From the NCBI RefSeq assembly GCF_900112175.1, contig NZ_FOYT01000002.1, positions 930,001 to 994,000 of the forward strand: DNA of 64,000 bases, read 5' to 3'. Position 1 is the stretch's first letter; each line of letters opens with the position of its first letter. Positions 1-64,000 of the stretch are shown piece after piece. Origin of the DNA: Halogeometricum rufum. Lineage in GTDB: Archaea > Halobacteriota > Halobacteria > Halobacteriales > Haloferacaceae. The translations under genes were made by a program, and so were the position numbers. The notes below the pieces were generated by a model. That model worked only from the letters and a program-made list of their open reading frames with translations, had not been told where the DNA came from and did not search any database.

Positions 1-1
1 A

Positions 2-376
2 CAGGGCTCCTCGCGCGAGCACGCGGCCATGTGCCCGCAGTACCTCGGCATCGAGGCCGTGCTGGCGCAGTCGTTCGCCCGCATCCACAAGGCGAACCTG
101 TTCAACTTCGGTATCCTCCCCCTCGCCATCGACGAGGAGACGTACGAGAAGCTCGAACAGGGCGACGACGTCGAAGTCGTCACCGACGTCTCCGAGGCCG
201 TCGAGTCCGGCGAGAGCGAGTTCACCGTCCGCGTGAACGACGACTGGGAGGCCACGGCGACGCTCAACGCCTCCGAACGCGAACGCCGCATCCTCTCTGC
301 CGGCGGCAAGCTCCGACTCACGAAGGAGCAGTACGAGCAAGAGGGCAGTGGCGGCGCGACGCCCGCCGACGACTGA
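2..376 (+). CDS. acn: Aconitate hydratase, C-terminal part (5' truncated by window)
   Basis: This is the C-terminal end of an aconitase, the TCA-cycle enzyme that isomerises citrate and isocitrate with a [4Fe-4S] cluster. The reading frame is open from base 2 and begins inside the conserved swivel-domain motif GSSREHAA. It continues through the family's QSFARIHKANLFNFG segment and ends in an acidic tail. About 124 residues are visible; the cluster-binding domains lie upstream of the window. The ATG at position 29 is internal and is not the start. A T7 run follows the stop by about 20 nt. Confidence 0.93.
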   Translation, partial: QGSSREHAAMCPQYLGIEAVLAQSFARIHKANLFNFGILPLAIDEETYEKLEQGDDVEVVTDVSEAVESGESEFTVRVNDDWEATATLNASERERRILSAGGKLRLTKEQYEQEGSGGATPADD

Positions 377-395
377 GCGACGCACACACTCGACG

Positions 396-402
396 TTTTT
401 TT
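396..402 (+). terminator. Poly-T terminator after aconitase
   Basis: Seven consecutive T residues lie 20 nt after the aconitase stop in otherwise GC-rich DNA. Archaeal RNA polymerase typically stops at U-rich tracts, so this is a plausible transcript end. Confidence 0.5.
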
Positions 403-490
403 CGGACGCGGACCGCCGAGCGACGGCGCCGCGAGCACGTCGGCGACGACGCCGTCGGTCGCACCCACGCCGTGGGGGAGACCACCGGAC

Positions 491-496
491 TTTTGC
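491..496 (+). promoter_or_regulatory. TATA-like box (TTTTGC) for rimI
   Basis: TTTTGC is centred about 28 nt upstream of the GTG at 521. That spacing would place transcription start at or next to the start codon, giving a leaderless mRNA and supporting the GTG start. Confidence 0.4.
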
Positions 497-520
497 GCTC
501 ACCGAACGTACCAGCAGAGA

Positions 521-1060
521 GTGACTGAGGGTGGCGCAGGGCCGGAGCGCGAGACGACCCGAGGCGAGACGGCGGCGGACGACGGGACGGCGGACCCGCC
601 GGCCGGCGTGACCGTTCGGCGCGTCGAGCGCGCCGACCTGCTGGACGTGCTGCGAATCGAGAAGACCTGCTTCACGGAGCCGTGGCCGTACACGGCGTTC
701 GAGTCGTTCCTCGACGAACCGGGCTTTCTCGTCGCCGAACGCGAGGGCGACGTGGTCGGCTACGTCGTCTCGGACGTGATGCCGAACCACGGCCGGGACA
801 TCGGCCACATCAAGGACCTCGCCGTCGCGCCGGACGCCCGGGGGATGGGCGTCGGTCGCCTCCTCCTCCAGCGCGGACTGGTCTCGCTCTCGCTGTCGGG
901 GGCGGCGGTGGTCAAACTGGAGGTCCGCGTCGGCAACGAACCGGCGCTGTCGCTGTACCGCGACGTGGGGTTCGAACCGGCGCGGCGGGTCCCCGCCTAC
1001 TACGCCGACGGCGAGGACGCCCTGCTGATGGTCCTCGACGTGGACGCCTGGCGAAACTGA
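521..1060 (+). CDS. rimI: RimI/Ard1-type N-acetyltransferase (GNAT)
   Basis: This 179-aa GNAT-fold protein transfers acetyl from acetyl-CoA, most likely to protein N-termini (RimI/archaeal Nat family). Residues 1-29 are an acidic extension. The fold starts near V30, with the RimI-type segment CFTEPWPYTAF at 50-60. The acetyl-CoA pyrophosphate loop is RGMGVG at 107-112. VRVGNEPALSLYRDVGF at about 135-151 carries the conserved N-E and Tyr146 of RimI. The start is GTG at 521, supported by a TATA-like box 28 nt upstream. The next gene starts 54 nt downstream on the same strand but is functionally unrelated. The substrate cannot be told from sequence. Confidence 0.88.
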   Translation: MTEGGAGPERETTRGETAADDGTADPPAGVTVRRVERADLLDVLRIEKTCFTEPWPYTAFESFLDEPGFLVAEREGDVVGYVVSDVMPNHGRDIGHIKDLAVAPDARGMGVGRLLLQRGLVSLSLSGAAVVKLEVRVGNEPALSLYRDVGFEPARRVPAYYADGEDALLMVLDVDAWRN

Positions 1061-1114
1061 CGCAGGGGTGGCCCTGCGACAAGGTGATAGCGTTCGGGAC
1101 CACAGTTATCGCCA

Positions 1115-4100
1115 GTGACCGACTCGTACACCGTCTCGGTCGTCGGCACGCTCCCCGGACGGTTCGACGTCGCGAGATTCGAGGCGGCGTTCGACGGGAC
1201 GACGCTCAGGTGGAACGTTCCGCCGGACGCCGCGCCCTCGTCGCACGCGGCCGTCGACTGCGTCGTCGCCACCGCGACTGCCGTCAGCGACGGCGGGTTC
1301 GACCCGGCGAGCGTGGCCGCGCCCGTGGTGCTCGTCGGCGACGAGACGGACGACATCGCCGAGATAGCCCTCTCGACGGACGTCGTCGACTACCTCGCCG
1401 TGCAGGGGTCGGCGGCGGAGGCGACGTGGCTGGCACGTCGCGTCGAGGCGGCGGCGGACTCCTACCGGACGGACAGAGAGCGCGCCCAACTCGACAGACA
1501 GCAGCGAGCGCTCTCGGACCTCGGCGCGTTCGCGCTCTCCGGCCCCGCCCGCGAGGAGGTGTTCGCCGAGACGGTGGACTGCGTCGCCGAGACGCTCGAC
1601 GCCGACCGAGTCGCCCTCCTTCGCTACCGGTCGGACGACCGCGACCTGTCGATGGTCGCCGCCGACGGGTGGCCGCAGTCGTACGTCGGCGGCGTCGCCG
1701 TCGGACTCGACTCCGGACCGGGGCGGGCGCTCACCGGCGGAGAACCGGTCGTGCAGAACGACCTCTCCGGGCGGACGACGACGCTGACCGCACACCTCGA
1801 CGCGGGCAGCGAGTTGAGCGTCGTCGTGGGCGGGGCCACCGAACCGTGGGGCGTCCTGACGGTCCACAGTTCGGCCCCCGGCGCCTTCGACGAGACGGGC
1901 GCGCGGTTCGCGGAGAACGTCGCCGCACTCATCGGCGCCGTCATCGAACGCGAGACGCTGCGGACGACGCTCGAAGAGGTGTTCAGCCGCGTCGACCAGG
2001 GGATGCTGGGCCTCGACGCTAACTGGCGGGTGACGTACGTGAACCCGGAGGCAGAGCGCCTGCTGGACATGTCCGCCGACGAACTCGTCGGCGAGGACAT
2101 CTGGGACGTGTGGGACGAGGACCACGTGGAACCGTTCCGCGAGCGGTACGAGGAGGCGCGGAAGACCGGCGAGAAGGCGTCGTTCGAGTCGTACTTCCCC
2201 CCGCACGACCGCTGGTACGAGGTGGAGGCGTACCCCTCGCAGGTCGGCCTCTCCGTCTACTTCGACGACGTGACCCAGCGAGCCGAGCGCGAGATGGAGC
2301 TGATGCGGTACGAACGCATGGTCGAGGCGGCGGACGACGGCGTCTACGCGCTGGACGCCGACCAGCGCTTCCTGCAGGTCAACGAGGCGTTCGCGGAGAT
2401 GTTCGGCCGCGAGCAGTCGGACCTCATCGGGAGCCACGTGTCGGAACTCATCGACGACGACGTGGTGGCCGAGAGCGCGCGCCTCCGCGAGGAAGCCGCA
2501 CGGACGGGCGAGTCGCGGCGGCAGGAGTTCCCCAGCGAACTCCCGAACGGCGAGGAGGTGTGGATAGAGTCCCAGTTCTCGGCGCTCGTCGACGAGGAGG
2601 CGGACCAACTCGTCGGCACCGTGGGCGTCGTCCGCGACGTGACCGAACGCCGGCACCGCGAGCGGTCGCTCACGGTACTCAACGAGTGGACGCGCGAGAT
2701 GGCGCAGGCCGGCGACGCCGAGTCCGTCGTCGAGCGGACCGTCGCGGGCTGTCACGAACTGTTCGACCCCTGCCGCGCGGCCTTCTTCGACTACGACGCG
2801 GCGACGCGAACCCTCGAACGTCACGCCGAGTCCGACGCCGTCGGCGACGACGAGTCGGTCCCCCCGGGCGAGGACCCCTGCTGGGTCGCCTTCGCCGAGG
2901 AGCGAACGGTCGTCGACGAGGCGGACGGCGAACGCGTCCAGTTCGCGCCCGTCGGTCGGTACGGCGTCCTCGCCGTCGAACGCCCGTCGGACGCGACGGA
3001 GCGCGAGACGGACCCGGAGATTCTCGACCTGCTGGCGGTGACGATGGGCGAGTTGCTCGGGAGCGTGGACACGAAGGCGGCGCTACAGGACAGAGACCGA
3101 CAGCTCGAACAGCAGAACGAGCGCCTGACGCAGTTGAACCGCATCAACCGGACGGTCAGAGGGGTGACGCGCTCCGTCGTCCACGCGGCGACGACGGAGG
3201 AAGCGATGGCGCGGGCGTGCGAACGGCTGGTCGAAGCCGAGCCCTACCAGTTCGCGTGGCTCTGCGAGTACGCGGAGGAGACGGCCGACGGCGGCGAGAT
3301 GGGAGCGACGCCGACGACGACGGCGGGCGTCGAGGACGGCTACGCGGCCCGCCTCCCGGCCGTCGCGCAAACCTCGCCGTTCCCCGAGTTGCTCGCGCGG
3401 GTCGCCTCCTCGGGACGGCGGGGCGTCGTGGACGACGTGCTGGACGACCCGGCGTGGGAACCGCACCGCCGGGACGCCCTCACGCTTGGCTTTCGGTCCA
3501 TCGCCGTCGTCCCCGCCGGCGAGGACCGCCTGCTCGTCGTCCACGGCACGCGTCCCGACACGTTCGTCGGCGAGGACGGCGACGTCATCGTCGAACTCGG
3601 GGAGACGCTGGGCGCGGTCATCGACCAACTCGGCCGGTCCCAGCCCATCCTCGGCGAGCAACAGACGGAAGTCGAGTTGGAGATTCGCGACGACAGCCAC
3701 TACTTGAACCGGCTCGCGGCGGCGACGGGGGCGGCGGCGACGGTCACCGGCGTCGTGCCGACGACGGACGGGACGTACCGCTCGTTCGTCCGAACCACCG
3801 CCACGCAGGACGTGGCACGCGACGCGCTTCCCGCCGGAGCCGTCGTCCGCGAACTCACCGACGCGGACGACGGCGAACACCTCTACGAGGTGCGGCCGGC
3901 CGACACGAAGCCGTTCGAGACGCTGTACGCCGGCCGCGGCCGCCTGCAGGAGATGCGGGCCGAAGGCGGCGTCTGTACGGTGACGCTGACGATTCCCTCG
4001 GACGTGAGCGTCCGGTCGGTCGTCGAGGCGTTCGCCGCGGCGTACGACGGGACGACGCTGACCGCCCGGCGGACGCAGGCCGAACCGTCGGAGTCGGCGG

Positions 4101-4303
4101 GGACGTTCCGCGCGCGCCTCGACGAGGCGTGGACCGAGCGACAGCGGGAAGCCATCTCGGCGGCGCTCCACGGGGGGCTGTACGACTGGCCGCGCAAGAC
4201 GTCCGTCTCGACGCTCGCGGAGGCGTTCGGCGTCTCCTCGCCGACGTTCCAGTACCACCTCCGCGCGGCAGAGCGGAAGCTGGTCGAACTGACGCTGGAG
4301 TGA
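1115..4303 (+). CDS. Multi-domain PAS/GAF sensor with Bat (bacterio-opsin activator) HTH
   Basis: This 1062-aa soluble sensor-regulator has the architecture of haloarchaeal Bat-like proteins. Approximate order: a degenerate receiver-like N-terminus (1-125) without a convincing phospho-acceptor Asp, GAF (130-285), PAS (290-400), PAS (400-515), GAF (520-655), a coiled-coil linker rich in Gln/Glu, a third GAF (680-845), a Bat-type GAF-like output module (855-990), and a C-terminal HTH_10 helix-turn-helix (about 1006-1057, containing SVSTLAEAFGVSSPTFQYHL). There is no histidine kinase domain and no transmembrane segment. It probably senses a cytoplasmic or redox/light-related cue and binds DNA directly. 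The start is GTG at 1115. A HalOD1 gene follows within about 50 nt. Signal and targets are unknown. Confidence 0.85.
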   Translation: MTDSYTVSVVGTLPGRFDVARFEAAFDGTTLRWNVPPDAAPSSHAAVDCVVATATAVSDGGFDPASVAAPVVLVGDETDDIAEIALSTDVVDYLAVQGSAAEATWLARRVEAAADSYRTDRERAQLDRQQRALSDLGAFALSGPAREEVFAETVDCVAETLDADRVALLRYRSDDRDLSMVAADGWPQSYVGGVAVGLDSGPGRALTGGEPVVQNDLSGRTTTLTAHLDAGSELSVVVGGATEPWGVLTVHSSAPGAFDETGARFAENVAALIGAVIERETLRTTLEEVFSRVDQGMLGLDANWRVTYVNPEAERLLDMSADELVGEDIWDVWDEDHVEPFRERYEEARKTGEKASFESYFPPHDRWYEVEAYPSQVGLSVYFDDVTQRAEREMELMRYERMVEAADDGVYALDADQRFLQVNEAFAEMFGREQSDLIGSHVSELIDDDVVAESARLREEAARTGESRRQEFPSELPNGEEVWIESQFSALVDEEADQLVGTVGVVRDVTERRHRERSLTVLNEWTREMAQAGDAESVVERTVAGCHELFDPCRAAFFDYDAATRTLERHAESDAVGDDESVPPGEDPCWVAFAEERTVVDEADGERVQFAPVGRYGVLAVERPSDATERETDPEILDLLAVTMGELLGSVDTKAALQDRDRQLEQQNERLTQLNRINRTVRGVTRSVVHAATTEEAMARACERLVEAEPYQFAWLCEYAEETADGGEMGATPTTTAGVEDGYAARLPAVAQTSPFPELLARVASSGRRGVVDDVLDDPAWEPHRRDALTLGFRSIAVVPAGEDRLLVVHGTRPDTFVGEDGDVIVELGETLGAVIDQLGRSQPILGEQQTEVELEIRDDSHYLNRLAAATGAAATVTGVVPTTDGTYRSFVRTTATQDVARDALPAGAVVRELTDADDGEHLYEVRPADTKPFETLYAGRGRLQEMRAEGGVCTVTLTIPSDVSVRSVVEAFAAAYDGTTLTARRTQAEPSESAGTFRARLDEAWTERQREAISAALHGGLYDWPRKTSVSTLAEAFGVSSPTFQYHLRAAERKLVELTLE

Positions 4304-4318
4304 CGGCGAGACGACATA

Positions 4319-4330
4319 CTATTCGAATAG
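4319..4330. promoter_or_regulatory. 12-bp perfect palindrome upstream of the HalOD1 gene
   Basis: CTATTCGAATAG is a perfect dyad in the short gap between the sensor gene stop and the HalOD1 gene. It also resembles an AT-rich TATA region, lying about 30 nt before the ATG at 4356. It may be a promoter/operator. About sixteen 12-bp palindromes are expected by chance in a window this size, so only its position and AT-richness make it notable. Confidence 0.3.
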
Positions 4331-4355
4331 AGTGCAACCGGCGGAACAGTCTACC

Positions 4356-4799
4356 ATGATAGAGACGACGACTAATACCCCAGAACAGTTACCGAACATC
4401 CGTCGGCGTGGGGGCCGACGACAGATCATGGACGACGCAACAACGCAAGGGAAGGGGCTGAGCACGCAGGAAGCATCGAAGGTAGTCGTTCAACACGACT
4501 GGGACGGAGAGGACTGTCTGGCCGTCACCATCGCCCGCGCCGCCGCGGAGGCGTGGACGGGCGACTCGGACGACGCCATGACGCTCCCACCGGTCGGTTC
4601 TGTCGTCGACCCCGACGCGCTAGAGAATCTGTTCGCACCGTCGCGCAACCGCGGCCGTGCGGCGACCGACGGCGGCCAACCGACGGAGGAACAGGAGCCG
4701 GCCTCCAGCGTCCGCTTCACCTACGTCGGGTACAACGTCTCCATCTCGGAGAACGGCGTCGTCGTCGTCGAGGACCCCTCGTCGCTGGACGAACTCTAA
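4356..4799 (+). CDS. HalOD1 output-domain protein
   Basis: This is a small acidic soluble protein (147 aa from the ATG at 4356). Its C-terminal part resembles HalOD1, the haloarchaeal output domain found alone or attached to response regulators. The supporting segments are the VVVQHDW segment with a following AVTIARAAAE helix, LPPVGSVVDPDALENLF, and the terminal VRFTYVGYNVSISENGVVVVE beta-hairpin. An in-frame ATG at 4428 (123 aa) and a GTG at 4332 are alternative starts. The N-terminal Thr/Arg-rich stretch before 4428 looks less conserved, so the true start is uncertain. The gene follows the Bat-like sensor by about 50 nt and may be co-regulated with it. A 25-bp tandem repeat begins 21 nt after the stop. 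Confidence 0.7.
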   Translation: MIETTTNTPEQLPNIRRRGGRRQIMDDATTQGKGLSTQEASKVVVQHDWDGEDCLAVTIARAAAEAWTGDSDDAMTLPPVGSVVDPDALENLFAPSRNRGRAATDGGQPTEEQEPASSVRFTYVGYNVSISENGVVVVEDPSSLDEL

Positions 4800-4819
4800 A
4801 CGGGCGTCTACGGCCGCTT

Positions 4820-4944
4820 CCGGGCACCCCGTAGGACCCCCTCTCCGGGCACCACTCTCTGCAGCACTTCCGGGCACCACTCTCTGCAGCACTTCCGGGC
4901 ACCACCGCTGCATCTCTCTTCTGGCACCACCGCCGGACGCCGAC
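4820..4944. repeat. Tandem array of five 25-bp units in exact register
   Basis: Units lie at 4820-4844, 4845-4869, 4870-4894, 4895-4919 and 4920-4944. Units 2 and 3 are identical, beginning CCGGGCACCACTCTCTG and continuing CAGCACTT. Unit 1 shares the first nine or ten bases, unit 4 shares the first eleven and ends in CTCTCT, and unit 5 begins TCTGGCACCAC. The array occupies most of the gap between the HalOD1 stop and the next gene. It has no spacers, so it is not CRISPR. The minus strand reads as a Cys/Arg-rich repeat peptide, which I regard as an artefact. Confidence 0.9.
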
Positions 4945-5002
4945 GTTCGCGTTCGTCGCGCCGACCGTACGACCCTTGTGTCGCGACAGCCAACGGGCGA
5001 GC

Positions 5003-5440
5003 ATGGGCTACGCCTGTCCCGTCTGTGACGTGCCGCAACAGGACGGAGAGCACCTCGCGAACCACCTCGCGTTCACGGCGATGACCAACGGCGGCGAACA
5101 CGAAGTCTGGCTCGACGAACACGTCCCCGGGTGGGGGTCGTCCGGGCCGGACGACCTGGGCCCGCGCGTGGTCGAGTACGCCGAGGAGACGACGTACGAG
5201 ACGGTGTTCGAGGACACGGTCCACGACCACTCGCACGACCACGCCTTCGACGACGGAACGCTCGACCGGTCGGACGGCCAGCGCGCCGGCGCGAGCCGGC
5301 TCGACGACGAGGCGCGCGCCATCGTGGAGGAGGCGCGGGAGATGACGCGCGAGATGCTGGACGACGGGCGTTCGAACGCCGACGACGCGGGCGCGGACGA
5401 GTCAGACGACGACGAAGCGGACGCCGACGGCGACGCCTGA
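5003..5440 (+). CDS. DUF5810-like protein with N-terminal C2H2-type zinc motif
   Basis: This 145-aa acidic protein appears to be haloarchaea-specific. The N-terminus has C5-x2-C8-x8-H17-x3-H21, the spacing of a C2H2 zinc finger. It is followed by an EVWLDEHVPGWG segment and a short metal-like HDHSHDH run at 74-80. An amphipathic helix (EARAIVEEAREMTREML) and an Asp/Glu-rich tail complete the protein. I recognise it as the DUF5810 family, function unknown. The ATG at 5003 places the zinc motif at the extreme N-terminus. It is adjacent to a DUF5809 gene on the same strand, and the consecutive DUF numbers suggest the pair is often neighbouring. A DNA/RNA- or protein-binding role is only inference. 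Confidence 0.75.
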   Translation: MGYACPVCDVPQQDGEHLANHLAFTAMTNGGEHEVWLDEHVPGWGSSGPDDLGPRVVEYAEETTYETVFEDTVHDHSHDHAFDDGTLDRSDGQRAGASRLDDEARAIVEEAREMTREMLDDGRSNADDAGADESDDDEADADGDA

Positions 5441-5564
5441 CCACGACTTCTTGCGGACGACTGCTCCGGCCGCCCGACCGGTGAGCGGTGGCGACGGGGA
5501 CGGGACGGGAGACCGACCGCCGAGGACCGAAAGGCGTTCGTCCCCCCGCGGGCGACGTAGCCGT

Positions 5565-6101
5565 ATGGAGACAGCGGGGACGCTCGCACCCGAGAGCGAA
5601 CGCGAGGCGCGAGAGGCGTTCGAGGCCGCCGGACCGACGGCCCAACAGGTCGTCCGGGAGGCGGCCCGGGCCATGTCGTTCGACCGCGAGGAGTACCGAG
5701 AGCGCGTGACGGGCGAAGTGGTGGAGACGGCCCGGAACGTGCTGTTCGCCGAACGCCTCGCCGTCCGCGTCGGCACGCGCGAGGAGTTCGACGCGTGGCG
5801 CGAGGACCACCCCGACTACGAGGTGACCGAACTCGGCAGCCCCGACGTGGACCGCGTCGTCTGGCACGCCGCGCCGTTCGCGGACGCCGTCGTCGCCGCG
5901 ACGTTCCAGAACGAACGCGAGGCGGCGGTCGGAACGCTCCGCAGGCAGGCGTTCAGCCGACTCTACCGGCCGCGGTTCGAGGACGGCGAGAGCGACGGCG
6001 CGGAGACGGTCGAAGACGCGGAGAGGCCCGACGGCGCGGCGTCGAACGCGGGGGCCGCCGACGCGGCGACCGACGCGAGTTCGGACGGCGACGACGCCTG
6101 A
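5565..6101 (+). CDS. DUF5809-like haloarchaeal protein
   Basis: This is a 178-aa acidic soluble protein with no membrane segments. The first ~130 residues are an alpha/beta domain: helices with PTAQQVVREAARAM and EVVETARNVLFAERL, then REEFDAWREDHPDYEV and a VDRVVWHAAPFADAVVAATFQNE-type stretch. They resemble the DUF5809 family. The C-terminal ~50 residues are a low-complexity Asp/Ala/Glu tail typical of haloarchaea. The ATG at 5565 is preferred; an upstream in-frame start would add an Arg-rich stretch that does not look coding. Function is unknown. It lies just after DUF5810 and before a Nudix gene on the same strand. Confidence 0.75.
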   Translation: METAGTLAPESEREAREAFEAAGPTAQQVVREAARAMSFDREEYRERVTGEVVETARNVLFAERLAVRVGTREEFDAWREDHPDYEVTELGSPDVDRVVWHAAPFADAVVAATFQNEREAAVGTLRRQAFSRLYRPRFEDGESDGAETVEDAERPDGAASNAGAADAATDASSDGDDA

Positions 6102-6113
6102 CCCGCGGGGAGA

Positions 6114-6120
6114 GTTAAGC
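6114..6120 (+). promoter_or_regulatory. TATA-like box (GTTAAGC) for the Nudix gene
   Basis: GTTAAGC is centred 28 nt before the ATG at 6145, the spacing expected for a leaderless transcript. Confidence 0.45.
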
Positions 6121-6144
6121 GTCGGGCGGCCCGAACGGGAGACG

Positions 6145-6708
6145 ATGAACGGAGACGGACGCCGTCACGAGACGCTACCGGACCCCGAGTGGCCCGTACT
6201 GGAGTCGGCCGTCGAGTACGAGACCGGATGGTTCACCGGCGGGTACGACCTCGTCGAGCAACCGAACGGGAGCACGAAGCGCTACTACTGGGCGGAGTTG
6301 GCAACCGCCGTGGTCGTCGTCGCCGTCGAGGACGGGCAGGTGGTGTTCGTCGAGCAGTACCGACCCACGGTGCGGGAGACGCAACTCGAACTGCCCGCCG
6401 GCATCGTCGAGGGCGGGGAGTCGTACACGCAGGCCGCCGAACGAGAACTCCGCGAGGAGACGGGGTTCGAGGCGACGAGCAGTTCGCTCCTGCAGGAGTT
6501 CTGGTGCTCGACGGGCGTGCTCAGACACCGGCGCGCGTTCGTCTTCGCCGAGGGCCTCGAACCGGTCGGCCGCGACTTGGACGACAACGAGTTCCTCTCG
6601 GTGCGCACCGTCCCCGTCGAGGACGTCGTCGACGTCGCGCGGGCGGCCCCGACGAACGACGCCACCGTCGAGGGCGTCCTCCTCGCCCGCGAGGACGGCC
6701 TGCTCTGA
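6145..6708 (+). CDS. Nudix hydrolase, ADP-ribose pyrophosphatase-like
   Basis: This 187-aa Nudix enzyme probably hydrolyses ADP-ribose or a similar nucleoside diphosphate derivative to AMP and a sugar phosphate. The complete Nudix box spans G86 to F108 and ends RELREETGF. It is preceded by the LELPAG motif common in ADP-ribose pyrophosphatases, and VEQYRP at about 69-74 also fits that subfamily. The N-terminal ~50 residues form the usual dimerisation beta-sheet. A TATA-like box 28 nt upstream supports the ATG at 6145. The rhodanese gene follows by 44 nt with its own promoter. Substrate is inferred from family resemblance only. Confidence 0.85.
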   Translation: MNGDGRRHETLPDPEWPVLESAVEYETGWFTGGYDLVEQPNGSTKRYYWAELATAVVVVAVEDGQVVFVEQYRPTVRETQLELPAGIVEGGESYTQAAERELREETGFEATSSSLLQEFWCSTGVLRHRRAFVFAEGLEPVGRDLDDNEFLSVRTVPVEDVVDVARAAPTNDATVEGVLLAREDGLL

Positions 6709-6722
6709 CCGGCACCCGCACG

Positions 6723-6728
6723 CTTATC
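6723..6728 (+). promoter_or_regulatory. TATA-like box (CTTATC) for the rhodanese gene
   Basis: CTTATC is centred about 27 nt upstream of the ATG at 6753, consistent with a leaderless start. Confidence 0.45.
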
Positions 6729-6752
6729 TCTCGTCGTCCGTTTCTCCCGGGC

Positions 6753-7109
6753 ATGGACGACGAAATCGACCCCTCGGAAGTCGAGTCGTTGCTCGCGGGC
6801 GAGGACCCGCCGCGCGTCGTCGACATCCGATCGCCCGCCGCGTTCGCCCGGGAACACATCCCCGGCAGCGAGAACGTGCCGTTCGCCGAGTTGCCGAATC
6901 GCGTCGAGTCGCTCTCGGGGGCGGACCGAATCGTCACCGTCTGCCCGCACGGGCAGGCGAGCGTCCAGGCCGCCCGCCTCATCAAGTCGTTCGAGGGGAC
7001 GGCGGACGCGCGCGTCGAGAGCATGCGCGGCGGACTGGAGGCGTGGGACGGACCGGTCGAGACAGAAGCGACGGCCGAACCCGACGAGGGGCCCGAAGCG
7101 CCGTTCTGA
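6753..7109 (+). CDS. Single-domain rhodanese
   Basis: This 118-aa rhodanese-like sulfurtransferase has VVDIRSPAAFAREHIPGSENVPF at 22-44, the CH2A motif region. The active-site loop C64-PHGQAS carries the persulfide cysteine, followed by the Val-Gln-Ala-Ala-Arg helix. It probably carries sulfane sulfur for thiolation or sulfide/thiosulfate handling in the cytoplasm. The acidic tail after the fold is not conserved. It has its own TATA-like box and stands apart from the convergent aIF1 gene by about 120 bp. The specific donor and acceptor are unknown. Confidence 0.88.
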   Translation: MDDEIDPSEVESLLAGEDPPRVVDIRSPAAFAREHIPGSENVPFAELPNRVESLSGADRIVTVCPHGQASVQAARLIKSFEGTADARVESMRGGLEAWDGPVETEATAEPDEGPEAPF

Positions 7110-7228
7110 CGGGGGCCGGTCGGAAACGGATGGGTCGGAGGCGACGACCGGGTCGGAACCGACGAACCGGTCGGTCGCGAGCGAGCAAGAGTGAGACGAA
7201 ACCGCTCGGGGCCGGGAGGTGACGGTCG

Positions 7229-10931
<3,703 letters not shown>

Positions 10932-10935
10932 CGGC

Positions 10936-11910
10936 TCACTCGACTGCCACCGTGTCGAGGGCGCGACTGACCACCGCGGACCCGGTGTCGTCGCCGTCTG
11001 TTCGGATGCGGTGCGCCCAGACGCTCTGTACCTCCGTCTGCACGTCGTCGGGGACGACGTAGTCGCGGCCCTCGAAGACGGCGCGGGCCTGCGAGGCGCG
11101 GACGAGGGCGATGCCGCCGCGCGGACTCACGCCGAGTTGCGCGTGTTCGCGCGTGTGACGTGCGAGACGAGAGATGTACGACCGGACCGGTTCGCGGACG
11201 GTCACCTGCGAGACGGTCCGGCGCGCCTGCAACACGTCCTCGACGGAGGCGACCGATTCCAGCGAGTCGATGGGGTGGTCGCCCGCGACCCGGCCGAGCA
11301 GTTCGGTCTCCTGCGTCTCCGAGGGGTAGCCGAGACGGAGTTTCTTCATGAAGCGGTCTATCTCGGCGATGGGGAGTTCGTACGTGCGGTTCGGTTCGAC
11401 GTCGTTCTGGGTGGCGATGACGGTGAACGGGTTCGGCACGCGATGCGTCTCGCCGTCCACGGTCACCTGTTCTTCTTCCATCACTTCGAGGAGGGCGGCC
11501 TGCGTCTTCGGCGGCGCGCGGTTAATCTCGTCGCCGAGGACGACGTTGCCGAACACCGGTCCCGGTTGGAACTCGAACTCGCGGCTCTGCTGGTTGAACA
11601 CGTTCACGCCCGTCACGTCCGACGGGAGGAGGTCCGGCGTGAACTGCACGCGCTTGAACGACCCGCCGAGCGAGATGGCGACGGCGCGCGCGAGCATCGT
11701 CTTCCCCACGCCGGGCACGTCCTCCAAGAGGAGGTGTCCGCGGCCGAGGACGGCGATGAGGATGTTCTCGATGGCGTCCCGGTGGCCGACGATGACGCGT
11801 TCGACGTTGTCCGCGATGCGCGTCGCGAGGTCGGCGGCGTCTTCGGTCGGGAGCGGAGAGACGGCTGGTGCCTCGGGCTTCGAGTCAGGTACGGCATCTG
11901 CGTCGGTCAT
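10936..11910 (-). CDS. MoxR family AAA+ ATPase
   Basis: This is a 324-aa cytoplasmic AAA+ ATPase of the MoxR clade. Walker A is GVGKTMLA at about 67-74, preceded by LLEDVP. Walker B is VVLGDEINRAPPKTQAALLEVMEE with D127-E128. The C-terminal lid contains SPRGGIALVRASQARA, diagnostic for MoxR. MoxR proteins act as chaperone-like ATPases, commonly with VWA/DUF58 partners. It heads the minus-strand operon (spacing to DUF58 is 4 bp). The upstream 251-bp divergent gap toward mutS should carry its promoter, though no strong TATA box stands out. Confidence 0.93.
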   Translation of the reverse strand: MTDADAVPDSKPEAPAVSPLPTEDAADLATRIADNVERVIVGHRDAIENILIAVLGRGHLLLEDVPGVGKTMLARAVAISLGGSFKRVQFTPDLLPSDVTGVNVFNQQSREFEFQPGPVFGNVVLGDEINRAPPKTQAALLEVMEEEQVTVDGETHRVPNPFTVIATQNDVEPNRTYELPIAEIDRFMKKLRLGYPSETQETELLGRVAGDHPIDSLESVASVEDVLQARRTVSQVTVREPVRSYISRLARHTREHAQLGVSPRGGIALVRASQARAVFEGRDYVVPDDVQTEVQSVWAHRIRTDGDDTGSAVVSRALDTVAVE

Positions 11911-12131
11911 GTGTCAGATTGAAAACGTGCGCGAACCGGCGACGGAACTCCTGCCCGCCGTTCGATGAGACTGTCAACAGTTCGCACACACACGTCTGCC
12001 GTCTACGGGCCCCGCGCACGTAACTTTGCTGGGTGTGCGCGGTTCGGCCGCCGTACCGCCGTCTCCGAGTCGGCGGCGTCCCGTCGCGCGCCGAGACTGT
12101 TCGGGCGATGCACCGGCGTCGTTCCCGTTCG

Positions 12132-12139
12132 TTTTTGTC
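12132..12139 (+). promoter_or_regulatory. TATA-like box (TTTTTGTC) for mutS
   Basis: TTTTTGTC is centred about 27 nt before the mutS ATG at 12162, consistent with a leaderless mutS-mutL transcript. Confidence 0.5.
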
Positions 12140-12161
12140 CGTCCGCCGCCGTTGACCGCAC

Positions 12162-14993
12162 ATGAACCACGCGGACGGGACGGCGGCCCCGGCGGAGGCG
12201 GCGACGGACGACGCCCCCCGGCCCGAGGGGCCGCCGGCGAAGATGGTGGCGGCCCGCGAGGAACTCACGCCGATGCTGTCGCAGTATCTCGACCTCTGCG
12301 AGGCGCATCCCGACGCCGTCGTCATGTTTCAGGTCGGCGACTTCTACGAGGCGTTCTGCGAGGCGGCCGAGGAGGTGGCGCGCGTCTGCGAGGTGACGCT
12401 GACGAAGCGCGAGGACTCGACGGGGACGTATCCGATGGCCGGCATCCCCGTCGACAACGCCGCGTCGTACCTCGAAGCCCTCCTCGGCGCGGGCTACCGC
12501 GTCGCAGTCGCCGACCAGGTGGAGGACGCCGAGGAGGCGTCCGGACTGGTGGACAGGGCGGTGACGCAGGTCATCACGCCCGGCACCGTCGTGGACGACG
12601 AACTGCTCGCCGGCGCGACGGCGACGTACCTCGGCGCCGTCGCCGGGTCCGGCGAGGAAACCGCGCTGGCGACGGTGGACGTCTCGACGGGCGAGTGTCA
12701 GGTCACCAGCGGGTCCGAGTACGAAGTCGGCGAGGAACTGGACCGCCTCGCCCCGGCGGAACTGCTCTGCGCCCCCGACGCGCCCGACTTCGAACTCGGG
12801 TTCGAGACGATGGTCACGGCCGCCGACGCCGACTCGTTCGACGCCGACGCCGCGCGGGAGACGCTCTCGGCGTACGTCTCCGCGCCCGCCTCGGTGGTCG
12901 AGACTGGGTCGGAACTGCGCGCCGTCGGCGGCCTCCTCGACTACGCCGAGTACACGCAGGGCGACGACGGCCCCCTGTCGTACGTCTCGCGCGTCCGACG
13001 CTACGACCCCGAGCAGTCGCTCCAACTGGACGCGACGGCGATACGCAGCCTCGAACTGTTCGAGTCGCGGAGTCCGAGCGGCGGCGGCACGCTGGTCGAG
13101 GCGGTGGACGAGACGGCCTGCGCCCTCGGCCGCCGCCGTCTCGCGGCGTGGCTCCGCCGCCCCTCGGTTGACGAGGCGGAGATTCGCCGCCGCCACGACG
13201 CCGTCGCGGAACTGCTGGACCGGCCGATGGCCCGCGAGACGGTCCGCGACCACCTCTCGGAGGTGTACGACCTCGAACGACTCGTCTCGCGCGTCTCGCG
13301 CGAACGGGCGAACGCCCGCGACCTGAGGGCGCTGAAGACGACGCTCGACGCGGTGCCCGAGGTGAGAGGGGCGCTCTCCGAAGTCGAATGCGACTCGCTG
13401 TGTGACCTGCGCGACTCGCTGGACGAACTCGCGGACGTGCGCGAACTCGTCGGCGAGGCGATTCGGCCGGACCCGCCGCAGGAGATAACCGAGGGCGGCG
13501 TGATTCGCGAGGGGTTCGACGCCGAGTTGGACGAGGTGCGCGCCACCGAACGGGAGGGGCGCGAGTGGGTATCGAACCTCGAAGCCCGAGAACGGGAGCG
13601 GACGGGCATCGACTCTCTGGAGGTGGGCTACAATCAGGTCCACGGCTACTACATCGAGGTGACGAACCCCAACCTCGACCGGGTGCCCGACGACTACACC
13701 CGCCGCCAGACGCTGAAGAACTCGGAGCGGTTCTACACGCCGGAACTGAAGCGCCGCGAGGACGAGATACTCTCGGCCGCCGAACGCGCCGACGCGATGG
13801 AGTACGACGCGTTCACTCGCGTCCGCGCCGACGTCGCCGCGGAAGTCGAGCGACTGCAATCGCTGGCGGACTCGCTGGCGACGCTCGACGTGTTGACGAC
13901 GTTCGCGGCCGTCGCCGCCGGCAACGACTACGTCCGTCCGGAGATGGGCGCCGACGCGGTGGAGATAGAGGCGGGTCGCCACCCCGTGGTCGAACGCACG
14001 CAGGGAGAGTTCGTCCCGAACCCCGCGGACTTCTCCGACGGCCACGTCGCGGTGGTCACGGGTCCGAACATGAGCGGGAAGTCCACGTACATGCGGCAGG
14101 TGGCGCTGATATGCGTCCTCGCGCAGGCCGGAAGCTTCGTCCCGGCGCGGGCGGCGCGGCTTCCAGTGCTGGACCGCATCTTCACTCGCGTGGGCGCGTC
14201 AGACGACATCGCGGGCGGACAGTCCACGTTCATGCGCGAGATGGCCGAGTTGACCGACATCCTCCACAACGCCACCGAGGATTCGCTCGTCCTCCTCGAC
14301 GAGGTGGGCCGCGGCACGTCCACGACGGACGGACTCGCCATCGCCCGCGCGACGACCGAGTTCGTCCACGACGAGGTGGGGGCGACGACGCTGTTCGCGA
14401 CGCACTATCACGACCTGACCGCCCTCGGCGAGGACCTGCCGGACGCGTTCAACCTCCACTTCACCGTCGAGAAGACCGAACGCGAGGGTCAGGAGCCCGA
14501 GGTGACGTTCCTCCACCGCGTCGCCGACGGCCCCTCCTCCTCCTCGTACGGCGTCGAGGTGGCGAAGTTGGCGGGCGTCCCGCCGACGGTGGTCGAACGC
14601 GCGCGCGAGTACGTCCGCGACGCCGATTCGACCGAGACGGACGACGAACGCAGCCAGTCCGGCGAAAGCGATACCCCCGTCGCGGCCCAAACGCGGACGA
14701 ACGGACGGGCCGACGGCGACGGTGTCGGCGGTGACGGTGCCGACGGCGACGACGGCGACAGCGACGACGGCGCGGACGGGACGCCCGCGACGGACGAACC
14801 GGGAGACGGCCCGCGAGACGGCACCCTCGCCGCCTACGTCGACGGCATCGAGGCGGCCGAGGACGGGTCGACCACCGACGCCGAGGACGACGTGCTGGCC
14901 GAGATTCGCTCGCTGGACGTCGCCGGGACGACGCCGCTGGAGGCCCTGAACGCGCTGGACCGCCTGAAGCGCCGACTCGACGACGAGGCGTGA
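12162..14993 (+). CDS. mutS: DNA mismatch repair protein MutS (MutS1 type)
   Basis: This is a 943-aa mismatch-recognition ATPase. The mismatch-binding Phe-x-Glu motif is F61-Y-E63 in [10 protein letters not shown]. Connector, lever and clamp domains follow (to ~600). The ABC-type ATPase has Walker [10 protein letters not shown] at 634-642, the [11 protein letters not shown]-loop region, and Walker B/signature [16 protein letters not shown]. After the ATPase comes a poorly conserved Asp/Gly/Ser/Thr-rich insert (~820-895), then a C-terminal helical dimerisation segment with [14 protein letters not shown]. It is followed by mutL 22 nt downstream, so the two are almost certainly co-transcribed. 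The promoter lies 27 nt upstream of the ATG. Confidence 0.97.
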
Positions 14994-15015
14994 GGACGGC
15001 GCGTCCGGGCGGCCC

Positions 15016-16767
15016 GTGACGCCCCCCGAGGACGGAGCGACCACACAGACCGTGACGACAGAACCCGAGAGACGCGTTCGCGCGCTGGACGACGAGACGG
15101 TGGCGAGCATCGCCGCCGGCGAGGTGATAACCCGCCCCGAGGACGCGGTGGTGGAGTTGGTCGAGAACGCCCTCGACGCCGACGCCGCGCGCGTCGAGGT
15201 GACCGTCGTCGGCGACGGCACCGACCTGCTCAGAGTCCGCGACGACGGCCGCGGCATGTCCGAGGCGGACGCCGCCCTCGCCGTCGAGCGACACGCGACG
15301 AGCAAACTCGGCGACGCCGCGGACCTGCGACGCGTCGAGACGCTCGGCTTCCGGGGCGAGGCACTGCCGAGCATCGCCGCCGCCGGGCGACTGGAACTCG
15401 TGACGAACGACGGCGGCAGTCGGGGCACCCGCGTCGTCGCGGGCGACGGCGACAAGCGCGTCGAACCCGTCGGCCGGGCGCGAGGGACCACCGTCGAAGT
15501 CCGCGACCTGTTCGCGGACACGCCCGCGCGCCGGCAGTCGCTGGCCTCCTCGCGCGCCGAGTTCGCCCGCGTCTCCGACGCCGTCTCGCGGTACGCCCTC
15601 GCCCGCCCGGACGTGGCGTTCTCGCTCGTCCACGACGGCGGCGGCGACTCGGACGGCCGCGGCGGCCGCGAGGTGTTCTCCACCCCCGGGAGCGGCGACT
15701 ACGCCGACGCCGTCCTCGGCGTCTACGACCGCGACGTGGCCGGGCGGAGCACGACGTTCGAGAGCGAACGGACAGTGACGGACGACGGCGAGTCGGTCAC
15801 CGTCCGCGTGGAGGGACTCCTCGCGCACCCGTCTGTCACGCGCTCCCGCCGGGACCACGTCTACACCGCCGTGAACGGCCGGGCGTTCCCCTCGGAGACG
15901 CTCCGCCGCGCCGTCGTCGCGGGGTACGGCGACCTGCTCCCGGACGGGCGCGCCCCCGTCGCCGTCGTCGCCGTCTCCCTTCCCCCGGCGTGGTGCGACC
16001 ACAACGTCCACCCGGCCAAGCGCGAGGTGCGACTCCGGGCGCAACGCGCCGTGGAGGAGGCGGTCCGCGACGCCGTCCGCGAGGCCCTCTCGACGGCCGA
16101 CCTGCGCCGCAGCGAGGAGGTGGCGATGGACCTCGATTCGACGCTGGAACCGCTGGACGGCGCCGACGGCCGCTTCGACGACGTGCGCGTCATCGGCCAG
16201 TTCCGCGGCCTCTACGTCCTGTGCGAGGCCGACGACGACCTGCTCGTCGTCGACCAGCACGCCGCGCACGAACGCGTGAACTACGAACGCCTGCGGGCGG
16301 CCCGCGAGTCCGACGACGGGCGGGCGGTCGAGTCCGTCGACGTGGACCCGCCCGCCGCGGTGTCGCTGTCGCCCGCGCAGGCCGCCGCGGCCGACGAGTG
16401 GCGCGAGGAACTCGCCCGCCTCGGCTACCGTCTCGAACCGTTCGGCGGCGGCACCGTCCGCGTCGCGGGCGTCCCCGCGCCGATGGGACGGGCCGCCGAC
16501 CCGGCGAGCCTCCGCGACGCTCTCGACGCCCTCCGGGCCGGCGAGACGCCAGCCGACGCCGCCGACCGCCTGCTGAAGGACCTCGCGTGTCACCCGTCGC
16601 TGAAGGCGGGCGACGAACTGAGCGTCGAGGCGGCGACGCGACTCGTGGAGCGACTCGGGTCGTGCGACCAACCGTACGCCTGCCCGCACGGCCGGCCGAC
16701 GGTGCTGTCTATCGAGGAGGAGACGTTCGTCCGCGGGTTCGAGCGCCGTTCGACGCGGATGGGCTGA
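15016..16767 (+). CDS. mutL: DNA mismatch repair protein MutL with endonuclease motif
   Basis: This 583-aa MutL has a GHKL ATPase N-terminus: ELVENALDADAARVEV, DDGRGMS and GFRGEALPSIA. The dimerisation/endonuclease C-terminus carries DQHA-x2-E-x4-E, here D413-QHA-AH-E-RVNY-E. The C-terminal ACH motif near 524 and CPHGRP at 556-561 complete the zinc-site set of nicking MutL proteins. It is therefore probably an endonuclease-type MutL, as expected where MutH and Dam are absent. The start is GTG at 15016; another in-frame GTG lies slightly downstream near MTTEPERRV, so the exact N-terminus is uncertain. It is co-transcribed with mutS. Confidence 0.96.
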   Translation: MTPPEDGATTQTVTTEPERRVRALDDETVASIAAGEVITRPEDAVVELVENALDADAARVEVTVVGDGTDLLRVRDDGRGMSEADAALAVERHATSKLGDAADLRRVETLGFRGEALPSIAAAGRLELVTNDGGSRGTRVVAGDGDKRVEPVGRARGTTVEVRDLFADTPARRQSLASSRAEFARVSDAVSRYALARPDVAFSLVHDGGGDSDGRGGREVFSTPGSGDYADAVLGVYDRDVAGRSTTFESERTVTDDGESVTVRVEGLLAHPSVTRSRRDHVYTAVNGRAFPSETLRRAVVAGYGDLLPDGRAPVAVVAVSLPPAWCDHNVHPAKREVRLRAQRAVEEAVRDAVREALSTADLRRSEEVAMDLDSTLEPLDGADGRFDDVRVIGQFRGLYVLCEADDDLLVVDQHAAHERVNYERLRAARESDDGRAVESVDVDPPAAVSLSPAQAAAADEWREELARLGYRLEPFGGGTVRVAGVPAPMGRAADPASLRDALDALRAGETPADAADRLLKDLACHPSLKAGDELSVEAATRLVERLGSCDQPYACPHGRPTVLSIEEETFVRGFERRSTRMG

Positions 16768-16782
16768 GTCCGGCGGGGTCGC

Positions 16783-17172
16783 TCACCACGCCTTGCAGTC
16801 GGCGCACACCTGCTCGCCGTCGTCGAGCCAGAGCCTGTCGACCGTCTCGCCGCAGGCGGGGCAGGCGACGCCCGCGGGGTCCCAGCGGTAGGTGGCGACG
16901 GCGGGCGACACGTCGGGCGCGTCGCCCGTCTCCTCGCCCTCCGCCGCGTCTCCAACGGACTCGTCCGCCGCGTCCTCGGCGGGTTCGTTCCCTGCGTCCT
17001 CGGACGACTCTTCCGCCGCGTCCTCGGCGGGTCCGTCCGCTGCATCCGCCGTGGCCCCGTCGTCGGCCGGCGGTCCGTCCGCGTCCTCGGCCGACTCGTC
17101 TCCGCCGTCCGACTCCCCGTCGGTCGCGGCGTCGCCGCCGAGAAAGTCGTCGAGCGAGCGGTTCTCCGTCAC
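16783..17172 (-). CDS. Small acidic protein with C-terminal zinc ribbon
   Basis: This is a 129-aa protein. The N-terminal RSLDDFL motif recurs at the start of several haloarchaeal zinc-ribbon proteins. A long low-complexity middle of Glu/Asp/Ala/Ser includes imperfect repeats of the E-D-A-A-D/E-E type. The C-terminal zinc ribbon GVACPACGETV ... DDGEQVCADCKAW has two CxxC pairs. The GTG at 17172 is the likely start. It converges on mutL with a 15-bp gap and diverges from the MFS gene. Function is unknown; the ribbon suggests nucleic-acid or protein binding. Confidence 0.72.
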   Translation of the reverse strand: MTENRSLDDFLGGDAATDGESDGGDESAEDADGPPADDGATADAADGPAEDAAEESSEDAGNEPAEDAADESVGDAAEGEETGDAPDVSPAVATYRWDPAGVACPACGETVDRLWLDDGEQVCADCKAW

Positions 17173-17259
17173 GTCCGGACGATGCGAACGGGCGGTCTTA
17201 GCGGTGTCGGCTCCGGACGACACCGGAACGCAGTTGGCGCGAACGGTCGAAGCCCGACC

Positions 17260-18489
17260 GTGGACGCGAACGACAGGGCGCTGACGGCCGTCGCGATGCT
17301 CGGACACGCGACGTTCCACACGTACGAACTCGTCGTCCCGCTGTTCGTCGCCCTCTGGCTGGACGAGTTCGCGGTCGCGGCGGCCGAACTGGGAATCCTC
17401 GTCGGGGCGGGGTTCGCGCTGGTCGGCGTCGGAGCGCTGCCCGCCGGCGTCCTCGCCGACCGCTACGACTCGAAACGGCTCATCGTCGGGTCGGCGCTCG
17501 GCATGGGCGGCGGGTTCGTCGTCCTGAGCGCCGCCCCGAACGCCGCCGTCCTCGGGGTCGGACTGGCGCTGTGGGGGACGGCCGCGAGCGTCTACCACCC
17601 GGCGGGGCTCTCGCTCATCAGTCGCGGCGCGAGCGAACGCGGGACGGCGTTCGCCTACCACGGACTGGCCGGGAACGTCGGCGTCGCCGTCGGTCCGCTC
17701 CTCGGCGCCGTCCTCCTCGCGTTCCTCCACTGGCGGGCCGTCGCCGTCGTCCTCGTCGTCCCCGCCGTCGTCGCCGCCGCGGTCGGTCGACGCATCGAGT
17801 TCGACGAGAGGGCGGCCGACCCGGCCGACCCGGACGAGCGAGCGAATGCCCCGGCGGACGCGGCCGAACTGGTCGCTCGGACGAGGCGACTGTTCGCGGG
17901 GGGCTTCGCCCTCGCGTTCGCCGTCGCGATGCTGTACGGACTGTACTACCGGGGCGCGTTCACGTTCCTGCCGGACGTCCTCGCCGACGTGCCGCTCTTC
18001 GAACCCGTTCCGTTCGCGGGCGTGACGCTCCGGCCGAGCCAGTACGCGTACGCGGGACTGCTGGCCGTCGGCGGCGCGGGGCAGTACGTCGGCGGGAAGC
18101 TGAGCGACCGGGTCGCGCCGGAGCGCGCACTCGCGGTCACGTTCGCCGTTCTCGTCGCCGTCTCGCTGGCGTTCGTCCCCGCGTTGAACGGGAGCGTCGC
18201 GTCCCTGCTGGTCGCCTGCGCGCTGTTCGGATTCGTCGCCTACGCGGTGGCGCCGATGTACCAGTCGACGATAGCCGCGCACGCCCCGTCGGACGCCCAC
18301 GGCCTGTCGTTCGGCTACACCTACCTCGGGACGTTCGGCGTCGGCGCGTTCGGGGCGAGCGTCGCCGGCGTCGTGCTGACGTACGCCGACGCGGCCGCGC
18401 TCTTCACCCTGCTCGCGGTCCCGGCGGGCCTCGCCGCCGTCGTCGCCGTCGTCCTCGCCGTTCGGCGCGGCGACGAGGGGGGCGACTGA
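17260..18489 (+). CDS. MFS transporter
   Basis: This is a Major Facilitator Superfamily permease with about 12 hydrophobic helices and a central hydrophilic loop (about 185-215 from the GTG). The MFS signature between helices 2 and 3 is GVLADRYDSKRLIVGSALGMGGG. The AFAYHGLAGNVGVAVGPLLGA segment is typical of the fosmidomycin-resistance/sugar-efflux-like subgroup. I prefer the GTG at 17260 (409 aa), which puts the first helix close to the N-terminus. An ATG at 17182 would add 26 Gly/Arg-rich residues. It probably exports a small molecule using the cation gradient; the substrate is not predictable. Confidence 0.85.
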   Translation: MDANDRALTAVAMLGHATFHTYELVVPLFVALWLDEFAVAAAELGILVGAGFALVGVGALPAGVLADRYDSKRLIVGSALGMGGGFVVLSAAPNAAVLGVGLALWGTAASVYHPAGLSLISRGASERGTAFAYHGLAGNVGVAVGPLLGAVLLAFLHWRAVAVVLVVPAVVAAAVGRRIEFDERAADPADPDERANAPADAAELVARTRRLFAGGFALAFAVAMLYGLYYRGAFTFLPDVLADVPLFEPVPFAGVTLRPSQYAYAGLLAVGGAGQYVGGKLSDRVAPERALAVTFAVLVAVSLAFVPALNGSVASLLVACALFGFVAYAVAPMYQSTIAAHAPSDAHGLSFGYTYLGTFGVGAFGASVAGVVLTYADAAALFTLLAVPAGLAAVVAVVLAVRRGDEGGD

Positions 18490-18554
18490 TCCGTCGCGGA
18501 CGCGTCGTCGGCGCGCCTCGCCGAACGACCCGGGGCGACGACCGGCCGATGCCG

Positions 18555-19499
18555 TCAGTCGTCTTCGAAGGCCGGGACGTACGACCGGCCGGCGCGCCTG
18601 CCGAACGCCATCTCTCTGGGCGAGAGTTTCTCGCCGGACCCGTCCTTCCGGGCGATGTCGAGGCGCTCCTCGGTCGTCTGGAAGTAGTTGACCACGGTCA
18701 CGAGGAGGACGCCCCCGACGGTGTTACCGAGGAGGACGGGCAGGACGAACCCGAACAGGCCGCCGACGAGCGGTCCCTGCCCGGTGAACACGAGGTACAT
18801 CACCTCCGTGAACGAGACGACGACGTGGAAGAGGTTCCCGAAGGGGACGGCGAGGAACGCGAGGTAGACGATGACGACGCGTGCGATGCTGTCCCGGACG
18901 GTGTACACCAGCCAGACGACGCCCGCGACGATGAGCCCGGCGAAGACGGCCTTGAAGAACAGGTCCCAGAACGGCGTCTCGAGGCCCTTCCGGGAGAGGT
19001 ACGCGGCCGCCGTCGCCGTCTCCGACGAGAAGACGCCGGCGCGCGCGAGGACGAACGCGCCGACGCCGCCGCCGACGAAGTTGCCGGCGACGACGACGGC
19101 CCATATCTTCAGCAGGTGGGGGACGCTCACCAGTCGTTCGAGCAGGAGGACGACGGGCGGCAGCGTGTTCTCGGTGTAGAGCTGGTAGCCCCCGATGATG
19201 ATGAAGACGAACCCGAGCGGGTACAGCAGCGCGCTGAGAACCGGGTCGCGGCCGGTCGACGCCGTCATCGACGCGTACAGCAGGAACGTGACCGTTATCG
19301 CGAACCCGGCGGCCAGCGCGCTGAAGAACAGTTCACGCGTCTTCCGCGTCGCCTCCTCGTCGGCGACGGCGATGATGCGCTGGAACACCTCGTGCGTCTC
19401 GAACCGGTCCCGGACGGTCCCCCCGTACGCCGGCGCACCGCTTCGCGACTGTTCGACGGCCTCACGAATCGACTCGTCGTCGGAACTCTCGTCGTCCAT
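18555..19499 (-). CDS. Formate/nitrite transporter (FNT) family channel
   Basis: This 314-aa member of the FocA/NirC family has six hydrophobic segments. Family-like features include the first helix region TRELFFSALAAGFAITVTF, the re-entrant loop around WAVVVAGNFVGGGVGAFVLA, and the second half GPLVGGLFGFVLPVLLGNTVGGVLLV. The N-terminal ~55 residues are acidic and cytoplasmic, and the C-terminal tail is short. FNT proteins form pentameric channels for formate, nitrite, hydrosulfide or lactate. No nitrate, nitrite or formate enzyme gene is nearby, so the substrate is open. It converges with the MFS gene. Confidence 0.87.
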   Translation of the reverse strand: MDDESSDDESIREAVEQSRSGAPAYGGTVRDRFETHEVFQRIIAVADEEATRKTRELFFSALAAGFAITVTFLLYASMTASTGRDPVLSALLYPLGFVFIIIGGYQLYTENTLPPVVLLLERLVSVPHLLKIWAVVVAGNFVGGGVGAFVLARAGVFSSETATAAAYLSRKGLETPFWDLFFKAVFAGLIVAGVVWLVYTVRDSIARVVIVYLAFLAVPFGNLFHVVVSFTEVMYLVFTGQGPLVGGLFGFVLPVLLGNTVGGVLLVTVVNYFQTTEERLDIARKDGSGEKLSPREMAFGRRAGRSYVPAFEDD

Positions 19500-19587
19500 C
19501 TGCTACGGCATACCGAGGGGACGGTGAAAACTCCTCGCCGCGGTGGGAATCCTCAACACACAAGTACGGCCGTTCCGAACGGCGGGT

Positions 19588-19830
19588 ATGGTCACAGTCA
19601 TCGACTTCGTCGTGGAGTTGCTCACGAGCGTCGTCAACCTCGTGCTCACGTTCGTCTTCGACGTGTTCCTCGGTGTGGACCCCCTCAGCGCAGTCGCGTT
19701 CCTGTTCGGCGCCGGGTTCGTCCTCGCCGCCAGCGCCGTCTTCGGCTACCTCACGGTCGGGGCCCTCGTGAACGCCCTCACGGGCTTCGGTTCGAGCGCG
19801 CGCGAGCCGTCGCCTCGGCGGCGAGCGTAA
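19588..19830 (+). CDS. Small membrane protein (unrecognised)
   Basis: This is an 80-aa protein from the ATG at 19588 with two strongly hydrophobic stretches: about 3-29 (VIDFVVELLTSVVNLVLTFV) and 33-66 (SAVAFLFGAGFVLAASAVFG and following). A short basic tail GSSAREPSPRRRA completes it. I do not recognise the family; it resembles small haloarchaeal inner-membrane proteins. Its 3' end overlaps the convergent LLM-reductase gene by 53 bp, an unusually long overlap. The LLM gene ends in an unremarkable tail there, so both reading frames could be real. Confidence 0.6.
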   Translation: MVTVIDFVVELLTSVVNLVLTFVFDVFLGVDPLSAVAFLFGAGFVLAASAVFGYLTVGALVNALTGFGSSAREPSPRRRA

Positions 19831-20785
19831 CCGCCTCGTCCGGGTCCGGGCCGAGAGGCGACCCGACCACCACGCCGTCGGCGTGGTCGAGGACGGCCGC
19901 GATGCGGTCGGCCACCTCGTCCGCGGTGCCGGCGACGGAGAACGCGTCTATCATCGCGGGCGTGACGAGGCCGAACGCCTCGGAGAACTCGCCCGCCGAA
20001 ATCTTCTCGCCGATGTCACTCGCCAGCGACCGGTCTATCCCGTGTCTGTCGAGGACCGGCGGGGCGGCCCCCGCGGCGATGAACGCCACCGGCGGCCGGG
20101 CGGCCTCGCGGGCCGCCTCGCGGTCGGCACCGACGCTGACGCTGGCGTACGCGAGGAGTTCGAAGTCGCCGCGGTCGTCGGGTCGGTCCTCGATACCCTC
20201 CGCGACGCGGTCCCGGGCCCACGACAGGCCGTCGGGGTGGGAGCCGTTGAACAGGAGGCCGTCGGCGTGCTTGCCCGCCATCCGGCACATGTGCGGCCCC
20301 TCGCCGCCGACGTACACCGGAATCTCGCCCGGCACGTCGAAGTTGAGACCGGCGTCGGCCGCCTCGAACGTCCCGTCGTGACTGACGCGTTCGCCGTCCC
20401 ACACTCGCTGGGCGACCTTGAACGCCTCAAGCACGGAGCGGAGGCCGCGTTCGTCTTCGAGGCCGAGGTTCGAGAGCGTCGAGGGGTCGCCCGGGCCGAT
20501 GCCGAACACGGCCCGGCCCGCCGACAGTTCCGCGACGGTGGCCGTCTTCGCGGCGAGGGTGACCGGGTGCATCTCGTAGGGGTTGGCGACGCCCGGGCCG
20601 AGGCGAATCCGGTCCGTCTCGCCCGCCAGACGGGAGAGGACCGCGAACGGGTCGCGGTTGTTGTAGTGACAGGAGACGAACGCCGCGTCGTAGCCGGCCT
20701 CCTCGGCGCGGACGCCGCGTGCGACCGTCTCGGGGACGGGGTCTTCGGGCGTGAGTTCGATGCCGAGCGTCGGGTCGTCACTCAT
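19778..20785 (-). CDS. mer: F420-dependent LLM-class reductase, Mer-like (methylene-tetrahydropterin reductase)
   Basis: This is a 335-aa luciferase-like (beta/alpha)8 enzyme that resembles F420-dependent 5,10-methylene-tetrahydromethanopterin reductase. Mer-like features: VARGVRAEEAGYDAAFVSCHYNNRDPF near the N-terminus, RIRLGPGVANPYEMHPVTLA, AVFGIGPGD, and the EIPVYVGGEGPHMCRMAGKHADGLL strand. In haloarchaea such enzymes probably reduce a folate-type C1 carrier or another F420 substrate. The cofE gene directly precedes it with an 8-bp overlap, which supports F420 use. The 3' end overlaps a convergent small membrane gene by 53 bp. The precise substrate is inferred. Confidence 0.82.
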   Translation of the reverse strand: MSDDPTLGIELTPEDPVPETVARGVRAEEAGYDAAFVSCHYNNRDPFAVLSRLAGETDRIRLGPGVANPYEMHPVTLAAKTATVAELSAGRAVFGIGPGDPSTLSNLGLEDERGLRSVLEAFKVAQRVWDGERVSHDGTFEAADAGLNFDVPGEIPVYVGGEGPHMCRMAGKHADGLLFNGSHPDGLSWARDRVAEGIEDRPDDRGDFELLAYASVSVGADREAAREAARPPVAFIAAGAAPPVLDRHGIDRSLASDIGEKISAGEFSEAFGLVTPAMIDAFSVAGTADEVADRIAAVLDHADGVVVGSPLGPDPDEAVTLAAEATARARSNRSP

Positions 20786-21530
20786 GCTCCCACCCCCGGA
20801 CGGCCTGCCGGACGAAGTCGCCCGCTATCTCGCGGAAGTGGTTGTCGCTGCCGCCGTGGTCGCCCCACTCGAAGTCGCGGACGACGACGACGGGCGTCCC
20901 CCCCGCGCCCTCGCCGGCGAGGAGGTTGGCGGCCGCGGCGAGTTCGTCCACGACGTTCTCGACGGTGACGCCGAGTTCGCGGCCGTCGCGGTCCGTCTCG
21001 CCGCGCCAGTCGCGCGAGGCGTGCATCCCGGCCCACCCGATGGCGACGCCGCGTTGCCCGTGGCGGAACGGTCGCCCGCAGGTGTCGGTGACGACGACGC
21101 GGTCGGCGGGGAGTTCGGCGCGGATTCGCTCGGCGCTCTCGGACGGGCGTTTCGGCAGGAGCAACAGGTCGTGGTCGGGGACGTTCGAGCGGTCGATGCC
21201 GGCGTTGACGCCGACGTGCCCGAAGCGCGTCTCCGTGAGGAGAAACGGCGACTCCATCAGGAGGTCGACGCTCTCCTCTAAGACCGCCTGCGCGAAGCGC
21301 GGGTCCTTCTCCTCGCCGGTGGCGGTTTCGAGGGTCGACGCGATTTCGCGGGCGCGGGGGCCCGCCGGGAAGTCTTCGAGGTCGAACAGTCGCCCTTCGG
21401 CCTTCGAGACCACCGTCGAGGCGACGCAGACGACGTCGTCCTCGCGGAGGTCGACCCGGTCGCGGACGACGGCCGCGAGGTCGTCGCCCGGCCGAATCTC
21501 GGGCACGTCGGGGACGGCGAACAGTTCCAT
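20778..21530 (-). CDS. cofE: Coenzyme F420-0:L-glutamate ligase CofE
   Basis: This 250-aa GTP-dependent ligase adds gamma-linked glutamate to F420-0. Family features: PGDDLAAVVRDRVDLREDDVVCVASTVVSKAEGR at the N-terminus, ARFGHVGVNAGIDRSNV-type segment (here TRFGHVGVNAGIDRSNV), and VVVTDTCGRPFRHGQRGVAIGWAGM, which forms the metal/GTP site. It ends in a region typical of archaeal CofE. The stop overlaps the start of the Mer-like gene by 8 bp, so the pair is translationally coupled. A T-rich box (CTTTTTACC) about 27 nt before the ATG suggests a leaderless promoter. Confidence 0.93.
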   Translation of the reverse strand: MELFAVPDVPEIRPGDDLAAVVRDRVDLREDDVVCVASTVVSKAEGRLFDLEDFPAGPRAREIASTLETATGEEKDPRFAQAVLEESVDLLMESPFLLTETRFGHVGVNAGIDRSNVPDHDLLLLPKRPSESAERIRAELPADRVVVTDTCGRPFRHGQRGVAIGWAGMHASRDWRGETDRDGRELGVTVENVVDELAAAANLLAGEGAGGTPVVVVRDFEWGDHGGSDNHFREIAGDFVRQAVRGWEHE

Positions 21531-21594
21531 ACCCGTCGGTCGGGACCGGACAGGTAAAAAGCGGGGAGATGGTGGTGAGTGCGGCCGGTTTCGG

Positions 21595-22101
21595 TCACTC
21601 GCGGTGGAGCGTGGCCGACACGTCCGACCCCTCGACGATGACCGTGAGCATCGTCGCCTCCGTCGCCGGACTCGCGCCCGTCGCGCTTCCGGGGTTCAGG
21701 AGTCTGACGCCGTCGAACGCCTCGTCCATCACCTCGTGGGTGTGCCCCGAGATGCCGACGGCGTCCGGACCGCCCGACTCCCGCACCGCGCCGGCGACGC
21801 GTTCGCGGTAGCCCTCCCGCGGGCCGGAACCGTGAGTGACGACGAACAGGGCGTCTTCGACCGAGAGCGTCGTCACCTCCGGCAGGTCGAACGACCGCGG
21901 GTCGATGTTGCCGAGGACGGCGGTGAGGTTCCCCGCCCCGCCGGCGAGTTCGACCACTCGGTCGTAGGCGTCCGGGGAGTCGAAGTCCCCCGCGTGGACG
22001 ACGTGGTCGGCCGCGCGAATCCGCCCGGCGACCCAGTCGGGGATTCGCGCCTCCCGCGACGGCACGTGCGTGTCGCTGACGACGGCGAGTTCGACGGACA
22101 T
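21595..22101 (-). CDS. MJ0936/YfcE-type metallophosphodiesterase
   Basis: This 168-aa calcineurin-like phosphoesterase has all metal motifs in order: SDTHVPS, HAGDFDS, GNID, TTHG-like VVTHGSG, GHTHE and NPGS. Small archaeal enzymes of this type hydrolyse bis-pNPP or 2',3'-cyclic nucleotides in vitro; the physiological substrate is not established. The ATG at 22101 is preferred because the conserved VVSDTH strand follows immediately. It diverges from the Nudix-eIF2B gene across only 57 bp, which must hold both promoters. That arrangement raises the possibility of linked nucleotide metabolism. Confidence 0.88.
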   Translation of the reverse strand: MSVELAVVSDTHVPSREARIPDWVAGRIRAADHVVHAGDFDSPDAYDRVVELAGGAGNLTAVLGNIDPRSFDLPEVTTLSVEDALFVVTHGSGPREGYRERVAGAVRESGGPDAVGISGHTHEVMDEAFDGVRLLNPGSATGASPATEATMLTVIVEGSDVSATLHRE

Positions 22102-22158
22102 GCGGGAGAATACGCCGGACACCGCAAAAACCGTTGTCCCGCGCGCCCAACGGGCGGT
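22102..22158. promoter_or_regulatory. Short divergent promoter region
   Basis: Only 57 bp separate the divergent starts at 22101 (minus) and 22159 (plus). A minus-strand TTTTTGC lies about 24 nt upstream of the phosphoesterase ATG. The plus-strand gene has no convincing TATA box, only CCGTTG at about 22131. Shared regulation is plausible. Confidence 0.4.
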
Positions 22159-23415
22159 ATGGCACACGTCGTCACCTGCTTCGTCCGGAACCGCGGGGCG
22201 GTGTTACTCACCCGACGGAGCGAGCGGACGGGGACGTACGCCGGTCGGTGGGCGGGCGTCTCCGGGTACGTCGAGGGCGACCCGACCGACGCGACGGCGG
22301 ACGCGTGGCGGGAACTCCGCGAGGAGACCGGTCTGACGGAGGCCGACCTCGACCTCCTCGCCGCGGGCGAGACGGTGACCGTCGCGGACGAGGAGGGGTC
22401 GTTCGTCGTCCACCCGTTCCTGTTCGAGTCGTCGTCGCGGACGGTCACGACGAACGAGGAACTCGCCGAGACGGAGTGGACGGACCCGACGGAGATACGC
22501 GACCGGCCGACCGTCCCGCGCCTCTGGGAGACGTGGCGTCGCGTCGGTCCGACCGTCGACGACGTGCGGACGGACCGGACCCACGGGTCTGCGTGGATTT
22601 CGGCGCGCGCGCTGGAAACGCTCCGGGACGCCGCCGCGGAGGCGGACGACTGGGAGTCGGTCGCCGCGGTCGGCCGCGAACTCCGCGACGCGCGGCCGAG
22701 CATGGCCGCCGTCGGCAACCGCGTGAACCGCGTCCTCGCGACGGCCGAGCGAACCCCCGACGCCGTGGTGACGACGGCGATTCGGGAACTCCGGGCGGCG
22801 TTCGACGCGGGCGACGAGGCGGCGCGGACCGCGGTGGGGCGGCTTCGAGACGCCGAGGCGACGGCCGTGGCGACGCTGTCGCGGTCCGGCACCGTCGCGA
22901 CGGTCCTCCGCGAACTCGACCCGTCGTCGCTCCTCGTCGCGGAGTCGCGACCGGAACGCGAGGGCGTCGCCGTCGCGGAGTCGATGGCCGCGGCGACGAC
23001 GGGGACGGTGACGCTCACCACCGAAGCGGCGCTTCCGGCCGCGATGACGGCCGCGGAGACGGCCGTCGACGCCGTCGTCGTCGGCGCCGACGCCGTCGGC
23101 CCGGACGGGAGCGTCGTCAACAAGACGGGGACGCGCGTCCTCGCCGGCGCGGCGCGGGAGGCGGGGGTGCCCGTCTACGTCGTCGCCGCCAGCGACAAGG
23201 TGCGGCCGGCGGGTGAGTACCGGGTGGAAGACGAGGCGTCGCCGCGCGGCGCGGTGTACGACGGCGACGCCGAGGTGACGGTGTTCGCGCCGACGTTCGA
23301 ACGCGTCCCCGCCGCGTCGGTGGACGGACTCGCCACGGAGGCCGGCCTGCTCGACGCGGCGGCCGTGCGCCGGGTGGCCGCGACCCACGCCGAGAACGCC
23401 GCGTGGGACGCCTAG
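22159..23415 (+). CDS. Nudix hydrolase fused to eIF2B/ribose-1,5-bisphosphate isomerase-like domain
   Basis: This 418-aa protein has two domains. Residues 1-130 are a Nudix fold with the core box RELREETGL at 51-59; the first half of the box departs from consensus (Tyr and Thr where Gly and Glu are usual). Residues ~165-410 match the eIF2B-alpha/RBPI/MtnA superfamily: SGTVATVL at 242-249, ESRPEREG at 261-268, VVVGADAV with D310, and VNKTGT at 319-324. The equivalent of the catalytic Cys of archaeal ribose-1,5-bisphosphate isomerase (THCN motif) seems absent, with Ser/Arg in that strand, while the Asp is kept. Joining the domains suggests nucleotide-sugar hydrolysis coupled to sugar-phosphate sensing or isomerisation. 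It diverges from a phosphodiesterase gene. Confidence 0.85.
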   Translation: MAHVVTCFVRNRGAVLLTRRSERTGTYAGRWAGVSGYVEGDPTDATADAWRELREETGLTEADLDLLAAGETVTVADEEGSFVVHPFLFESSSRTVTTNEELAETEWTDPTEIRDRPTVPRLWETWRRVGPTVDDVRTDRTHGSAWISARALETLRDAAAEADDWESVAAVGRELRDARPSMAAVGNRVNRVLATAERTPDAVVTTAIRELRAAFDAGDEAARTAVGRLRDAEATAVATLSRSGTVATVLRELDPSSLLVAESRPEREGVAVAESMAAATTGTVTLTTEAALPAAMTAAETAVDAVVVGADAVGPDGSVVNKTGTRVLAGAAREAGVPVYVVAASDKVRPAGEYRVEDEASPRGAVYDGDAEVTVFAPTFERVPAASVDGLATEAGLLDAAAVRRVAATHAENAAWDA

Positions 23416-23809
23416 CGAGCGACGACACGGCGCGCAGAGGGTAAGGGTGAAATGCGGCGGCCCGCTACCGTCCCACGGGCGACAGTGACGAGGGTTACCC
23501 CCACCGAGCCCCGTGTGACGAGGCACTCAACGCCCGAGTCGCCCTTCTGACCGTCTCCGGACGCACCGACTTCGACGAGTGACGACTCGGCGAGAGCCGA
23601 CGGTATCCCGCTCGAAGACGGCCGCACGTTCGCCGAGGCAGTAGTGTCGCTCACCCAATACCGTGTCAGATATATTATACTGAGTCAGAGTGATTCCGAG
23701 CACGCTCTAATCGAGAAATCCCCTCGGAGCCGGCGTACTTTTCAGACGGTGAAGAGAGTTCGTAAATTCTGAATAGGACTTATGTATTTTAGATGAAAAC
23801 ATAATTTGC
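23416..23809. other. 394-bp intergenic region, AT-richer than surroundings
   Basis: No convincing gene is present. The distal half is unusually AT-rich for this genome. It contains TATATTATA at about 23671-23679 and a TATA-like TATGTATTTTA at 23781-23791, 25-29 nt before the FG-GAP gene ATG. The latter is the likely promoter of that gene. A short minus-strand frame (23412-23654) has the wrong composition for this proteome. Confidence 0.6.
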
Positions 23810-25081
23810 ATGTCACGTCAGACAAACTCGTCGGAAAGGCGAAGAGGACGATGGGCCTTCGGACGACGCCCGTTCCTGCGCGGCGTCGTCGGTGCGACGA
23901 CCGTGGGCGTCCTCGGTTCGGGCGCTGCGGCCGCACAGCAAGAGCCGGAGCTGAAGCTGGTGGGTGACCCGAACGGGAACGGTGACGGGTTCGGTCGCTC
24001 CGTCGCCGTCTTGGGCGGAACGCTGTTCGTCGGCGCGAACGGCGACGACGACTTGGGGCCGAACGCCGGCGCGGTGTACGTCTTCGAGCGGGAGGGCGGG
24101 GGGTGGAGTCGAGCGCAGAAACTCGTTGCCGGTGACGGCAACTTCGACGACGGGTTCGGCTTCTCCGTCTCCGTGAGCGGTGACACGCTGTTCGTCGGCG
24201 CGCCGTTCGTCGATACGGGCGGCTTCAACAGGGGTGCGGCGTACGTCTTCGAACGCGACACCGATACCGGAACGTGGTCTCAGGTACAGAAGCTTCAGCC
24301 GCCGGACACCAACACAAACGACTTCGTCGGAGTCGCCGTCTCCGTCGCCGATGACACCGCACTCGTAACGACGCGGAACGAAGAGGACAACGGCTTCGAC
24401 GCCGGGTCCGCCTACGTCTACGAACGCGACGACGGCCAGTGGGAACAGATCGCCAAACTCTTCCCCGACGACCCGGCGTCGAACGACTGGTTCGGTTTCA
24501 GCGGCGCGCTCTCGGGAGCGACTGCGGCCGTCGGCGCGCCGCAGAAACAGAATCGGACCGGCGCGGCGTACGTGTTCGAACGGAGAGTGGGCTGGGGACA
24601 GACCGCGAAGCTGACGCCAGACGACGCGCTCGACCCCGGCGACGAGTTCGGGCGCGCCGTCGCCATCGACGGAAACCGAGTCGCCGTCGGCGCGTACCGC
24701 GACGACGACGAGGCGACGGACGCCGGGGCGGTGTACCTGTTCGAACGCGCCGGCAACGACTGGGAGCAAGCGGCGAAGCTGTACGCGGACGACGCCGCCG
24801 ACGGCGACGAGTTCGGCTTCAGCGTCGCCGTGGCGGGTAACGAGGTGCTCGTGGGTGCGTGGCGGGCGGACGACGGCGGTACGGACTCCGGGGCCGTCTA
24901 CCGGTTCCGCCGCCGGGGGCAGGGGTGGCGACAGGTCGCGAAGTACACCGCGTCGGACGCTGCCGCGGGCGACTACCTCGGGAACAGCGTCACCCTGCAG
25001 GGCGATACCGTGGTCGCGGGTGCGTACGGGGACGACAACGACAACGGCAACGCCGGCGCGGCGTACGTGTTCGACCGGTGA
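23810..25081 (+). CDS. Tat-exported seven-repeat FG-GAP beta-propeller protein
   Basis: This is a 423-aa exported protein. The N-terminus has a twin-Arg signal (RRPFLRG) followed by a hydrophobic stretch ending SGAAAAQQE, which fits Tat export. The remainder is seven FG-GAP-type repeats of about 50 residues. Each opens with a (G/N)D-x-FG-x-S/A-V strand and closes with AAYVFER-like residues, so a seven-bladed integrin-alpha-like propeller is expected. Between blades the text varies only in acidic loops. There is no membrane anchor or sorting tail, so it may be secreted or bound to the surface non-covalently. It sits beside an AT-rich gap. Adhesion or ligand binding is plausible but unproven. 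Confidence 0.85.
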   Translation: MSRQTNSSERRRGRWAFGRRPFLRGVVGATTVGVLGSGAAAAQQEPELKLVGDPNGNGDGFGRSVAVLGGTLFVGANGDDDLGPNAGAVYVFEREGGGWSRAQKLVAGDGNFDDGFGFSVSVSGDTLFVGAPFVDTGGFNRGAAYVFERDTDTGTWSQVQKLQPPDTNTNDFVGVAVSVADDTALVTTRNEEDNGFDAGSAYVYERDDGQWEQIAKLFPDDPASNDWFGFSGALSGATAAVGAPQKQNRTGAAYVFERRVGWGQTAKLTPDDALDPGDEFGRAVAIDGNRVAVGAYRDDDEATDAGAVYLFERAGNDWEQAAKLYADDAADGDEFGFSVAVAGNEVLVGAWRADDGGTDSGAVYRFRRRGQGWRQVAKYTASDAAAGDYLGNSVTLQGDTVVAGAYGDDNDNGNAGAAYVFDR

Positions 25082-25299
25082 GGAGAGCCGCACCGGGCCG
25101 CCGCCGGTCGACGAGTCTAGACCCGACTCCCACCGCCGTCGAACCGGTCTCGCGGCGACGATGCGAGACGGAGGGCGAATCGCCTCCTCGCGCTCTTCCG
25201 TCACTTGCACCGGCTTACCGCGTGCGGACGGGGTAAAATCGCCTGATTTCGCGTTGAAAGACGGTGTACGTTAAGGGGGTCGGGCGTCCGAGAGAGACC

Positions 25300-26403
25300 G
25301 TGAACGAGCACCGCCCAGCGGACGACGACGTGGGTATCCTGCTCGTCGACGACGACCCCGCATTCGTCGAGGCCGCCGCGACGTTCGTCGGCCGCCACCT
25401 CCAGTCCGCCCACACGTACACCGCCGAGTCACCGGCCGACGCCCGCGCGTTTCTGGAGTCGAACGCGTCCGCCGTCGACTGCGTCGTCAGCGACTACGAG
25501 ATGCATCGCGAGACGGGCCTCGACCTCCTCGAAACGGTCAGGGACGCCTATCCGAACCTCCCGTTCATCCTCTTCACGGGCAAGGGCTCCGAGGAAGTCG
25601 CCGGCGAGGCGTTCCGCGCCGGCGCCACCGACTACCTCAAGAAGGAGATGGGCACCGAGCAGTTCGAGGTGCTCGCCCGGCGCATCGAACAGGCCGTCAC
25701 CGCGTCGCGCGCCACCCGGGAGGCGGCGCGGAACCGGAAACTGCTCGACACCGCTCTCGACGCCGTCGAGGACGTGTTCTACGTGTTCGACGCGTCGGGA
25801 CAGTTCCTCCGCTGGAACGACGCGCTGGCCGACCAGACGGGGTACGCCGACGAGGCGATAGCGGAGATGCACCCGACGGAGTTCTTCGACGACGGCGACG
25901 CCGAACGCGTCGCCGAGGCCATCGCGGCCGTCCTCGACGGCGAGAGCGTGACCATCGAGGCGACGGTCCGGACGAAAGACGGCAAGTCGCGCCCGTACGA
26001 GTTCACCGGGTCGCTCCTCGAAGACGAGGCGGGCGGACCGTTCGGCGTCTGCGGCGTCGGGCGCGACCGGTCGAACCGCGCCCGCATCCACGAACTCGAA
26101 GCCGTCCTCGACGGTCTGGGCGTCCCGACGTTCGCCGTCGCCCCGGACGGGACGCTCGGCGACGTGAAAGGGGCCTGTGACCGACTCGGCGTCGACGACT
26201 CGCACGTCGGTCGACCGGCGTGGGACGTCCTCCCGTGGGACGCCGACTCGGCGCTGGCGACGGCGGTCGGCGAGACGAGGGCGACGGGCAGGTCCAGGAC
26301 GGTTTCGGTCCCGTTGCCCGACGGGGGCGCCGTCGGCGCGACGTGTCTCTCGTCGAGGGCGGGCGTCTCGGTCCGCGTCTACCTGAGCGAGACCCCTAGC
26401 TGA
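25300..26403 (+). CDS. Response regulator with PAS domains (no kinase domain)
   Basis: This protein (367 aa from the GTG at 25300) has an N-terminal receiver with acidic triad DDD at 17-19, phospho-acceptor D65 in CVVSDYEM and Lys in DYLKKEM near 113. A PAS domain covers about 145-255 ([25 protein letters not shown]). A second divergent PAS-like region runs to the C-terminus. There is no histidine kinase, HTH or GGDEF output, a common layout in haloarchaeal signalling. A GTG at 25264 would add 12 residues and is less likely because the receiver strand begins right after the 25300 start. It ends 8 bp into the convergent engB gene. The partner kinase is unknown. Confidence 0.85.
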
Positions 26404-27016
26404 CGAACTTCAGCAGGTCGTCGCGTTTCTGCTCGTGGAAGTACGTCTGCAGCGATTCCAGAAGCGCGTCGATGCTCCCGCGCTTCGCGGTGACGGGCGC
26501 TATCACGTCCGACCACTGTTTCCACGGCGGCATCAGGCCGAGACGGTCACAGAGTTCGTCCAGTCGTTCGTCCCTGTCGTCGACTTTGTCCATCTTGTTC
26601 ACCGCGACGACGGTGGGGACGCCGAGTTCACGGAGGAAGTGGAACATCTCCACGTCGTGGGGAATCTCGTCCGGGCCGGAGTGCCGGTCGATGATGTCCA
26701 CGACGCTCTTGCCGTCCACGACGAGGACGGCGGCGAGGATGTCGTCGGCGTTCGACTCGAGGTAGCGGACGATGTCCGTCTTTATCTCCTCGCGGCGGGC
26801 CTCCTCGACGCCCGACATGAACCCGAAGCCGGGGAGGTCGGTGAACATGAAGCGCTCGCCGCTCCAGTCGAAGTGGTTCGGCTGTCGGGTCACGCCCGGC
26901 TTCTTACCCGTCGTGAACTTCGAGTGGCCGGTCAACTCCCGCATCAGCGTCGACTTCCCGACGTTAGAGCGCCCGACGAGGACGACCTCCTGACGGTCCG
27001 GGCGGTCTTCGAACAT
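26396..27016 (-). CDS. engB: EngB-type ribosome-biogenesis GTPase
   Basis: This 206-aa TRAFAC GTPase has G1 [12 protein letters not shown] at about 12-23, a switch I Thr in [10 protein letters not shown]3 DLPGFGF, and G4 VNKMDK. The EngB/YihA family assists large-subunit assembly in bacteria; archaeal copies are annotated alike but less studied. Its 3' end overlaps the convergent receiver-PAS gene by 8 bp. The ATG at 27016 leaves only a short N-terminal segment before G1, as usual for the family. No obvious promoter box lies within 35 nt upstream. Confidence 0.92.
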
Positions 27017-27151
27017 GTGCGACTGGAGGCCGTCCCGCCGGTTAACGCTGACGTTGCGGGCCGAATCGGTGCAGACCGTCTCGGTTCGGATACAGTCCCG
27101 TTTCGGACATAGTCTTATTACGGATGATGTGAACAGGAGGCACAGAGACCG

Positions 27152-27496
27152 ATGTCAGAGACGACCGACCGACGACCGAACGGCCCCGAGTCCGGCGCGA
27201 CGCCCGAGGAGTTCCAGCAGGCGCTCCGGGACGCCACCGCCCTCCTGTCCGACGACGTGGAGCGACCGGAGTCGTTCTTCCTCGCCATGCAGTACGGGAG
27301 CGGCACCGACTACGTCCACGCGCACGCCGACGCGAACGACGACCAGTTGGACGCGAAGGTGTACGACCTCCTGTCGCCGCTGGCCGTCCACGCCAGACAG
27401 GTCGCCGACGCGGCGAACGCCGACCCCGAGACGGTGCTGGAGTGCGCCGCCGAGATACTCGACAGCGTCGAGGAGCCCGACAGAGTCGGCGAGTGA
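27152..27496 (+). CDS. Small conserved-looking acidic protein (unrecognised)
   Basis: This is a 114-aa soluble acidic protein with no known motif that I recognise. A flexible N-terminus (about 1-20) is followed by helices ([46 protein letters not shown]) around a central segment [19 protein letters not shown]. It is preceded by a TATA-like CTTATTAC (about 27114) and a Shine-Dalgarno-like GGAGG at 27136-27140, 11 nt before the ATG. This gives a leadered transcript, unlike many neighbours. It lies 81 bp upstream of the DHH phosphoesterase on the same strand, so co-transcription is possible. Confidence 0.6.
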
Positions 27497-27577
27497 GGCG
27501 ACCGCCCGCGCCGACGGCCGTCCGACGCGCGCTCCCTCGGGAGTAGACCCTTGTAGTTCCCGCACCGAACGCCGGGG

Positions 27578-28591
27578 ATGAGCGACATCTCCGAACTGCA
27601 GTCGCTGCTCGCGGACGCAGCGGAGTTGAACATCGTCTGTCACAACAACCCCGACCCGGACTGTCTCGCGAGCGCGTTCGCGCTCGGCCGAATCGCCGCG
27701 GACGCCGGGATAGACGAGCGTCGAATCCTCTACAGCGGCGACATCTCCCACCAGCAGAACCGCGCGTTCATCAACCTCCTCGAAATCGACCTCACGGCGT
27801 TCGACGCGGCTGCCGTGACGGACCGACCGGCCGACTCGCTGGTGGCGTTCGTCGACCACTCCCGCCCGGGTGCGAACAACGAAGTCCCGGAGGGGACGCC
27901 CGTCGACATCGTCATCGACCACCACCCCGCCGAGGACGTGGAAGCCCGGTTCGTGGACCACCGGGAGTCCATCGGCGCGACGGCGACCATCCTCACGCAG
28001 TACGTCCGCGAACTCGACCTCTCGCTCGACAGCGCCCTCGCGACCGCCCTCTTGTTCGCCATCCGACGGGAGACGCTCGGCTTCCTCCGCGGCGCGACCG
28101 AAGCCGAGTACGCCGCCGCCGGCCACCTCCACGGCCCGACGGACCGCGACCTGCTCCGGAGACTGGCGACGCCGTCGGTCAGCGGCGCCACCGTGGACGC
28201 CATCGCGGACGCGATTCGGAACCGAGACGTTCGGGGGTCGGTGCTCGTCTCCCACGTCGGTCGGACCAGCGAACGCGACGCACTCCCGCAGGCCGCCGAC
28301 TACCTCGCCACCCTCGAAGGCGTTCAGACGGCCGTCGTGTACGGCATCGTCGACGACTCCATCCACCTGAGCGCTCGCTCGACAGACGCGCGACTCCACG
28401 TCGGGACGGTCCTCCGCGAGGCGTTCGGGGGCGTCGGGAGCGCCGGCGGCCACCGCGAGATGGCGGGCGGCGAGGTTCCCCTCGGCGTGTTCGCGGAGTA
28501 CGACGACACCGCGCAACTGGTCGCGATGGTCGAGCGAGTGGTCACCGACAGGCTCGTGGACGCGCTCAAACTGTCGCGAGACGACGACTGA
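27578..28591 (+). CDS. DHH family phosphoesterase (RecJ/NrnA-like)
   Basis: This 337-aa DHH-DHHA1 protein probably hydrolyses short oligonucleotides, cyclic dinucleotide products or pAp. Its motifs are HNNPDPD at 22-28, VDHSRPG, the DHH box in VIDHHPAED, and a DHHA1 domain ending GSAGGHREMAGG, the nucleotide-binding glycine motif. It lacks the extra domains of a full RecJ, matching small NrnA-like enzymes common in haloarchaea. The ATG at 27578 lies directly before the first conserved strand. Only a weak TATA-like CCTTGTAG is visible about 27 nt upstream. The substrate is inferred from family. Confidence 0.9.
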   Translation: MSDISELQSLLADAAELNIVCHNNPDPDCLASAFALGRIAADAGIDERRILYSGDISHQQNRAFINLLEIDLTAFDAAAVTDRPADSLVAFVDHSRPGANNEVPEGTPVDIVIDHHPAEDVEARFVDHRESIGATATILTQYVRELDLSLDSALATALLFAIRRETLGFLRGATEAEYAAAGHLHGPTDRDLLRRLATPSVSGATVDAIADAIRNRDVRGSVLVSHVGRTSERDALPQAADYLATLEGVQTAVVYGIVDDSIHLSARSTDARLHVGTVLREAFGGVGSAGGHREMAGGEVPLGVFAEYDDTAQLVAMVERVVTDRLVDALKLSRDDD

Positions 28592-28687
28592 ACCGGGGCG
28601 CGCCCGACCCGCGTGGCCGCCGGCCGCGGCGGCACCCGCCGGCGCGAGGTGAGGGACGTTCTAGTACTCGGCCCGGTAACTGCGAGC

Positions 28688-29395
28688 ATGGACAAACAGG
28701 CGCTTCGAGAGCGCATCTGGGACGAGTTAGAGGAGAGCGGGGAGGCTCGGTTTCCGTATCCGCCGCACGGCAGAATTCCCAATTTCGACGGTGCAGACGA
28801 GGCGGCGGAACGGTTAGCAGCGAACGAAGCGTGGCAGGAGGCTGAGGTCGTCAAGTCCAATCCCGACTCCCCGCAACTTCCCGTGCGGCGGGCCGCGCTG
28901 CGAGCGGGAAAGACGCTCTACATGGCCGTCCCGCGATTGCGGGACGAGAAGTGTTTCCTCCGGTTGGACCCCGACGAGATAGCGGATATCGACCACGCGA
29001 CGACCATCGGCGGATCGTCGGAGGTCGGTGTCCCGGTCGGTCCAGACGAGATGGAATCGATCGATCTGATCGTCTCGGGAAGCGTCGCTGTGAACGGTAT
29101 AGGAGCGCGCGTCGGGAAGGGGGAAGGATACAGCGACCTGGAGTTCGCCATCCTTCGGGAGTTCGGACTCGTCGACGACGCGACGACGACGGTGACGACG
29201 CTCCACGAGATACAGTTCGTGGACGAGGCGATTCCGACTGCGTCGCACGACGTCCCGATAGAGTGGGTGTTCACGCCGGAAAGGAGCGTTCGCACGGACG
29301 CGTCGGGCGGGAAGCCGGAGGGTCTCGCGTGGAACGGCGTTGCCGACGAGCGACTCGACGAGATTCCGATACTGAACCGACTGGACCGCGAGTAG
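28688..29395 (+). CDS. 5-formyltetrahydrofolate cyclo-ligase
   Basis: This 235-aa ATP-dependent enzyme returns 5-formyl-THF to the active folate pool as 5,10-methenyl-THF. Family motifs: the phosphate-binding KSNPDSPQLPVRRAALRAGKTL region, MAVPRLRDEKCFLRLDP, and the hallmark GARVGKGEGYSDLEFA loop. An EWVFTPER-like segment follows near the C-terminus. By eye, third codon positions are less uniformly G/C than in flanking genes. The ATG at 28688 has a weak TATA-like TTCTAGTA 27 nt upstream. Its presence implies folate-type C1 carriers here and fits the DmdA-like and Mer-like genes elsewhere in the window. Confidence 0.88.
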   Translation: MDKQALRERIWDELEESGEARFPYPPHGRIPNFDGADEAAERLAANEAWQEAEVVKSNPDSPQLPVRRAALRAGKTLYMAVPRLRDEKCFLRLDPDEIADIDHATTIGGSSEVGVPVGPDEMESIDLIVSGSVAVNGIGARVGKGEGYSDLEFAILREFGLVDDATTTVTTLHEIQFVDEAIPTASHDVPIEWVFTPERSVRTDASGGKPEGLAWNGVADERLDEIPILNRLDRE

Positions 29396-29467
29396 ACCAC
29401 CCTCGCACCGAGACGCACCCTCGCCGTCGCCCGGTGACGCGCCCGTAGACAGGGACGGTTCGGCGAC

Positions 29468-29499
29468 CAGACAGAAATCGTATATGACTCGTCTGTCTG
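29468..29499. promoter_or_regulatory. 8-bp inverted repeat with promoter-like core upstream of the BCCT gene
   Basis: CAGACAGA (29468-29475) and TCTGTCTG (29492-29499) are a perfect inverted repeat with 16 bp between them that include GTATATGA. A second TATA-like box, CTTATC, lies just downstream at 29507-29512. This is the layout of an operator overlapping a promoter and could mediate osmotic control of the transporter. Confidence 0.5.
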
Positions 29500-29535
29500 A
29501 AAAACACTTATCAGACGCTCTGTCGACAAGTTGGC

Positions 29536-29625
29536 ATGCGTTCACATACCACCCCCTACGGTGCGTGGTGCGACAGTCGAACACGGCGTCGTGGGTCGCT
29601 CGGGGAGGTGAGACGGTATGAGTGA
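29536..29625 (+). CDS. Candidate 29-aa leader ORF overlapping the BCCT start
   Basis: An ATG lies 26 nt after the CTTATC box, where a leaderless transcript would begin. The 29-codon frame starts MRSHTTPYGAWCD and ends GEVRRYE. Its TGA stop (29623-29625) lies inside the first codons of the transporter gene, whose ATG is at 29618. The transporter's Shine-Dalgarno is inside this frame. The composition is basic, unlike the proteome, so a regulatory rather than structural role is more likely. It may also be chance. Confidence 0.3.
   Translation: MRSHTTPYGAWCDSRTRRRGSLGEVRRYE
29604..29611 (+). promoter_or_regulatory. Strong Shine-Dalgarno (GGAGGTGA) for the BCCT gene
   Basis: GGAGGTGA lies 6 nt before the ATG at 29618 and fixes that start. 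Most genes here appear leaderless, so a perfect anti-16S match is unusual and implies a real 5' leader. Confidence 0.7.
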
Positions 29626-31318
29626 CGACGGGAAGGGACTCGTCGCCGAGTTCCGCGAGGAGATCGACCCGACCGTCTTCCTGTTCGGGGCGTTGCTGAC
29701 CGTGGGCGTCATCGTCGCGTTCTTCGTCAGCCCGAACGCCGTTGAGAGCGGCATCTCCTCGCTGAACGGGACGATGCTCGGGATGTTCAACTGGGCGCTC
29801 CTGCTCATCGTGTTCCTCGTCGTCGTCTTCCTGCTGTTCCTCATCGTCGGCCCGTGGGGAGCCATCAAACTCGGCGACGAGTCCCCCGAGTACAGCTTCC
29901 TCTCGTTCTTCTCGATGCTCTACTCCGCGGGCTTCGCGGCCGGCGTGGTGTTCTGGGGGCCGACCGAGGCGCTGTTCTACTACGCGAACCCCTCGCCGTT
30001 GTTCGAGGGCGTACAGGGGAGTTCGGCCGAGGCGATGACCATCGCCGTCCAGCAGACGATGTTCCACTGGGCGCTGCCCCAACTGGCCGTGTTCACCATC
30101 ATGGGAATCGCCATCGGCTACTTCGCGTACAACTACGAGAACGTCCCGCTGCGCGTCTCCTCGGCGCTGACGCCCATCATCGGCGCGGACAACCTCGACG
30201 GCCCGGTGGCGAAAGTCGTCGACATCCTCGCCGTCTTCGCGACCATCGGCGGGGTGGCGACGTCGCTGGGCTTCATCGGCAGCCAGTTCGTCACCGGACT
30301 GGACTACCAGTGGGGAATCAGCATGGGGAACGTCGGCATCCTCCTCGTGGTGACGTTCATGACGCTCCTGTTCACGACGTCGATGGTACTCGGCGTCGAC
30401 AAGGGGATTCGTCGACTCTCGAACTTCAACATGGTCCTGTTCGTCGTGCTCATGCTCTCGACGTTCCTCGTCGGCCCGACGCTGTTCTTGCTTCTGCTGG
30501 GCACGCAGGCGTTCGGCGGGATGGTGTCGGACTTCGTCGCGATGAGCCTCTTCACCGGCGCGGGGCCGATGGGCGCGGGGAACATGGAGTCGACGAACTG
30601 GATGAACGCGTGGACGGTGTTCTACTGGGCGTGGGCGCTCTCGTGGTCGCCGTTCGCGGGCCTGTTCATCGCCCGCATCTCGAAGGGCCGCACCGTCCGC
30701 GAAGTCGCGTTCACCGGCATCGTCGCGACGTCGGCGGCGACGATTCCGTGGTTCACGTTCATCGGCGGCACCGCCGTCTGGGCCCAGCACAACGGCGTCG
30801 CGGACTTCGGCGCGGTCATCGCCGGCGAGGCGGGCGCGGAGGTGTCCGGCTTCATCCTCTTCGAGGCGCTGCAGTTCACGCTGAACCTCGGCGGGGTATC
30901 GATGACGCTCCCCGTCGGGACGCTCCTGATGTACATGTTCCTGATACTCGTGACGACGTTCTTCGTCACCTCGGCGGACTCCTCGACGCTGGCCGTCTCG
31001 ATGATGACGACCGGCGGCAAGGCCCGACCGTCGACCATCAACCGCATCTTCTGGGGCGTCGTCCTCGGACTGACCGCGGCGATACTGATGATTCTCGGCG
31101 GGACGGGGAGCGCGAACACGCTCCAGCAGGCGGCCATCATCACCGGGACGCCGTTCGCGTTCGTCTGCTTCCTCGCCCTCCTCTCGCTGATGAAGGACTT
31201 CGGCTCGAACTACGGCCGCGTGCTCCTGCAGGACGAGACGGTCCTCGTGGGGTCGAGCCGGAAGAGCGAGCCGGACCCACCCGGTGCCGGCGACCCGGTC
31301 GAGTCGGACGACGACTGA
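29618..31318 (+). CDS. BCCT family compatible-solute transporter
   Basis: This 566-aa permease of the betaine/carnitine/choline transporter family has 12 predicted TM helices. The family signature is present from about residue 331: AWTVFYWAWALSWSPFAGLF followed by IARISKGRTVREV. An FVTSADSSTLAVSMM segment near helix 9-10 also fits. The acidic N- and C-terminal tails are short. It probably imports glycine betaine or a related zwitterion (carnitine, DMSP, ectoine) with Na+ or H+. The leader has an inverted repeat, a possible short ORF and a strong Shine-Dalgarno. The 3' end converges on an M20 amidohydrolase gene. The neighbouring DoeA-like and DmdA-like genes make use of imported solutes as nutrients plausible. 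Confidence 0.93.
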   Translation: MSDDGKGLVAEFREEIDPTVFLFGALLTVGVIVAFFVSPNAVESGISSLNGTMLGMFNWALLLIVFLVVVFLLFLIVGPWGAIKLGDESPEYSFLSFFSMLYSAGFAAGVVFWGPTEALFYYANPSPLFEGVQGSSAEAMTIAVQQTMFHWALPQLAVFTIMGIAIGYFAYNYENVPLRVSSALTPIIGADNLDGPVAKVVDILAVFATIGGVATSLGFIGSQFVTGLDYQWGISMGNVGILLVVTFMTLLFTTSMVLGVDKGIRRLSNFNMVLFVVLMLSTFLVGPTLFLLLLGTQAFGGMVSDFVAMSLFTGAGPMGAGNMESTNWMNAWTVFYWAWALSWSPFAGLFIARISKGRTVREVAFTGIVATSAATIPWFTFIGGTAVWAQHNGVADFGAVIAGEAGAEVSGFILFEALQFTLNLGGVSMTLPVGTLLMYMFLILVTTFFVTSADSSTLAVSMMTTGGKARPSTINRIFWGVVLGLTAAILMILGGTGSANTLQQAAIITGTPFAFVCFLALLSLMKDFGSNYGRVLLQDETVLVGSSRKSEPDPPGAGDPVESDDD

Positions 31319-31381
31319 CGGCGTAATCCCCGCGCCGGCGTCTCGTGCGGCCGTCGAGTCAGCCGGACCGTCGGACCCCGG

Positions 31382-32692
31382 TCACTCGTCGTCCCCGACG
31401 GTCGCACGCGGGACCGGATGTCGCCGTTCGAGTTCCCGAATCGTCCGGACCAGCACGTCGACGCCGTGGCCCAGACTCCGCTCGTCGACGTCGAACGTCG
31501 ACGTGTGGTGACTCGTCGGGTGGTCGGTGCCGACGATGAGGTACGTCGCCAGCCCGCCGTCTCGCTGCACGCGGTCCATCAGGAACGTCGCGTCCTCGCT
31601 CGCGCCGAAGTCGGCGGCCGGGAGGACGCTGTCGATGCCCTCGACGCCCTCGGCCACCTCGGCCACGAGGGCCTGCAGTTCGGGGTCGCTGTCCGCCCGC
31701 GGCGACTCGCTCACCACGTCGAACTCGGCCCGGCAACCGTGCATGGCGGCCGCGGACGCGACCGTACGCTCCAGACGCGACTTCACGTACTCCATCAGTT
31801 CGGTGGTCTCCCCCCGCGCTTCGGCCTCCATGTGGGCGCGTTCGGCGACGACGTTGCTCGACGTTCCCGCCTCGACCCTGCCGACGTTCACTCTGGTCAT
31901 CCCGTCGCCGTGGCGCGGGATGGCGTACGCGTTCTGGATGACGGTGCCCGCCGCCTGAATGGCGTTGTCGCCCTCGTTCGGGGCCTTGCCCGCGTGGGCC
32001 GACGTTCCCCTGATGGTCACGTCGACGTGGCACATCGCGAGCGGTTTCTCGATGCCCGCGACCACCTCGCCGGTCGGGTGGTCGAGGCCGACGTGGACGG
32101 CCAGCAGGTAGTCCAACCCCTCCGCGAATCGGCTCTCGGCCATCGGTCTGCCGCCGCCGCTCAGCTCTTCTGCCGGCTGGAAGAAGACGACGAGTCGCCC
32201 CGCGAAGTCGCTCGCCGCGACCGCTTCGAGCGTCGCCAACCCCCACGTCATGTGGGCGTCGTGCCCGCAGGCGTGCATCGTCCCGTCTCTCTCCGAGCGG
32301 AACCCCTCGGCCGCGGGGCGGTGGTCGTCGTCGGTCGACTCCTCGACGAACAGGCCGTCGATGTCGACGCGGAGTCCGACCGACGGCCCGTCGCCGCGTT
32401 CGAGGACGGCGACTGCGCCGGTGTTGCCGCCGGCCATCTTCCCGAGGACGTCCTCGTCCGCGCCGTACTCCCGGGCGCGGTTCAGCCACGGTTCCAGGTC
32501 CGACTCGTCGGGGACGGCCATCCGGTCGGCGGGGTCGTAGGCGTCGGCGCCGACGGCCAGTTCGTCGACGCCGATTCGCGCTATCTCCTCCACCAGCCGA
32601 GCCGTGGTGTAGAACTCGCGCCACGCCGGTTCGGGGTGGCGGTGGAAGCCGCGACGGACCGTCTCCAGACGGTCCCGGAGTAACTCTACCAT
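31382..32692 (-). CDS. M20D family amidohydrolase
   Basis: This 436-aa zinc hydrolase of the M20 amidase/aminoacylase group removes acyl groups from amino-acid conjugates. Metal and catalytic motifs: D110-I-D112, MHACGHDAHMT with C142/H144, and QPAEEL with E175-E176. A dimerisation domain containing TIRGTSAHAGKAPNEG is inserted, and SHHTSTFDVDE lies near the C-terminus. Length fits abgA/HipO-like enzymes. It lies 148 bp downstream of the DoeA-like M24 gene on the same strand and next to the BCCT transporter. Deacetylation of an ectoine-derived N-acetyl-diaminobutyrate is a reasonable hypothesis; other N-acyl amino acids are equally possible. Confidence 0.85.
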   Translation of the reverse strand: MVELLRDRLETVRRGFHRHPEPAWREFYTTARLVEEIARIGVDELAVGADAYDPADRMAVPDESDLEPWLNRAREYGADEDVLGKMAGGNTGAVAVLERGDGPSVGLRVDIDGLFVEESTDDDHRPAAEGFRSERDGTMHACGHDAHMTWGLATLEAVAASDFAGRLVVFFQPAEELSGGGRPMAESRFAEGLDYLLAVHVGLDHPTGEVVAGIEKPLAMCHVDVTIRGTSAHAGKAPNEGDNAIQAAGTVIQNAYAIPRHGDGMTRVNVGRVEAGTSSNVVAERAHMEAEARGETTELMEYVKSRLERTVASAAAMHGCRAEFDVVSESPRADSDPELQALVAEVAEGVEGIDSVLPAADFGASEDATFLMDRVQRDGGLATYLIVGTDHPTSHHTSTFDVDERSLGHGVDVLVRTIRELERRHPVPRATVGDDE

Positions 32693-32840
32693 GTGACTAG
32701 CTAACGTAGCACAGTAGCTTAGGTGTACGCCGTCGTGGGCGTCCGGACCGCACCGACTCGGTCCGAGCCGCGCCGAATCGGCCCGGACCGTACCGAATCG
32801 CGCCGGACCACGGCGACCCCTCCGAACGGTCGGCGGCGGG

Positions 32841-34022
32841 TCAGGTCGTGAACAATCGCCGCGGGAAGTCCGCGAGCGTCTCCGCGCCGGAGGCGGTGAC
32901 GCGGAACGTCTCGCTTATCTCGACGCCCACCTCGTCCGTCCAGATGCCGGGAATCGCGTGGAACGTCATGTCCTCCTCCAGCACCGTCTCGTCTCCGGGA
33001 CGGAGGCTCGCCGTGTGTTCGCCCCAGTCCGGCGGGTAGCCCAACCCCATCGAGTAGCCGATTCGGTCGGCTTTCTCGATGTCGTACTTCGCGATGGTCT
33101 CCCGCCACGCCCGTTCGACGGCCTCGCAGGTGACGCCCGGTTCGACGGCGTCGAGGGCGGCTTCGAGTCCCTCGACGACGACGTCGGCGGTGTGTTCGAG
33201 TTTCTCGGGGGGGTCGCCGACGAACGTCGTCCGCGCGAGCGGGGAGTGATAGCGGTGCCGACAGCCCGACAGTTCGACGATGACCGGGTCGCCGTCCTCG
33301 AACTCGCGGTCCGTCCACGTCAGGTGCGGCGTCCCCGTGTGGTCGCCCGACGGCATCAACGGGACGATGGCGGGGTAGTCGCCGCCGTAGTCGTCGGTGC
33401 CGCGGACGAGGGCGTCGTAGATGGCCCGCGCCGCCTCGTACTCCGGGACGCCCTCCTCGATGGCGTCTAACCCCGCCCGCATCGCGTTCTCGGAGATGCG
33501 GGCGGCCTCGCGCATGTAGTCGAGTTCCCGCTCGGACTTCACGATGCGAACCCAGCCCACGAGCAGGGTCGCGTCCTCGAAGGTGGCGTCCGGGAGGTTC
33601 TCCCGCAGTCGCGTGTACGACTTCGCGGTGAAGTACGACGCGTCCATCTCCAGTCCGACGGATCCGTCGTCGACGCCCAGTTCTTCGAGGACGCCGGCGA
33701 CGTAGTCCATCGGGTGGAGGTCGTACGGCGAGTGGACGTGGTCGTCGCTGTACGAGCGGATGCTCTCGCGGTCGAGGTGCGTCGTCGCTCGCGCGCCCCC
33801 CGCGTCCATCTCCCGACCGACCCAGACGGGTTCGTCGCGCCCGGGCGTCACGACGACGGCCTGATGGACGTAGAACGACCAGCCGTCGTACCCCGTCAGG
33901 TAGTTCATGTTCGCCGGGTCTGAGACGACGAGCGCGTCCAACTCCGCCTCGCGCATCCGCGCCTTCGTCCGGTCGACCCGCCGTTCGTACTCCGCTTCCG
34001 GGAATATCTGTTCACGTGGCAT
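32841..34022 (-). CDS. M24 family protein, ectoine hydrolase (DoeA/EutD)-like
   Basis: This 393-aa pita-bread fold protein has an N-terminal creatinase domain (1-150) and a C-terminal M24 domain (155-393). The segment ANMNYLTGYDGWSFYVHQ at 37-54 resembles ectoine hydrolase DoeA/EutD as I remember it. The usual M24 metal ligands are missing: Glu250 and Pro261 stand where Asp is expected, and YSMGLGYPPDW replaces the metal-binding His loop. That is the pattern of creatinase-type, non-metal members. Expected role: opening the ring of ectoine or hydroxyectoine to an N-acetyl-diaminobutyrate. The M20 gene follows in the same direction. Alternative: a creatinase or Xaa-Pro-peptidase homologue of other specificity. 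Confidence 0.7.
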   Translation of the reverse strand: MPREQIFPEAEYERRVDRTKARMREAELDALVVSDPANMNYLTGYDGWSFYVHQAVVVTPGRDEPVWVGREMDAGGARATTHLDRESIRSYSDDHVHSPYDLHPMDYVAGVLEELGVDDGSVGLEMDASYFTAKSYTRLRENLPDATFEDATLLVGWVRIVKSERELDYMREAARISENAMRAGLDAIEEGVPEYEAARAIYDALVRGTDDYGGDYPAIVPLMPSGDHTGTPHLTWTDREFEDGDPVIVELSGCRHRYHSPLARTTFVGDPPEKLEHTADVVVEGLEAALDAVEPGVTCEAVERAWRETIAKYDIEKADRIGYSMGLGYPPDWGEHTASLRPGDETVLEEDMTFHAIPGIWTDEVGVEISETFRVTASGAETLADFPRRLFTT

Positions 34023-34202
34023 GGTAACGAGTCACCTACCCGACAGTCGCTCAGCGATGCAAAAAGTGTTCAGTCTCGGAATCGGGCACGTCGGGCGAGC
34101 GGACGCGTCGAACCCTCGGCAGGGATACGTCGAACCGGCGGCGGCGACGCCGGACGGACCGCACGCCGTCGGGTTTTTGCTCCCCCCGCGGAACGTTCCG
34201 AC

Positions 34203-35594
34203 GTGCGACTCGTACAGGTGATGATTCCGACGGGGAAACGAAAGACGGTCCTCGAACTGCTGGACGAGGAGGGGATAGACTACGCCGTCTCCGACGAGAC
34301 GAGCGGTCGCGACTACACCGCGCTCGTCTCCTTTCCGCTGCCGTCGGCCGCCGTCGAACCCGTGCTGGAGAAGTTGCGCGAGGTGGGTATCGAACGCGAC
34401 GCCTACACCGTCGTCGTCGACGCCGAAACCGTCGTCTCCGAGCGGTTCGAGGCGCTGGAAGAGCGGTACGAGGAGGAGAACGGGGACAGCGACCGAATCG
34501 CGCGAGAGGAACTCGCCGCCAACGCGGACGAGTTGGCCCCGCCGCTCCCGTCGTTCGTCCTCATGACCGTCGTGAGCGCGGTGGTCGCCACCGCGGGCGT
34601 CCTCCTCGACTCGCCGGCCGTCGTCGTCGGGTCGATGGTCATCGCCCCCCTCGTCGGCCCCGCGATGTCGACGAGCGTCGGAACCGTCATCGACGACCGG
34701 GAGATGGCGGTCGAGGGCATCAAACTGCAGGTGCTCGGCACCGCCATCGCCATCGCCGCCGCGGCCATCTTCGCCGTCGTCCTCCGTGCGTCCGGTATCG
34801 TCCCGCTGACGGCCGAGGAGGTGTTCGCCATCAGCGAAGTGCGCGAGCGGCTCGCGCCGGACGTACTGTCGCTCGTCATCGCCCTCGGCGCCGGTGCCGC
34901 GGGGGCGGCCGCCGTCTCGTCGGGCGTCTCCGCCGCGCTCGTCGGCGTCATGATAGCGGCCGCGCTGGTGCCGCCCATCGCCGTCGTCGGCGTCGCCCTG
35001 GCCTGGGGACAGCCGGTGGCGATGCTGGGGCCATTCGTGCTGGTGCTCGTCAACATCCTGTCGATAAACTTCGTCGCCCTCATCGTCCTCTGGCAGATGG
35101 GCTACCGGCCGCAACTGTGGTTCCGCGAGGAGGAGGCCAAGTCGGCGACCGTCTCGCGCCTCGCCAGCATCGGGCTGATTCTCCTCGTCCTGTCGTCGGT
35201 TCTCGTCGGCGTCACCTACGGCACCTACCGCACCGCGACGTTCGAGACGGAGGCGGAGAGCGCGGTCAGCGCGGAACTCCCCGAAGAGGCGTCGCTCCTG
35301 TCGATGGACGTGCAGTACGACGGCTTCCCGTTCCAGACGCCGACCCGCGTCGTCGTCACCGTCGGCTACCCGCCCGACGCGTCGCCGCCCGACGTCGGCG
35401 GGCAAGTCCGCCCGCGCATCGACGAACTCGCGCCGAAACCGCTCGGTCCGCTGGGGAGCCGCGACGTGGCGGTCGAAGTGCGGTACGTCCCCGTCGACCA
35501 GCCCAGACGGGTCGGGGGAGCGACCGACGACGCGTCGGTGCTGGCCGGCGACCCGGCCGCGGTGGCGGGTCGCTCCGGGGCGGTGCCGGCGTGA
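34203..35594 (+). CDS. DUF389 (TIGR00341) membrane protein
   Basis: This is a 463-aa protein. Residues 1-110 form a soluble acidic alpha/beta domain (VQVMIPTGKRKTVLELLDEEGIDYAV). Six or so TM helices follow (about 120-345), with the family motif VVVGSMVIAPLVGPAMSTSVG and a second half containing SGVSAALVGVMIAAALVPP. A C-terminal soluble domain (~350-463) completes it. Function of DUF389 is unknown; the repeated glycine-proline helices suggest a channel or transporter. The GTG at 34203 is supported by a T-rich box (TTTTTGC, about 34175) 27 nt upstream. It diverges from the M24 gene by 180 bp. Confidence 0.88.
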   Translation: MRLVQVMIPTGKRKTVLELLDEEGIDYAVSDETSGRDYTALVSFPLPSAAVEPVLEKLREVGIERDAYTVVVDAETVVSERFEALEERYEEENGDSDRIAREELAANADELAPPLPSFVLMTVVSAVVATAGVLLDSPAVVVGSMVIAPLVGPAMSTSVGTVIDDREMAVEGIKLQVLGTAIAIAAAAIFAVVLRASGIVPLTAEEVFAISEVRERLAPDVLSLVIALGAGAAGAAAVSSGVSAALVGVMIAAALVPPIAVVGVALAWGQPVAMLGPFVLVLVNILSINFVALIVLWQMGYRPQLWFREEEAKSATVSRLASIGLILLVLSSVLVGVTYGTYRTATFETEAESAVSAELPEEASLLSMDVQYDGFPFQTPTRVVVTVGYPPDASPPDVGGQVRPRIDELAPKPLGPLGSRDVAVEVRYVPVDQPRRVGGATDDASVLAGDPAAVAGRSGAVPA

Positions 35595-35653
35595 CTGAAA
35601 GAGTTCTTTGTGACAACGGCGGCTTGAAGCGCTGAGCCAACGAATACGTGGCT

Positions 35654-36427
35654 ATGCAACGTCGATTCAGAACGGTCGTCCTCCCGGTCACCCTCGCAGC
35701 GCTCCTCGCCCTGTCGGGGTGTCTCGCGCCGCTACAGGCCGACGGCGGCGCGGACGACGCCAGCGCACAGCAAGTCGCGAACGCCCAGCAACTGTCGGAC
35801 GCGCCGGGCCGAACCATCACCGTCTCCGGGGACGGCGAAGTGTCCACCGAGGCGGACCTCGCCGTCCTCACCGTCGCCGTGACGGCGACGGCGTCCTCGG
35901 CCGACGACGCCCGCGCGCAGGTCGCAGAGCGATCCGAGACGATGCGGCAGGCGCTCCGTGACGCCGGCGTCCCGGACGACGCCGTGACCACGGCGCACTT
36001 CCGCGTCGGTCCGCAGTACAACTACGACGGCAAGGAGCGGAACGTGACCGGCTACCAGGCGATCCACGCGTACACTATCGAAGTCGCGCCCGACCGCGCG
36101 GGCGAAGTGATAGACGTGGCCGTCGGCAACGGCGCTGACGAGGTCCAGCAGGTCACCTTCACGCTCACGGACGAGACGCGCGCCGACCTCCGCGAGGAGG
36201 CCCTGCGCGCCGCGATGGACGCCGCCCGCACCGACGCCGACACCCTCGCCGACGCGGCGAACCTCTCCATCGCGGGCGTCCACTCCGTCTCCACGTCCGG
36301 TGGCTTCAACCCCGTCGGCACCCGCGTGGCCTACGAGACGGCGGACGCCGGCGGCGCGAGCACGTCCTTCGAACCCGGCCCGGTGACGGTGACCGCGACG
36401 GTCAGCGTGACGTACGAGGCCGAGTAG
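35654..36427 (+). CDS. SIMPL (DUF541) domain lipoprotein
   Basis: This is a 257-aa exported protein. The N-terminal signal is short, basic and hydrophobic (RRFRTVVLPVTLAALLA), ending in a lipobox LALSGC at about 20-25, so lipid anchoring is expected. After a Gln/Ala-rich linker, the SIMPL domain runs from TITVSGDGEVSTEADLAVL to the C-terminus, including TAHFRVGPQYNYDG and GFNPVGTRVAYE. SIMPL proteins form oligomeric shells of uncertain role, linked to oxidative or envelope stress in bacteria. A GTG two codons upstream (35648) is an alternative start. It stands 59 bp after the DUF389 gene. Confidence 0.88.
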   Translation: MQRRFRTVVLPVTLAALLALSGCLAPLQADGGADDASAQQVANAQQLSDAPGRTITVSGDGEVSTEADLAVLTVAVTATASSADDARAQVAERSETMRQALRDAGVPDDAVTTAHFRVGPQYNYDGKERNVTGYQAIHAYTIEVAPDRAGEVIDVAVGNGADEVQQVTFTLTDETRADLREEALRAAMDAARTDADTLADAANLSIAGVHSVSTSGGFNPVGTRVAYETADAGGASTSFEPGPVTVTATVSVTYEAE

Positions 36428-36560
36428 AAGCGACCGACTCCGGTGAATTCTTCGAGACGGTCGGAGTGACGGTAGTCGTCCGCCATCACTGCCCCCTCGT
36501 CGTTCCGACCGCACCACTCGAGCGACGGACGGAAGGCTCGGAGGGGGACGAAATCTTCCG

Positions 36561-36600
36561 CCCTCCGTATAAACACGTTAAACGTATAACATACAGAGGG
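36561..36600. promoter_or_regulatory. Nested dyad element upstream of the DmdA-like gene
   Basis: Outer arms CCCTCCGTAT (36561-36570) and ATACAGAGGG (36591-36600) are inverted with one mismatch. Nested on nearly the same centre is the perfect dyad ACGTT-A-AACGT (36575-36585). CGTATAA also occurs as a direct repeat (36566-36572, 36583-36589), and both copies look like TATA boxes. This resembles an operator overlapping a promoter for the downstream gene. Confidence 0.55.
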
Positions 36601-36629
36601 ATACGGTCGGGGGCGTGTTATCTGGTGAT

Positions 36630-36779
36630 ATGGCACGGGAACACAATGACGGCGGCCGAGCCAGCGCTACCGAATCACACGTCTCCCTCACCGCTGGGGT
36701 CGTCACGGCATTCGACGCCAGTCGGTTCGGACGTATCTGGACATCGCTGTTCGGCCGTTGCGCCGGAGCACCGGAATAG
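36630..36779 (+). CDS. Possible 49-aa ORF preceding the DmdA-like gene
   Basis: An ATG at 36630 opens a 49-aa frame starting MAREHNDGGRASATESHVSL and ending with FGRCAGAPE. It ends 7 nt before the DmdA-like ATG. It lies about 40-45 nt after the second TATA-like box, so it would be the first frame on the transcript. No family is recognisable and the acidic bias is weak. It could be a leader peptide, a remnant, or chance. Confidence 0.28.
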   Translation: MAREHNDGGRASATESHVSLTAGVVTAFDASRFGRIWTSLFGRCAGAPE

Positions 36780-36786
36780 TTCGACA

Positions 36787-38184
36787 ATGACGAGTAATCG
36801 ACACCATCCGAACCACCCCGACGTCGACCAATCGGATCGGACCATCCCCAGAAATCTCCGTCAGACGGGCGACGCGGACGTCGACCTCCTGATATCGACT
36901 CGAGTTCGGCAGTCACCGTTCTGGCATCTCTCCGTCGAGGCGGGATGTCGGCAGGCGACGGTCTACAATCACATGTACCACCCGCGGGCGTACATCGACC
37001 CCGACGAGGGCGGGTTGGACGCCGAGTACGACCTGCTGGTCGACGAGGTGACGCTGATGGACGTCGCCGTCGAGCGCCAGATCCGCGTCGAGGGGCCCGA
37101 TGCCGAGGCGTTCGTCAACTACGTCATCACGCGAGACGCGACCGACATCGAGCCGATGCGCGGGAAGTACGCCATCTGCTGCAATCAGGACGGCGGCATC
37201 CTCAACGACTTCGTCCTGTTACGACTCGCCGACGACGAGTTCTGGTTCTCCATCGCGGACGCCGACCTGAAACAGTGGCTCCAAGGCGTCACGGTCAACT
37301 CCGAGTTCGAGGTCGACATCGACGAGATCGACGTCTCGCCGATGCAAGTCCAAGGCCCGAAATCGCCTGCGGTGATGGAGTCGCTCGTCGGAGACGTGGT
37401 CGAAGACATCCCGTACTACGGACTGATGGAAGCCACGGTCAACGACGTCCCGGTGCTGGTGAGTCAGACCGGCTTCTCCGGAGAGGCGGGATTCGAGATA
37501 TACGTCCGTGAGGCGACGAAGAACGCCGAAGCGGTGTGGAACCCGGTACTCGAAACGGTCGAGGCCCACGGCGGTACCGCGACGGGGATATCCCATCAAC
37601 GACGTATCGCAGCCGGAATCATGTCGCTGGGGCAGGACATGGACGACGAGACGTCGCCGTTCCAGGTCAACCTCGGCTATCAGGTGCCCGACGACAAGGA
37701 CGCGGACTACGTCGGCAAAGCCGAACTGGAACGCCAGCGAGACGCCATCGAGAACGGCGACTTCCCGTTCACGCACAAACTGGTCGGCCTGAAGATGGCC
37801 GGCGAACCGATCCGGGACTACGCTCCCGACTTCTGGCTCGTCTCGGACCCCGAGACCGGCGACGAGTGCGGCTATCTGACGTCGGCGTGGTGGAATCCGG
37901 AACTGGAGACCAACATCGGCCTCGGATTCGTGCCGGCGGCGAAACTGCAGGCCGCGACCGACGTTCCGCTCGACGACTCGATATACGACGCGGACGTCGA
38001 CGCGGAGTTCGAAGTCCACCTCCCGGACGAGTACGCCGAGGAGCCCGGCGAACCCGTCTATGCGACGGTCGCGAAGGTTCCGTTCAAGGAGTCGGTCAAT
38101 CCCAGCGCTCGCGAACAGGCCAAGATTCACGCCAGGGACGATATGAACGATTCCGGGTCTCGGTCGTCTGGAGAACGAGAATAG
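36787..38184 (+). CDS. GcvT-family aminomethyltransferase, DMSP demethylase (DmdA)-like
   Basis: This 465-aa folate-dependent methyltransferase-like protein has a GCV_T domain at about 45-320 and a GCV_T_C beta-barrel at 345-455. DmdA-like stretches include ATVYNHMYHPRAYI, ERQIRVEGPDAEAFVNYV, CNQDGGILNDFVLLRLADDEFWFSIADADL, VSPMQVQGPKSPAVME and SQTGFSGEAGFEIYV. DmdA moves a methyl group from dimethylsulfoniopropionate to THF; relatives act on glycine betaine, sarcosine or methoxy-aromatics. The protein is ~90 residues longer than typical DmdA, with an extended N-terminus and an acidic tail. Codon use is visibly less GC-biased than in neighbours. A dyad element lies 190-225 nt upstream. The true methyl donor is not determined. 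Confidence 0.75.
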   Translation: MTSNRHHPNHPDVDQSDRTIPRNLRQTGDADVDLLISTRVRQSPFWHLSVEAGCRQATVYNHMYHPRAYIDPDEGGLDAEYDLLVDEVTLMDVAVERQIRVEGPDAEAFVNYVITRDATDIEPMRGKYAICCNQDGGILNDFVLLRLADDEFWFSIADADLKQWLQGVTVNSEFEVDIDEIDVSPMQVQGPKSPAVMESLVGDVVEDIPYYGLMEATVNDVPVLVSQTGFSGEAGFEIYVREATKNAEAVWNPVLETVEAHGGTATGISHQRRIAAGIMSLGQDMDDETSPFQVNLGYQVPDDKDADYVGKAELERQRDAIENGDFPFTHKLVGLKMAGEPIRDYAPDFWLVSDPETGDECGYLTSAWWNPELETNIGLGFVPAAKLQAATDVPLDDSIYDADVDAEFEVHLPDEYAEEPGEPVYATVAKVPFKESVNPSAREQAKIHARDDMNDSGSRSSGERE

Positions 38185-38262
38185 CTCCCGAGGGCGGTCC
38201 GAGACCGATACGTACCCGTTCCAGAGCCGGTCGTCGCGTGCGTCGTGAGGTCGAGTCCCGAC

Positions 38263-39285
38263 CTACTCCTGCCGCGACGGCGGGATGTCGGGGCTCCAGT
38301 CGACGGCGTCGACGGCGGCGGCGAGCACGTCGTCGACGCCCTCCTCCGTCTCGACGCTCATGTAGTAGTCCGCCGCCACGTCGGTCGAGCGGTCGCTCTT
38401 GTTGCAGACGGTGAGTACCGGCACGTCGCGTTCGGCGAACCGGCGTTCGACGGCGTCGCGCAGTTCCAACTGCGCGTCGAGCGGGTAGCCGCACGCGCCG
38501 CTGGCGTCGACGACGAACAGGACGGCGTCCGCGAGGTGTTCGAGGGCGCTGACGGCCTGCTTCTCGATGTCGTTGCGGTCCGCCTCGGGCCTGTCGAGGA
38601 GGCCGGGCGTGTCGATGATCTGGTATCGAATCCGGTCGCGCTCGAAGTGGCCTATCTGGACGCCCTTCGTCGTGAACGGGTAGCGCGCTATCTCGTTGGA
38701 CGCGCGGGTGACGTGGTTGACGAACGACGACTTGCCGACGTTCGGGTAGCCGGCGACGACGATGGCCGGTTCGTCGGGGCGGATGTCGGGGAGGTTCTTC
38801 AGGGCGTCGCGGGCCTCGCCGATTCGCAGGAGGTCCTCGGAGACTTCCTCGACGATGTCGGCCATCCGGGCGAACGCCTGTTTGCGGTGTTTGCGGGCCG
38901 TCTCCGGGTCGGACTTCCGCATCTTCGACTGGTACTCGCGACGAATCTCGGCTATCTGCCGACTCGCCCACGTCACCTCCGAGAGACTCTGTCTGAGTTC
39001 GTCGACGCCGCCGGGGCGATGGTCCGGGTCGTCGTCCGACCCCGGGTCCGAGACGTCCACGATGGCGTCGGCGAGTTCGTAGTAGAACGGGTCGACCGTC
39101 CCGAAGTCGGGCCACTCGGTGACGACGTTCTCCAGGTTGTCCGAGAGGATGGACGAAGCCGTCTGGAGCATCGACTCCTGGGCCTCCAGTCCCGACTTCG
39201 CCCGACCGGACCGCGCGGCACGCGAGAAGGCTTTGTCGAGAAGTTCCTCCGACCGCGGCGTCGTCGGGAGGGACTCGAAAATCAT
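38263..39285 (-). CDS. Nog1-like ribosome-biogenesis GTPase
   Basis: This 340-aa OBG/NOG1-family GTPase has a helical N-terminal domain (1-160) with NOG1-like IFESLPTTPRSEELLDKAFSRA and EYQSKMRKSDPETARKHRKQAF. The G domain begins with IVVAGYPNVGKSSFVN (G1), followed by PFTTKGVQIGH (switch I), DTPGLLDRP (G3) and CNKSD (G4). Eukaryotic NOG1 acts in 60S assembly; the archaeal form probably assists the 50S. The ATG at 39285 gives the normal N-terminus, while the upstream in-frame stretch is Arg/Pro-rich and non-coding. It converges with the DmdA-like gene and diverges from DUF5518. Confidence 0.92.
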   Translation of the reverse strand: MIFESLPTTPRSEELLDKAFSRAARSGRAKSGLEAQESMLQTASSILSDNLENVVTEWPDFGTVDPFYYELADAIVDVSDPGSDDDPDHRPGGVDELRQSLSEVTWASRQIAEIRREYQSKMRKSDPETARKHRKQAFARMADIVEEVSEDLLRIGEARDALKNLPDIRPDEPAIVVAGYPNVGKSSFVNHVTRASNEIARYPFTTKGVQIGHFERDRIRYQIIDTPGLLDRPEADRNDIEKQAVSALEHLADAVLFVVDASGACGYPLDAQLELRDAVERRFAERDVPVLTVCNKSDRSTDVAADYYMSVETEEGVDDVLAAAVDAVDWSPDIPPSRQE

Positions 39286-39437
39286 GATACCCTCTCTACT
39301 CGGCCGAGGGGTAAAAGCGCGTCCGTTCGGCCGTCGCGCGGCAGGACGTGACACTCCACGGGACGGCGCGGCGGCGGTGCGGCGACGACGCGCCGACGGG
39401 CACGAGACTTTTCTCCGGGACGAGCGTACCCGGACGC

Positions 39438-39806
39438 ATGAACACGGACTGGCGTGCCGTCGCCGTCGGCTTCGTCGTGATACTCGTCGTCGGGGCGGTC
39501 GGACTCTCGCTCCCCCTCCTCGGACAGATAGGCGCCGGCCTCGTCGGCGGGTTCGCCGCGGGCTACCTCGCGGGCGGAACGCTCGGCGACGGCGCGTGGA
39601 ACGGGCTCCTCGCGGGGTCCATCTCCGGCGTCGTCCTCACCCTCGTCCTCGCCCTGTTGGGGAGCGTCCTCGGACTCGCCGGTGGACCGCTGGGGGCGTT
39701 CCTCGGCGGCGCGGGCGTCTTCCTCGTGGGACTGGTGGTGACGGTCCTCTTCGCCGTCGACAGCGCCATCGCGGGCGCTATCGGGTCGTGGGCGAAGGCT
39801 CGGTGA
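39438..39806 (+). CDS. DUF5518 membrane protein
   Basis: This is a 122-aa small membrane protein with four hydrophobic stretches separated by Gly-rich turns (VAVGFVVILVVGAVGLSLPLL, IGAGLVGGFAAGYLAGG, GLLAGSISGVVLTLVLALLG, GAFLGGAGVFLVGLVVTVLF). The GFAAGYLAGGTLGDGAWNGLLAG motif is typical of the haloarchaeal DUF5518 family. Function is unknown. A T-rich box (ACTTTTCTC, about 39407) lies 27 nt upstream of the ATG at 39438, pointing to a leaderless start. It converges with tsr3. Confidence 0.82.
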   Translation: MNTDWRAVAVGFVVILVVGAVGLSLPLLGQIGAGLVGGFAAGYLAGGTLGDGAWNGLLAGSISGVVLTLVLALLGSVLGLAGGPLGAFLGGAGVFLVGLVVTVLFAVDSAIAGAIGSWAKAR

Positions 39807-39820
39807 CGCCGTCGGAGCGG

Positions 39821-40336
39821 TCAGTCGCCGCGCTCCAGATACTCCTGCTGAATCTCGACCACCGCCGAGGAGTCCTCGCAGTCGGCGTAGCGTCTGAGCG
39901 GTTCCTCGTTCAGTTCGAGGAACGTGTGCCCCCACGTGAACTTCGAGAGGATTCGCTCGGCGTGGTCGGCGTGACCGAAGATGGAGAGGGCGGCGGCGAG
40001 TGCCTCCACCGTGGTGAGTTGCATCGGCCGCCCGAAGTTGACCGGGTTGGCCGCGACGAGGTACGGGAGCGCGCGGTGGTCGCCCGGCAGCGAGAACATC
40101 GCCTCGCCGGCCGACTCCCACGAGCAGTCGAGGGCGACGAGGGTCGTCGCGCCCGCGTCCGCCGGCGAGAGGGCGCGTTCGGCGTGCGGATTGAGGACGA
40201 CGCCGTACGGCGTCGCGCGGTCGGACCGGTGGAGTTCGGCGAGGTCGAACCGCGAGAGTTTCCGCGCCGTACACTTCGCGGGGTCGTCGTCGCCCTCGTA
40301 GCGGACGTGCAGGCTCGGAGACGAGGCGTCGGACAC
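39821..40336 (-). CDS. Tsr3-type 16S/18S rRNA aminocarboxypropyltransferase
   Basis: This 171-aa protein is homologous to Tsr3 (DUF367), which transfers the aminocarboxypropyl group of SAM to N1-methylpseudouridine in small-subunit rRNA. The key motifs are [12 protein letters not shown] at 16-27 and LDCSWE at 69-74, plus the [26 protein letters not shown] helix and [20 protein letters not shown]. Length is that of the archaeal enzyme. It lies between DUF5518 (convergent, 14 bp) and a divergent NTF2-like gene. Whether the haloarchaeal target base is the same is inferred. Confidence 0.92.
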
Positions 40337-40470
40337 GGTGGTGGCAGTCGGCGACGGACGGATAAAAGCGGTTCGTCGGCGGACGGCGAGGGACCACTCG
40401 TCGCCGTCGCCGGCGGTCCCGCGGCGGACGACCCGTCAGCGTCTTGTCGCCGGCAGCGCGACTGGCACGC

Positions 40471-40836
40471 ATGGACTCGGACGCCGCCGCGTCGGGACGG
40501 GGACTCGTCGAGACGTACTACGACGCCGTCGACGCCGGCGACTACGACCGCCTCGCGTCGGTGCTTGCGCCCGACGTCGTCCACGACAGGCCCGACCGGA
40601 CGCTGTCGGGACGCGAGACGTTCGTCTCGTTCATGCGCGACGGTCGCCCCGAGACGGAGACGCGCCACGAGGTGACGGCGACGTACCGCGCCGACGACGG
40701 CGGCCGGGTCGCCCGCGGCCGACTGGTCGGGGCGGACGGGGGCGGACGCTTCGACTTCGTGGACGTGTTCGACGTCGGCGACGACGGCATCCGGCGCATC
40801 GAGACGTTCGTGCGCGACGACCTGCGGCGCGGATAG
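40471..40836 (+). CDS. SnoaL/NTF2-like protein
   Basis: This 121-aa cone-shaped alpha+beta barrel protein is of the SnoaL-like/NTF2 superfamily. The N-terminal helix LVETYYDAVDAGDYDRLASVLAPDVVHDRPDRT and the strand DFVDVFDVGDDGIRRIETFVRDD are characteristic. Members include ketosteroid isomerase-like enzymes and ligand-binding proteins, and no catalytic assignment is safe here. The ATG at 40471 is chosen because the helix begins soon after; an upstream extension would be Arg/Ala-rich. It converges with a small unrecognised gene (18 bp). Confidence 0.82.
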   Translation: MDSDAAASGRGLVETYYDAVDAGDYDRLASVLAPDVVHDRPDRTLSGRETFVSFMRDGRPETETRHEVTATYRADDGGRVARGRLVGADGGGRFDFVDVFDVGDDGIRRIETFVRDDLRRG

Positions 40837-40854
40837 CGGGGACAGGAGCGAGCG

Positions 40855-41124
40855 TCAGCGGTCGTCTCTGACCGCGACGACGCCCTCGGTGTCTATCTTG
40901 ACCAGTCGGTCCTCGATGCAGAAGTGGACCTCGAGTTCCACGTCCGCCTCGCGCGCCGAGGAGAGCAGTCGTTCCGCCTCCTCGGGGTCGACGCCGCGGA
41001 GACGGGGCACGGTTCCGCCCTCCGAACCGAGGGTGGTCGTGAGCGTCGCGTCGAGTTCGGCCGCCGAGTCGAATCGGTGCCTGCCGACCGCCCGCCACGG
41101 CGTGTCGTCGATGGAACGAATCAC
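40855..41124 (-). CDS. Small haloarchaeal protein (unrecognised)
   Basis: This is an 89-aa acidic soluble protein from a GTG start. The N-terminal IRSIDDTPWRAVGRHRFDSA is followed by PRLRGVDPEEAERLLSSAREADVELEVHF and ends CIEDRLVKIDTEGVVAVRDDR. Secondary structure looks alpha/beta. The C-terminal strand pair recalls haloarchaeal output or sensor modules (HalOD-like), but I cannot assign a family. It converges with the NTF2-like gene and lies 170 bp from serS on the same strand. The acidic composition supports it being real. Confidence 0.55.
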   Translation of the reverse strand: MIRSIDDTPWRAVGRHRFDSAAELDATLTTTLGSEGGTVPRLRGVDPEEAERLLSSAREADVELEVHFCIEDRLVKIDTEGVVAVRDDR

Positions 41125-41293
41125 GCTGCGACACCTCCCGATTCCGGGAGTCGGGTCGAGTTGCTCATACTCGTCCGTCGGACTGTGGGGTAATGTAGGG
41201 GGTCGGCCGTGACCGCGAGTCCAGCCGAATTTCGTCCGATTTCGGGCTAAATGGCCGATTAAACGGGGGGAGCGCGTCCGCCGTTCGCGGCGG

Positions 41294-42676
41294 TCAGTCC
41301 TTCCGACCCGCGCCGACGGCCGACTCGCCGACGTGTTCGTGGCCCTCGATGACCTCGAGGCCGCCCATGTACGGGCGGAGCGCTTCGGGGACGGTCACGG
41401 TGCCGTCGTCGTTCTGGTAGTACTCGAGGATGGCGACGACGACGCGCGGGACGGCGAGGCCCGACCCGTTCAGCGTGTGGAGGTACTCGGCCGACTCGTG
41501 GCGTTCGGGTCGGTAGCGGAGGCCGGCGCGGCGGGCCTGGAAGTCCTCGAAGTTCGACACCGACGACACCTCCAGCCACCGGCCGCCCTCCTCGGGGCCG
41601 TCCTCCATGTCGTCGCCCGGCGCCCACACCTCGATGTCGTACTTCTTCGCCTGCGTGAAGCCGAGGTCACCGGTACACATCTCGAGGATGCGGTACGGGA
41701 GTTCGAGGCGGCGAAGCACCTCCTCGGCGTCGTCCAGAAGTTCGTCGAAGCGGTCGTACGACTCCTCGGGGCGGACGAAGTTGACCATCTCCACCTTGTT
41801 GAACTGGTGGACGCGGACGATGCCCCGCGTCTCGGTGCCGTGTTCGCCCGCCTCGCGCCGGAAGTTCGGCGTGTACGCCTGGTGCTTCACAGGCAGGTCG
41901 TCGTCGAGCAGAATCTCGTCGCGGTACATGTTCGTGACGGGCACTTCGGCGGTGGGGCAGAGCCACAGGTCGTCGTCGTCGTACGCCTCCTCGTTCGACC
42001 CGCCGAGGCGGTAGGCGTCGTCGGTGAACTTGGGGAACTGGCCCGTCCCCTCCATCGACCGCGAGTTCACCGGGATGGGCGGGAACAGGTCGGTGTAGCC
42101 CTGTTCGCGGTGGACGTCCATCATGAACTGGACGAGGGCGTGTTCGAGGCGCGCCCCGTCGCCCTTGGCGAAGTAGAAGCCGCCGCCGGCGACCTTCGCG
42201 CCGCGTTCGAAGTCGAGGACGTCCAGTTCCTCGCCGAGGTCGTAGTGCGGGACCACCTCGTCGGGCAACTCGCGCAGGTCCTCGAACCCCTCGCGGCGGC
42301 GTTCGACGTTGTCCGACTCGTCCTCGCCGACGGGGACGTCCTCGTGGGGAATCTGCGGGAGTTCGAGCAGTCGCTCCTCCAACTCGGCCTCGAGTTCGTC
42401 CGCGCGGTCCTCGACGTCGGCCAACTCGGCCTTCAGTTCCTGCGACCGTTCGATGGCCTCCTGGGCTTCCTCGTCCTTTCCCTCGGCCTTCAGGTCGCCT
42501 ATCTTCGACGACGTCTCGTTGCGCTCGTGGCGGAGTTCGTCGCCGCGTTGCTTCAGCGACCGCCACTCGTCGTCCACCTCGAGGACGTGGTCGAGGTCCA
42601 CGTCGTCCATCCCTTTGTTGCGAAGCGCCTCCCGAACCGTCTCCGGGTTCTCGCGGAGGAACTGCCTGCTAATCAT
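41294..42676 (-). CDS. serS: Seryl-tRNA synthetase
   Basis: This 460-aa class II aminoacyl-tRNA synthetase charges tRNA-Ser. The N-terminal long coiled-coil arm (about 25-110) grips the tRNA variable arm. Catalytic motif 2 is FRREAGEHGTETRGIVRVHQFNKVEMV and motif 3 is GSGLAVPRVVVAILEYYQ. The Ser-binding CTGDLGFTQAKKYDIEVW and SSVSNFEDFQARRAGLRYR strands are intact. It is of the common bacterial/haloarchaeal type, not the rare methanogen type. The ATG at 42676 begins MISRQFLRENPE, the usual N-terminus. The gene stands alone. Confidence 0.97.
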   Translation of the reverse strand: MISRQFLRENPETVREALRNKGMDDVDLDHVLEVDDEWRSLKQRGDELRHERNETSSKIGDLKAEGKDEEAQEAIERSQELKAELADVEDRADELEAELEERLLELPQIPHEDVPVGEDESDNVERRREGFEDLRELPDEVVPHYDLGEELDVLDFERGAKVAGGGFYFAKGDGARLEHALVQFMMDVHREQGYTDLFPPIPVNSRSMEGTGQFPKFTDDAYRLGGSNEEAYDDDDLWLCPTAEVPVTNMYRDEILLDDDLPVKHQAYTPNFRREAGEHGTETRGIVRVHQFNKVEMVNFVRPEESYDRFDELLDDAEEVLRRLELPYRILEMCTGDLGFTQAKKYDIEVWAPGDDMEDGPEEGGRWLEVSSVSNFEDFQARRAGLRYRPERHESAEYLHTLNGSGLAVPRVVVAILEYYQNDDGTVTVPEALRPYMGGLEVIEGHEHVGESAVGAGRKD

Positions 42677-42748
42677 TGTCCGACGGTTCGACAGGGCGCG
42701 GCAAAACCGTGTCGCATCCGTGCCACTCGGTACGAGGGCGTGGCCGCC

Positions 42749-43798
42749 TCAGCGGTCCGTCCGCGCGCGTCCGTCCGCGGCGCGGAGGGCCGTCGCCGCC
42801 TCCGAGACGAACGCGTCGACGACGTCGCCCGCGGGGACGACGTCGTCCGTCAGTCCCGCGCTCTGGCCCGCGTAGAGGGGGAGTTCGGTCACGTCGCCGT
42901 CCATCTCCGGCGTCGCCAGCGAGTCCTCGTATCGGCCGACCGGCCCGTCCGGACCGCGCGCCACCGTCTCGCCGTCGCCGGGCCGGTCCGAGTCGGGGCG
43001 GCCGGCCGCCTCCCAGCGGTCCGTCGTCTCGTTTCGCAGGACGCGGTGGGGCGCGTCGGGCCACCCCTTCGAGAACGGCGTCCCGTACCGCGTCTCCGTC
43101 TCTGCGGCCTCGACCACCCGCCGCCGGTAGGCTCGGTGGACGTTCGCCTCTTCGGTCGCGAGAAACCGCGTCCCGACCCAGACGCCGTCGGCACCGAGCG
43201 TCGCGGCGGCGGCGAGGCCCCGACCGTCGGCGATACCGCCCGCGGCGACGACGGGCGTGTCCGGGACGGCGTCCGCGACGCGCGGGACGAGAGGCATCGT
43301 CGCCACCTCGCTCTGCACGTGGCCGCCGGCCTCCCACCCCTGCGCGACGACGGCGTCTGCGCCCGCGTCGACCGCGTCCCGCGCCTCAGCCGCGCTTCCG
43401 ACCGTCCACAGCGTCGTCGCGCCCGCGTCGTCGACGCGTTCGACGTGCCGTGCGGCGTCGCCGAAGGAGAAGGAGAACACGGGCGCGCCGGCGTCCAGAC
43501 AGGCCTCGACGTGGTCCTCGGTGGGATACTCCGTCGCCGCCGGGTCCACGACGAGGTTGACGCCGAACGGGCAGTCGGTCAGGTCGCGGGTCCGGCGCAC
43601 CGCGTTCGCGGCGTCGGCCGGGTCGCGCCACGTCACGGCGAGCGTCCCGAGTCCGCCCGCCTCGGAGACGGCGGCGGCGAGTTCGGGACAGGTCGCGCTC
43701 CCGATGGGAGCCTGTACGACCGGCGCGTCGATACCGAGTCGGTCGGTGAGCCGGGTCTCGAAAGCGGGCACGTGCGGGGAGACGGACGCGTCCGCCAA
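42749..43798 (-). CDS. Nitronate monooxygenase family flavoprotein
   Basis: This 349-aa FMN-dependent TIM-barrel protein is of the nitronate monooxygenase/2-nitropropane dioxygenase family. Features: APVVQAPIGSATCPELAAAVSEAGGLGTL at the N-terminus, the catalytic His160 in GWEAGGHVQ, and the FMN-phosphate segments VVAAGGIADGRG and GVWVGTRFLATEEA. The family oxidises propionate-3-nitronate and related nitroalkane toxins; some members are enoyl reductases (FabK). It lies 72 bp upstream of serS on the same strand and probably has an independent role. Confidence 0.88.
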   Translation of the reverse strand: MADASVSPHVPAFETRLTDRLGIDAPVVQAPIGSATCPELAAAVSEAGGLGTLAVTWRDPADAANAVRRTRDLTDCPFGVNLVVDPAATEYPTEDHVEACLDAGAPVFSFSFGDAARHVERVDDAGATTLWTVGSAAEARDAVDAGADAVVAQGWEAGGHVQSEVATMPLVPRVADAVPDTPVVAAGGIADGRGLAAAATLGADGVWVGTRFLATEEANVHRAYRRRVVEAAETETRYGTPFSKGWPDAPHRVLRNETTDRWEAAGRPDSDRPGDGETVARGPDGPVGRYEDSLATPEMDGDVTELPLYAGQSAGLTDDVVPAGDVVDAFVSEAATALRAADGRARTDR

Positions 43799-43875
43799 AG
43801 TCTTCGGGTCGTGCGAGGACGGACGCGTCTTCGCCGGGGGGGGACGCGGGCCACACCGGCGGGACCGGCGGGGTC

Positions 43876-43881
43876 AAAAAA
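43876..43881 (-). terminator. Poly-T terminator (minus strand) after the secreted protein gene
   Basis: Six A on the plus strand (T6 on the minus strand) lie about 25 nt past the stop of the gene at 43906-44337, in the gap before the nitronate monooxygenase gene. It is a likely archaeal U-tract terminator that separates the two minus-strand transcripts. Confidence 0.5.
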
Positions 43882-43905
43882 CCGGATTTCGAGGGGTGCC
43901 GTGGG

Positions 43906-44337
43906 TCAGGGACAGCCGGCGCCGCCGACAGTCGCCGTGCCCGTGAACCCGCTGTCCAGCCACGTATCGCCGCTCGGACGCTTCGTCTTCACGTCGGTGA
44001 TGACCTCTCCGCACTCGGCGTCGACGAGCTTTCCGGTCGCGTTCGGCTTCCCGTCTTCTTTGCCTTTGAAGCCGGCTTGGTTGGCACCGACCGTGTAGAC
44101 GGTGCCGTCGCTGGCTCCGGTCGAGTAGATCTTGACCTCCACGGCCACGCCGTTCTCGTTGTCGAGTCTGAGCGTGGGCGTGTCTGCGTCGGCCACGTTG
44201 ACGGCGGAGACCTTCTGCGGGTCGAACTTCTCGTTGTTCCCTTTCCCCGGCTTGGCGGCCGCCACTCCAGTTCCGGTCAGCAGTACCGCCCCACCGATTA
44301 CGCTCTTCTTGAGTATCGAGCGTCGTGTCTCTCTCAT
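43906..44337 (-). CDS. Secreted protein with Tat-like signal (unrecognised)
   Basis: This is a 143-aa exported protein. The signal is RRSILKKSVIGGAVLLTGTGVAAA (split at about residues 5-28), with a twin-Arg and an AxA-type end. The mature part is a small beta-rich domain (TPTLRLDNENGVAVEVKIYSTGA, GTVYTVGANQAGFKGKEDGKP, CGEVITDVKTKRPSGD) with one Cys pair near C109 and the C-terminal Cys. It carries more Lys and less Asp/Glu than neighbours, unusual in this acidic proteome. The leader has an AGAGGT Shine-Dalgarno-like site 5 nt before the ATG. It has its own poly-T terminator, so it is monocistronic. Function unknown. Confidence 0.75.
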   Translation of the reverse strand: MRETRRSILKKSVIGGAVLLTGTGVAAAKPGKGNNEKFDPQKVSAVNVADADTPTLRLDNENGVAVEVKIYSTGASDGTVYTVGANQAGFKGKEDGKPNATGKLVDAECGEVITDVKTKRPSGDTWLDSGFTGTATVGGAGCP

Positions 44338-44510
44338 GTGTACCTCTGCCCCGAGGGGCTTACGTTCGAACGCTGGAACAGGTATTAATGGTGAGCACTC
44401 CTACGTTCGGGCCTGACAGTCAGCAGTTTCTGGACCTTCGGCGGTCGTCGGAGTTCCCGACGCATCGCCGCCGTCCGAACGCTTTTCCTCCCGCGCGTCG
44501 CGCATCCGGC

Positions 44511-45425
44511 ATGGCTATCGGCGACGTGACGACGGTCCCCGGAACCGACGACGTGCACTACGTCGACACCGGGATGTACGACTCAGAACAGTACGGGTCG
44601 GTGTACATCATCGACGCCGAGCGACCGACGTTCGTCGACACGGGCATCGGGACGAACCGCGAGTACCTCTTCGACGCGCTGGACGAACTGGACATCGCCC
44701 GCGAGGACGTGCAGTACCTCCTGCCGACGCACATCCACCTCGACCACGCCGGCGGCGCGGGCTTCCTCGCCGAGGCGTGCCCGAACGCGACGGTGCTGAC
44801 CCACGAGATAGGCGTGCCGCACCTCGTCGACCCCGAACGACTCGTCGAGGGGACGAAGGCGGCCGTCGGCGAGCAGTGGGAGTACTACGTCGAACCCGAA
44901 CCGGTGCCCGAGGACCGCATCGAACCGCTGACCGACGGCGACGAAATCGACCTCGGCGACCGGACGCTGTCGGTGATACACGCGCCGGGGCACGCCCCCC
45001 ACCAGACGATGTTCCACGACTCGAAGGACGACATCCTGTTCACCGGCGACGCGGCGGGCATCTACGTCCCGAAGAAGGACGAGGTCCGACAGACGACGCC
45101 GCCGTCGCAGTTCGACCTGGAGAAGTCCCTGGACGACGTGCGCACCATCGAGGAGATTGCCCCCGAGACGCTCTGTTACGGTCACTTCGGACCGGTCGAC
45201 TACGAGGAGGAACTGATGGAGTCGTACAAGCGGACGCTCGTGGAGTGGGTCGAGGCCGTCCGCGCGAAACGGGAGGAACTCGGCGACGACGAAGCCGTCG
45301 AACAGCACTTCGCCGAGCACACGGAGATGACCGACCTGTGGAGCGACAAGAAGGCCCACGAGGAGGAGAAACTGAACGCGCGCGGCGTCCTCGGCTATCT
45401 GGACTGGAAGGCCAAGCAGGAGTGA
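44511..45425 (+). CDS. MBL-fold metallo-hydrolase
   Basis: This 304-aa metallo-beta-lactamase fold hydrolase has the motif T73-H-I-H-L-D-H79, Asp/His ligands in FTGDAAGIY and the later GHFGPVDYE. It resembles glyoxalase II-type and lactonase-like archaeal hydrolases with an N-terminal VHYVDTGMYDSEQYGSVYIID strand. The C-terminal ~90 residues are helical and acidic and probably cap the active site. The ATG at 44511 follows a T-rich box (GCTTTTCC, about 44482) by 27 nt. The substrate (thioester, lactone or phosphodiester) is not clear. Confidence 0.88.
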   Translation: MAIGDVTTVPGTDDVHYVDTGMYDSEQYGSVYIIDAERPTFVDTGIGTNREYLFDALDELDIAREDVQYLLPTHIHLDHAGGAGFLAEACPNATVLTHEIGVPHLVDPERLVEGTKAAVGEQWEYYVEPEPVPEDRIEPLTDGDEIDLGDRTLSVIHAPGHAPHQTMFHDSKDDILFTGDAAGIYVPKKDEVRQTTPPSQFDLEKSLDDVRTIEEIAPETLCYGHFGPVDYEEELMESYKRTLVEWVEAVRAKREELGDDEAVEQHFAEHTEMTDLWSDKKAHEEEKLNARGVLGYLDWKAKQE

Positions 45426-45449
45426 GGGCGCGGGCGCGCCGGACGCCCC

Positions 45450-46199
45450 CTACGCTCTGTCCTCCGCGCCGTCTTCCGGTCCCGCGCCCTCGCGGGTGCG
45501 GTCGGCCGCGGCCGACGGCACCTCGGCGAGCGCTCGGCGGACGAGCGACCGGTCGTAGGTCCACACGCCGTAGAAGTCGTCTTCGGCCCGTTGCTCGGCC
45601 ACGAGGGCGAACTGCTGGTCGGGTTGGTCGCCGCCGTCGAACACCATGAACCAGTGGCGGCCGATTTCGGACGCGGGTTCGGTGTGTACCGTCAGTCCCG
45701 GCACCGTCGGCGGGTCGCCGTCGACGACGAAGTAGGCGTGCACGTCGAGGTCGGTCTCGCCGGCCAGACGGCGGTACAGCGACCGCTGGTCGGCGAACCG
45801 GGCCGCGGACTGGAACCCGACGTGGAGCGTTCCGGTGCCGACGCGCCACGCCCTGTCCTCGAACTCGCGAGCGGTCAACAGCAACTGGCGGCGGTCCAGC
45901 GACGCGAACACGGTGTCGTCCAACAGGTCGACTATCGCCCGGTACGCGTCCGCGTCGCGGCGGTCTAGGCGCGGCCGTCGGAGATACTCCCGAATCGTCT
46001 CGACCGCTATCACGCCGCGGACGCGGCCGTCCTCGCGAATCGCGACGAACGGTTCGGGGGCGGACTGCGGTAGCTCTCGGTACGCTATCTCCACGTTGCG
46101 CGTGTCGAACTGCTCCCGGAAGTCGCCCGGGTCCGGCGCGTAGTAGACGAGTGACTTGCGGTGCCGTTCTGCCTCGTCGAGTATCGCTCCCATACCCAT
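45450..46199 (-). CDS. DICT sensory domain protein
   Basis: This 249-aa soluble protein resembles the DICT domain, a sensory module linked in bacteria and haloarchaea to light or signalling proteins. Features: KSLVYYAPDPGDFREQF near the N-terminus, VEIAYRELPQSAPEPFVAIREDGRVRGVIAVE, LLLTAREFEDRAWRVGTGTLHVGFQSAARF, and HWFMVFDGGDQPDQQFALVAEQ. No DNA-binding or kinase domain is attached. The ATG at 46199 (MGMG) is preferred, with a second at 46193. The DUF7344 regulator gene ends 41 bp upstream on the same strand, suggesting a two-gene regulatory unit. Confidence 0.78.
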   Translation of the reverse strand: MGMGAILDEAERHRKSLVYYAPDPGDFREQFDTRNVEIAYRELPQSAPEPFVAIREDGRVRGVIAVETIREYLRRPRLDRRDADAYRAIVDLLDDTVFASLDRRQLLLTAREFEDRAWRVGTGTLHVGFQSAARFADQRSLYRRLAGETDLDVHAYFVVDGDPPTVPGLTVHTEPASEIGRHWFMVFDGGDQPDQQFALVAEQRAEDDFYGVWTYDRSLVRRALAEVPSAAADRTREGAGPEDGAEDRA

Positions 46200-46240
46200 G
46201 GTGAGGTCGTGTCGTGACGACGCCCGATGGCCGGCGCGCG

Positions 46241-46672
46241 TCACGCCTCCGGAACGTCTACGGCATTGTCGTACTGGTAACTAAACTTTATCAGTACCTG
46301 AATCGGGGCGGGCGGCGGCGAGAACTCGACCGACCCGGAGTCGGCGTCGTACGTGACGAGACCGCTCTTCGCGAGCATCGGGAGATGGTGGTGGTGAAGC
46401 GAGACGAGGACGCTCCGTCGTTCGCCCTCGCCGACGAAGTCGTCGTCGCGGAGGCGCCACCCGACGAGTACGTCGGCCAGTTCCTCGACTGTCGTCTCCG
46501 GGCGTTCGAGGAGGAACCACAGCAGACGCCGGCGTTCCTCGTGGGAGAGGACGGAGAACAGGTCGTCCGCCGACGGGACGCCGTCGAGACAGTTCCAGTC
46601 GTACCCCTCGTACTCGGATAGCGGCACCGTCGGGTCCCCGTCTTCGGTCATGTGAATGCCCACCTCGGTCAT
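46241..46672 (-). CDS. DUF7344-like winged-helix regulator
   Basis: This protein of about 143 aa has a winged-helix DNA-binding core of the haloarchaeal ArsR-like/DUF7344 type. The helix DDLFSVLSHEERRRLLWFLLERPETTVEELADVL is typical, followed by SVLVSLHHHHLPMLAKSGLVTYDADSGSVEF. The C-terminus is a short basic/hydrophobic stretch. In-frame ATGs at 46672 and 46651 are both possible starts. It is co-directional with the DICT gene 41 bp downstream and probably regulates it or neighbouring genes. The ligand is unknown. Confidence 0.78.
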   Translation of the reverse strand: MTEVGIHMTEDGDPTVPLSEYEGYDWNCLDGVPSADDLFSVLSHEERRRLLWFLLERPETTVEELADVLVGWRLRDDDFVGEGERRSVLVSLHHHHLPMLAKSGLVTYDADSGSVEFSPPPAPIQVLIKFSYQYDNAVDVPEA

Positions 46673-46907
46673 GGGTAGTACGCACCATACTGTTTTCAAC
46701 CCACCGGCTAACCGTCTCGACGGCGAACTGTCGGCGTTTCGGATATTTCGCGTCCGCTATCCCGAACGGGCGCTCCGCGGAACCCCACCGGTTCGTGAAA
46801 ACGTTGCCACTACCAGACACACCTGTGCGGGCGTCGGGCCGGAGAAACTCGCGGTCCGACGCGGCGCGTTGAACGGCGAACAACGGCCCGGTTCGGAAGG
46901 TATATTC

Positions 46908-46915
46908 TTTTAAAT
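46908..46915 (+). promoter_or_regulatory. TATA box (TTTTAAAT) for the acyl-CoA ligase
   Basis: TTTTAAAT is centred 26-27 nt before the ATG at 46938. The preceding TATATTC adds to the AT-rich core. The spacing favours the ATG at 46938 over a GTG at 46917, which would fall within the promoter. Confidence 0.65.
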
Positions 46916-46937
46916 TGTGAACGAATATGTCTGTTGC

Positions 46938-48956
46938 ATGGACTGGCGGGACTCCGAAGCGACGTTCGAGGACGACGTCGTCGGCGACACGACGCTGGCA
47001 CGGATGTTCGAAGACAGCGCGGCGCGCAACGCCGGCGAACCCGCCCAGCGGTACAAAGGCGGCATCTACGACCGGTCGCTCGTCAGCGCCGGCGTCGTCC
47101 CCGAAGCGCCGGACGGCGACTACGCCGAGTTGACGTACGACGAGATGCGCGGCGTCGTCCGGAACCTCGCGGCGGGGTTCCGGGAACTCGGGGTCGAGGC
47201 GGGGTCCCGCGTCGGCATCCTCGCGCACACCCGGATGGAGTGGGCGCAGTGCGACTTCGGTATCCTCGCCGCGGGCGGCGCCGTCACCACCGTCTACACC
47301 TCCTCCTCGGAGCGGCAGGTCCAGTATCTGCTCTCGGACCCCGACGCGTCGGGCGTCGTCGTCGAGAACGCCGAACTCCTCGGGCGAGTGCTCGCCGTCG
47401 AGGACGAGTTGGACCTCGAGTTCGTCGTCCTCGTCGACGACCCGGCGGACGGGAGCGGGATGGGTGGCGCCGTCCGCGACAGAGACGACATCTACACGCT
47501 CGGCGACGTCCACGAGATGGGCGCGGAGGCGTTCGACGAGGACGCCTACGAGTCGTGGCTGGCCGAACGGGACCCCGCGGACCTCGCGTCGCTCATCTAC
47601 ACCTCCGGGACGACGGGCCAACCGAAGGGCGTCAAACTCAGCCACCGGAACTTCCGGTCGAACGTGAACCAGTGTTACAAGCGGTTCGGCCCGCGTCCCG
47701 ACAAGGCCGACGACGTGCCGGTCGTCTCGCGCGGGTCGGTGACGCTGTCGTTCCTCCCCCTCGCGCACGTGTTCGAGCGACTCGCCGGCCACTTCATGAT
47801 GTTCGCGGCGGGCGCCACCGTCGCCTACGCGGAGGACCCCGACACCCTGCGCGAGGACTTCCAACTCGTCCGGCCGACGACGGGGACGAGCGTCCCCCGC
47901 GTGTACGAGAAACTGTACGACGCGATTCGGACGCAGGCCTCGGAGTCGCCGGTGAAAAAGCGCATCTTCGAGTGGGCCGTCGACGTCGGCCGCGAGTACT
48001 ACGAGTCCGCGGCGCCGGGGGCCGTCCTCTCGGCGAAGCACGCCCTCGCCGACAGACTCGTCTTCGAGCAGGTGCGCGACGCCCTCGGCGGCCGCATCGA
48101 GTTCTTCATCAGCGGCGGCGGCAGCCTCTCCGCGGAACTCTGCGCGCTATACCACGGGATGGGGCTCCCGATTCTGGAGGGCTACGGGCTGACGGAGACG
48201 TCGCCCGTCGTCGCCGTCAACCCGCCCGAGGAACCGAAGATAGGCACCATCGGCGCGCCCGTCGTGGACGTCGAGGTGAAACTCGACGACACCGTCGTCG
48301 GCGACGTGACGGGCGACGCCGGCGGCGAGGTGGGCGAACTCCTCGTGAAGGGGCCGAACGTCAGCGAGGGGTACTGGAACCGGCCGGAGGAGACGGCGGA
48401 GGCGTTCGTCGACGACCCCGAGAGCGACGCCGACGGGGCGTCCGAGGCGGCGGGAGCGTCCGGGCGGTGGTTCCGGACCGGCGACGTGGTCGAACTCCGA
48501 CCGGACGGCTACATCTCGTTCCGCGAACGCGCCAAGCAGATTCTCGTCCTCTCGACGGGGAAGAACGTCGCCCCGGGCCCCATCGAGGACGCGTTCGCCT
48601 CCAGCGACGTGGTCGAGCAGTGCATGGTGCTGGGGGACGGCCGGAAGTTCGTCTCGGCGCTCATCGTCCCGAACTTCGATGGCGTCCGCGACTGGGCCGC
48701 CCGCGAGGGGTACGACCTGCCGGACGGCGTGCGGGCGGTCTGCCGCGACGACCGGGTGAGAGAGCGGATTCAGGCCGAGGTCGACGCCGCCAACGAAGGC
48801 TTCGAGTCCTACGAGCAGATCAAGCAGTTCCGCCTCGTCCCCGAGGAGTTCACCGAGCACAACGACCTGATGACGCCGACGATGAAGAAGAAGCGTCGGA
48901 ACATCCTCGACCGGTACGCCGACCAGATAGAGATGCTCTACACCGACGAAGACTGA
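46938..48956 (+). CDS. Long-chain fatty-acid-CoA ligase (FadD-like, ANL superfamily)
   Basis: This 672-aa AMP-forming acyl-CoA synthetase activates fatty acids as acyl-AMP, then thioesterifies to CoA. Family motifs: YTSGTTGQPKGVKLSHRN (P-loop), EGYGLTETSPVVAVNPP, the FRTGDVVELRPDGYISFRERAKQ adenylate-forming motif, and the A10 Lys region near ILVLSTGKNVAPGPIE. Its length with an ~80-residue N-terminal extension and a C-terminal NDLMTPTMKKKRRNI segment matches long-chain FadD15-type enzymes. The start at 46938 is set by the TATA box. It is not in an operon, but a thiolase gene lies 5 kb downstream and would serve the same beta-oxidation-type metabolism. Confidence 0.93.
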   Translation: MDWRDSEATFEDDVVGDTTLARMFEDSAARNAGEPAQRYKGGIYDRSLVSAGVVPEAPDGDYAELTYDEMRGVVRNLAAGFRELGVEAGSRVGILAHTRMEWAQCDFGILAAGGAVTTVYTSSSERQVQYLLSDPDASGVVVENAELLGRVLAVEDELDLEFVVLVDDPADGSGMGGAVRDRDDIYTLGDVHEMGAEAFDEDAYESWLAERDPADLASLIYTSGTTGQPKGVKLSHRNFRSNVNQCYKRFGPRPDKADDVPVVSRGSVTLSFLPLAHVFERLAGHFMMFAAGATVAYAEDPDTLREDFQLVRPTTGTSVPRVYEKLYDAIRTQASESPVKKRIFEWAVDVGREYYESAAPGAVLSAKHALADRLVFEQVRDALGGRIEFFISGGGSLSAELCALYHGMGLPILEGYGLTETSPVVAVNPPEEPKIGTIGAPVVDVEVKLDDTVVGDVTGDAGGEVGELLVKGPNVSEGYWNRPEETAEAFVDDPESDADGASEAAGASGRWFRTGDVVELRPDGYISFRERAKQILVLSTGKNVAPGPIEDAFASSDVVEQCMVLGDGRKFVSALIVPNFDGVRDWAAREGYDLPDGVRAVCRDDRVRERIQAEVDAANEGFESYEQIKQFRLVPEEFTEHNDLMTPTMKKKRRNILDRYADQIEMLYTDED

Positions 48957-49138
48957 CGGCTCACACCGCCGTAGACGGTGCCTGCGGCCCACGCCGGCGA
49001 CCGGCGGCCGCTGTCGGTCGCCGCGTTCGAGCATATTCGGAGCGGCTTGGTATTTCCGCACGATTGTTCAATTTTCACCCGGAAAAGAGCGTCGTGAATG
49101 TGTGCTTTTATGTCCATTCGTCACATCGGCGGGAATAC

Positions 49139-49153
49139 ATGGAGGTGTCATAG
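49139..49153 (+). promoter_or_regulatory. Minicistron ATG GAG GTG TCA TAG and Shine-Dalgarno before the antiporter start
   Basis: GGAGGTG (49141-49147) is a strong Shine-Dalgarno 5 nt before the antiporter GTG at 49153. The same bases form a 4-codon ORF (MEVS) whose TAG stop shares its G with that GTG. The ATG lies about 30 nt after a TATA-like CTTTTATG (49105-49112), near the expected transcript start. Confidence 0.5.
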
Positions 49154-51015
49154 TGGCGGCTGGCTCGAATCTCATCTACATCGTCGCCGCCATCATCGGT
49201 ATCGGCGTCGTCTCGCAGGTGCTTTCGGACCGGTTTCAGGTTCCGAGCGTGCTGTTTCTCATCGCCTCGGGCATACTGCTCGGCCCGGAGGTTCTCGGCG
49301 TCGTCAGTCCGGAGTCGTTCGGCGGCGGCCTGTCCGCCATCGTCGGCCTCTCGGTCGCAATCATCGTCTTCGAGGGGGCGTTCCACCTCCGCATCGAGAA
49401 ACTGCGGGAGGCGCCCGCGGCGACCATCAGGCTCGTCACCGTCGGCGCGGCGATAGCGCTCGTCGGAACGGCCGCGGCCGTCTACTTCCTGCTCGGCGCG
49501 TCGTGGCCCCTGTCGTTTCTCATCGGCGCGCTTCTCGTCGCCACCGGGCCGACGGTCATCACCCCGATTCTGGAGGTCGTCCCGGCGCGTGACCGCGTCG
49601 AGGCGGTGCTGGAGACGGAGGGCATCGTCAACGACGTGACGGCGGCCATCCTCGCCGTCGTCATCTTCGAGGCCATCATCGTGGGTGCCACCGAGCCCAG
49701 CGTGCTCCTGACGCTGTTCGCCGAACGCCTCGGCGTCGGCGTCGTCGTCGGCAGCCTCGTCGCCGCGACGCTGTTCTACGCGCTCCGATACGTGGACCTC
49801 TCGCCCGGTAACGCGCCGCAGAACGCGCGACTGCTCGTCCTCGCGGGCGCGCTCGTCGCCTACGGCGCGGCCGACTTCATCGCCACCGAGGCGGGCATCG
49901 CCGCCGTCGCCACCGCCGGCATCCTGCTCGGCAACGCCGACGTCCCGTACGAGCACGACATCGAGTCGTTCAAGGGCGACGTGACGCTCATCGTCCTCTC
50001 GTTCGTCTTCATCGCGCTGGCGGCGCTGTTGGACTTCGGCACCCTGCTCCGACTCGGCCTCGGCGGACTGGGTGTCGTCGCCGTCGTCGCCCTCGTCCTC
50101 CGACCGGCGCTCGTGTTCCTGTCGGCCCGCGGCGACCGCTTCACCACGGGCGAGAAGTGGTTCATGAGCCTCGTCGGCCCGCGGGGCATCATCCCCGCGT
50201 CCGTCGCGACGCTGTTCGCCATCCAACTGCGGGCGGAGGGCCTGACGCAGGCCGCCGACACCCTCGTCGGCACCGTCTTCCTCGTCATCCTCGTGACCGT
50301 CGTCTTCGAGGGCGGCCTCGCGAGACAGATAGCCGAATACCTCGACGTCATACCAATGCGTGTACTCGTCATCGGAGGCGGGAAGGTGGGCCGTTCGCTC
50401 GCCGACCGCCTCGAAGACCGCGGAGAGAACGTAGTGCTCATCGAACAGAACGCGGAGATAATCGAGACGGCCCGCAACGAGGGTCACACCGTCCACCAAG
50501 GTGACGGCACCGACACGGACGTGTTGCGCTCTGCGGGCGCGGCCAACGCCAAAATCGTGGTCGCCGCCACCGGCGACGACGACGTGAACCTGCTCGTCTC
50601 CCAACTGGCGTCCTCGAAGTTCGACCCAGAGACCATCATCGCCCGGGCGAACAACCCGAACAACGTGGAGGCGTTCGAGGAACTCGGCGTCCGCACCATC
50701 TCGTCGGTGCTGGCGACGGCGCAGGCCATCGACAACTACATCGAACGGCCGGCGATGATGAACTGGATGAGCGAAATCGGTCGCTCGGGCGACGTGCAGG
50801 AGATAGAGGTCACCTCGCAGGAGATCGTCGGCAAGACGGTCCGCGACATCGGACCGGAACTGCCCGACGGCTGTCTCATCGCGCTCGTCTCCCGAGACGG
50901 CGAGACGGCCGTTCCGAGCGCGGACTACACCGTCCAGCACGGCGACCGAATCACCGTCATCGGCAGCCACGACGCCGTCCGACAGGCGATGCAGTTCGTC
51001 CACCCCGACGAGTGA
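49153..51015 (+). CDS. Na+/H+ antiporter (CPA family) with C-terminal RCK/TrkA domains
   Basis: This 620-aa protein has about 12 TM helices in residues 5-400 (Na_H_Exchanger fold). It has helices with LLVATGPTVITPIL, VETEGIVNDVTAAILAVVIFEA and LVGPRGIIPASVA that contain the Asp/Glu ion sites. The cytoplasmic TrkA-N (RCK) domain begins MRVLVIGGGKVGRSLADRLEDRG, a Rossmann nucleotide site, then TrkA-C from VQEIEVTSQEIVGKTV to the end. It probably exchanges Na+ (or K+) for H+ under NAD(H)/nucleotide control and is central to haloarchaeal ion homeostasis. The GTG at 49153 is supported by the Shine-Dalgarno; an upstream in-frame region would not form a helix. Confidence 0.93.
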   Translation: MAAGSNLIYIVAAIIGIGVVSQVLSDRFQVPSVLFLIASGILLGPEVLGVVSPESFGGGLSAIVGLSVAIIVFEGAFHLRIEKLREAPAATIRLVTVGAAIALVGTAAAVYFLLGASWPLSFLIGALLVATGPTVITPILEVVPARDRVEAVLETEGIVNDVTAAILAVVIFEAIIVGATEPSVLLTLFAERLGVGVVVGSLVAATLFYALRYVDLSPGNAPQNARLLVLAGALVAYGAADFIATEAGIAAVATAGILLGNADVPYEHDIESFKGDVTLIVLSFVFIALAALLDFGTLLRLGLGGLGVVAVVALVLRPALVFLSARGDRFTTGEKWFMSLVGPRGIIPASVATLFAIQLRAEGLTQAADTLVGTVFLVILVTVVFEGGLARQIAEYLDVIPMRVLVIGGGKVGRSLADRLEDRGENVVLIEQNAEIIETARNEGHTVHQGDGTDTDVLRSAGAANAKIVVAATGDDDVNLLVSQLASSKFDPETIIARANNPNNVEAFEELGVRTISSVLATAQAIDNYIERPAMMNWMSEIGRSGDVQEIEVTSQEIVGKTVRDIGPELPDGCLIALVSRDGETAVPSADYTVQHGDRITVIGSHDAVRQAMQFVHPDE

Positions 51016-51093
51016 CGCGGTCCATCGGCCGTCCGGGCCGCCGGCGGTAGTTCCCTTCTGTCCGACGGCCGTCTCCGTCGTCGCCGACCGGTC

Positions 51094-51702
51094 TCAGTCG
51101 TCGTCGGAGCGCGCGGCGGCCGCCGCGCCCGCCGCGCCGAGGCCGAGTGCGCCGGCGAGGACGCCGAACCCCGGAATCGACGACCCCGTCTCCGAACCGC
51201 CGGCGGCGCCCGGCGTCTGGATGCTACTGCTCCCCACTTCTTCGAGTTGGAGCGTCACGTACCCGCCGGAACAGGCCGACTGCTCGTTGACGACGAACAG
51301 TTTCCCCACCTGGACGTTCGTCCCCTCCGTGACGGCGAACATCGTGGCGGGCTCCGACCGGTTCGCCTCGCTCGCGGTGTCTATCATCTCCACGTCGTAG
51401 CCGGTCAGGTCCTCCTGACTCCCGGCGAACTCGCAGCTTCCGACGCCCTGCTGAGAGGCCTCGCGGTCGTACCCCGACACCTGCACGAACAGGCCGACGT
51501 AGTCGTCGTTCTCGAACGTCGGCGCCGTGTTCTGTACCGCCACGGGCGTCGTCTTGTTCTGCTGAGACTCGGACTGGCCGGCGGCCGTCCCCACGAACGC
51601 GGGCGTCGCCGCCGCGGCACCGAGAGACGCGGCCCCCGCGAGAAACCGACGTCGGTTGAGCGTCTCCTCGCCGTCGGCGTCGCTCGAAGGCTCGACAGTC
51701 AT
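51094..51702 (-). CDS. Tat-exported surface protein with PGF-CTERM-like tail
   Basis: This is a 202-aa protein. The Tat signal is [21 protein letters not shown] at about 16-36. The mature domain (about 45-160) is small and beta-rich, with two Cys (SCEFAG, SACSGG) that may pair. The C-terminus is [23 protein letters not shown] then RSDDD: a PGF motif, one hydrophobic helix and a charged tail. That is the layout of PGF-CTERM substrates, which archaeosortase A trims and lipid-anchors. No sortase gene is nearby. It is probably a small cell-surface protein; its ligand is unknown. It converges with the antiporter gene. Confidence 0.8.
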
Positions 51703-51830
51703 CGTTCGTCAAGATGGTCGGACGGGCGTTCAAAAAGCGTCGTGGCCGCCGCGACGCGTCGTCCGAGCCGACGCCGGTGAAACGCCGCGCCACCGAGCCA
51801 CCGCCGGCGAACCGCCGCGTCCGCGCCGCG

Positions 51831-52343
51831 TCACTGAGCCGACTGCCCCTCCTCGGGGGCCCGAACGTCGCGCCCCGTCCCGGCCGCGGTGAGATACCCG
51901 ACGGAGACGCCGGCGAAGCCCACGAGGACGGTGCGGGCGGCGACGAACACCACCGCCGGGACGACCATGCCGAACACCGCCGCGACCGGCAGGTCGAGGC
52001 CGTACGTCCAGAGGACGGCGGCCACCCGTCCGACGCCGTACCCCGCGACACAGCCGACGAGCAACGCCCGGAGAACGCCGCCGTACGCCCGGGGGAGGTC
52101 GAGACGTCGGCCGAAGACGAACCCGACGGCGAACAGGAGCACCGGCGACAGGACGAAGCCGACGACGGCGACGGCGTTGTCGTACACCATCACCGTCACC
52201 GCCGGCGACTCGGCGACGTACGGGAGCCACGTCGACGCGCCGGTTCCCGCCGCCTGCTGGGCTTCGAGCGTGACGGCGAACAGCGCGCCGAGGGCGAGCG
52301 TGAGGAGTCCCACCGCGACGGAGAGACGAGTCTGTCGGTTCAT
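51831..52343 (-). CDS. Small membrane protein (unrecognised)
   Basis: This is a 170-aa protein with four or five hydrophobic helices: 8-28 ([19 protein letters not shown]), about 57-78 ([20 protein letters not shown]), 90-110 ([22 protein letters not shown]) and 119-145 ([23 protein letters not shown]). A short acidic C-terminus follows. The N-terminal helix could be an uncleaved signal. I recognise no family. It lies between the PGF-CTERM protein and the thiolase on the same strand, with 110-128 bp on each side, so it may be monocistronic. Confidence 0.6.
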
Positions 52344-52453
52344 GGTGGACGATACGTGTCATGGAGTCAAGAACTTCGCCGCCGCTTCTTACGGGGCGAG
52401 AACGGTCGGGCGTCGGCGTGCTCCGACCGCACCGCGGGCGGGGTCGACCGCGT

Positions 52454-53587
52454 CTACCGGTTGAACTCGATGGCCGCTCCCTGTCCGAACCCGACGCAGA
52501 GCGTCGCCAGTCCGCGTTCGGCGTCGCGCTTCGTCATCTCGTGGATGAGCGTCACGGGCAGGCGCGCCCCGGACGCGCCGAGGGGGTGGCCGATGGCGAT
52601 TGCGCCGCCGTTGACGTTGTACTGCTCGGGGTCGACGCCGAGTTCGTCGCGCGCGTAGACGCACTGGCTGGCGAACGCCTCGTTGAGTTCCACGAGGTCG
52701 TAGTCCTCGACGTCGCGGCCGTTGCGTTCCAGCAGATTGCGCGTCGCCGGGACGGGGCCGATGCCCATCACCGTCGGGTCCACGCCGGCGACGGCGTTCG
52801 TGCCGACCTCTGCGAGGACGTCGAGGTCGTTCGCCTCGGCGAACTCGCGGGAGGTGACGAGGACGGCCGCCGCGCCGTCGGTTACCTGCGAGGAGTTGCC
52901 GGCGGTGACCGTCCCGTCGCCCGTGAACGCCGGGTCGAGTCCGGCGAGCGTCTCGACGGAGGTGTCCCGGCGGATACCCTCGTCCTCGGTGACGACGCCG
53001 TCGTCGGTCTCGATGGGGACGATTTCGTCGTCGAAGCGGCCGGAGTCCGTCGCCTCCGCGGCGCGTTCGTGACTCTTCGCGGCGTACTCGTCCTGTTGCT
53101 CGCGGGAGACGCCGTACTCCTCGGCCACCTTCTCGGCGGTCATCCCCATCTGGAGTTGGAACACGTTGTACTGCTCGGAGAGTTCGGGGTGGAGGTGCTG
53201 GTAGGAGTCGCCGTCCATCGGGACGCGGGACATGCTCTCGACGCCGCCGGCGACGATGCAGTCGCGGTTGCCCGCCGCGATGGCGTCGGAGGCGGAGATG
53301 ATGGCCTGCATCGAGGAGGCACACCAGCGGTTGATGCTCGTCGCGGGCGTCCCCTCGCCGAGTTCCGAGAGGAGGGCGATGACGCGGGCGACGTTGTTGT
53401 CCTGTTCGCCGCGTTGCTGGGCGACGCCCCACATCAGGTCGTCCACGTCCTCGGCGTCGAGGTCTGATTCGTCGAGGATGTGGTCGATGAGGGCGACCGA
53501 GAGGTCTTCGCTTCGCACGTCTTCGAAGACGCCGCCGGCCTTCCCGAACGGAGTGCGGTACGCGGCCGCGATGACTGGTTGAGGCAT
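52454..53587 (-). CDS. Acetyl-CoA acyltransferase (thiolase)
   Basis: This 377-aa thiolase II-type enzyme condenses or cleaves acyl-CoA. The nucleophile C89 sits in [13 protein letters not shown]. The second-half catalytic residues are His in [16 protein letters not shown] and Cys in [13 protein letters not shown] beta-ketoacyl-cleaving (degradative) or acetoacetyl-CoA role cannot be separated by sequence. The ATG at 53587 begins [16 protein letters not shown], the normal N-terminus. A TTTATC box at 53612-53617 lies 27 nt upstream, so the transcript is leaderless. It is functionally related to the acyl-CoA ligase in the window, but not co-transcribed with it. Confidence 0.94.
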
Positions 53588-53964
53588 GTTCCCCCATCCG
53601 GTTTCCGTGGTGATAAATGGGGTAGAACTCTCGGAGACGGGCACGGAGTTTCACGCACTCGCGGTTTCCGCGACGCCCGGACGAACCGGGCCGCGACGGA
53701 CGCGGCGGTCGATTCGAACGCCGTCGAAGTTCGGTGACGACGCGGACGCCGACCGTCCGGGTGCCGAGTCGGGGGCCGTTGTTGAACATCTACACTCGTT
53801 CTCCCGATAACTAGTCGGAACGCGGTGAGTTGCACGTCCGCGGAGGACATCGGACACCCGATAGCGTCTTCCGTGGTGGGTCCCCGGCGGACGGCGGCGG
53901 CGACACTCGCCCGCCTGAGCGGCCTTCGACGGTCTTATGCCGTCTGGCGGGCAACGTTGCGGGG
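53588..53964. other. 377-bp divergent promoter region (thiolase and AAA genes)
   Basis: No gene is recognisable. It contains a minus-strand TTTATC at 53612-53617 for the thiolase (27 nt before its ATG) and a plus-strand CTTATG at 53934-53939 for the AAA ATPase (28 nt before its ATG). Both imply leaderless transcripts. The middle shows no repeat or dyad that I can support. Confidence 0.6.
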
Positions 53965-55353
53965 ATGAGTGACCCGGCTCTCGAGGTGGTCGAGTTCCTC
54001 CTCACGGCCAATCTCTACTCCGAGAACCGTGAGTTAGACGAGAACGACCTCCCGCCGCGGTACCGCCGAGTCTTCTGGACGGACCCGCCGGACGACGAGA
54101 ACGAAGACGACGAAACGGCCCCCATCGGCATCGAACGCCCCCTAGTCGTGACCGACAGCGTCGCGCGGAAGGCCACGGGCGTCGAACGGCCGTGGGAAGC
54201 TATCTCCGACCTCATGTTCACCCAGCGCGAGGACTTCTCGGGACGCATCTCCCTCACGCAACCCGACATGGCCGTCGACTGGTACCTCGAACGGGCCGAC
54301 CGTGAGCAGTTGGAGACCAACCCGACTATCGCGGCCGCCGTCGAGGACCGCGACGACGTGGACGTGACCCACGCCGAGGCGCGCGAGCAGACCCGGTCGA
54401 TTCAGGCCGACCGCGTCTGGATAGACAGCCTCCTCGACCAGTACTTCGACGAGGAGGAGGACGCGGAGATGCTGGACCTCGTGCAGGTCCGCGCGCCCGA
54501 GGAGATAGAGATGACCCTCGAAGACCTCGTGCTGACGAGCGACCAGGAGGGCGAGATTCACAAGCTGATGAAGGCCATCGAACACCGCGAGTACCTCGCG
54601 GACATCGGCCTCAGAGAGATCGGCAAGATACTGTTCGTCGGGCCGCCCGGGACCGGGAAGACCACCGTCTCCCGCGCGCTGGCGCACGAACTCGGCCTGC
54701 CGTTCGTCGAGGTGAAACTCTCGATGATAACGAGTCAGTACCTCGGCGAGACGGCCAAGAACGTCGAGAAGACGTTCGAGGTGGCCAAGCGACTGTCGCC
54801 GTGCATCCTCTTCATCGACGAGTTCGACTCGGTGGCGAAGACCCGCCGGTCGGACGAGCACGCCGCCCTCAAGCGCGCGGTGAACACCCTGCTGAAGAGC
54901 ATCGACGACATCTCGCTCATCCGCGACGAGGTCATCCTCATCGGGGCGACCAACCACCCCGACCAACTCGACGCGGCGGCGTGGCGGCGCTTCGACGAGA
55001 TCGTCAACTTCCCCAAGCCGGACCGGCAGATGCGCTCGGACATCCTCCGCATCATCACGAAGCAGATGGACGTCACGGAGTTCGACCCCGACGACATCGC
55101 CGACCGGACCGAGGGACTCACCGGGTCGGACCTGCGCATGGTCCTCCGCGAGGCGGTCCTCGAAGCCCTCACCGAGGAGCGGATGGCGCTGACGCAGGAG
55201 GACATCGTCGACGCCGTCGAGGACTTCGAGGAGCGGGACAACCTGAAGAACATGGACATGATGTCCGACGGCGAGCAGTTGATGGCGGGCGACGGCGCGG
55301 GCGACGACGATCACTCGCACGACCACGACCACGACCACGACCACGACGACTGA
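53965..55353 (+). CDS. AAA ATPase with His/Asp-rich C-terminal tail
   Basis: This 462-aa single-ring AAA protein has an N-terminal domain (1-210) of unknown function that includes YRRVFWTDPPDDE and a helical stretch. Walker A is GPPGTGKT at 226-233; Walker B CILFIDEFDS is near 280-288. A lid with GLTGSDLRMVLREAVLEAL follows. It is close to the PAN/CDC48-like clade but has only one ATPase domain and no coiled coil. The C-terminus ends HSHDHDHDHDHDD, encoded by a CACGAC-type repeat, a possible metal-binding tail. The promoter box lies 28 nt before the ATG. The role is probably protein unfolding or remodelling; the partner is unknown. Confidence 0.88.
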   Translation: MSDPALEVVEFLLTANLYSENRELDENDLPPRYRRVFWTDPPDDENEDDETAPIGIERPLVVTDSVARKATGVERPWEAISDLMFTQREDFSGRISLTQPDMAVDWYLERADREQLETNPTIAAAVEDRDDVDVTHAEAREQTRSIQADRVWIDSLLDQYFDEEEDAEMLDLVQVRAPEEIEMTLEDLVLTSDQEGEIHKLMKAIEHREYLADIGLREIGKILFVGPPGTGKTTVSRALAHELGLPFVEVKLSMITSQYLGETAKNVEKTFEVAKRLSPCILFIDEFDSVAKTRRSDEHAALKRAVNTLLKSIDDISLIRDEVILIGATNHPDQLDAAAWRRFDEIVNFPKPDRQMRSDILRIITKQMDVTEFDPDDIADRTEGLTGSDLRMVLREAVLEALTEERMALTQEDIVDAVEDFEERDNLKNMDMMSDGEQLMAGDGAGDDDHSHDHDHDHDHDD

Positions 55354-55390
55354 GCGCGGTCGCCGGCACCGCCGTTCCCCTTCGACTACG

Positions 55391-55396
55391 CTTATC
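55391..55396 (+). promoter_or_regulatory. TATA-like box (CTTATC) for the PhnP-like gene
   Basis: CTTATC is centred 28 nt upstream of the ATG at 55422, in line with a leaderless transcript. Confidence 0.45.
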
Positions 55397-55421
55397 ACTC
55401 ACCCGTCCCCTACACCCGACG

Positions 55422-56246
55422 ATGCGCGTCACTCTCCTCGGCACCGGCGACACGACGGGGACGCCGACCGTCGGGTGCGACTGCGACACCTGCCGGGAGG
55501 CGAAAGCCCGGGGCGTGGAGCGCACCCGCTTCTCCGTCCACGTCGAGAACGACCGGACGGGCGAGTCGTTGCTCGTCGACTTCAGCCCCGACTTCCGCCA
55601 GCAGTTTCTGACGCACGACGTGCCCCTCCCGGACGCGGGCCTCGTCACGCACATCCACTTCGACCACATCGACGGCCTCGGCAACGCCTACCGCGTGTTC
55701 GAGGACCTGCCCGTCCACGCCGCCGACGAGACGGACCCGAAGACGGGCCAGAGCGTCGCCGAGACGGTCGCCTCGAAGTTCGACTACCTCGACCGCATCT
55801 CCGTCGAGGCGCACGCGCCGTTCGAGGCGTTCCGAACCTGCGGGCTGGACGTGACGCTCGTGCCGGTTGACCACCCGCCCCTCCTCTGCTACGGACTCGC
55901 GGTCGAGGACCCAGAGACCGGCGCGAAACTGTCGCTGTCGGGCGACACGAGTTACGGCGTCCCCGAGGACTCGAAGGCCGTGCTGTCGGACCCCGACCTG
56001 TTCCTCGCCGACGGCATCGTCCCGGCGTCGCTCTGCAAACACCACCCGCTCGGCGGGAAACACCACGACGAGGCCGGCGTCCCGCGGACGTTCGGCACGA
56101 AGCACATGACGCGGGAGGGGGCGCTCTCTCTCGCCGAGGAACTGAACGCCGCGCGAACCCGCCTCGTCCACACCGCGCACTACTACCCCGTCGAGGAGGC
56201 GTTCGAGGAACCGCTGGCCGTGGACGGCGAGCAGTACGACCTGTAG
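55422..56246 (+). CDS. PhnP-like MBL-fold phosphodiesterase
   Basis: This 274-aa MBL-fold hydrolase has the PhnP/RNase Z-related signature: GTGDTTGTPTVGCDCDTC with the zinc-binding Cys cluster, and THIHFDHIDGLG as the metal-His motif. Later LSGDTSYG and LVHTAHYYP supply further ligands. PhnP hydrolyses 5-phosphoribosyl 1,2-cyclic phosphate in phosphonate use; no phn genes are near. A cyclic-phosphate or tRNA-related substrate is inferred only. It follows the AAA ATPase gene by 68 bp and has its own promoter box. Confidence 0.88.
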   Translation: MRVTLLGTGDTTGTPTVGCDCDTCREAKARGVERTRFSVHVENDRTGESLLVDFSPDFRQQFLTHDVPLPDAGLVTHIHFDHIDGLGNAYRVFEDLPVHAADETDPKTGQSVAETVASKFDYLDRISVEAHAPFEAFRTCGLDVTLVPVDHPPLLCYGLAVEDPETGAKLSLSGDTSYGVPEDSKAVLSDPDLFLADGIVPASLCKHHPLGGKHHDEAGVPRTFGTKHMTREGALSLAEELNAARTRLVHTAHYYPVEEAFEEPLAVDGEQYDL

Positions 56247-56295
56247 CGGCGGCGCGAACCGGAACGTTTTGACCGCCGCGCGCGCACCGGCAGTC

Positions 56296-56481
56296 ATGAG
56301 CGACGTTCTCAGCCGCCTCCAGACCGCGATTCCGATGGCCCTCGTCGGGGGCGTCGTCTACACCGGCGTCTCGTACGCGGTGGACGGCCGCGTCGACTTC
56401 GTCGGCGGCGCGGTGTTCATGCTCGTGTTCGGGTTCGTCGTCACCGTCGGACTGGTGTACGCCGACCGGAGCGAGGAGTGA
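56296..56481 (+). CDS. Small two-helix membrane protein (unrecognised)
   Basis: This is a 61-aa protein from the ATG at 56296. It has an N-terminal hydrophilic stub (MSDVLSRLQTA), two TM helices (IPMALVGGVVYTGVSYAV and FVGGAVFMLVFGFVVTVGLVYA) and a tail DRSEE. No family is known to me. It lies 49 bp after the PhnP-like gene on the same strand, so it could be co-transcribed, and converges with DUF5787 by 21 bp. Confidence 0.55.
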   Translation: MSDVLSRLQTAIPMALVGGVVYTGVSYAVDGRVDFVGGAVFMLVFGFVVTVGLVYADRSEE

Positions 56482-56502
56482 GACGGAACCGAGCGACGCG
56501 TG

Positions 56503-57486
56503 TCACAGGAACCGGTCGAGGCCGCTCTGCCGCCGCGCGACGCCCGCGGGGTCGCGCACCCACGGCGTCCGGTCGTCGCGGAGTGCGGCGGCGTCGAGCG
56601 CCGACGGGTCGCCCGACTCGAACGCCCGGCAGTCCGCGCCGCAGTCGCGGCCGGGTTCGACGACGCAGTCGAACGCCGCGCAGTAGGGACGCCCGTCGTC
56701 GGTCGCACGCGCGTTCGCGCACGGCGGCAGGTCGTACGTCCGCCAGCCCTTGCCGTACGTCCGCTCTGCGACCCGCAGTCGCGCCCGTCGCTTCTCCGCC
56801 GCCGAGACGACGGACACGTCGGTCCGGAGGGGGCGTTCGGCCGCGAGTTCGACGCCGGCGGCGTCGGAATCGAGCGGCGTCGGCTCCCGGACGACCGTTC
56901 GGTCGCCCGTCGCGGGGTCGAATCGCCAGACGCCGACGGCCGCAGGGATGCGGTTCAGGTGCGCGCGAGTGACGTAGCTCTCCGTGGCGAGAATCACCTC
57001 GTCGAACAGGCCCAGTGAGACGTCCGTGCGGAGTTGGCGCTCCAAATCGCCCGGGTCGCCGAGGTCCGGTTTGTTCTCGACGCCGACCAGTCGGCCGAAC
57101 CAGTCGTCGGGGTAGCGCGTCGTCCGGCGGACGTACTCGCGCCCGCCGCGCCACTCCGACTCGAAGAAGCCGACGTCGACGGCCCCGTCGACGGCGTCTC
57201 TGGCGGCGTCGCGGTGGCAGTCGAACGCGTCGCGCCAGAACACCGCCTCGCCGACGCCCACGTCGCTGGTGATGGCGCGATGGGGAATCGACGCTTCGGT
57301 GACGGCCGCGCGAGCCTCGAAGGCCGGCCCGGGGACGACGCCGCAGACGTCGACGATGCGGCGGCCCGGGGCGGCGACGGCGGCGCCGAGTTGCCGACCG
57401 AGCACCCACTCCGTGGTCTGTTCGAGGTGCGAACAGAGCGCTACCTCGAAGGCGAACTCGCGCGGACGGTCGGTCCCTGCGGCCAC
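56503..57486 (-). CDS. DUF5787 protein with PD-(D/E)XK-like and Cys-cluster motifs
   Basis: This is a 327-aa haloarchaeal DUF5787-like protein. By eye it carries features of Cas4/RecB-type nucleases: an N-terminal Cys18 in FEVALCSHLEQ, a strand ending in D46 (RRIVDVCGVV), a later strand with E137-x-K139 (LVGVENKPDL), then a helix with Q151 (LERQLRTDVSL) and a strand FDEVILATE. Near the C-terminus five Cys (256, 269, 274, 282, 286) sit in PYCAAFDCVVEPGRDCGADCRAF. This looks like an Fe-S cluster closed by Cys18 in Cas4/AddB fashion. The nuclease reading is my inference. The start is GTG at 57486, with CCCTTTTGTCC 27-30 nt upstream. It converges with a small membrane gene. Confidence 0.72.
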   Translation of the reverse strand: MAAGTDRPREFAFEVALCSHLEQTTEWVLGRQLGAAVAAPGRRIVDVCGVVPGPAFEARAAVTEASIPHRAITSDVGVGEAVFWRDAFDCHRDAARDAVDGAVDVGFFESEWRGGREYVRRTTRYPDDWFGRLVGVENKPDLGDPGDLERQLRTDVSLGLFDEVILATESYVTRAHLNRIPAAVGVWRFDPATGDRTVVREPTPLDSDAAGVELAAERPLRTDVSVVSAAEKRRARLRVAERTYGKGWRTYDLPPCANARATDDGRPYCAAFDCVVEPGRDCGADCRAFESGDPSALDAAALRDDRTPWVRDPAGVARRQSGLDRFL

Positions 57487-57589
57487 GTACCGCCACCTGC
57501 GCGTGGCGCGGACAAAAGGGACACGAATACACTCAATTATCCGTCAGTTCACGGAAAACTACTTGAACGAGTGGGCGAGAACGTCCCGC

Positions 57590-58435
57590 ATGGATGGGGA
57601 GCAAGGGCAGAGACCCGACCGGAACGACCGAACCGACAGCGACGGGCGCAGACGCGGCAGACGCGCGTTCCTCGGCCTCACGGCCGCCGCGGGCGTCTCC
57701 ACGCTCGCCGGGTGTAGCACCACGTCGGGGACGGTGAGCGCGGCGCGACGGCCGCCGAGCGTGCCGGAGAGTCGGCTGGCCGAGGGGGGATGGGAACAGG
57801 TAGACGACGTGACACGGGACCCGGCGTTCGAGGAGTCGTTCGGGCCGGTGACGGTGACGGCGGCCACGCGGACGCTCCTGTACGAGGACGCCGCCCTCCG
57901 CGCGGCGATAGCGGAGAAGACGCTCGGACAGGCGGCCACGCAGTTCTCGACGTTCTTCGCCTCGCGCGTGACGTTCGACCCCGACCTGACGAGTCTCCCC
58001 GCCGGCGCGGGGCGGCAGCAACTGCTCGACCAGGTGGAGTCGCAGTCGCGGACGCAGTTCCGGAACCGACTGCAGGAGGCCGGACTCGCACCCGTCGAAC
58101 GGGTTGACACGGGGACGTTCGACGTGGCCGGCGGCGCGTCGGCGCGCCTGACCGAGTACGAGGCGACGTTCGCGTTCGAGGGGTTCTCCGTCGGCGTCGG
58201 CGAGGAGGAGATAACCATCGAGGGCGGCGAGATAGCCGTCTCGGGGCACCTCGCGGCGTGGATCGCGAACGACTCCGTCCTCGTCGCCGGCGGAGCTTTC
58301 CCCGCCGAGAACTTCGCCCGCGCGGTGACGAAGTCGCCCTCGGAGGCAATCGAACTCAGCGTCGACATCGACCTCGGCCTGACGCCGGCGGCGTACCGCG
58401 AGGAACTGTTCGGTCTGATGCGCCGCGTCGAGTAG
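57590..58435 (+). CDS. Tat lipoprotein (DUF6517-like)
   Basis: This is a 281-aa exported lipoprotein. The N-terminal 22 residues are charged. The twin-Arg [20 protein letters not shown] ends in a lipobox Cys42, so export by Tat and lipid anchoring are expected. The mature domain (about 60-281) alternates beta strands and short helices ([67 protein letters not shown]). It resembles the haloarchaeal DUF6517 family of unknown function. The ATG at 57590 is preceded by a TATA-like ACTTGA (about 57560). The gene stands alone, just before the aIF2-gamma operon. Confidence 0.8.
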
Positions 58436-58527
58436 CGCCGCGCGACGGGGTCGAACTCCGCCGTCTCGCGCGGTCGGACGTGTCGCGGGACCACACAGCG
58501 CACGCTCCGCGTCGCGAGAACAGCAAC

Positions 58528-58577
58528 TTTATCAGTCGTTCGGGGCGAAACTTCCCCAAGATTACTCTCAGGAGGTC
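58528..58577 (+). promoter_or_regulatory. Promoter and Shine-Dalgarno of the aIF2-gamma operon
   Basis: TTTATC (58528-58533) lies about 48 nt before the ATG at 58579. This predicts a ~22-nt leader. AGGAGGTCA (58570-58578) provides a strong but very close Shine-Dalgarno, with 3 nt between GGAGG and the ATG. Confidence 0.55.
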
Positions 58578-58578
58578 A

Positions 58579-59811
58579 ATGGTGACACAAAACCCACAAC
58601 AACCGGAGGTGAACATCGGACTGGTCGGTCACGTAGACCACGGCAAGACGACGCTCGTGCAGGCGTTATCGGGCTCGTGGACGGACCAGCACTCCGAGGA
58701 GATGAAACGCGGCATCTCCATCCGCCTCGGCTACGCCGACGCGACGTTCCGACAGATTCCCGGCGCCGACCCGCCGGAGTGCTACACCGTCGAGGAGACG
58801 GACGAGGACGGCAACGAGACGGAGGTCCTGCGCACCGTCTCGTTCGTCGACGCGCCCGGTCACGAGACGCTGATGGCGACGATGTTGTCCGGGGCGGCCA
58901 TCATGGACGGCGCCGTCCTCGTCGTGAGTGCGACCGAGGAGGTGCCGCAGGCGCAGACCGAAGAGCACCTGATGGCGCTGGACATCATCGGCATCGACAA
59001 CATCGTGGTCGCGCAGAACAAGGTCGACCTCGTGGACCGCGACCGCGCGGTCGAGAACTACGAGCAGATTCAGGAGTTCGTGAAGGGCACGGTGGCCGAG
59101 GACGCACCCATCGTCCCCATCAGCGCCCAGCAGGAGGTGAACATCGACCTCCTCATCGACGCCATCGAGCGCGAGATTCCGACGCCCGAACGCGACGAGA
59201 CGAAGGCCGCGCGGATGTTCACCGCTCGCTCGTTCGACATCAACCGCCCCGGGACGACGTGGGAGGACCTCTCCGGCGGCGTCATCGGCGGGTCCGTCGT
59301 CGAGGGGAAACTGACGAAGGGCGAGGAACTCGAACTCCGCCCCGGCCGAGAGGTCGAAGAGGGCGGGCAGACCGAGTGGAAGCCCATCACCACCGACATC
59401 CGGTCGCTGCAGGCGGGCGGACAGATGAGCGACGAGGTCCGCCCCGGCGGCCTCTGCGGCGTCGGGACCGGTCTCGACCCCAGTCTGACGAAGGGTGACG
59501 CCCTCGCCGGTCAGGTCGCGGGCGAACCCGGGTCGCTGCCGCCGACGCGCGAGGAGTTCACGATGGACGTGGAACTGCTCAACCGCGTGGTCGGCGAGGA
59601 CGAGGAGACCGTCGAGGAGATTTCGACGGGCGAACCGCTGATGCTCACCGTGGGCACGGCGACCACCGTCGGCGCGGTGACGAGTGCGCGCACGGGCGAG
59701 GCCGAAGTCTCGCTGAAGCGCCCCGTCTGCGCCGCCGCCGGTGCGAAGATAGCCATCAACCGCCGCGTCGGCGCGCGGTGGCGACTCATCGGTATCGGGA
59801 CGCTGAAGTGA
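58579..59811 (+). CDS. eif2g: Translation initiation factor aIF2 subunit gamma
   Basis: This 410-aa GTPase subunit of aIF2 binds Met-tRNAi and the 30S subunit. G domain: [11 protein letters not shown] (G1), [11 protein letters not shown] (switch I region), [15 protein letters not shown] (G3), NKVDLV (G4). Beta-barrel domains 2 and 3 follow, with TRREEF-type strands and the C-terminal [16 protein letters not shown]. The Cys loop includes [11 protein letters not shown], with fewer Cys than in other archaea. It heads a core operon: its TGA overlaps the PIN gene's GTG by 4 bp. The ATG at 58579 is supported by the Shine-Dalgarno. Confidence 0.97.
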
Positions 59812-60251
59812 CGACAGAGACACGACACCGGACGGACAGCGAGGCTGACGCGGGCGGTGACGCAGCGACGACGACGGTCGTCCTCGACACCAACGCGCTG
59901 ATGATGCCCGTCGAACTCGACGTTCGCCTGTTCGACGAACTCGACCGACTGCTCGCCGCGAACGTAGACCTCGTGGTGCCGGCGCCCGTCGTCGGGGAGT
60001 TAGAGAAACTCTCCGCGGGTGCCGGGACCGAGGGCGTCGCTGCGAGCGTCGGGTCGGACCTCGCGGCCGACCGGTGCCGTGTCGTCGACACCGACGCGAC
60101 GTACGCGGACGACGCCGTGGTCGAACTCGCCGAACGCGGCTTCGACTGCGTCGTTACGAACGACAAACCCCTTCGCGACCGACTGCTCGAACGCGGCGTA
60201 CGGGTAATCGGTATAAGGGGGCACCACAAACTGGACATAACAGAGCCTTAG
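59808..60251 (+). CDS. PIN domain protein (FCF1-like, rRNA-processing type)
   Basis: This 147-aa protein has a PIN-type ribonuclease fold. After an acidic N-terminus, the first strand [13 protein letters not shown] has the conserved D27. Later acidic residues lie in [30 protein letters not shown], and the terminal strand is [12 protein letters not shown]. It resembles the FCF1/UTP23-like PIN proteins that neighbour aIF2-gamma in archaea and probably take part in pre-rRNA cleavage. The GTG at 59808 overlaps the aIF2-gamma stop (GTGA), so it is translationally coupled. rpo7 starts 7 nt after the stop. Confidence 0.85.
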
Positions 60252-60258
60252 CACTACG

Positions 60259-60837
60259 ATGTACAAACGGGTACGACTCAAAGACACAGTGGAGGTTCCG
60301 CCGGAGCATCTCGCTGACGTGACCCCGCAACGGGTCAAGCGACTCCTGCAGGACAAACTTGAAGGACGGATGGACGAAGACGTCGGGAGCGTCGTGAGCG
60401 TCACCAACGTTCACGACATCGGCGAAGGGACGGTTCTCCCCGGGCGCGCGGGCGTCTACTACGAGGCCGAGTTCGACGCGGTCACCTTCGACCCCGACAT
60501 GCAGGAGGTCATCGACGGACAGGTCGTCGAAGTCGTGGAGTTCGGTGCCTTCGTCGGCATCGGCCCCGTCGACGGGCTGCTACACGTCTCGCAGATCTCC
60601 GACGAGTACCTCGCCTACGACGGCGAGAACCAACAGCTCGCCTCGACGGAGTCGAACCGCACGCTCGCCGTCGGCGACTCCGTGCGCGTTCGCGTCGTCA
60701 CCAAGAGCATCGACGAACGCAACCCGCGCGACTCGAAGATCGGTCTCACGGCGAAACAGCCCGGCCTCGGCAAACACGGCTGGCTGGAGTCGGACCGACA
60801 GGCCAGCGAGGCCGCGACCGAAGCGGAGGGTCGATAG
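60259..60837 (+). CDS. rpo7: DNA-directed RNA polymerase subunit Rpo7 (RpoE')
   Basis: This 192-aa stalk subunit of archaeal RNA polymerase is homologous to eukaryotic Rpb7. It has an N-terminal RNP-like domain (MYKRVRLKDTVEVPPEHL ... VYYEAEFDAVTF) and an S1 RNA-binding domain from about 80 (GQVVEVVEFGAFVGIGPVDGLLHVSQI). The C-terminal tail is a short acidic extension. It forms the stalk with Rpo4, whose gene is not in the window. A TATA-like TATAAG (60212-60217) and CATAAC (60235-60240) within the PIN gene's end could give an internal promoter. Spt4 follows directly, ATG abutting the stop. Confidence 0.97.
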   Translation: MYKRVRLKDTVEVPPEHLADVTPQRVKRLLQDKLEGRMDEDVGSVVSVTNVHDIGEGTVLPGRAGVYYEAEFDAVTFDPDMQEVIDGQVVEVVEFGAFVGIGPVDGLLHVSQISDEYLAYDGENQQLASTESNRTLAVGDSVRVRVVTKSIDERNPRDSKIGLTAKQPGLGKHGWLESDRQASEAATEAEGR

Positions 60838-61035
60838 ATGGCCAAGCCGCGTCTGGCCTGCCGCGAGTGCCACTACATCAACATGCCCGACTCGCAGGCG
60901 TGCGAGAGTTGCGGGTCGTCCAGCCTCACCGAGGACTGGGCGGGGTACGTGGTCATCACCCACCCCGAGGAGAGCGAAATCGCGACGGAGATGAACGTGA
61001 CCGAAGCCGGCGGCTACGCGCTGAAGGTCAGATAG
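60838..61035 (+). CDS. spt4: Transcription elongation factor Spt4 (RpoE'')
   Basis: This 65-aa zinc-binding partner of Spt5 has Cys at 8, 11, 22 and 25 (CREC ... CESC), forming a single zinc finger. DWAGYVVITHPEESEIA and a beta strand follow. The small acidic/neutral fold and length match archaeal Spt4. The ATG immediately follows the rpo7 stop with no gap (TAGATG), indicating translational coupling. Spt5 is not visible in the window. Confidence 0.96.
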   Translation: MAKPRLACRECHYINMPDSQACESCGSSSLTEDWAGYVVITHPEESEIATEMNVTEAGGYALKVR

Positions 61036-61039
61036 GCGG

Positions 61040-61567
61040 ATGCTCCGGCTTCCAGCGGACCTGCGCGGCGAGTTCAAGGAGCCGTTCGGCTCGCTCTACA
61101 CCGACACCGAGGCGTTGCTGGCGGACGCCGGAACGCCGCTCGTCGCCGTCGGCGACGTGGTCACCTACCACCTGCGGACGGCCGGTCGGGTGCCGGACGT
61201 CGCCGTCGTCGACGGCCTGACGAAGCGGTCGGCCGTCGACGAGGCGGTGCGGCGGGAGCTGTCGGACCCCGAGTCGCGACTGGACGTGGCGAACCCCGCG
61301 GGCGAGATAACCGGCGCGCTCGCCGACGCCCTCGTCGACGCCCTCGCCGCGGACGGCCCCGTGACCGTCGTCGTCGACGGCGAGGAGGACCTGGCGACGC
61401 CGCCGGCCGTCGTCGCCGCGCCCGTCGGAGCCAGCGTCGTCTACGGCCAACCCGACGAGGGAATGGTGCTGGTCGAAGTGACCGACGAGGCGAAGGCCGA
61501 GATGCGGTCGCTGCTCCGGCGGATGGACGGGGACGCGGCGGCGTTGCTCTCGCGTCTCGAACCGTGA
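61040..61567 (+). CDS. GTP-dependent dephospho-CoA kinase (DUF359)
   Basis: This 175-aa enzyme catalyses the last step of archaeal coenzyme A biosynthesis, phosphorylating dephospho-CoA with GTP. It resembles the DUF359 archaeal kinase: LRGEFKEPFGSLYTD near the N-terminus, VVTYHLRTAGRVPDVAVVDGLTKR, NPAGEITGALADALVDAL, VDGEEDLATPPAVVAAPVGASVVYGQPDEGMVLVEV. The last segment is family-specific, so the call is fairly secure. The ATG at 61040 lies 4 nt after the spt4 stop, so the gene belongs to the core operon. Confidence 0.9.
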   Translation: MLRLPADLRGEFKEPFGSLYTDTEALLADAGTPLVAVGDVVTYHLRTAGRVPDVAVVDGLTKRSAVDEAVRRELSDPESRLDVANPAGEITGALADALVDALAADGPVTVVVDGEEDLATPPAVVAAPVGASVVYGQPDEGMVLVEVTDEAKAEMRSLLRRMDGDAAALLSRLEP

Positions 61568-61675
61568 GTGCCGACGCCGGCGAACGGCAAACGGAGACGA
61601 GAGTCCGGCTCTCGGGTCGTCTCGGCCCTTCGAAATCCTTTTACTCCTTTCGAGTGGAGATTAGCCCAACTGACT

Positions 61676-61993
61676 ATGGAAATCGAAGTCATCTCCGAAG
61701 ACGAGAACCCCATGTTGCACCGAACGGACGTTCGGTTCGAAGTCGTCCACGAGGAAGCCACGCCCTCCCGTCTGTCCGTCCGCGACAGCCTCGCGGCGAA
61801 ACTGAACAAGGACTCCGACGAAGTCGTCATCCACGCGCTCGACACGAAGTTCGGCATGCGCAAGACGGCCGGCTACGCGAAGGTGTACGAGTCGCCGGAG
61901 TTCGCCCGCGACGTCGAACAGGACTACATGCTCGACCGGAACAAGATCGAAGCCGAAGACGGCGAACCCGAGGCGGAAGCCGAGGAAGCCTGA
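61676..61993 (+). CDS. rps24e: 30S ribosomal protein S24e
   Basis: This is a 105-aa ribosomal protein. Family features: MEIEVISEDENPMLHRTDVRFEVVHEEATPSR at the N-terminus, SVRDSLAAKLNKDSDEVVIHALDTKFGMRKTAGYAKVY in the middle. The C-terminus is an acidic extension not found in non-halophiles. A T-rich box CCTTTTAC about 35 nt upstream could drive it independently of the preceding kinase. The gap to Kae1-Bud32 is only 34 bp, leaving no space for S27ae, which usually sits here. Confidence 0.96.
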   Translation: MEIEVISEDENPMLHRTDVRFEVVHEEATPSRLSVRDSLAAKLNKDSDEVVIHALDTKFGMRKTAGYAKVYESPEFARDVEQDYMLDRNKIEAEDGEPEAEAEEA

Positions 61994-62027
61994 CTCGGCC
62001 TCGCATCTCGCAGTCACTTCGTTCTCG

Positions 62028-63653
62028 ATGCGCATCGTAGGTATCGAAGGCACCGCGTGGGCCGCCAGCGCCGCGCTCTTCGACACGGCGACCGACGAGG
62101 TAATCATCGAATCCGACCCGTACCAGCCCGACAGCGGCGGCATCCACCCGCGCGAGGCCGCCGAGCACATGGGCGAGGCCATCCCCGCCGTCGTCGAGAC
62201 GGTGCTGGACCGCGCCGCCGAGACGGCCGACGGCGACGGCCCCGCCGTCGACGGCGTCGCGTTCTCGCGCGGCCCCGGACTCGGCCCGTGCCTCCGCATC
62301 GTCGGCACCGCCGCTCGCGCACTCGCTCAGACGCTGGACGTCCCGCTGGTCGGCGTCAACCACATGGTCGCCCACCTCGAAATCGGGCGCCACGGCTCGG
62401 GGTTCGACTCCCCGGTCTGTCTGAACGCCTCCGGAGCGAACGCGCACCTCCTCGGCTACCACAACGGCCGGTACCGCGTCCTCGGGGAGACGATGGACAC
62501 CGGCGTCGGCAACGCCATCGACAAGTTCACCCGACACGTCGGCTGGACCCACCCCGGAGGACCGAAAGTCGAGGCGGCCGCGGAGGACGGCGAGTACTGC
62601 GACCTGCCGTACGTCGTGAAGGGGATGGACTTCTCGTTCTCGGGCATCATGTCAGCCGCGAAGGACGCCTACGACGACGGCGTCCCCGTCGAGGACGTCT
62701 GTTTCGGCCTGCAGGAGACGATATTCGCCATGCTGACCGAAGTCGCAGAGCGTGCGCTGTCGCTGACCGGGACGGACGAACTCGTCCTCGGCGGCGGCGT
62801 CGGCCAGAACCAGCGGTTGCGGGAGATGCTCGCGGAGATGTGCGAGCAACGCGGCGCGGCGTTCTACGCGCCCGAACCGCGGTTCCTCCGCGACAACGCC
62901 GGGATGATAGCCGTCCTCGGCGCGCGGATGCTCGCCGCGGGCGACACCCTGGCCGTCCCCGACTCGTCGGTGGACCCGAACTTCCGCCCCGACCAGGTGC
63001 CGGTGACGTGGCGCGACGACGAGGAGTCCGTCGCCCGCGACCCGACAGCCGCGGACGAGATTCGCGGCGCGGAGGCGACGGTGACGTTCGAGGACGGCAC
63101 CGTCGTCAAGCGCCGGGTGCCGAAGACGTACCGCCATCCGGAACTGGACAACAGACTGCGCACGGAGCGAACGCGCGCGGAGGCACGCCTGACGAGTCTG
63201 GCCCGTCGCGCCGGCGTCCCGACGCCGGTGATACGCGACGTGGACCCAGCCGAGGGCGTCATCGTCTTCGAGGCGGTCGGCGAGACGGACCTCGCGGGCG
63301 CGTTGACCGAGGCGCGGTGTCGGCGGGTCGGCGAGCACCTCGCCACCATCCACGACGCCGGGTTCGTCCACGGGGACCCGACGACGCGCAACGTCCGGGT
63401 GGACGACGACCGGACGTACCTCATCGACTTCGGACTGGGCTACCACACGGGCCACGTCGAGGACCACGCGATGGACCTGCACGTGTTCGGCCAGAGCGTC
63501 GAGGGCACCGCGGACGACCCCGAACCCCTCCTGCGCGCGTTCGAGGACGGGTACGCCGCCGTCGCACGCGCGGACGAGGGCGAGTCGTTCGACCCGGACT
63601 CGGACGCGCTGACGCGCCTCCGGCAGGTCGAGGGGCGCGGTCGGTACCAGTAG
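62028..63653 (+). CDS. KEOPS subunit fusion Kae1-Bud32
   Basis: This 541-aa fusion makes the universal tRNA t6A modification with the KEOPS complex. The Kae1 half (1-330) has the metal motif H112-x3-H116 in NHMVAHLE, GFAFSRGPGLGP-type loops and a C-terminal VLGGGVGQNQRL. The Bud32 half (about 340-541) is a small RIO-like kinase/ATPase: VVKRRVPKTYRHPELDN, GDPTTRNVRV and LIDFGLGYHTGHVEDHAMDL carry the catalytic Asp and DFG. Other KEOPS subunits are not in the window. The ATG at 62028 gives the normal N-terminus. The gene follows S24e by 34 bp and is probably part of the same transcript. Confidence 0.97.
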   Translation: MRIVGIEGTAWAASAALFDTATDEVIIESDPYQPDSGGIHPREAAEHMGEAIPAVVETVLDRAAETADGDGPAVDGVAFSRGPGLGPCLRIVGTAARALAQTLDVPLVGVNHMVAHLEIGRHGSGFDSPVCLNASGANAHLLGYHNGRYRVLGETMDTGVGNAIDKFTRHVGWTHPGGPKVEAAAEDGEYCDLPYVVKGMDFSFSGIMSAAKDAYDDGVPVEDVCFGLQETIFAMLTEVAERALSLTGTDELVLGGGVGQNQRLREMLAEMCEQRGAAFYAPEPRFLRDNAGMIAVLGARMLAAGDTLAVPDSSVDPNFRPDQVPVTWRDDEESVARDPTAADEIRGAEATVTFEDGTVVKRRVPKTYRHPELDNRLRTERTRAEARLTSLARRAGVPTPVIRDVDPAEGVIVFEAVGETDLAGALTEARCRRVGEHLATIHDAGFVHGDPTTRNVRVDDDRTYLIDFGLGYHTGHVEDHAMDLHVFGQSVEGTADDPEPLLRAFEDGYAAVARADEGESFDPDSDALTRLRQVEGRGRYQ

Positions 63654-63690
63654 CGCTCGGGGGGAGCGGTCGGGTCCGTTCGTCGCCGGG

Positions 63691-64000
63691 TCAGTCGTCC
63701 GCGCGTCTCGCCTCGGCGTCCGTCGGGCGGCGGCGAACCACCGCGTCCTCGTCGACGAGGTAGGTGAACGACTGGGTGAACCAGTCGGCGTGGGTCCGGA
63801 CGGGCGTCCCGTTCTCCGCCGGCATCGCCTCGTACTCGGCGTACGCCGTGCAGGCGACGACGGCGACGTAGCCGACGTCGCGTTCGTCCAGCCAGCGAAC
63901 CTCGCAGTCGGAGACGTGCGCCTCGTAGTTCTTGTTCGGGCCGGGGTACATCTCGTTGTACACCCACCGGCGTTCGTACGTCGTCAGGTAGGGACGAAGC
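63691..64000 (-). CDS. Unrecognised protein, C-terminal part (5' truncated by window)
   Basis: This is a minus-strand frame that is open to the window end, so the gene starts beyond it. About 103 residues are visible, beginning LRPYLTTYERRWVYNEMYPG. A GTG at 63963 looks like a start but sits within continuous coding sequence. Later text: NKNYEAHVSDCEVRWLDERDVGYVAVVACTAYAEYEAMPAENG, then THADWFTQSFTYLVDEDAVVRRRP. It looks alpha/beta and acidic at the tail. I cannot assign a family from this fragment. It converges with the Kae1-Bud32 gene (37 bp). Confidence 0.6.
   Translation of the reverse strand, partial: LRPYLTTYERRWVYNEMYPGPNKNYEAHVSDCEVRWLDERDVGYVAVVACTAYAEYEAMPAENGTPVRTHADWFTQSFTYLVDEDAVVRRRPTDAEARRADD

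Follow-up and report, generated by a model that had tools for sequence, protein, structure and literature searches.

A class-wide haloarchaeal protein pair with a predicted PD-(D/E)XK nuclease core and, in one member, a putative PCNA-interacting tail

The locus and its two-gene family

The window analyzed here is a 64,000-nucleotide stretch of Halogeometricum rufum DNA (contig NZ_FOYT01000002.1, positions 930,001 to 994,000). On its reverse strand, at 56503..57486, a 327-amino-acid open reading frame (ORF) with a GTG start encodes a protein that matches Pfam family PF19100 (DUF5787) over model positions 1-277 of 278 (E 7.2e-94, 315 bits). A sequence-only reading of the window had placed a DUF5787 gene here, and the ORF list and the Pfam match (E 7e-94) bear out both the placement and the family. 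A literature search found no paper that names DUF5787. We call this gene paralogue B (DUF5787-B); the same genome carries a second copy, paralogue A, at G000:C1:1696131.

The surroundings of the B gene are conserved and serve here as context only. To one side lies a stretch encoding aIF2-gamma, a PIN protein, RpoE1, a DUF359 protein and S24e, in which RpoE1 and aIF2-gamma were named by eye; the aIF2-gamma gene (58579..59811, forward strand) is the divergent neighbor, with synteny in most B loci. To the other side are genes for a metallo-beta-lactamase-fold protein and an AAA ATPase, the former being the convergent neighbor (55338..56246, forward strand), assigned from Pfam Lactamase_B_2 and synteny. 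The arrangement is absent in some lineages, e.g., Halorubrum. In about 20 of 26 loci, the genes flanking paralogue A encode a NUDIX protein, DUF5797 and a conserved small protein. The stretch L157:6957-9119 is an example of paralogue A with DUF5797 and a NUDIX hydrolase beside it, and a functional link is possible. The neighborhoods of A and B are thus of the information-processing or housekeeping kind and are not defense islands. The sequence-only reading had remarked that no CRISPR genes lie nearby; consistent with this, we found no CRISPR-like repeat in the 40-64 kb part of the window, and the neighbors are housekeeping genes. Searches for a defense role gave no PADLOC or PHROG match.

We observed DUF5787 above the curated cut-off in 289 of the 292 genomes of the class, nearly always as two genes; the three-match genomes that we inspected (e.g., G026 and G045) were split matches of one gene. 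G021, G218 and G286, which have neither copy, are genomes of 1.9 to 2.3 Mb that belong to two different families and may have branched early. When 295 genomes of the phylum were sampled, DUF5787 was confined to Halobacteria. The one Pfam match elsewhere, in G481, and the weaker profile matches that were checked (E 0.0004 to 0.6) were rejected as homologs outside the class, since they lie mostly over the four-Cys stretch. Nine of the 12 match rows outside Halobacteria fall in ORFs of 663 to 756 amino acids, and the one that was read through is a methionyl-tRNA synthetase (MetRS) with a zinc knuckle. Two f15 matches, which span just 34 residues, were likewise set aside.

A phylogenetic tree separated A (43 sequences) and B (111 sequences) cleanly on a long branch with support of 0.93 to 1.0, and this clean split points to an old duplication of which both copies were kept. 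Identity between A and B is about 32%. Nine pattern matches were found in viral contigs, none of them a relative, and a viral origin was therefore rejected; one plasmid record carries a copy. We conclude from its near-universal presence, conserved neighborhood, lack of a viral homolog and single plasmid match that DUF5787 is a core, chromosomal and vertically kept family. In Haloferax massiliensis (L145), the B gene looks frame-shifted in the assembly, which is either a real loss or a sequencing error.

Conserved residues, predicted fold and the Cys4 site

Which residues of the protein are kept across the family? Conservation was counted in 112 B loci, jointly in 75 A and B sequences, and in a 65-row diverse alignment of A and B. 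The loci include close relatives, so the counts are not independent; the fair tests are 32 order-wide B sequences (44 to 68% identity to the window protein) and the comparison of A with B, and these gave the same outcome. D46, E137, N138, Q151, C256, C269, C282 and C286 were invariant in the 65-sequence alignment, and these residues together with P140 and D155 were invariant or missing in one truncated or divergent row. D46, a candidate metal-binding Asp (57349..57351, reverse strand), is present in 112/112 B and 43/43 A copies. E137-N138-K139 (57070..57078, reverse strand) forms a (D/E)xK motif followed by the invariant P140: E and N are each found in 111 and K in 110 of the 112 B copies, the exceptions at position 139 being one copy with N and one with A, and the motif is kept in 43/43 A copies. 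Across 155 copies of A and B, catalytic-type residues of the D...(D/E)xK pattern thus show little or no variation. Q151 (57034..57036, reverse strand), which with D155 forms a Q-x3-D motif, is kept in 111/112 B and 43/43 A copies. Equal to these in invariance are E10, E14, E22, R31-Q32, R43, R236 and G247-W-R249, as is the B tail Q320xxL323xxF326.

Each residue named in the sequence-only reading is at the position given there. The set itself was borne out in part when aligned over 112 B and 43 A copies: D46, E137, K139, Q151 and the cysteines at 256, 269, 282 and 286 held, and C18 and C274 did not. C18 (57433..57435, reverse strand) is a common but replaceable N-terminal cysteine, being C in 101, A in 8 and S in 3 of the 112 B copies, and C in 42 of 43 A copies with S in the other. 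Position 274 is C in just 8 of 112 B copies, and C274 is a chance cysteine.

An AlphaFold model of the window protein made from 65 sequences had a pLDDT of 90.6 and a pTM of 0.88, with disorder at the two termini only. Two segments make up a predicted PD-(D/E)XK core. The first half, residues 10-58 (57313..57459, reverse strand), comprises the helix bearing E10, E14 and E22, then R31-Q32, R43 and the D46 strand, and was delimited from model secondary structure, structural matches and invariance; the second half, residues 129-200 (56887..57102, reverse strand), was delimited from the model and structural matches. A predicted winged-helix insertion, residues 61-126 (57109..57306, reverse strand), separates the D strand from the ExK strand; many unrelated winged-helix regulators, chains of the MarR/ArsR/BlaI type, align to it alone in VIA-align (Z 6.3 to 7.3, rmsd 1.8 to 3.4 over 54 to 66 residues). 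This predicted winged helix accounts for the 91-residue gap between the catalytic residues D46 and E137.

VIA-align, which re-ranks Foldseek candidates only, placed 3dnx first (Z 11.5, 132 aligned, rmsd 3.3), followed by XisH 2okf and PaqCI 8em1 (both Z 8.6), EndoMS 5gke and NucS 2vld (both Z 7.5) and, lower, SfsA, Card1 and Can2 (about Z 7.2). We take 3dnx, 2okf, SfsA, Card1 and Can2 to be members of PD-(D/E)XK families. Foldseek against the PDB gave nothing below E 0.01 (best AF2093, E 0.018), perhaps owing to the interrupted domain. Against viral models (BFVD), the Foldseek matches at ranks 1, 2, 5 and 6 were named MmcB-like or DNA repair proteins, the best with E 9e-4. A Z of 7 to 8 by itself can reflect a common arrangement, and the fold call rests on the VIA-align Z scores, the BFVD matches and the residue pattern together. 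The fold and the invariant D, ExK and Q residues support the prediction that DUF5787 has a PD-(D/E)XK core and is a nuclease. The restriction-endonuclease-like core that had been read from motifs and spacing was thus recovered in the model, the top VIA-align rows being PD-(D/E)XK enzymes.

The C-terminal Cys4 site, C256-x12-C269-x12-C282-x3-C286 (56629..56721, reverse strand), is a candidate Zn or Fe-S site, invariant in A and B. Its spacing across the family is C-x12..28-C-x11/12-C-x3-C, with C282-x3-C286 fixed and the first interval varying from 12 to 28. Judged by this spacing, the site resembles neither Cas4 nor a classic zinc ribbon. The four cysteines make up a complete set without C18. 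Modeled alone, the C-terminal domain had a pLDDT of 85 and a pTM of 0.57; its fold matched nothing clearly, and the sole match was 2y8n_B, with Z 3.4 across 38 residues. We take 2y8n_B to be an Fe-S protein, yet a match of this size is too weak for an Fe-S call. A sequence search of solved structures gave nothing meaningful, the CDGSH matches (E 0.1 to 1) covering one Cys only. The leads to the metal are weak and opposed, with 2y8n_B on one side and a resemblance to the MetRS zinc knuckle on the other. The Fe-S cluster that had been proposed is possible, and a Zn site is equally so.

The C-terminal tail and a proposed role

A QxxhxxA motif at a flexible terminus is PCNA interacting and is found in archaeal PCNA partners (PMC4929162). 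The B protein ends in QSGLDRFL (residues 320-327; 56506..56529, reverse strand), within a tail that the model leaves disordered (pLDDT below 50 over residues 316-327). We observed Q320, L323 and an aromatic residue at 326 in 111/111 intact B copies, and the motif in 0/43 A copies. Column entropies are 0.07, 0.07 and 0.66 bits at 320, 323 and 326, whereas many columns just upstream have 2 to 3 bits. In the same genome, PolB, FEN1 and NreA end in QTGLGSFM, QTGLDQWT and QTNLGDFS, which have the same form; like QSGLDRFL, they are without the second aromatic of the strict QxxhxxaA.

By composition, an end of this type is expected by chance in about 4e-4 of proteins, and of the window's 347 ORF ends only that of DUF5787-B matched. 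Among 8,008 ORF ends from all loci, the matches other than DUF5787 were mostly established PCNA partners, namely NucS, NreA, PolB, FEN1 and RNase HII, along with about five chance ORFs; the loci of the first four had been fetched deliberately, and that of RNase HII had not. We conclude that DUF5787-B carries a predicted PCNA-interacting (PIP) box, newly recognized here and absent in paralogue A. The protein had been described as a chromosomal nuclease of unknown role: the chromosomal part stands, and the conserved PIP box of the window copy now narrows the role.

Two other ORFs end in a PIP-like box. At L067:5094-6671 (forward strand), a Dam-like N6-adenine DNA methyltransferase, so named by eye, ends in QTGLGEFSE and is a candidate PCNA-bound DNA methylase. 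At L073:5811-6776 (forward strand), a Cys-rich protein of unassigned family ends in QSSLGSFS and is a candidate PCNA partner.

The family assignment, residue invariance, fold, wing insertion, PIP-box conservation and near-universal pairing computed here lead us to think it probable that DUF5787-B works in haloarchaeal chromosome maintenance as a PD-(D/E)XK endonuclease tethered to PCNA, a picture in which catalysis, PCNA binding, metal identity, substrate and pathway are the inferred elements. The PIP box would dock the protein on the sliding clamp, either in the wake of the replication fork or at patches of repair, where the winged helix in the core and the Cys4-stabilized C-terminal domain would grip DNA and select the substrate. 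D46, E137 and K139, with E14 and Q151, would bind a metal ion and cut a single strand in a post-replicative structure that is aberrant or branched. An aberrant post-replicative structure is the most likely substrate by analogy with NucS/EndoMS and MmcB, and DUF5787-B would then probably trim or repair newly copied DNA. Paralogue A, which has the same catalytic and Cys residues and no PIP box, might make a related cut off the clamp or be a partner subunit. We regard as evenly balanced the broader proposal that DUF5787 is an unrecognized class-wide core pair of DNA-maintenance nucleases, wing-inserted PD-(D/E)XK proteins with a Cys4 site, one PCNA tethered and one free, serving a replication-coupled repair step that is done otherwise in other archaea.

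Perhaps the wing reads methylation, as in DpnI, or helps to choose the new strand? DUF5787-B would then be a modification- or strand-sensing endonuclease, a MutH-like partner of MutS/MutL on PCNA. In PD-(D/E)XK enzymes, DpnI among them, winged helices do sense N6-methyladenine (PMC11037411), PCNA tethering would supply strand orientation, and MutS/MutL are present in H. volcanii (PMC7776575). However, the wing is a separate domain in DpnI and lies inside the core in the DUF5787 model, and we saw no genomic link of DUF5787 to mutS/mutL, so we consider this role unlikely. It is similarly improbable that DUF5787-B is a non-catalytic or structural partner of PCNA that keeps the nuclease fold for DNA binding only. 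No activity is known and residue 139 is replaced in the two B copies noted above, but both paralogues retain D46, E137, K139 and Q151 throughout the class, more than binding alone would require.

Haloferax volcanii is a main genetic model of archaeal replication and repair, and to our knowledge its known PCNA partners are few. DUF5787-B is near-universal in haloarchaea and has a predicted nuclease fold and a tail of the PCNA-docking type, as do PolB and FEN1 for the tail. Should a PCNA-tethered nuclease be the right reading, the archaeal replisome gains in DUF5787-B a core nuclease directed by the clamp, for which the tail-less twin, paralogue A, is a built-in comparison.

Comparison with known nucleases and PCNA partners

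The RecB-family signature is QxxxY, and the cluster ligands of Cas4 and AddB are one N-terminal and three C-terminal cysteines. The sequence-only reading had called the protein a Cas4/RecB-type nuclease from the order Cys, D, ExK, Q and Cys set. That order is present in the window protein as described: D, ExK and Q in sequence and a Cys-rich C terminus are shared with Cas4 and AddB, and C18 is kept in most A and B copies. However, hhalign of DUF5787 against Cas4 or NucS gave E 0.4 to 0.8 (0.5 to 0.8 for Cas4), the same as unrelated controls, whereas the positive control, NucS against Cas4, gave E 1e-5; nor did the window protein match Pfam PF01930 at E 10. QxxxY is replaced by Q151xxxD155, with D at 155 in all A and B sequences covering it. 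The four C-terminal cysteines are invariant and C18 is replaced in 12/155 copies, a pattern of 0+4 and not 1+3. Moreover, a winged helix between the D and ExK strands is not a Cas4 feature, and DUF5787-B has a PIP box and no CRISPR context. Cas4 and AddB were not among the structural match rows, but these only re-rank Foldseek candidates and the absence alone proves nothing. Fold and residues thus support a PD-(D/E)XK nuclease and not the narrower Cas4/RecB label: Cas4 membership is not supported, and a Cas4/AddB-like RecB-family nuclease that processes DNA ends and holds a 4Fe-4S cluster by one N-terminal and three C-terminal cysteines is very improbable.

The archaeal PCNA-binding repair proteins NreA and NreB resemble DUF5787-B in their C-terminal PIP box, and in many archaea Nre has a Cys4 domain (PMC4929162), as DUF5787 has its Cys4 site. 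Unlike them, DUF5787 has no Pfam relation to Nre, and the same genome encodes a separate NreA.

MmcB is an SOS-regulated PD-(D/E)XK endonuclease that confers mitomycin C resistance in Caulobacter. The MmcB family (PF06319) is the closest fold to DUF5787 in BFVD, and 3dnx, the top PDB row, is presumably an MmcB homolog. At about 150 amino acids, however, MmcB has no room for the wing, Cys4 domain or PIP box seen in DUF5787-B. Pfam PF06319 gave no match to DUF5787 at E 10, and a search of 148 genomes from the phylum turned up no MmcB. A phage MmcB-like protein considered as a bridge was only marginal to Pfam MmcB and had no PDB match; hence, the link of MmcB to DUF5787 stays structural. The repair role reported for MmcB includes crosslink resistance (PMC9578287).

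NucS/EndoMS (PF01939), known from archaea and actinobacteria, is a RecB-like nuclease with a PIP box that acts on branched or mismatched DNA (PMC4929162, PMC7776575). DUF5787 shares with it the PD-(D/E)XK core of the model (2vld and 5gke), and DUF5787-B shares the C-terminal PIP box found in many archaeal NucS members (PMC4929162). In contrast, DUF5787 has no profile similarity to NucS (hhalign E 0.4 to 0.5) and no Pfam PF01939 match, and NucS has an N-terminal OB-like domain and is without the winged-helix insertion and the Cys4 site. The NucS proteins of three haloarchaeal genomes (L181, L182 and L188) lack the C-terminal PIP box, which is kept in the NucS copies of other lineages of the phylum (L183-L187); a partial hand-over of clamp binding is possible. 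Since the separate NucS of the H. rufum genome has no PIP box, DUF5787-B may replace it there as the clamp-bound nuclease, although this is a guess. On the best reading, DUF5787-B is like NucS/EndoMS in logic, yet belongs to a separate family, and would act in replication-coupled repair.
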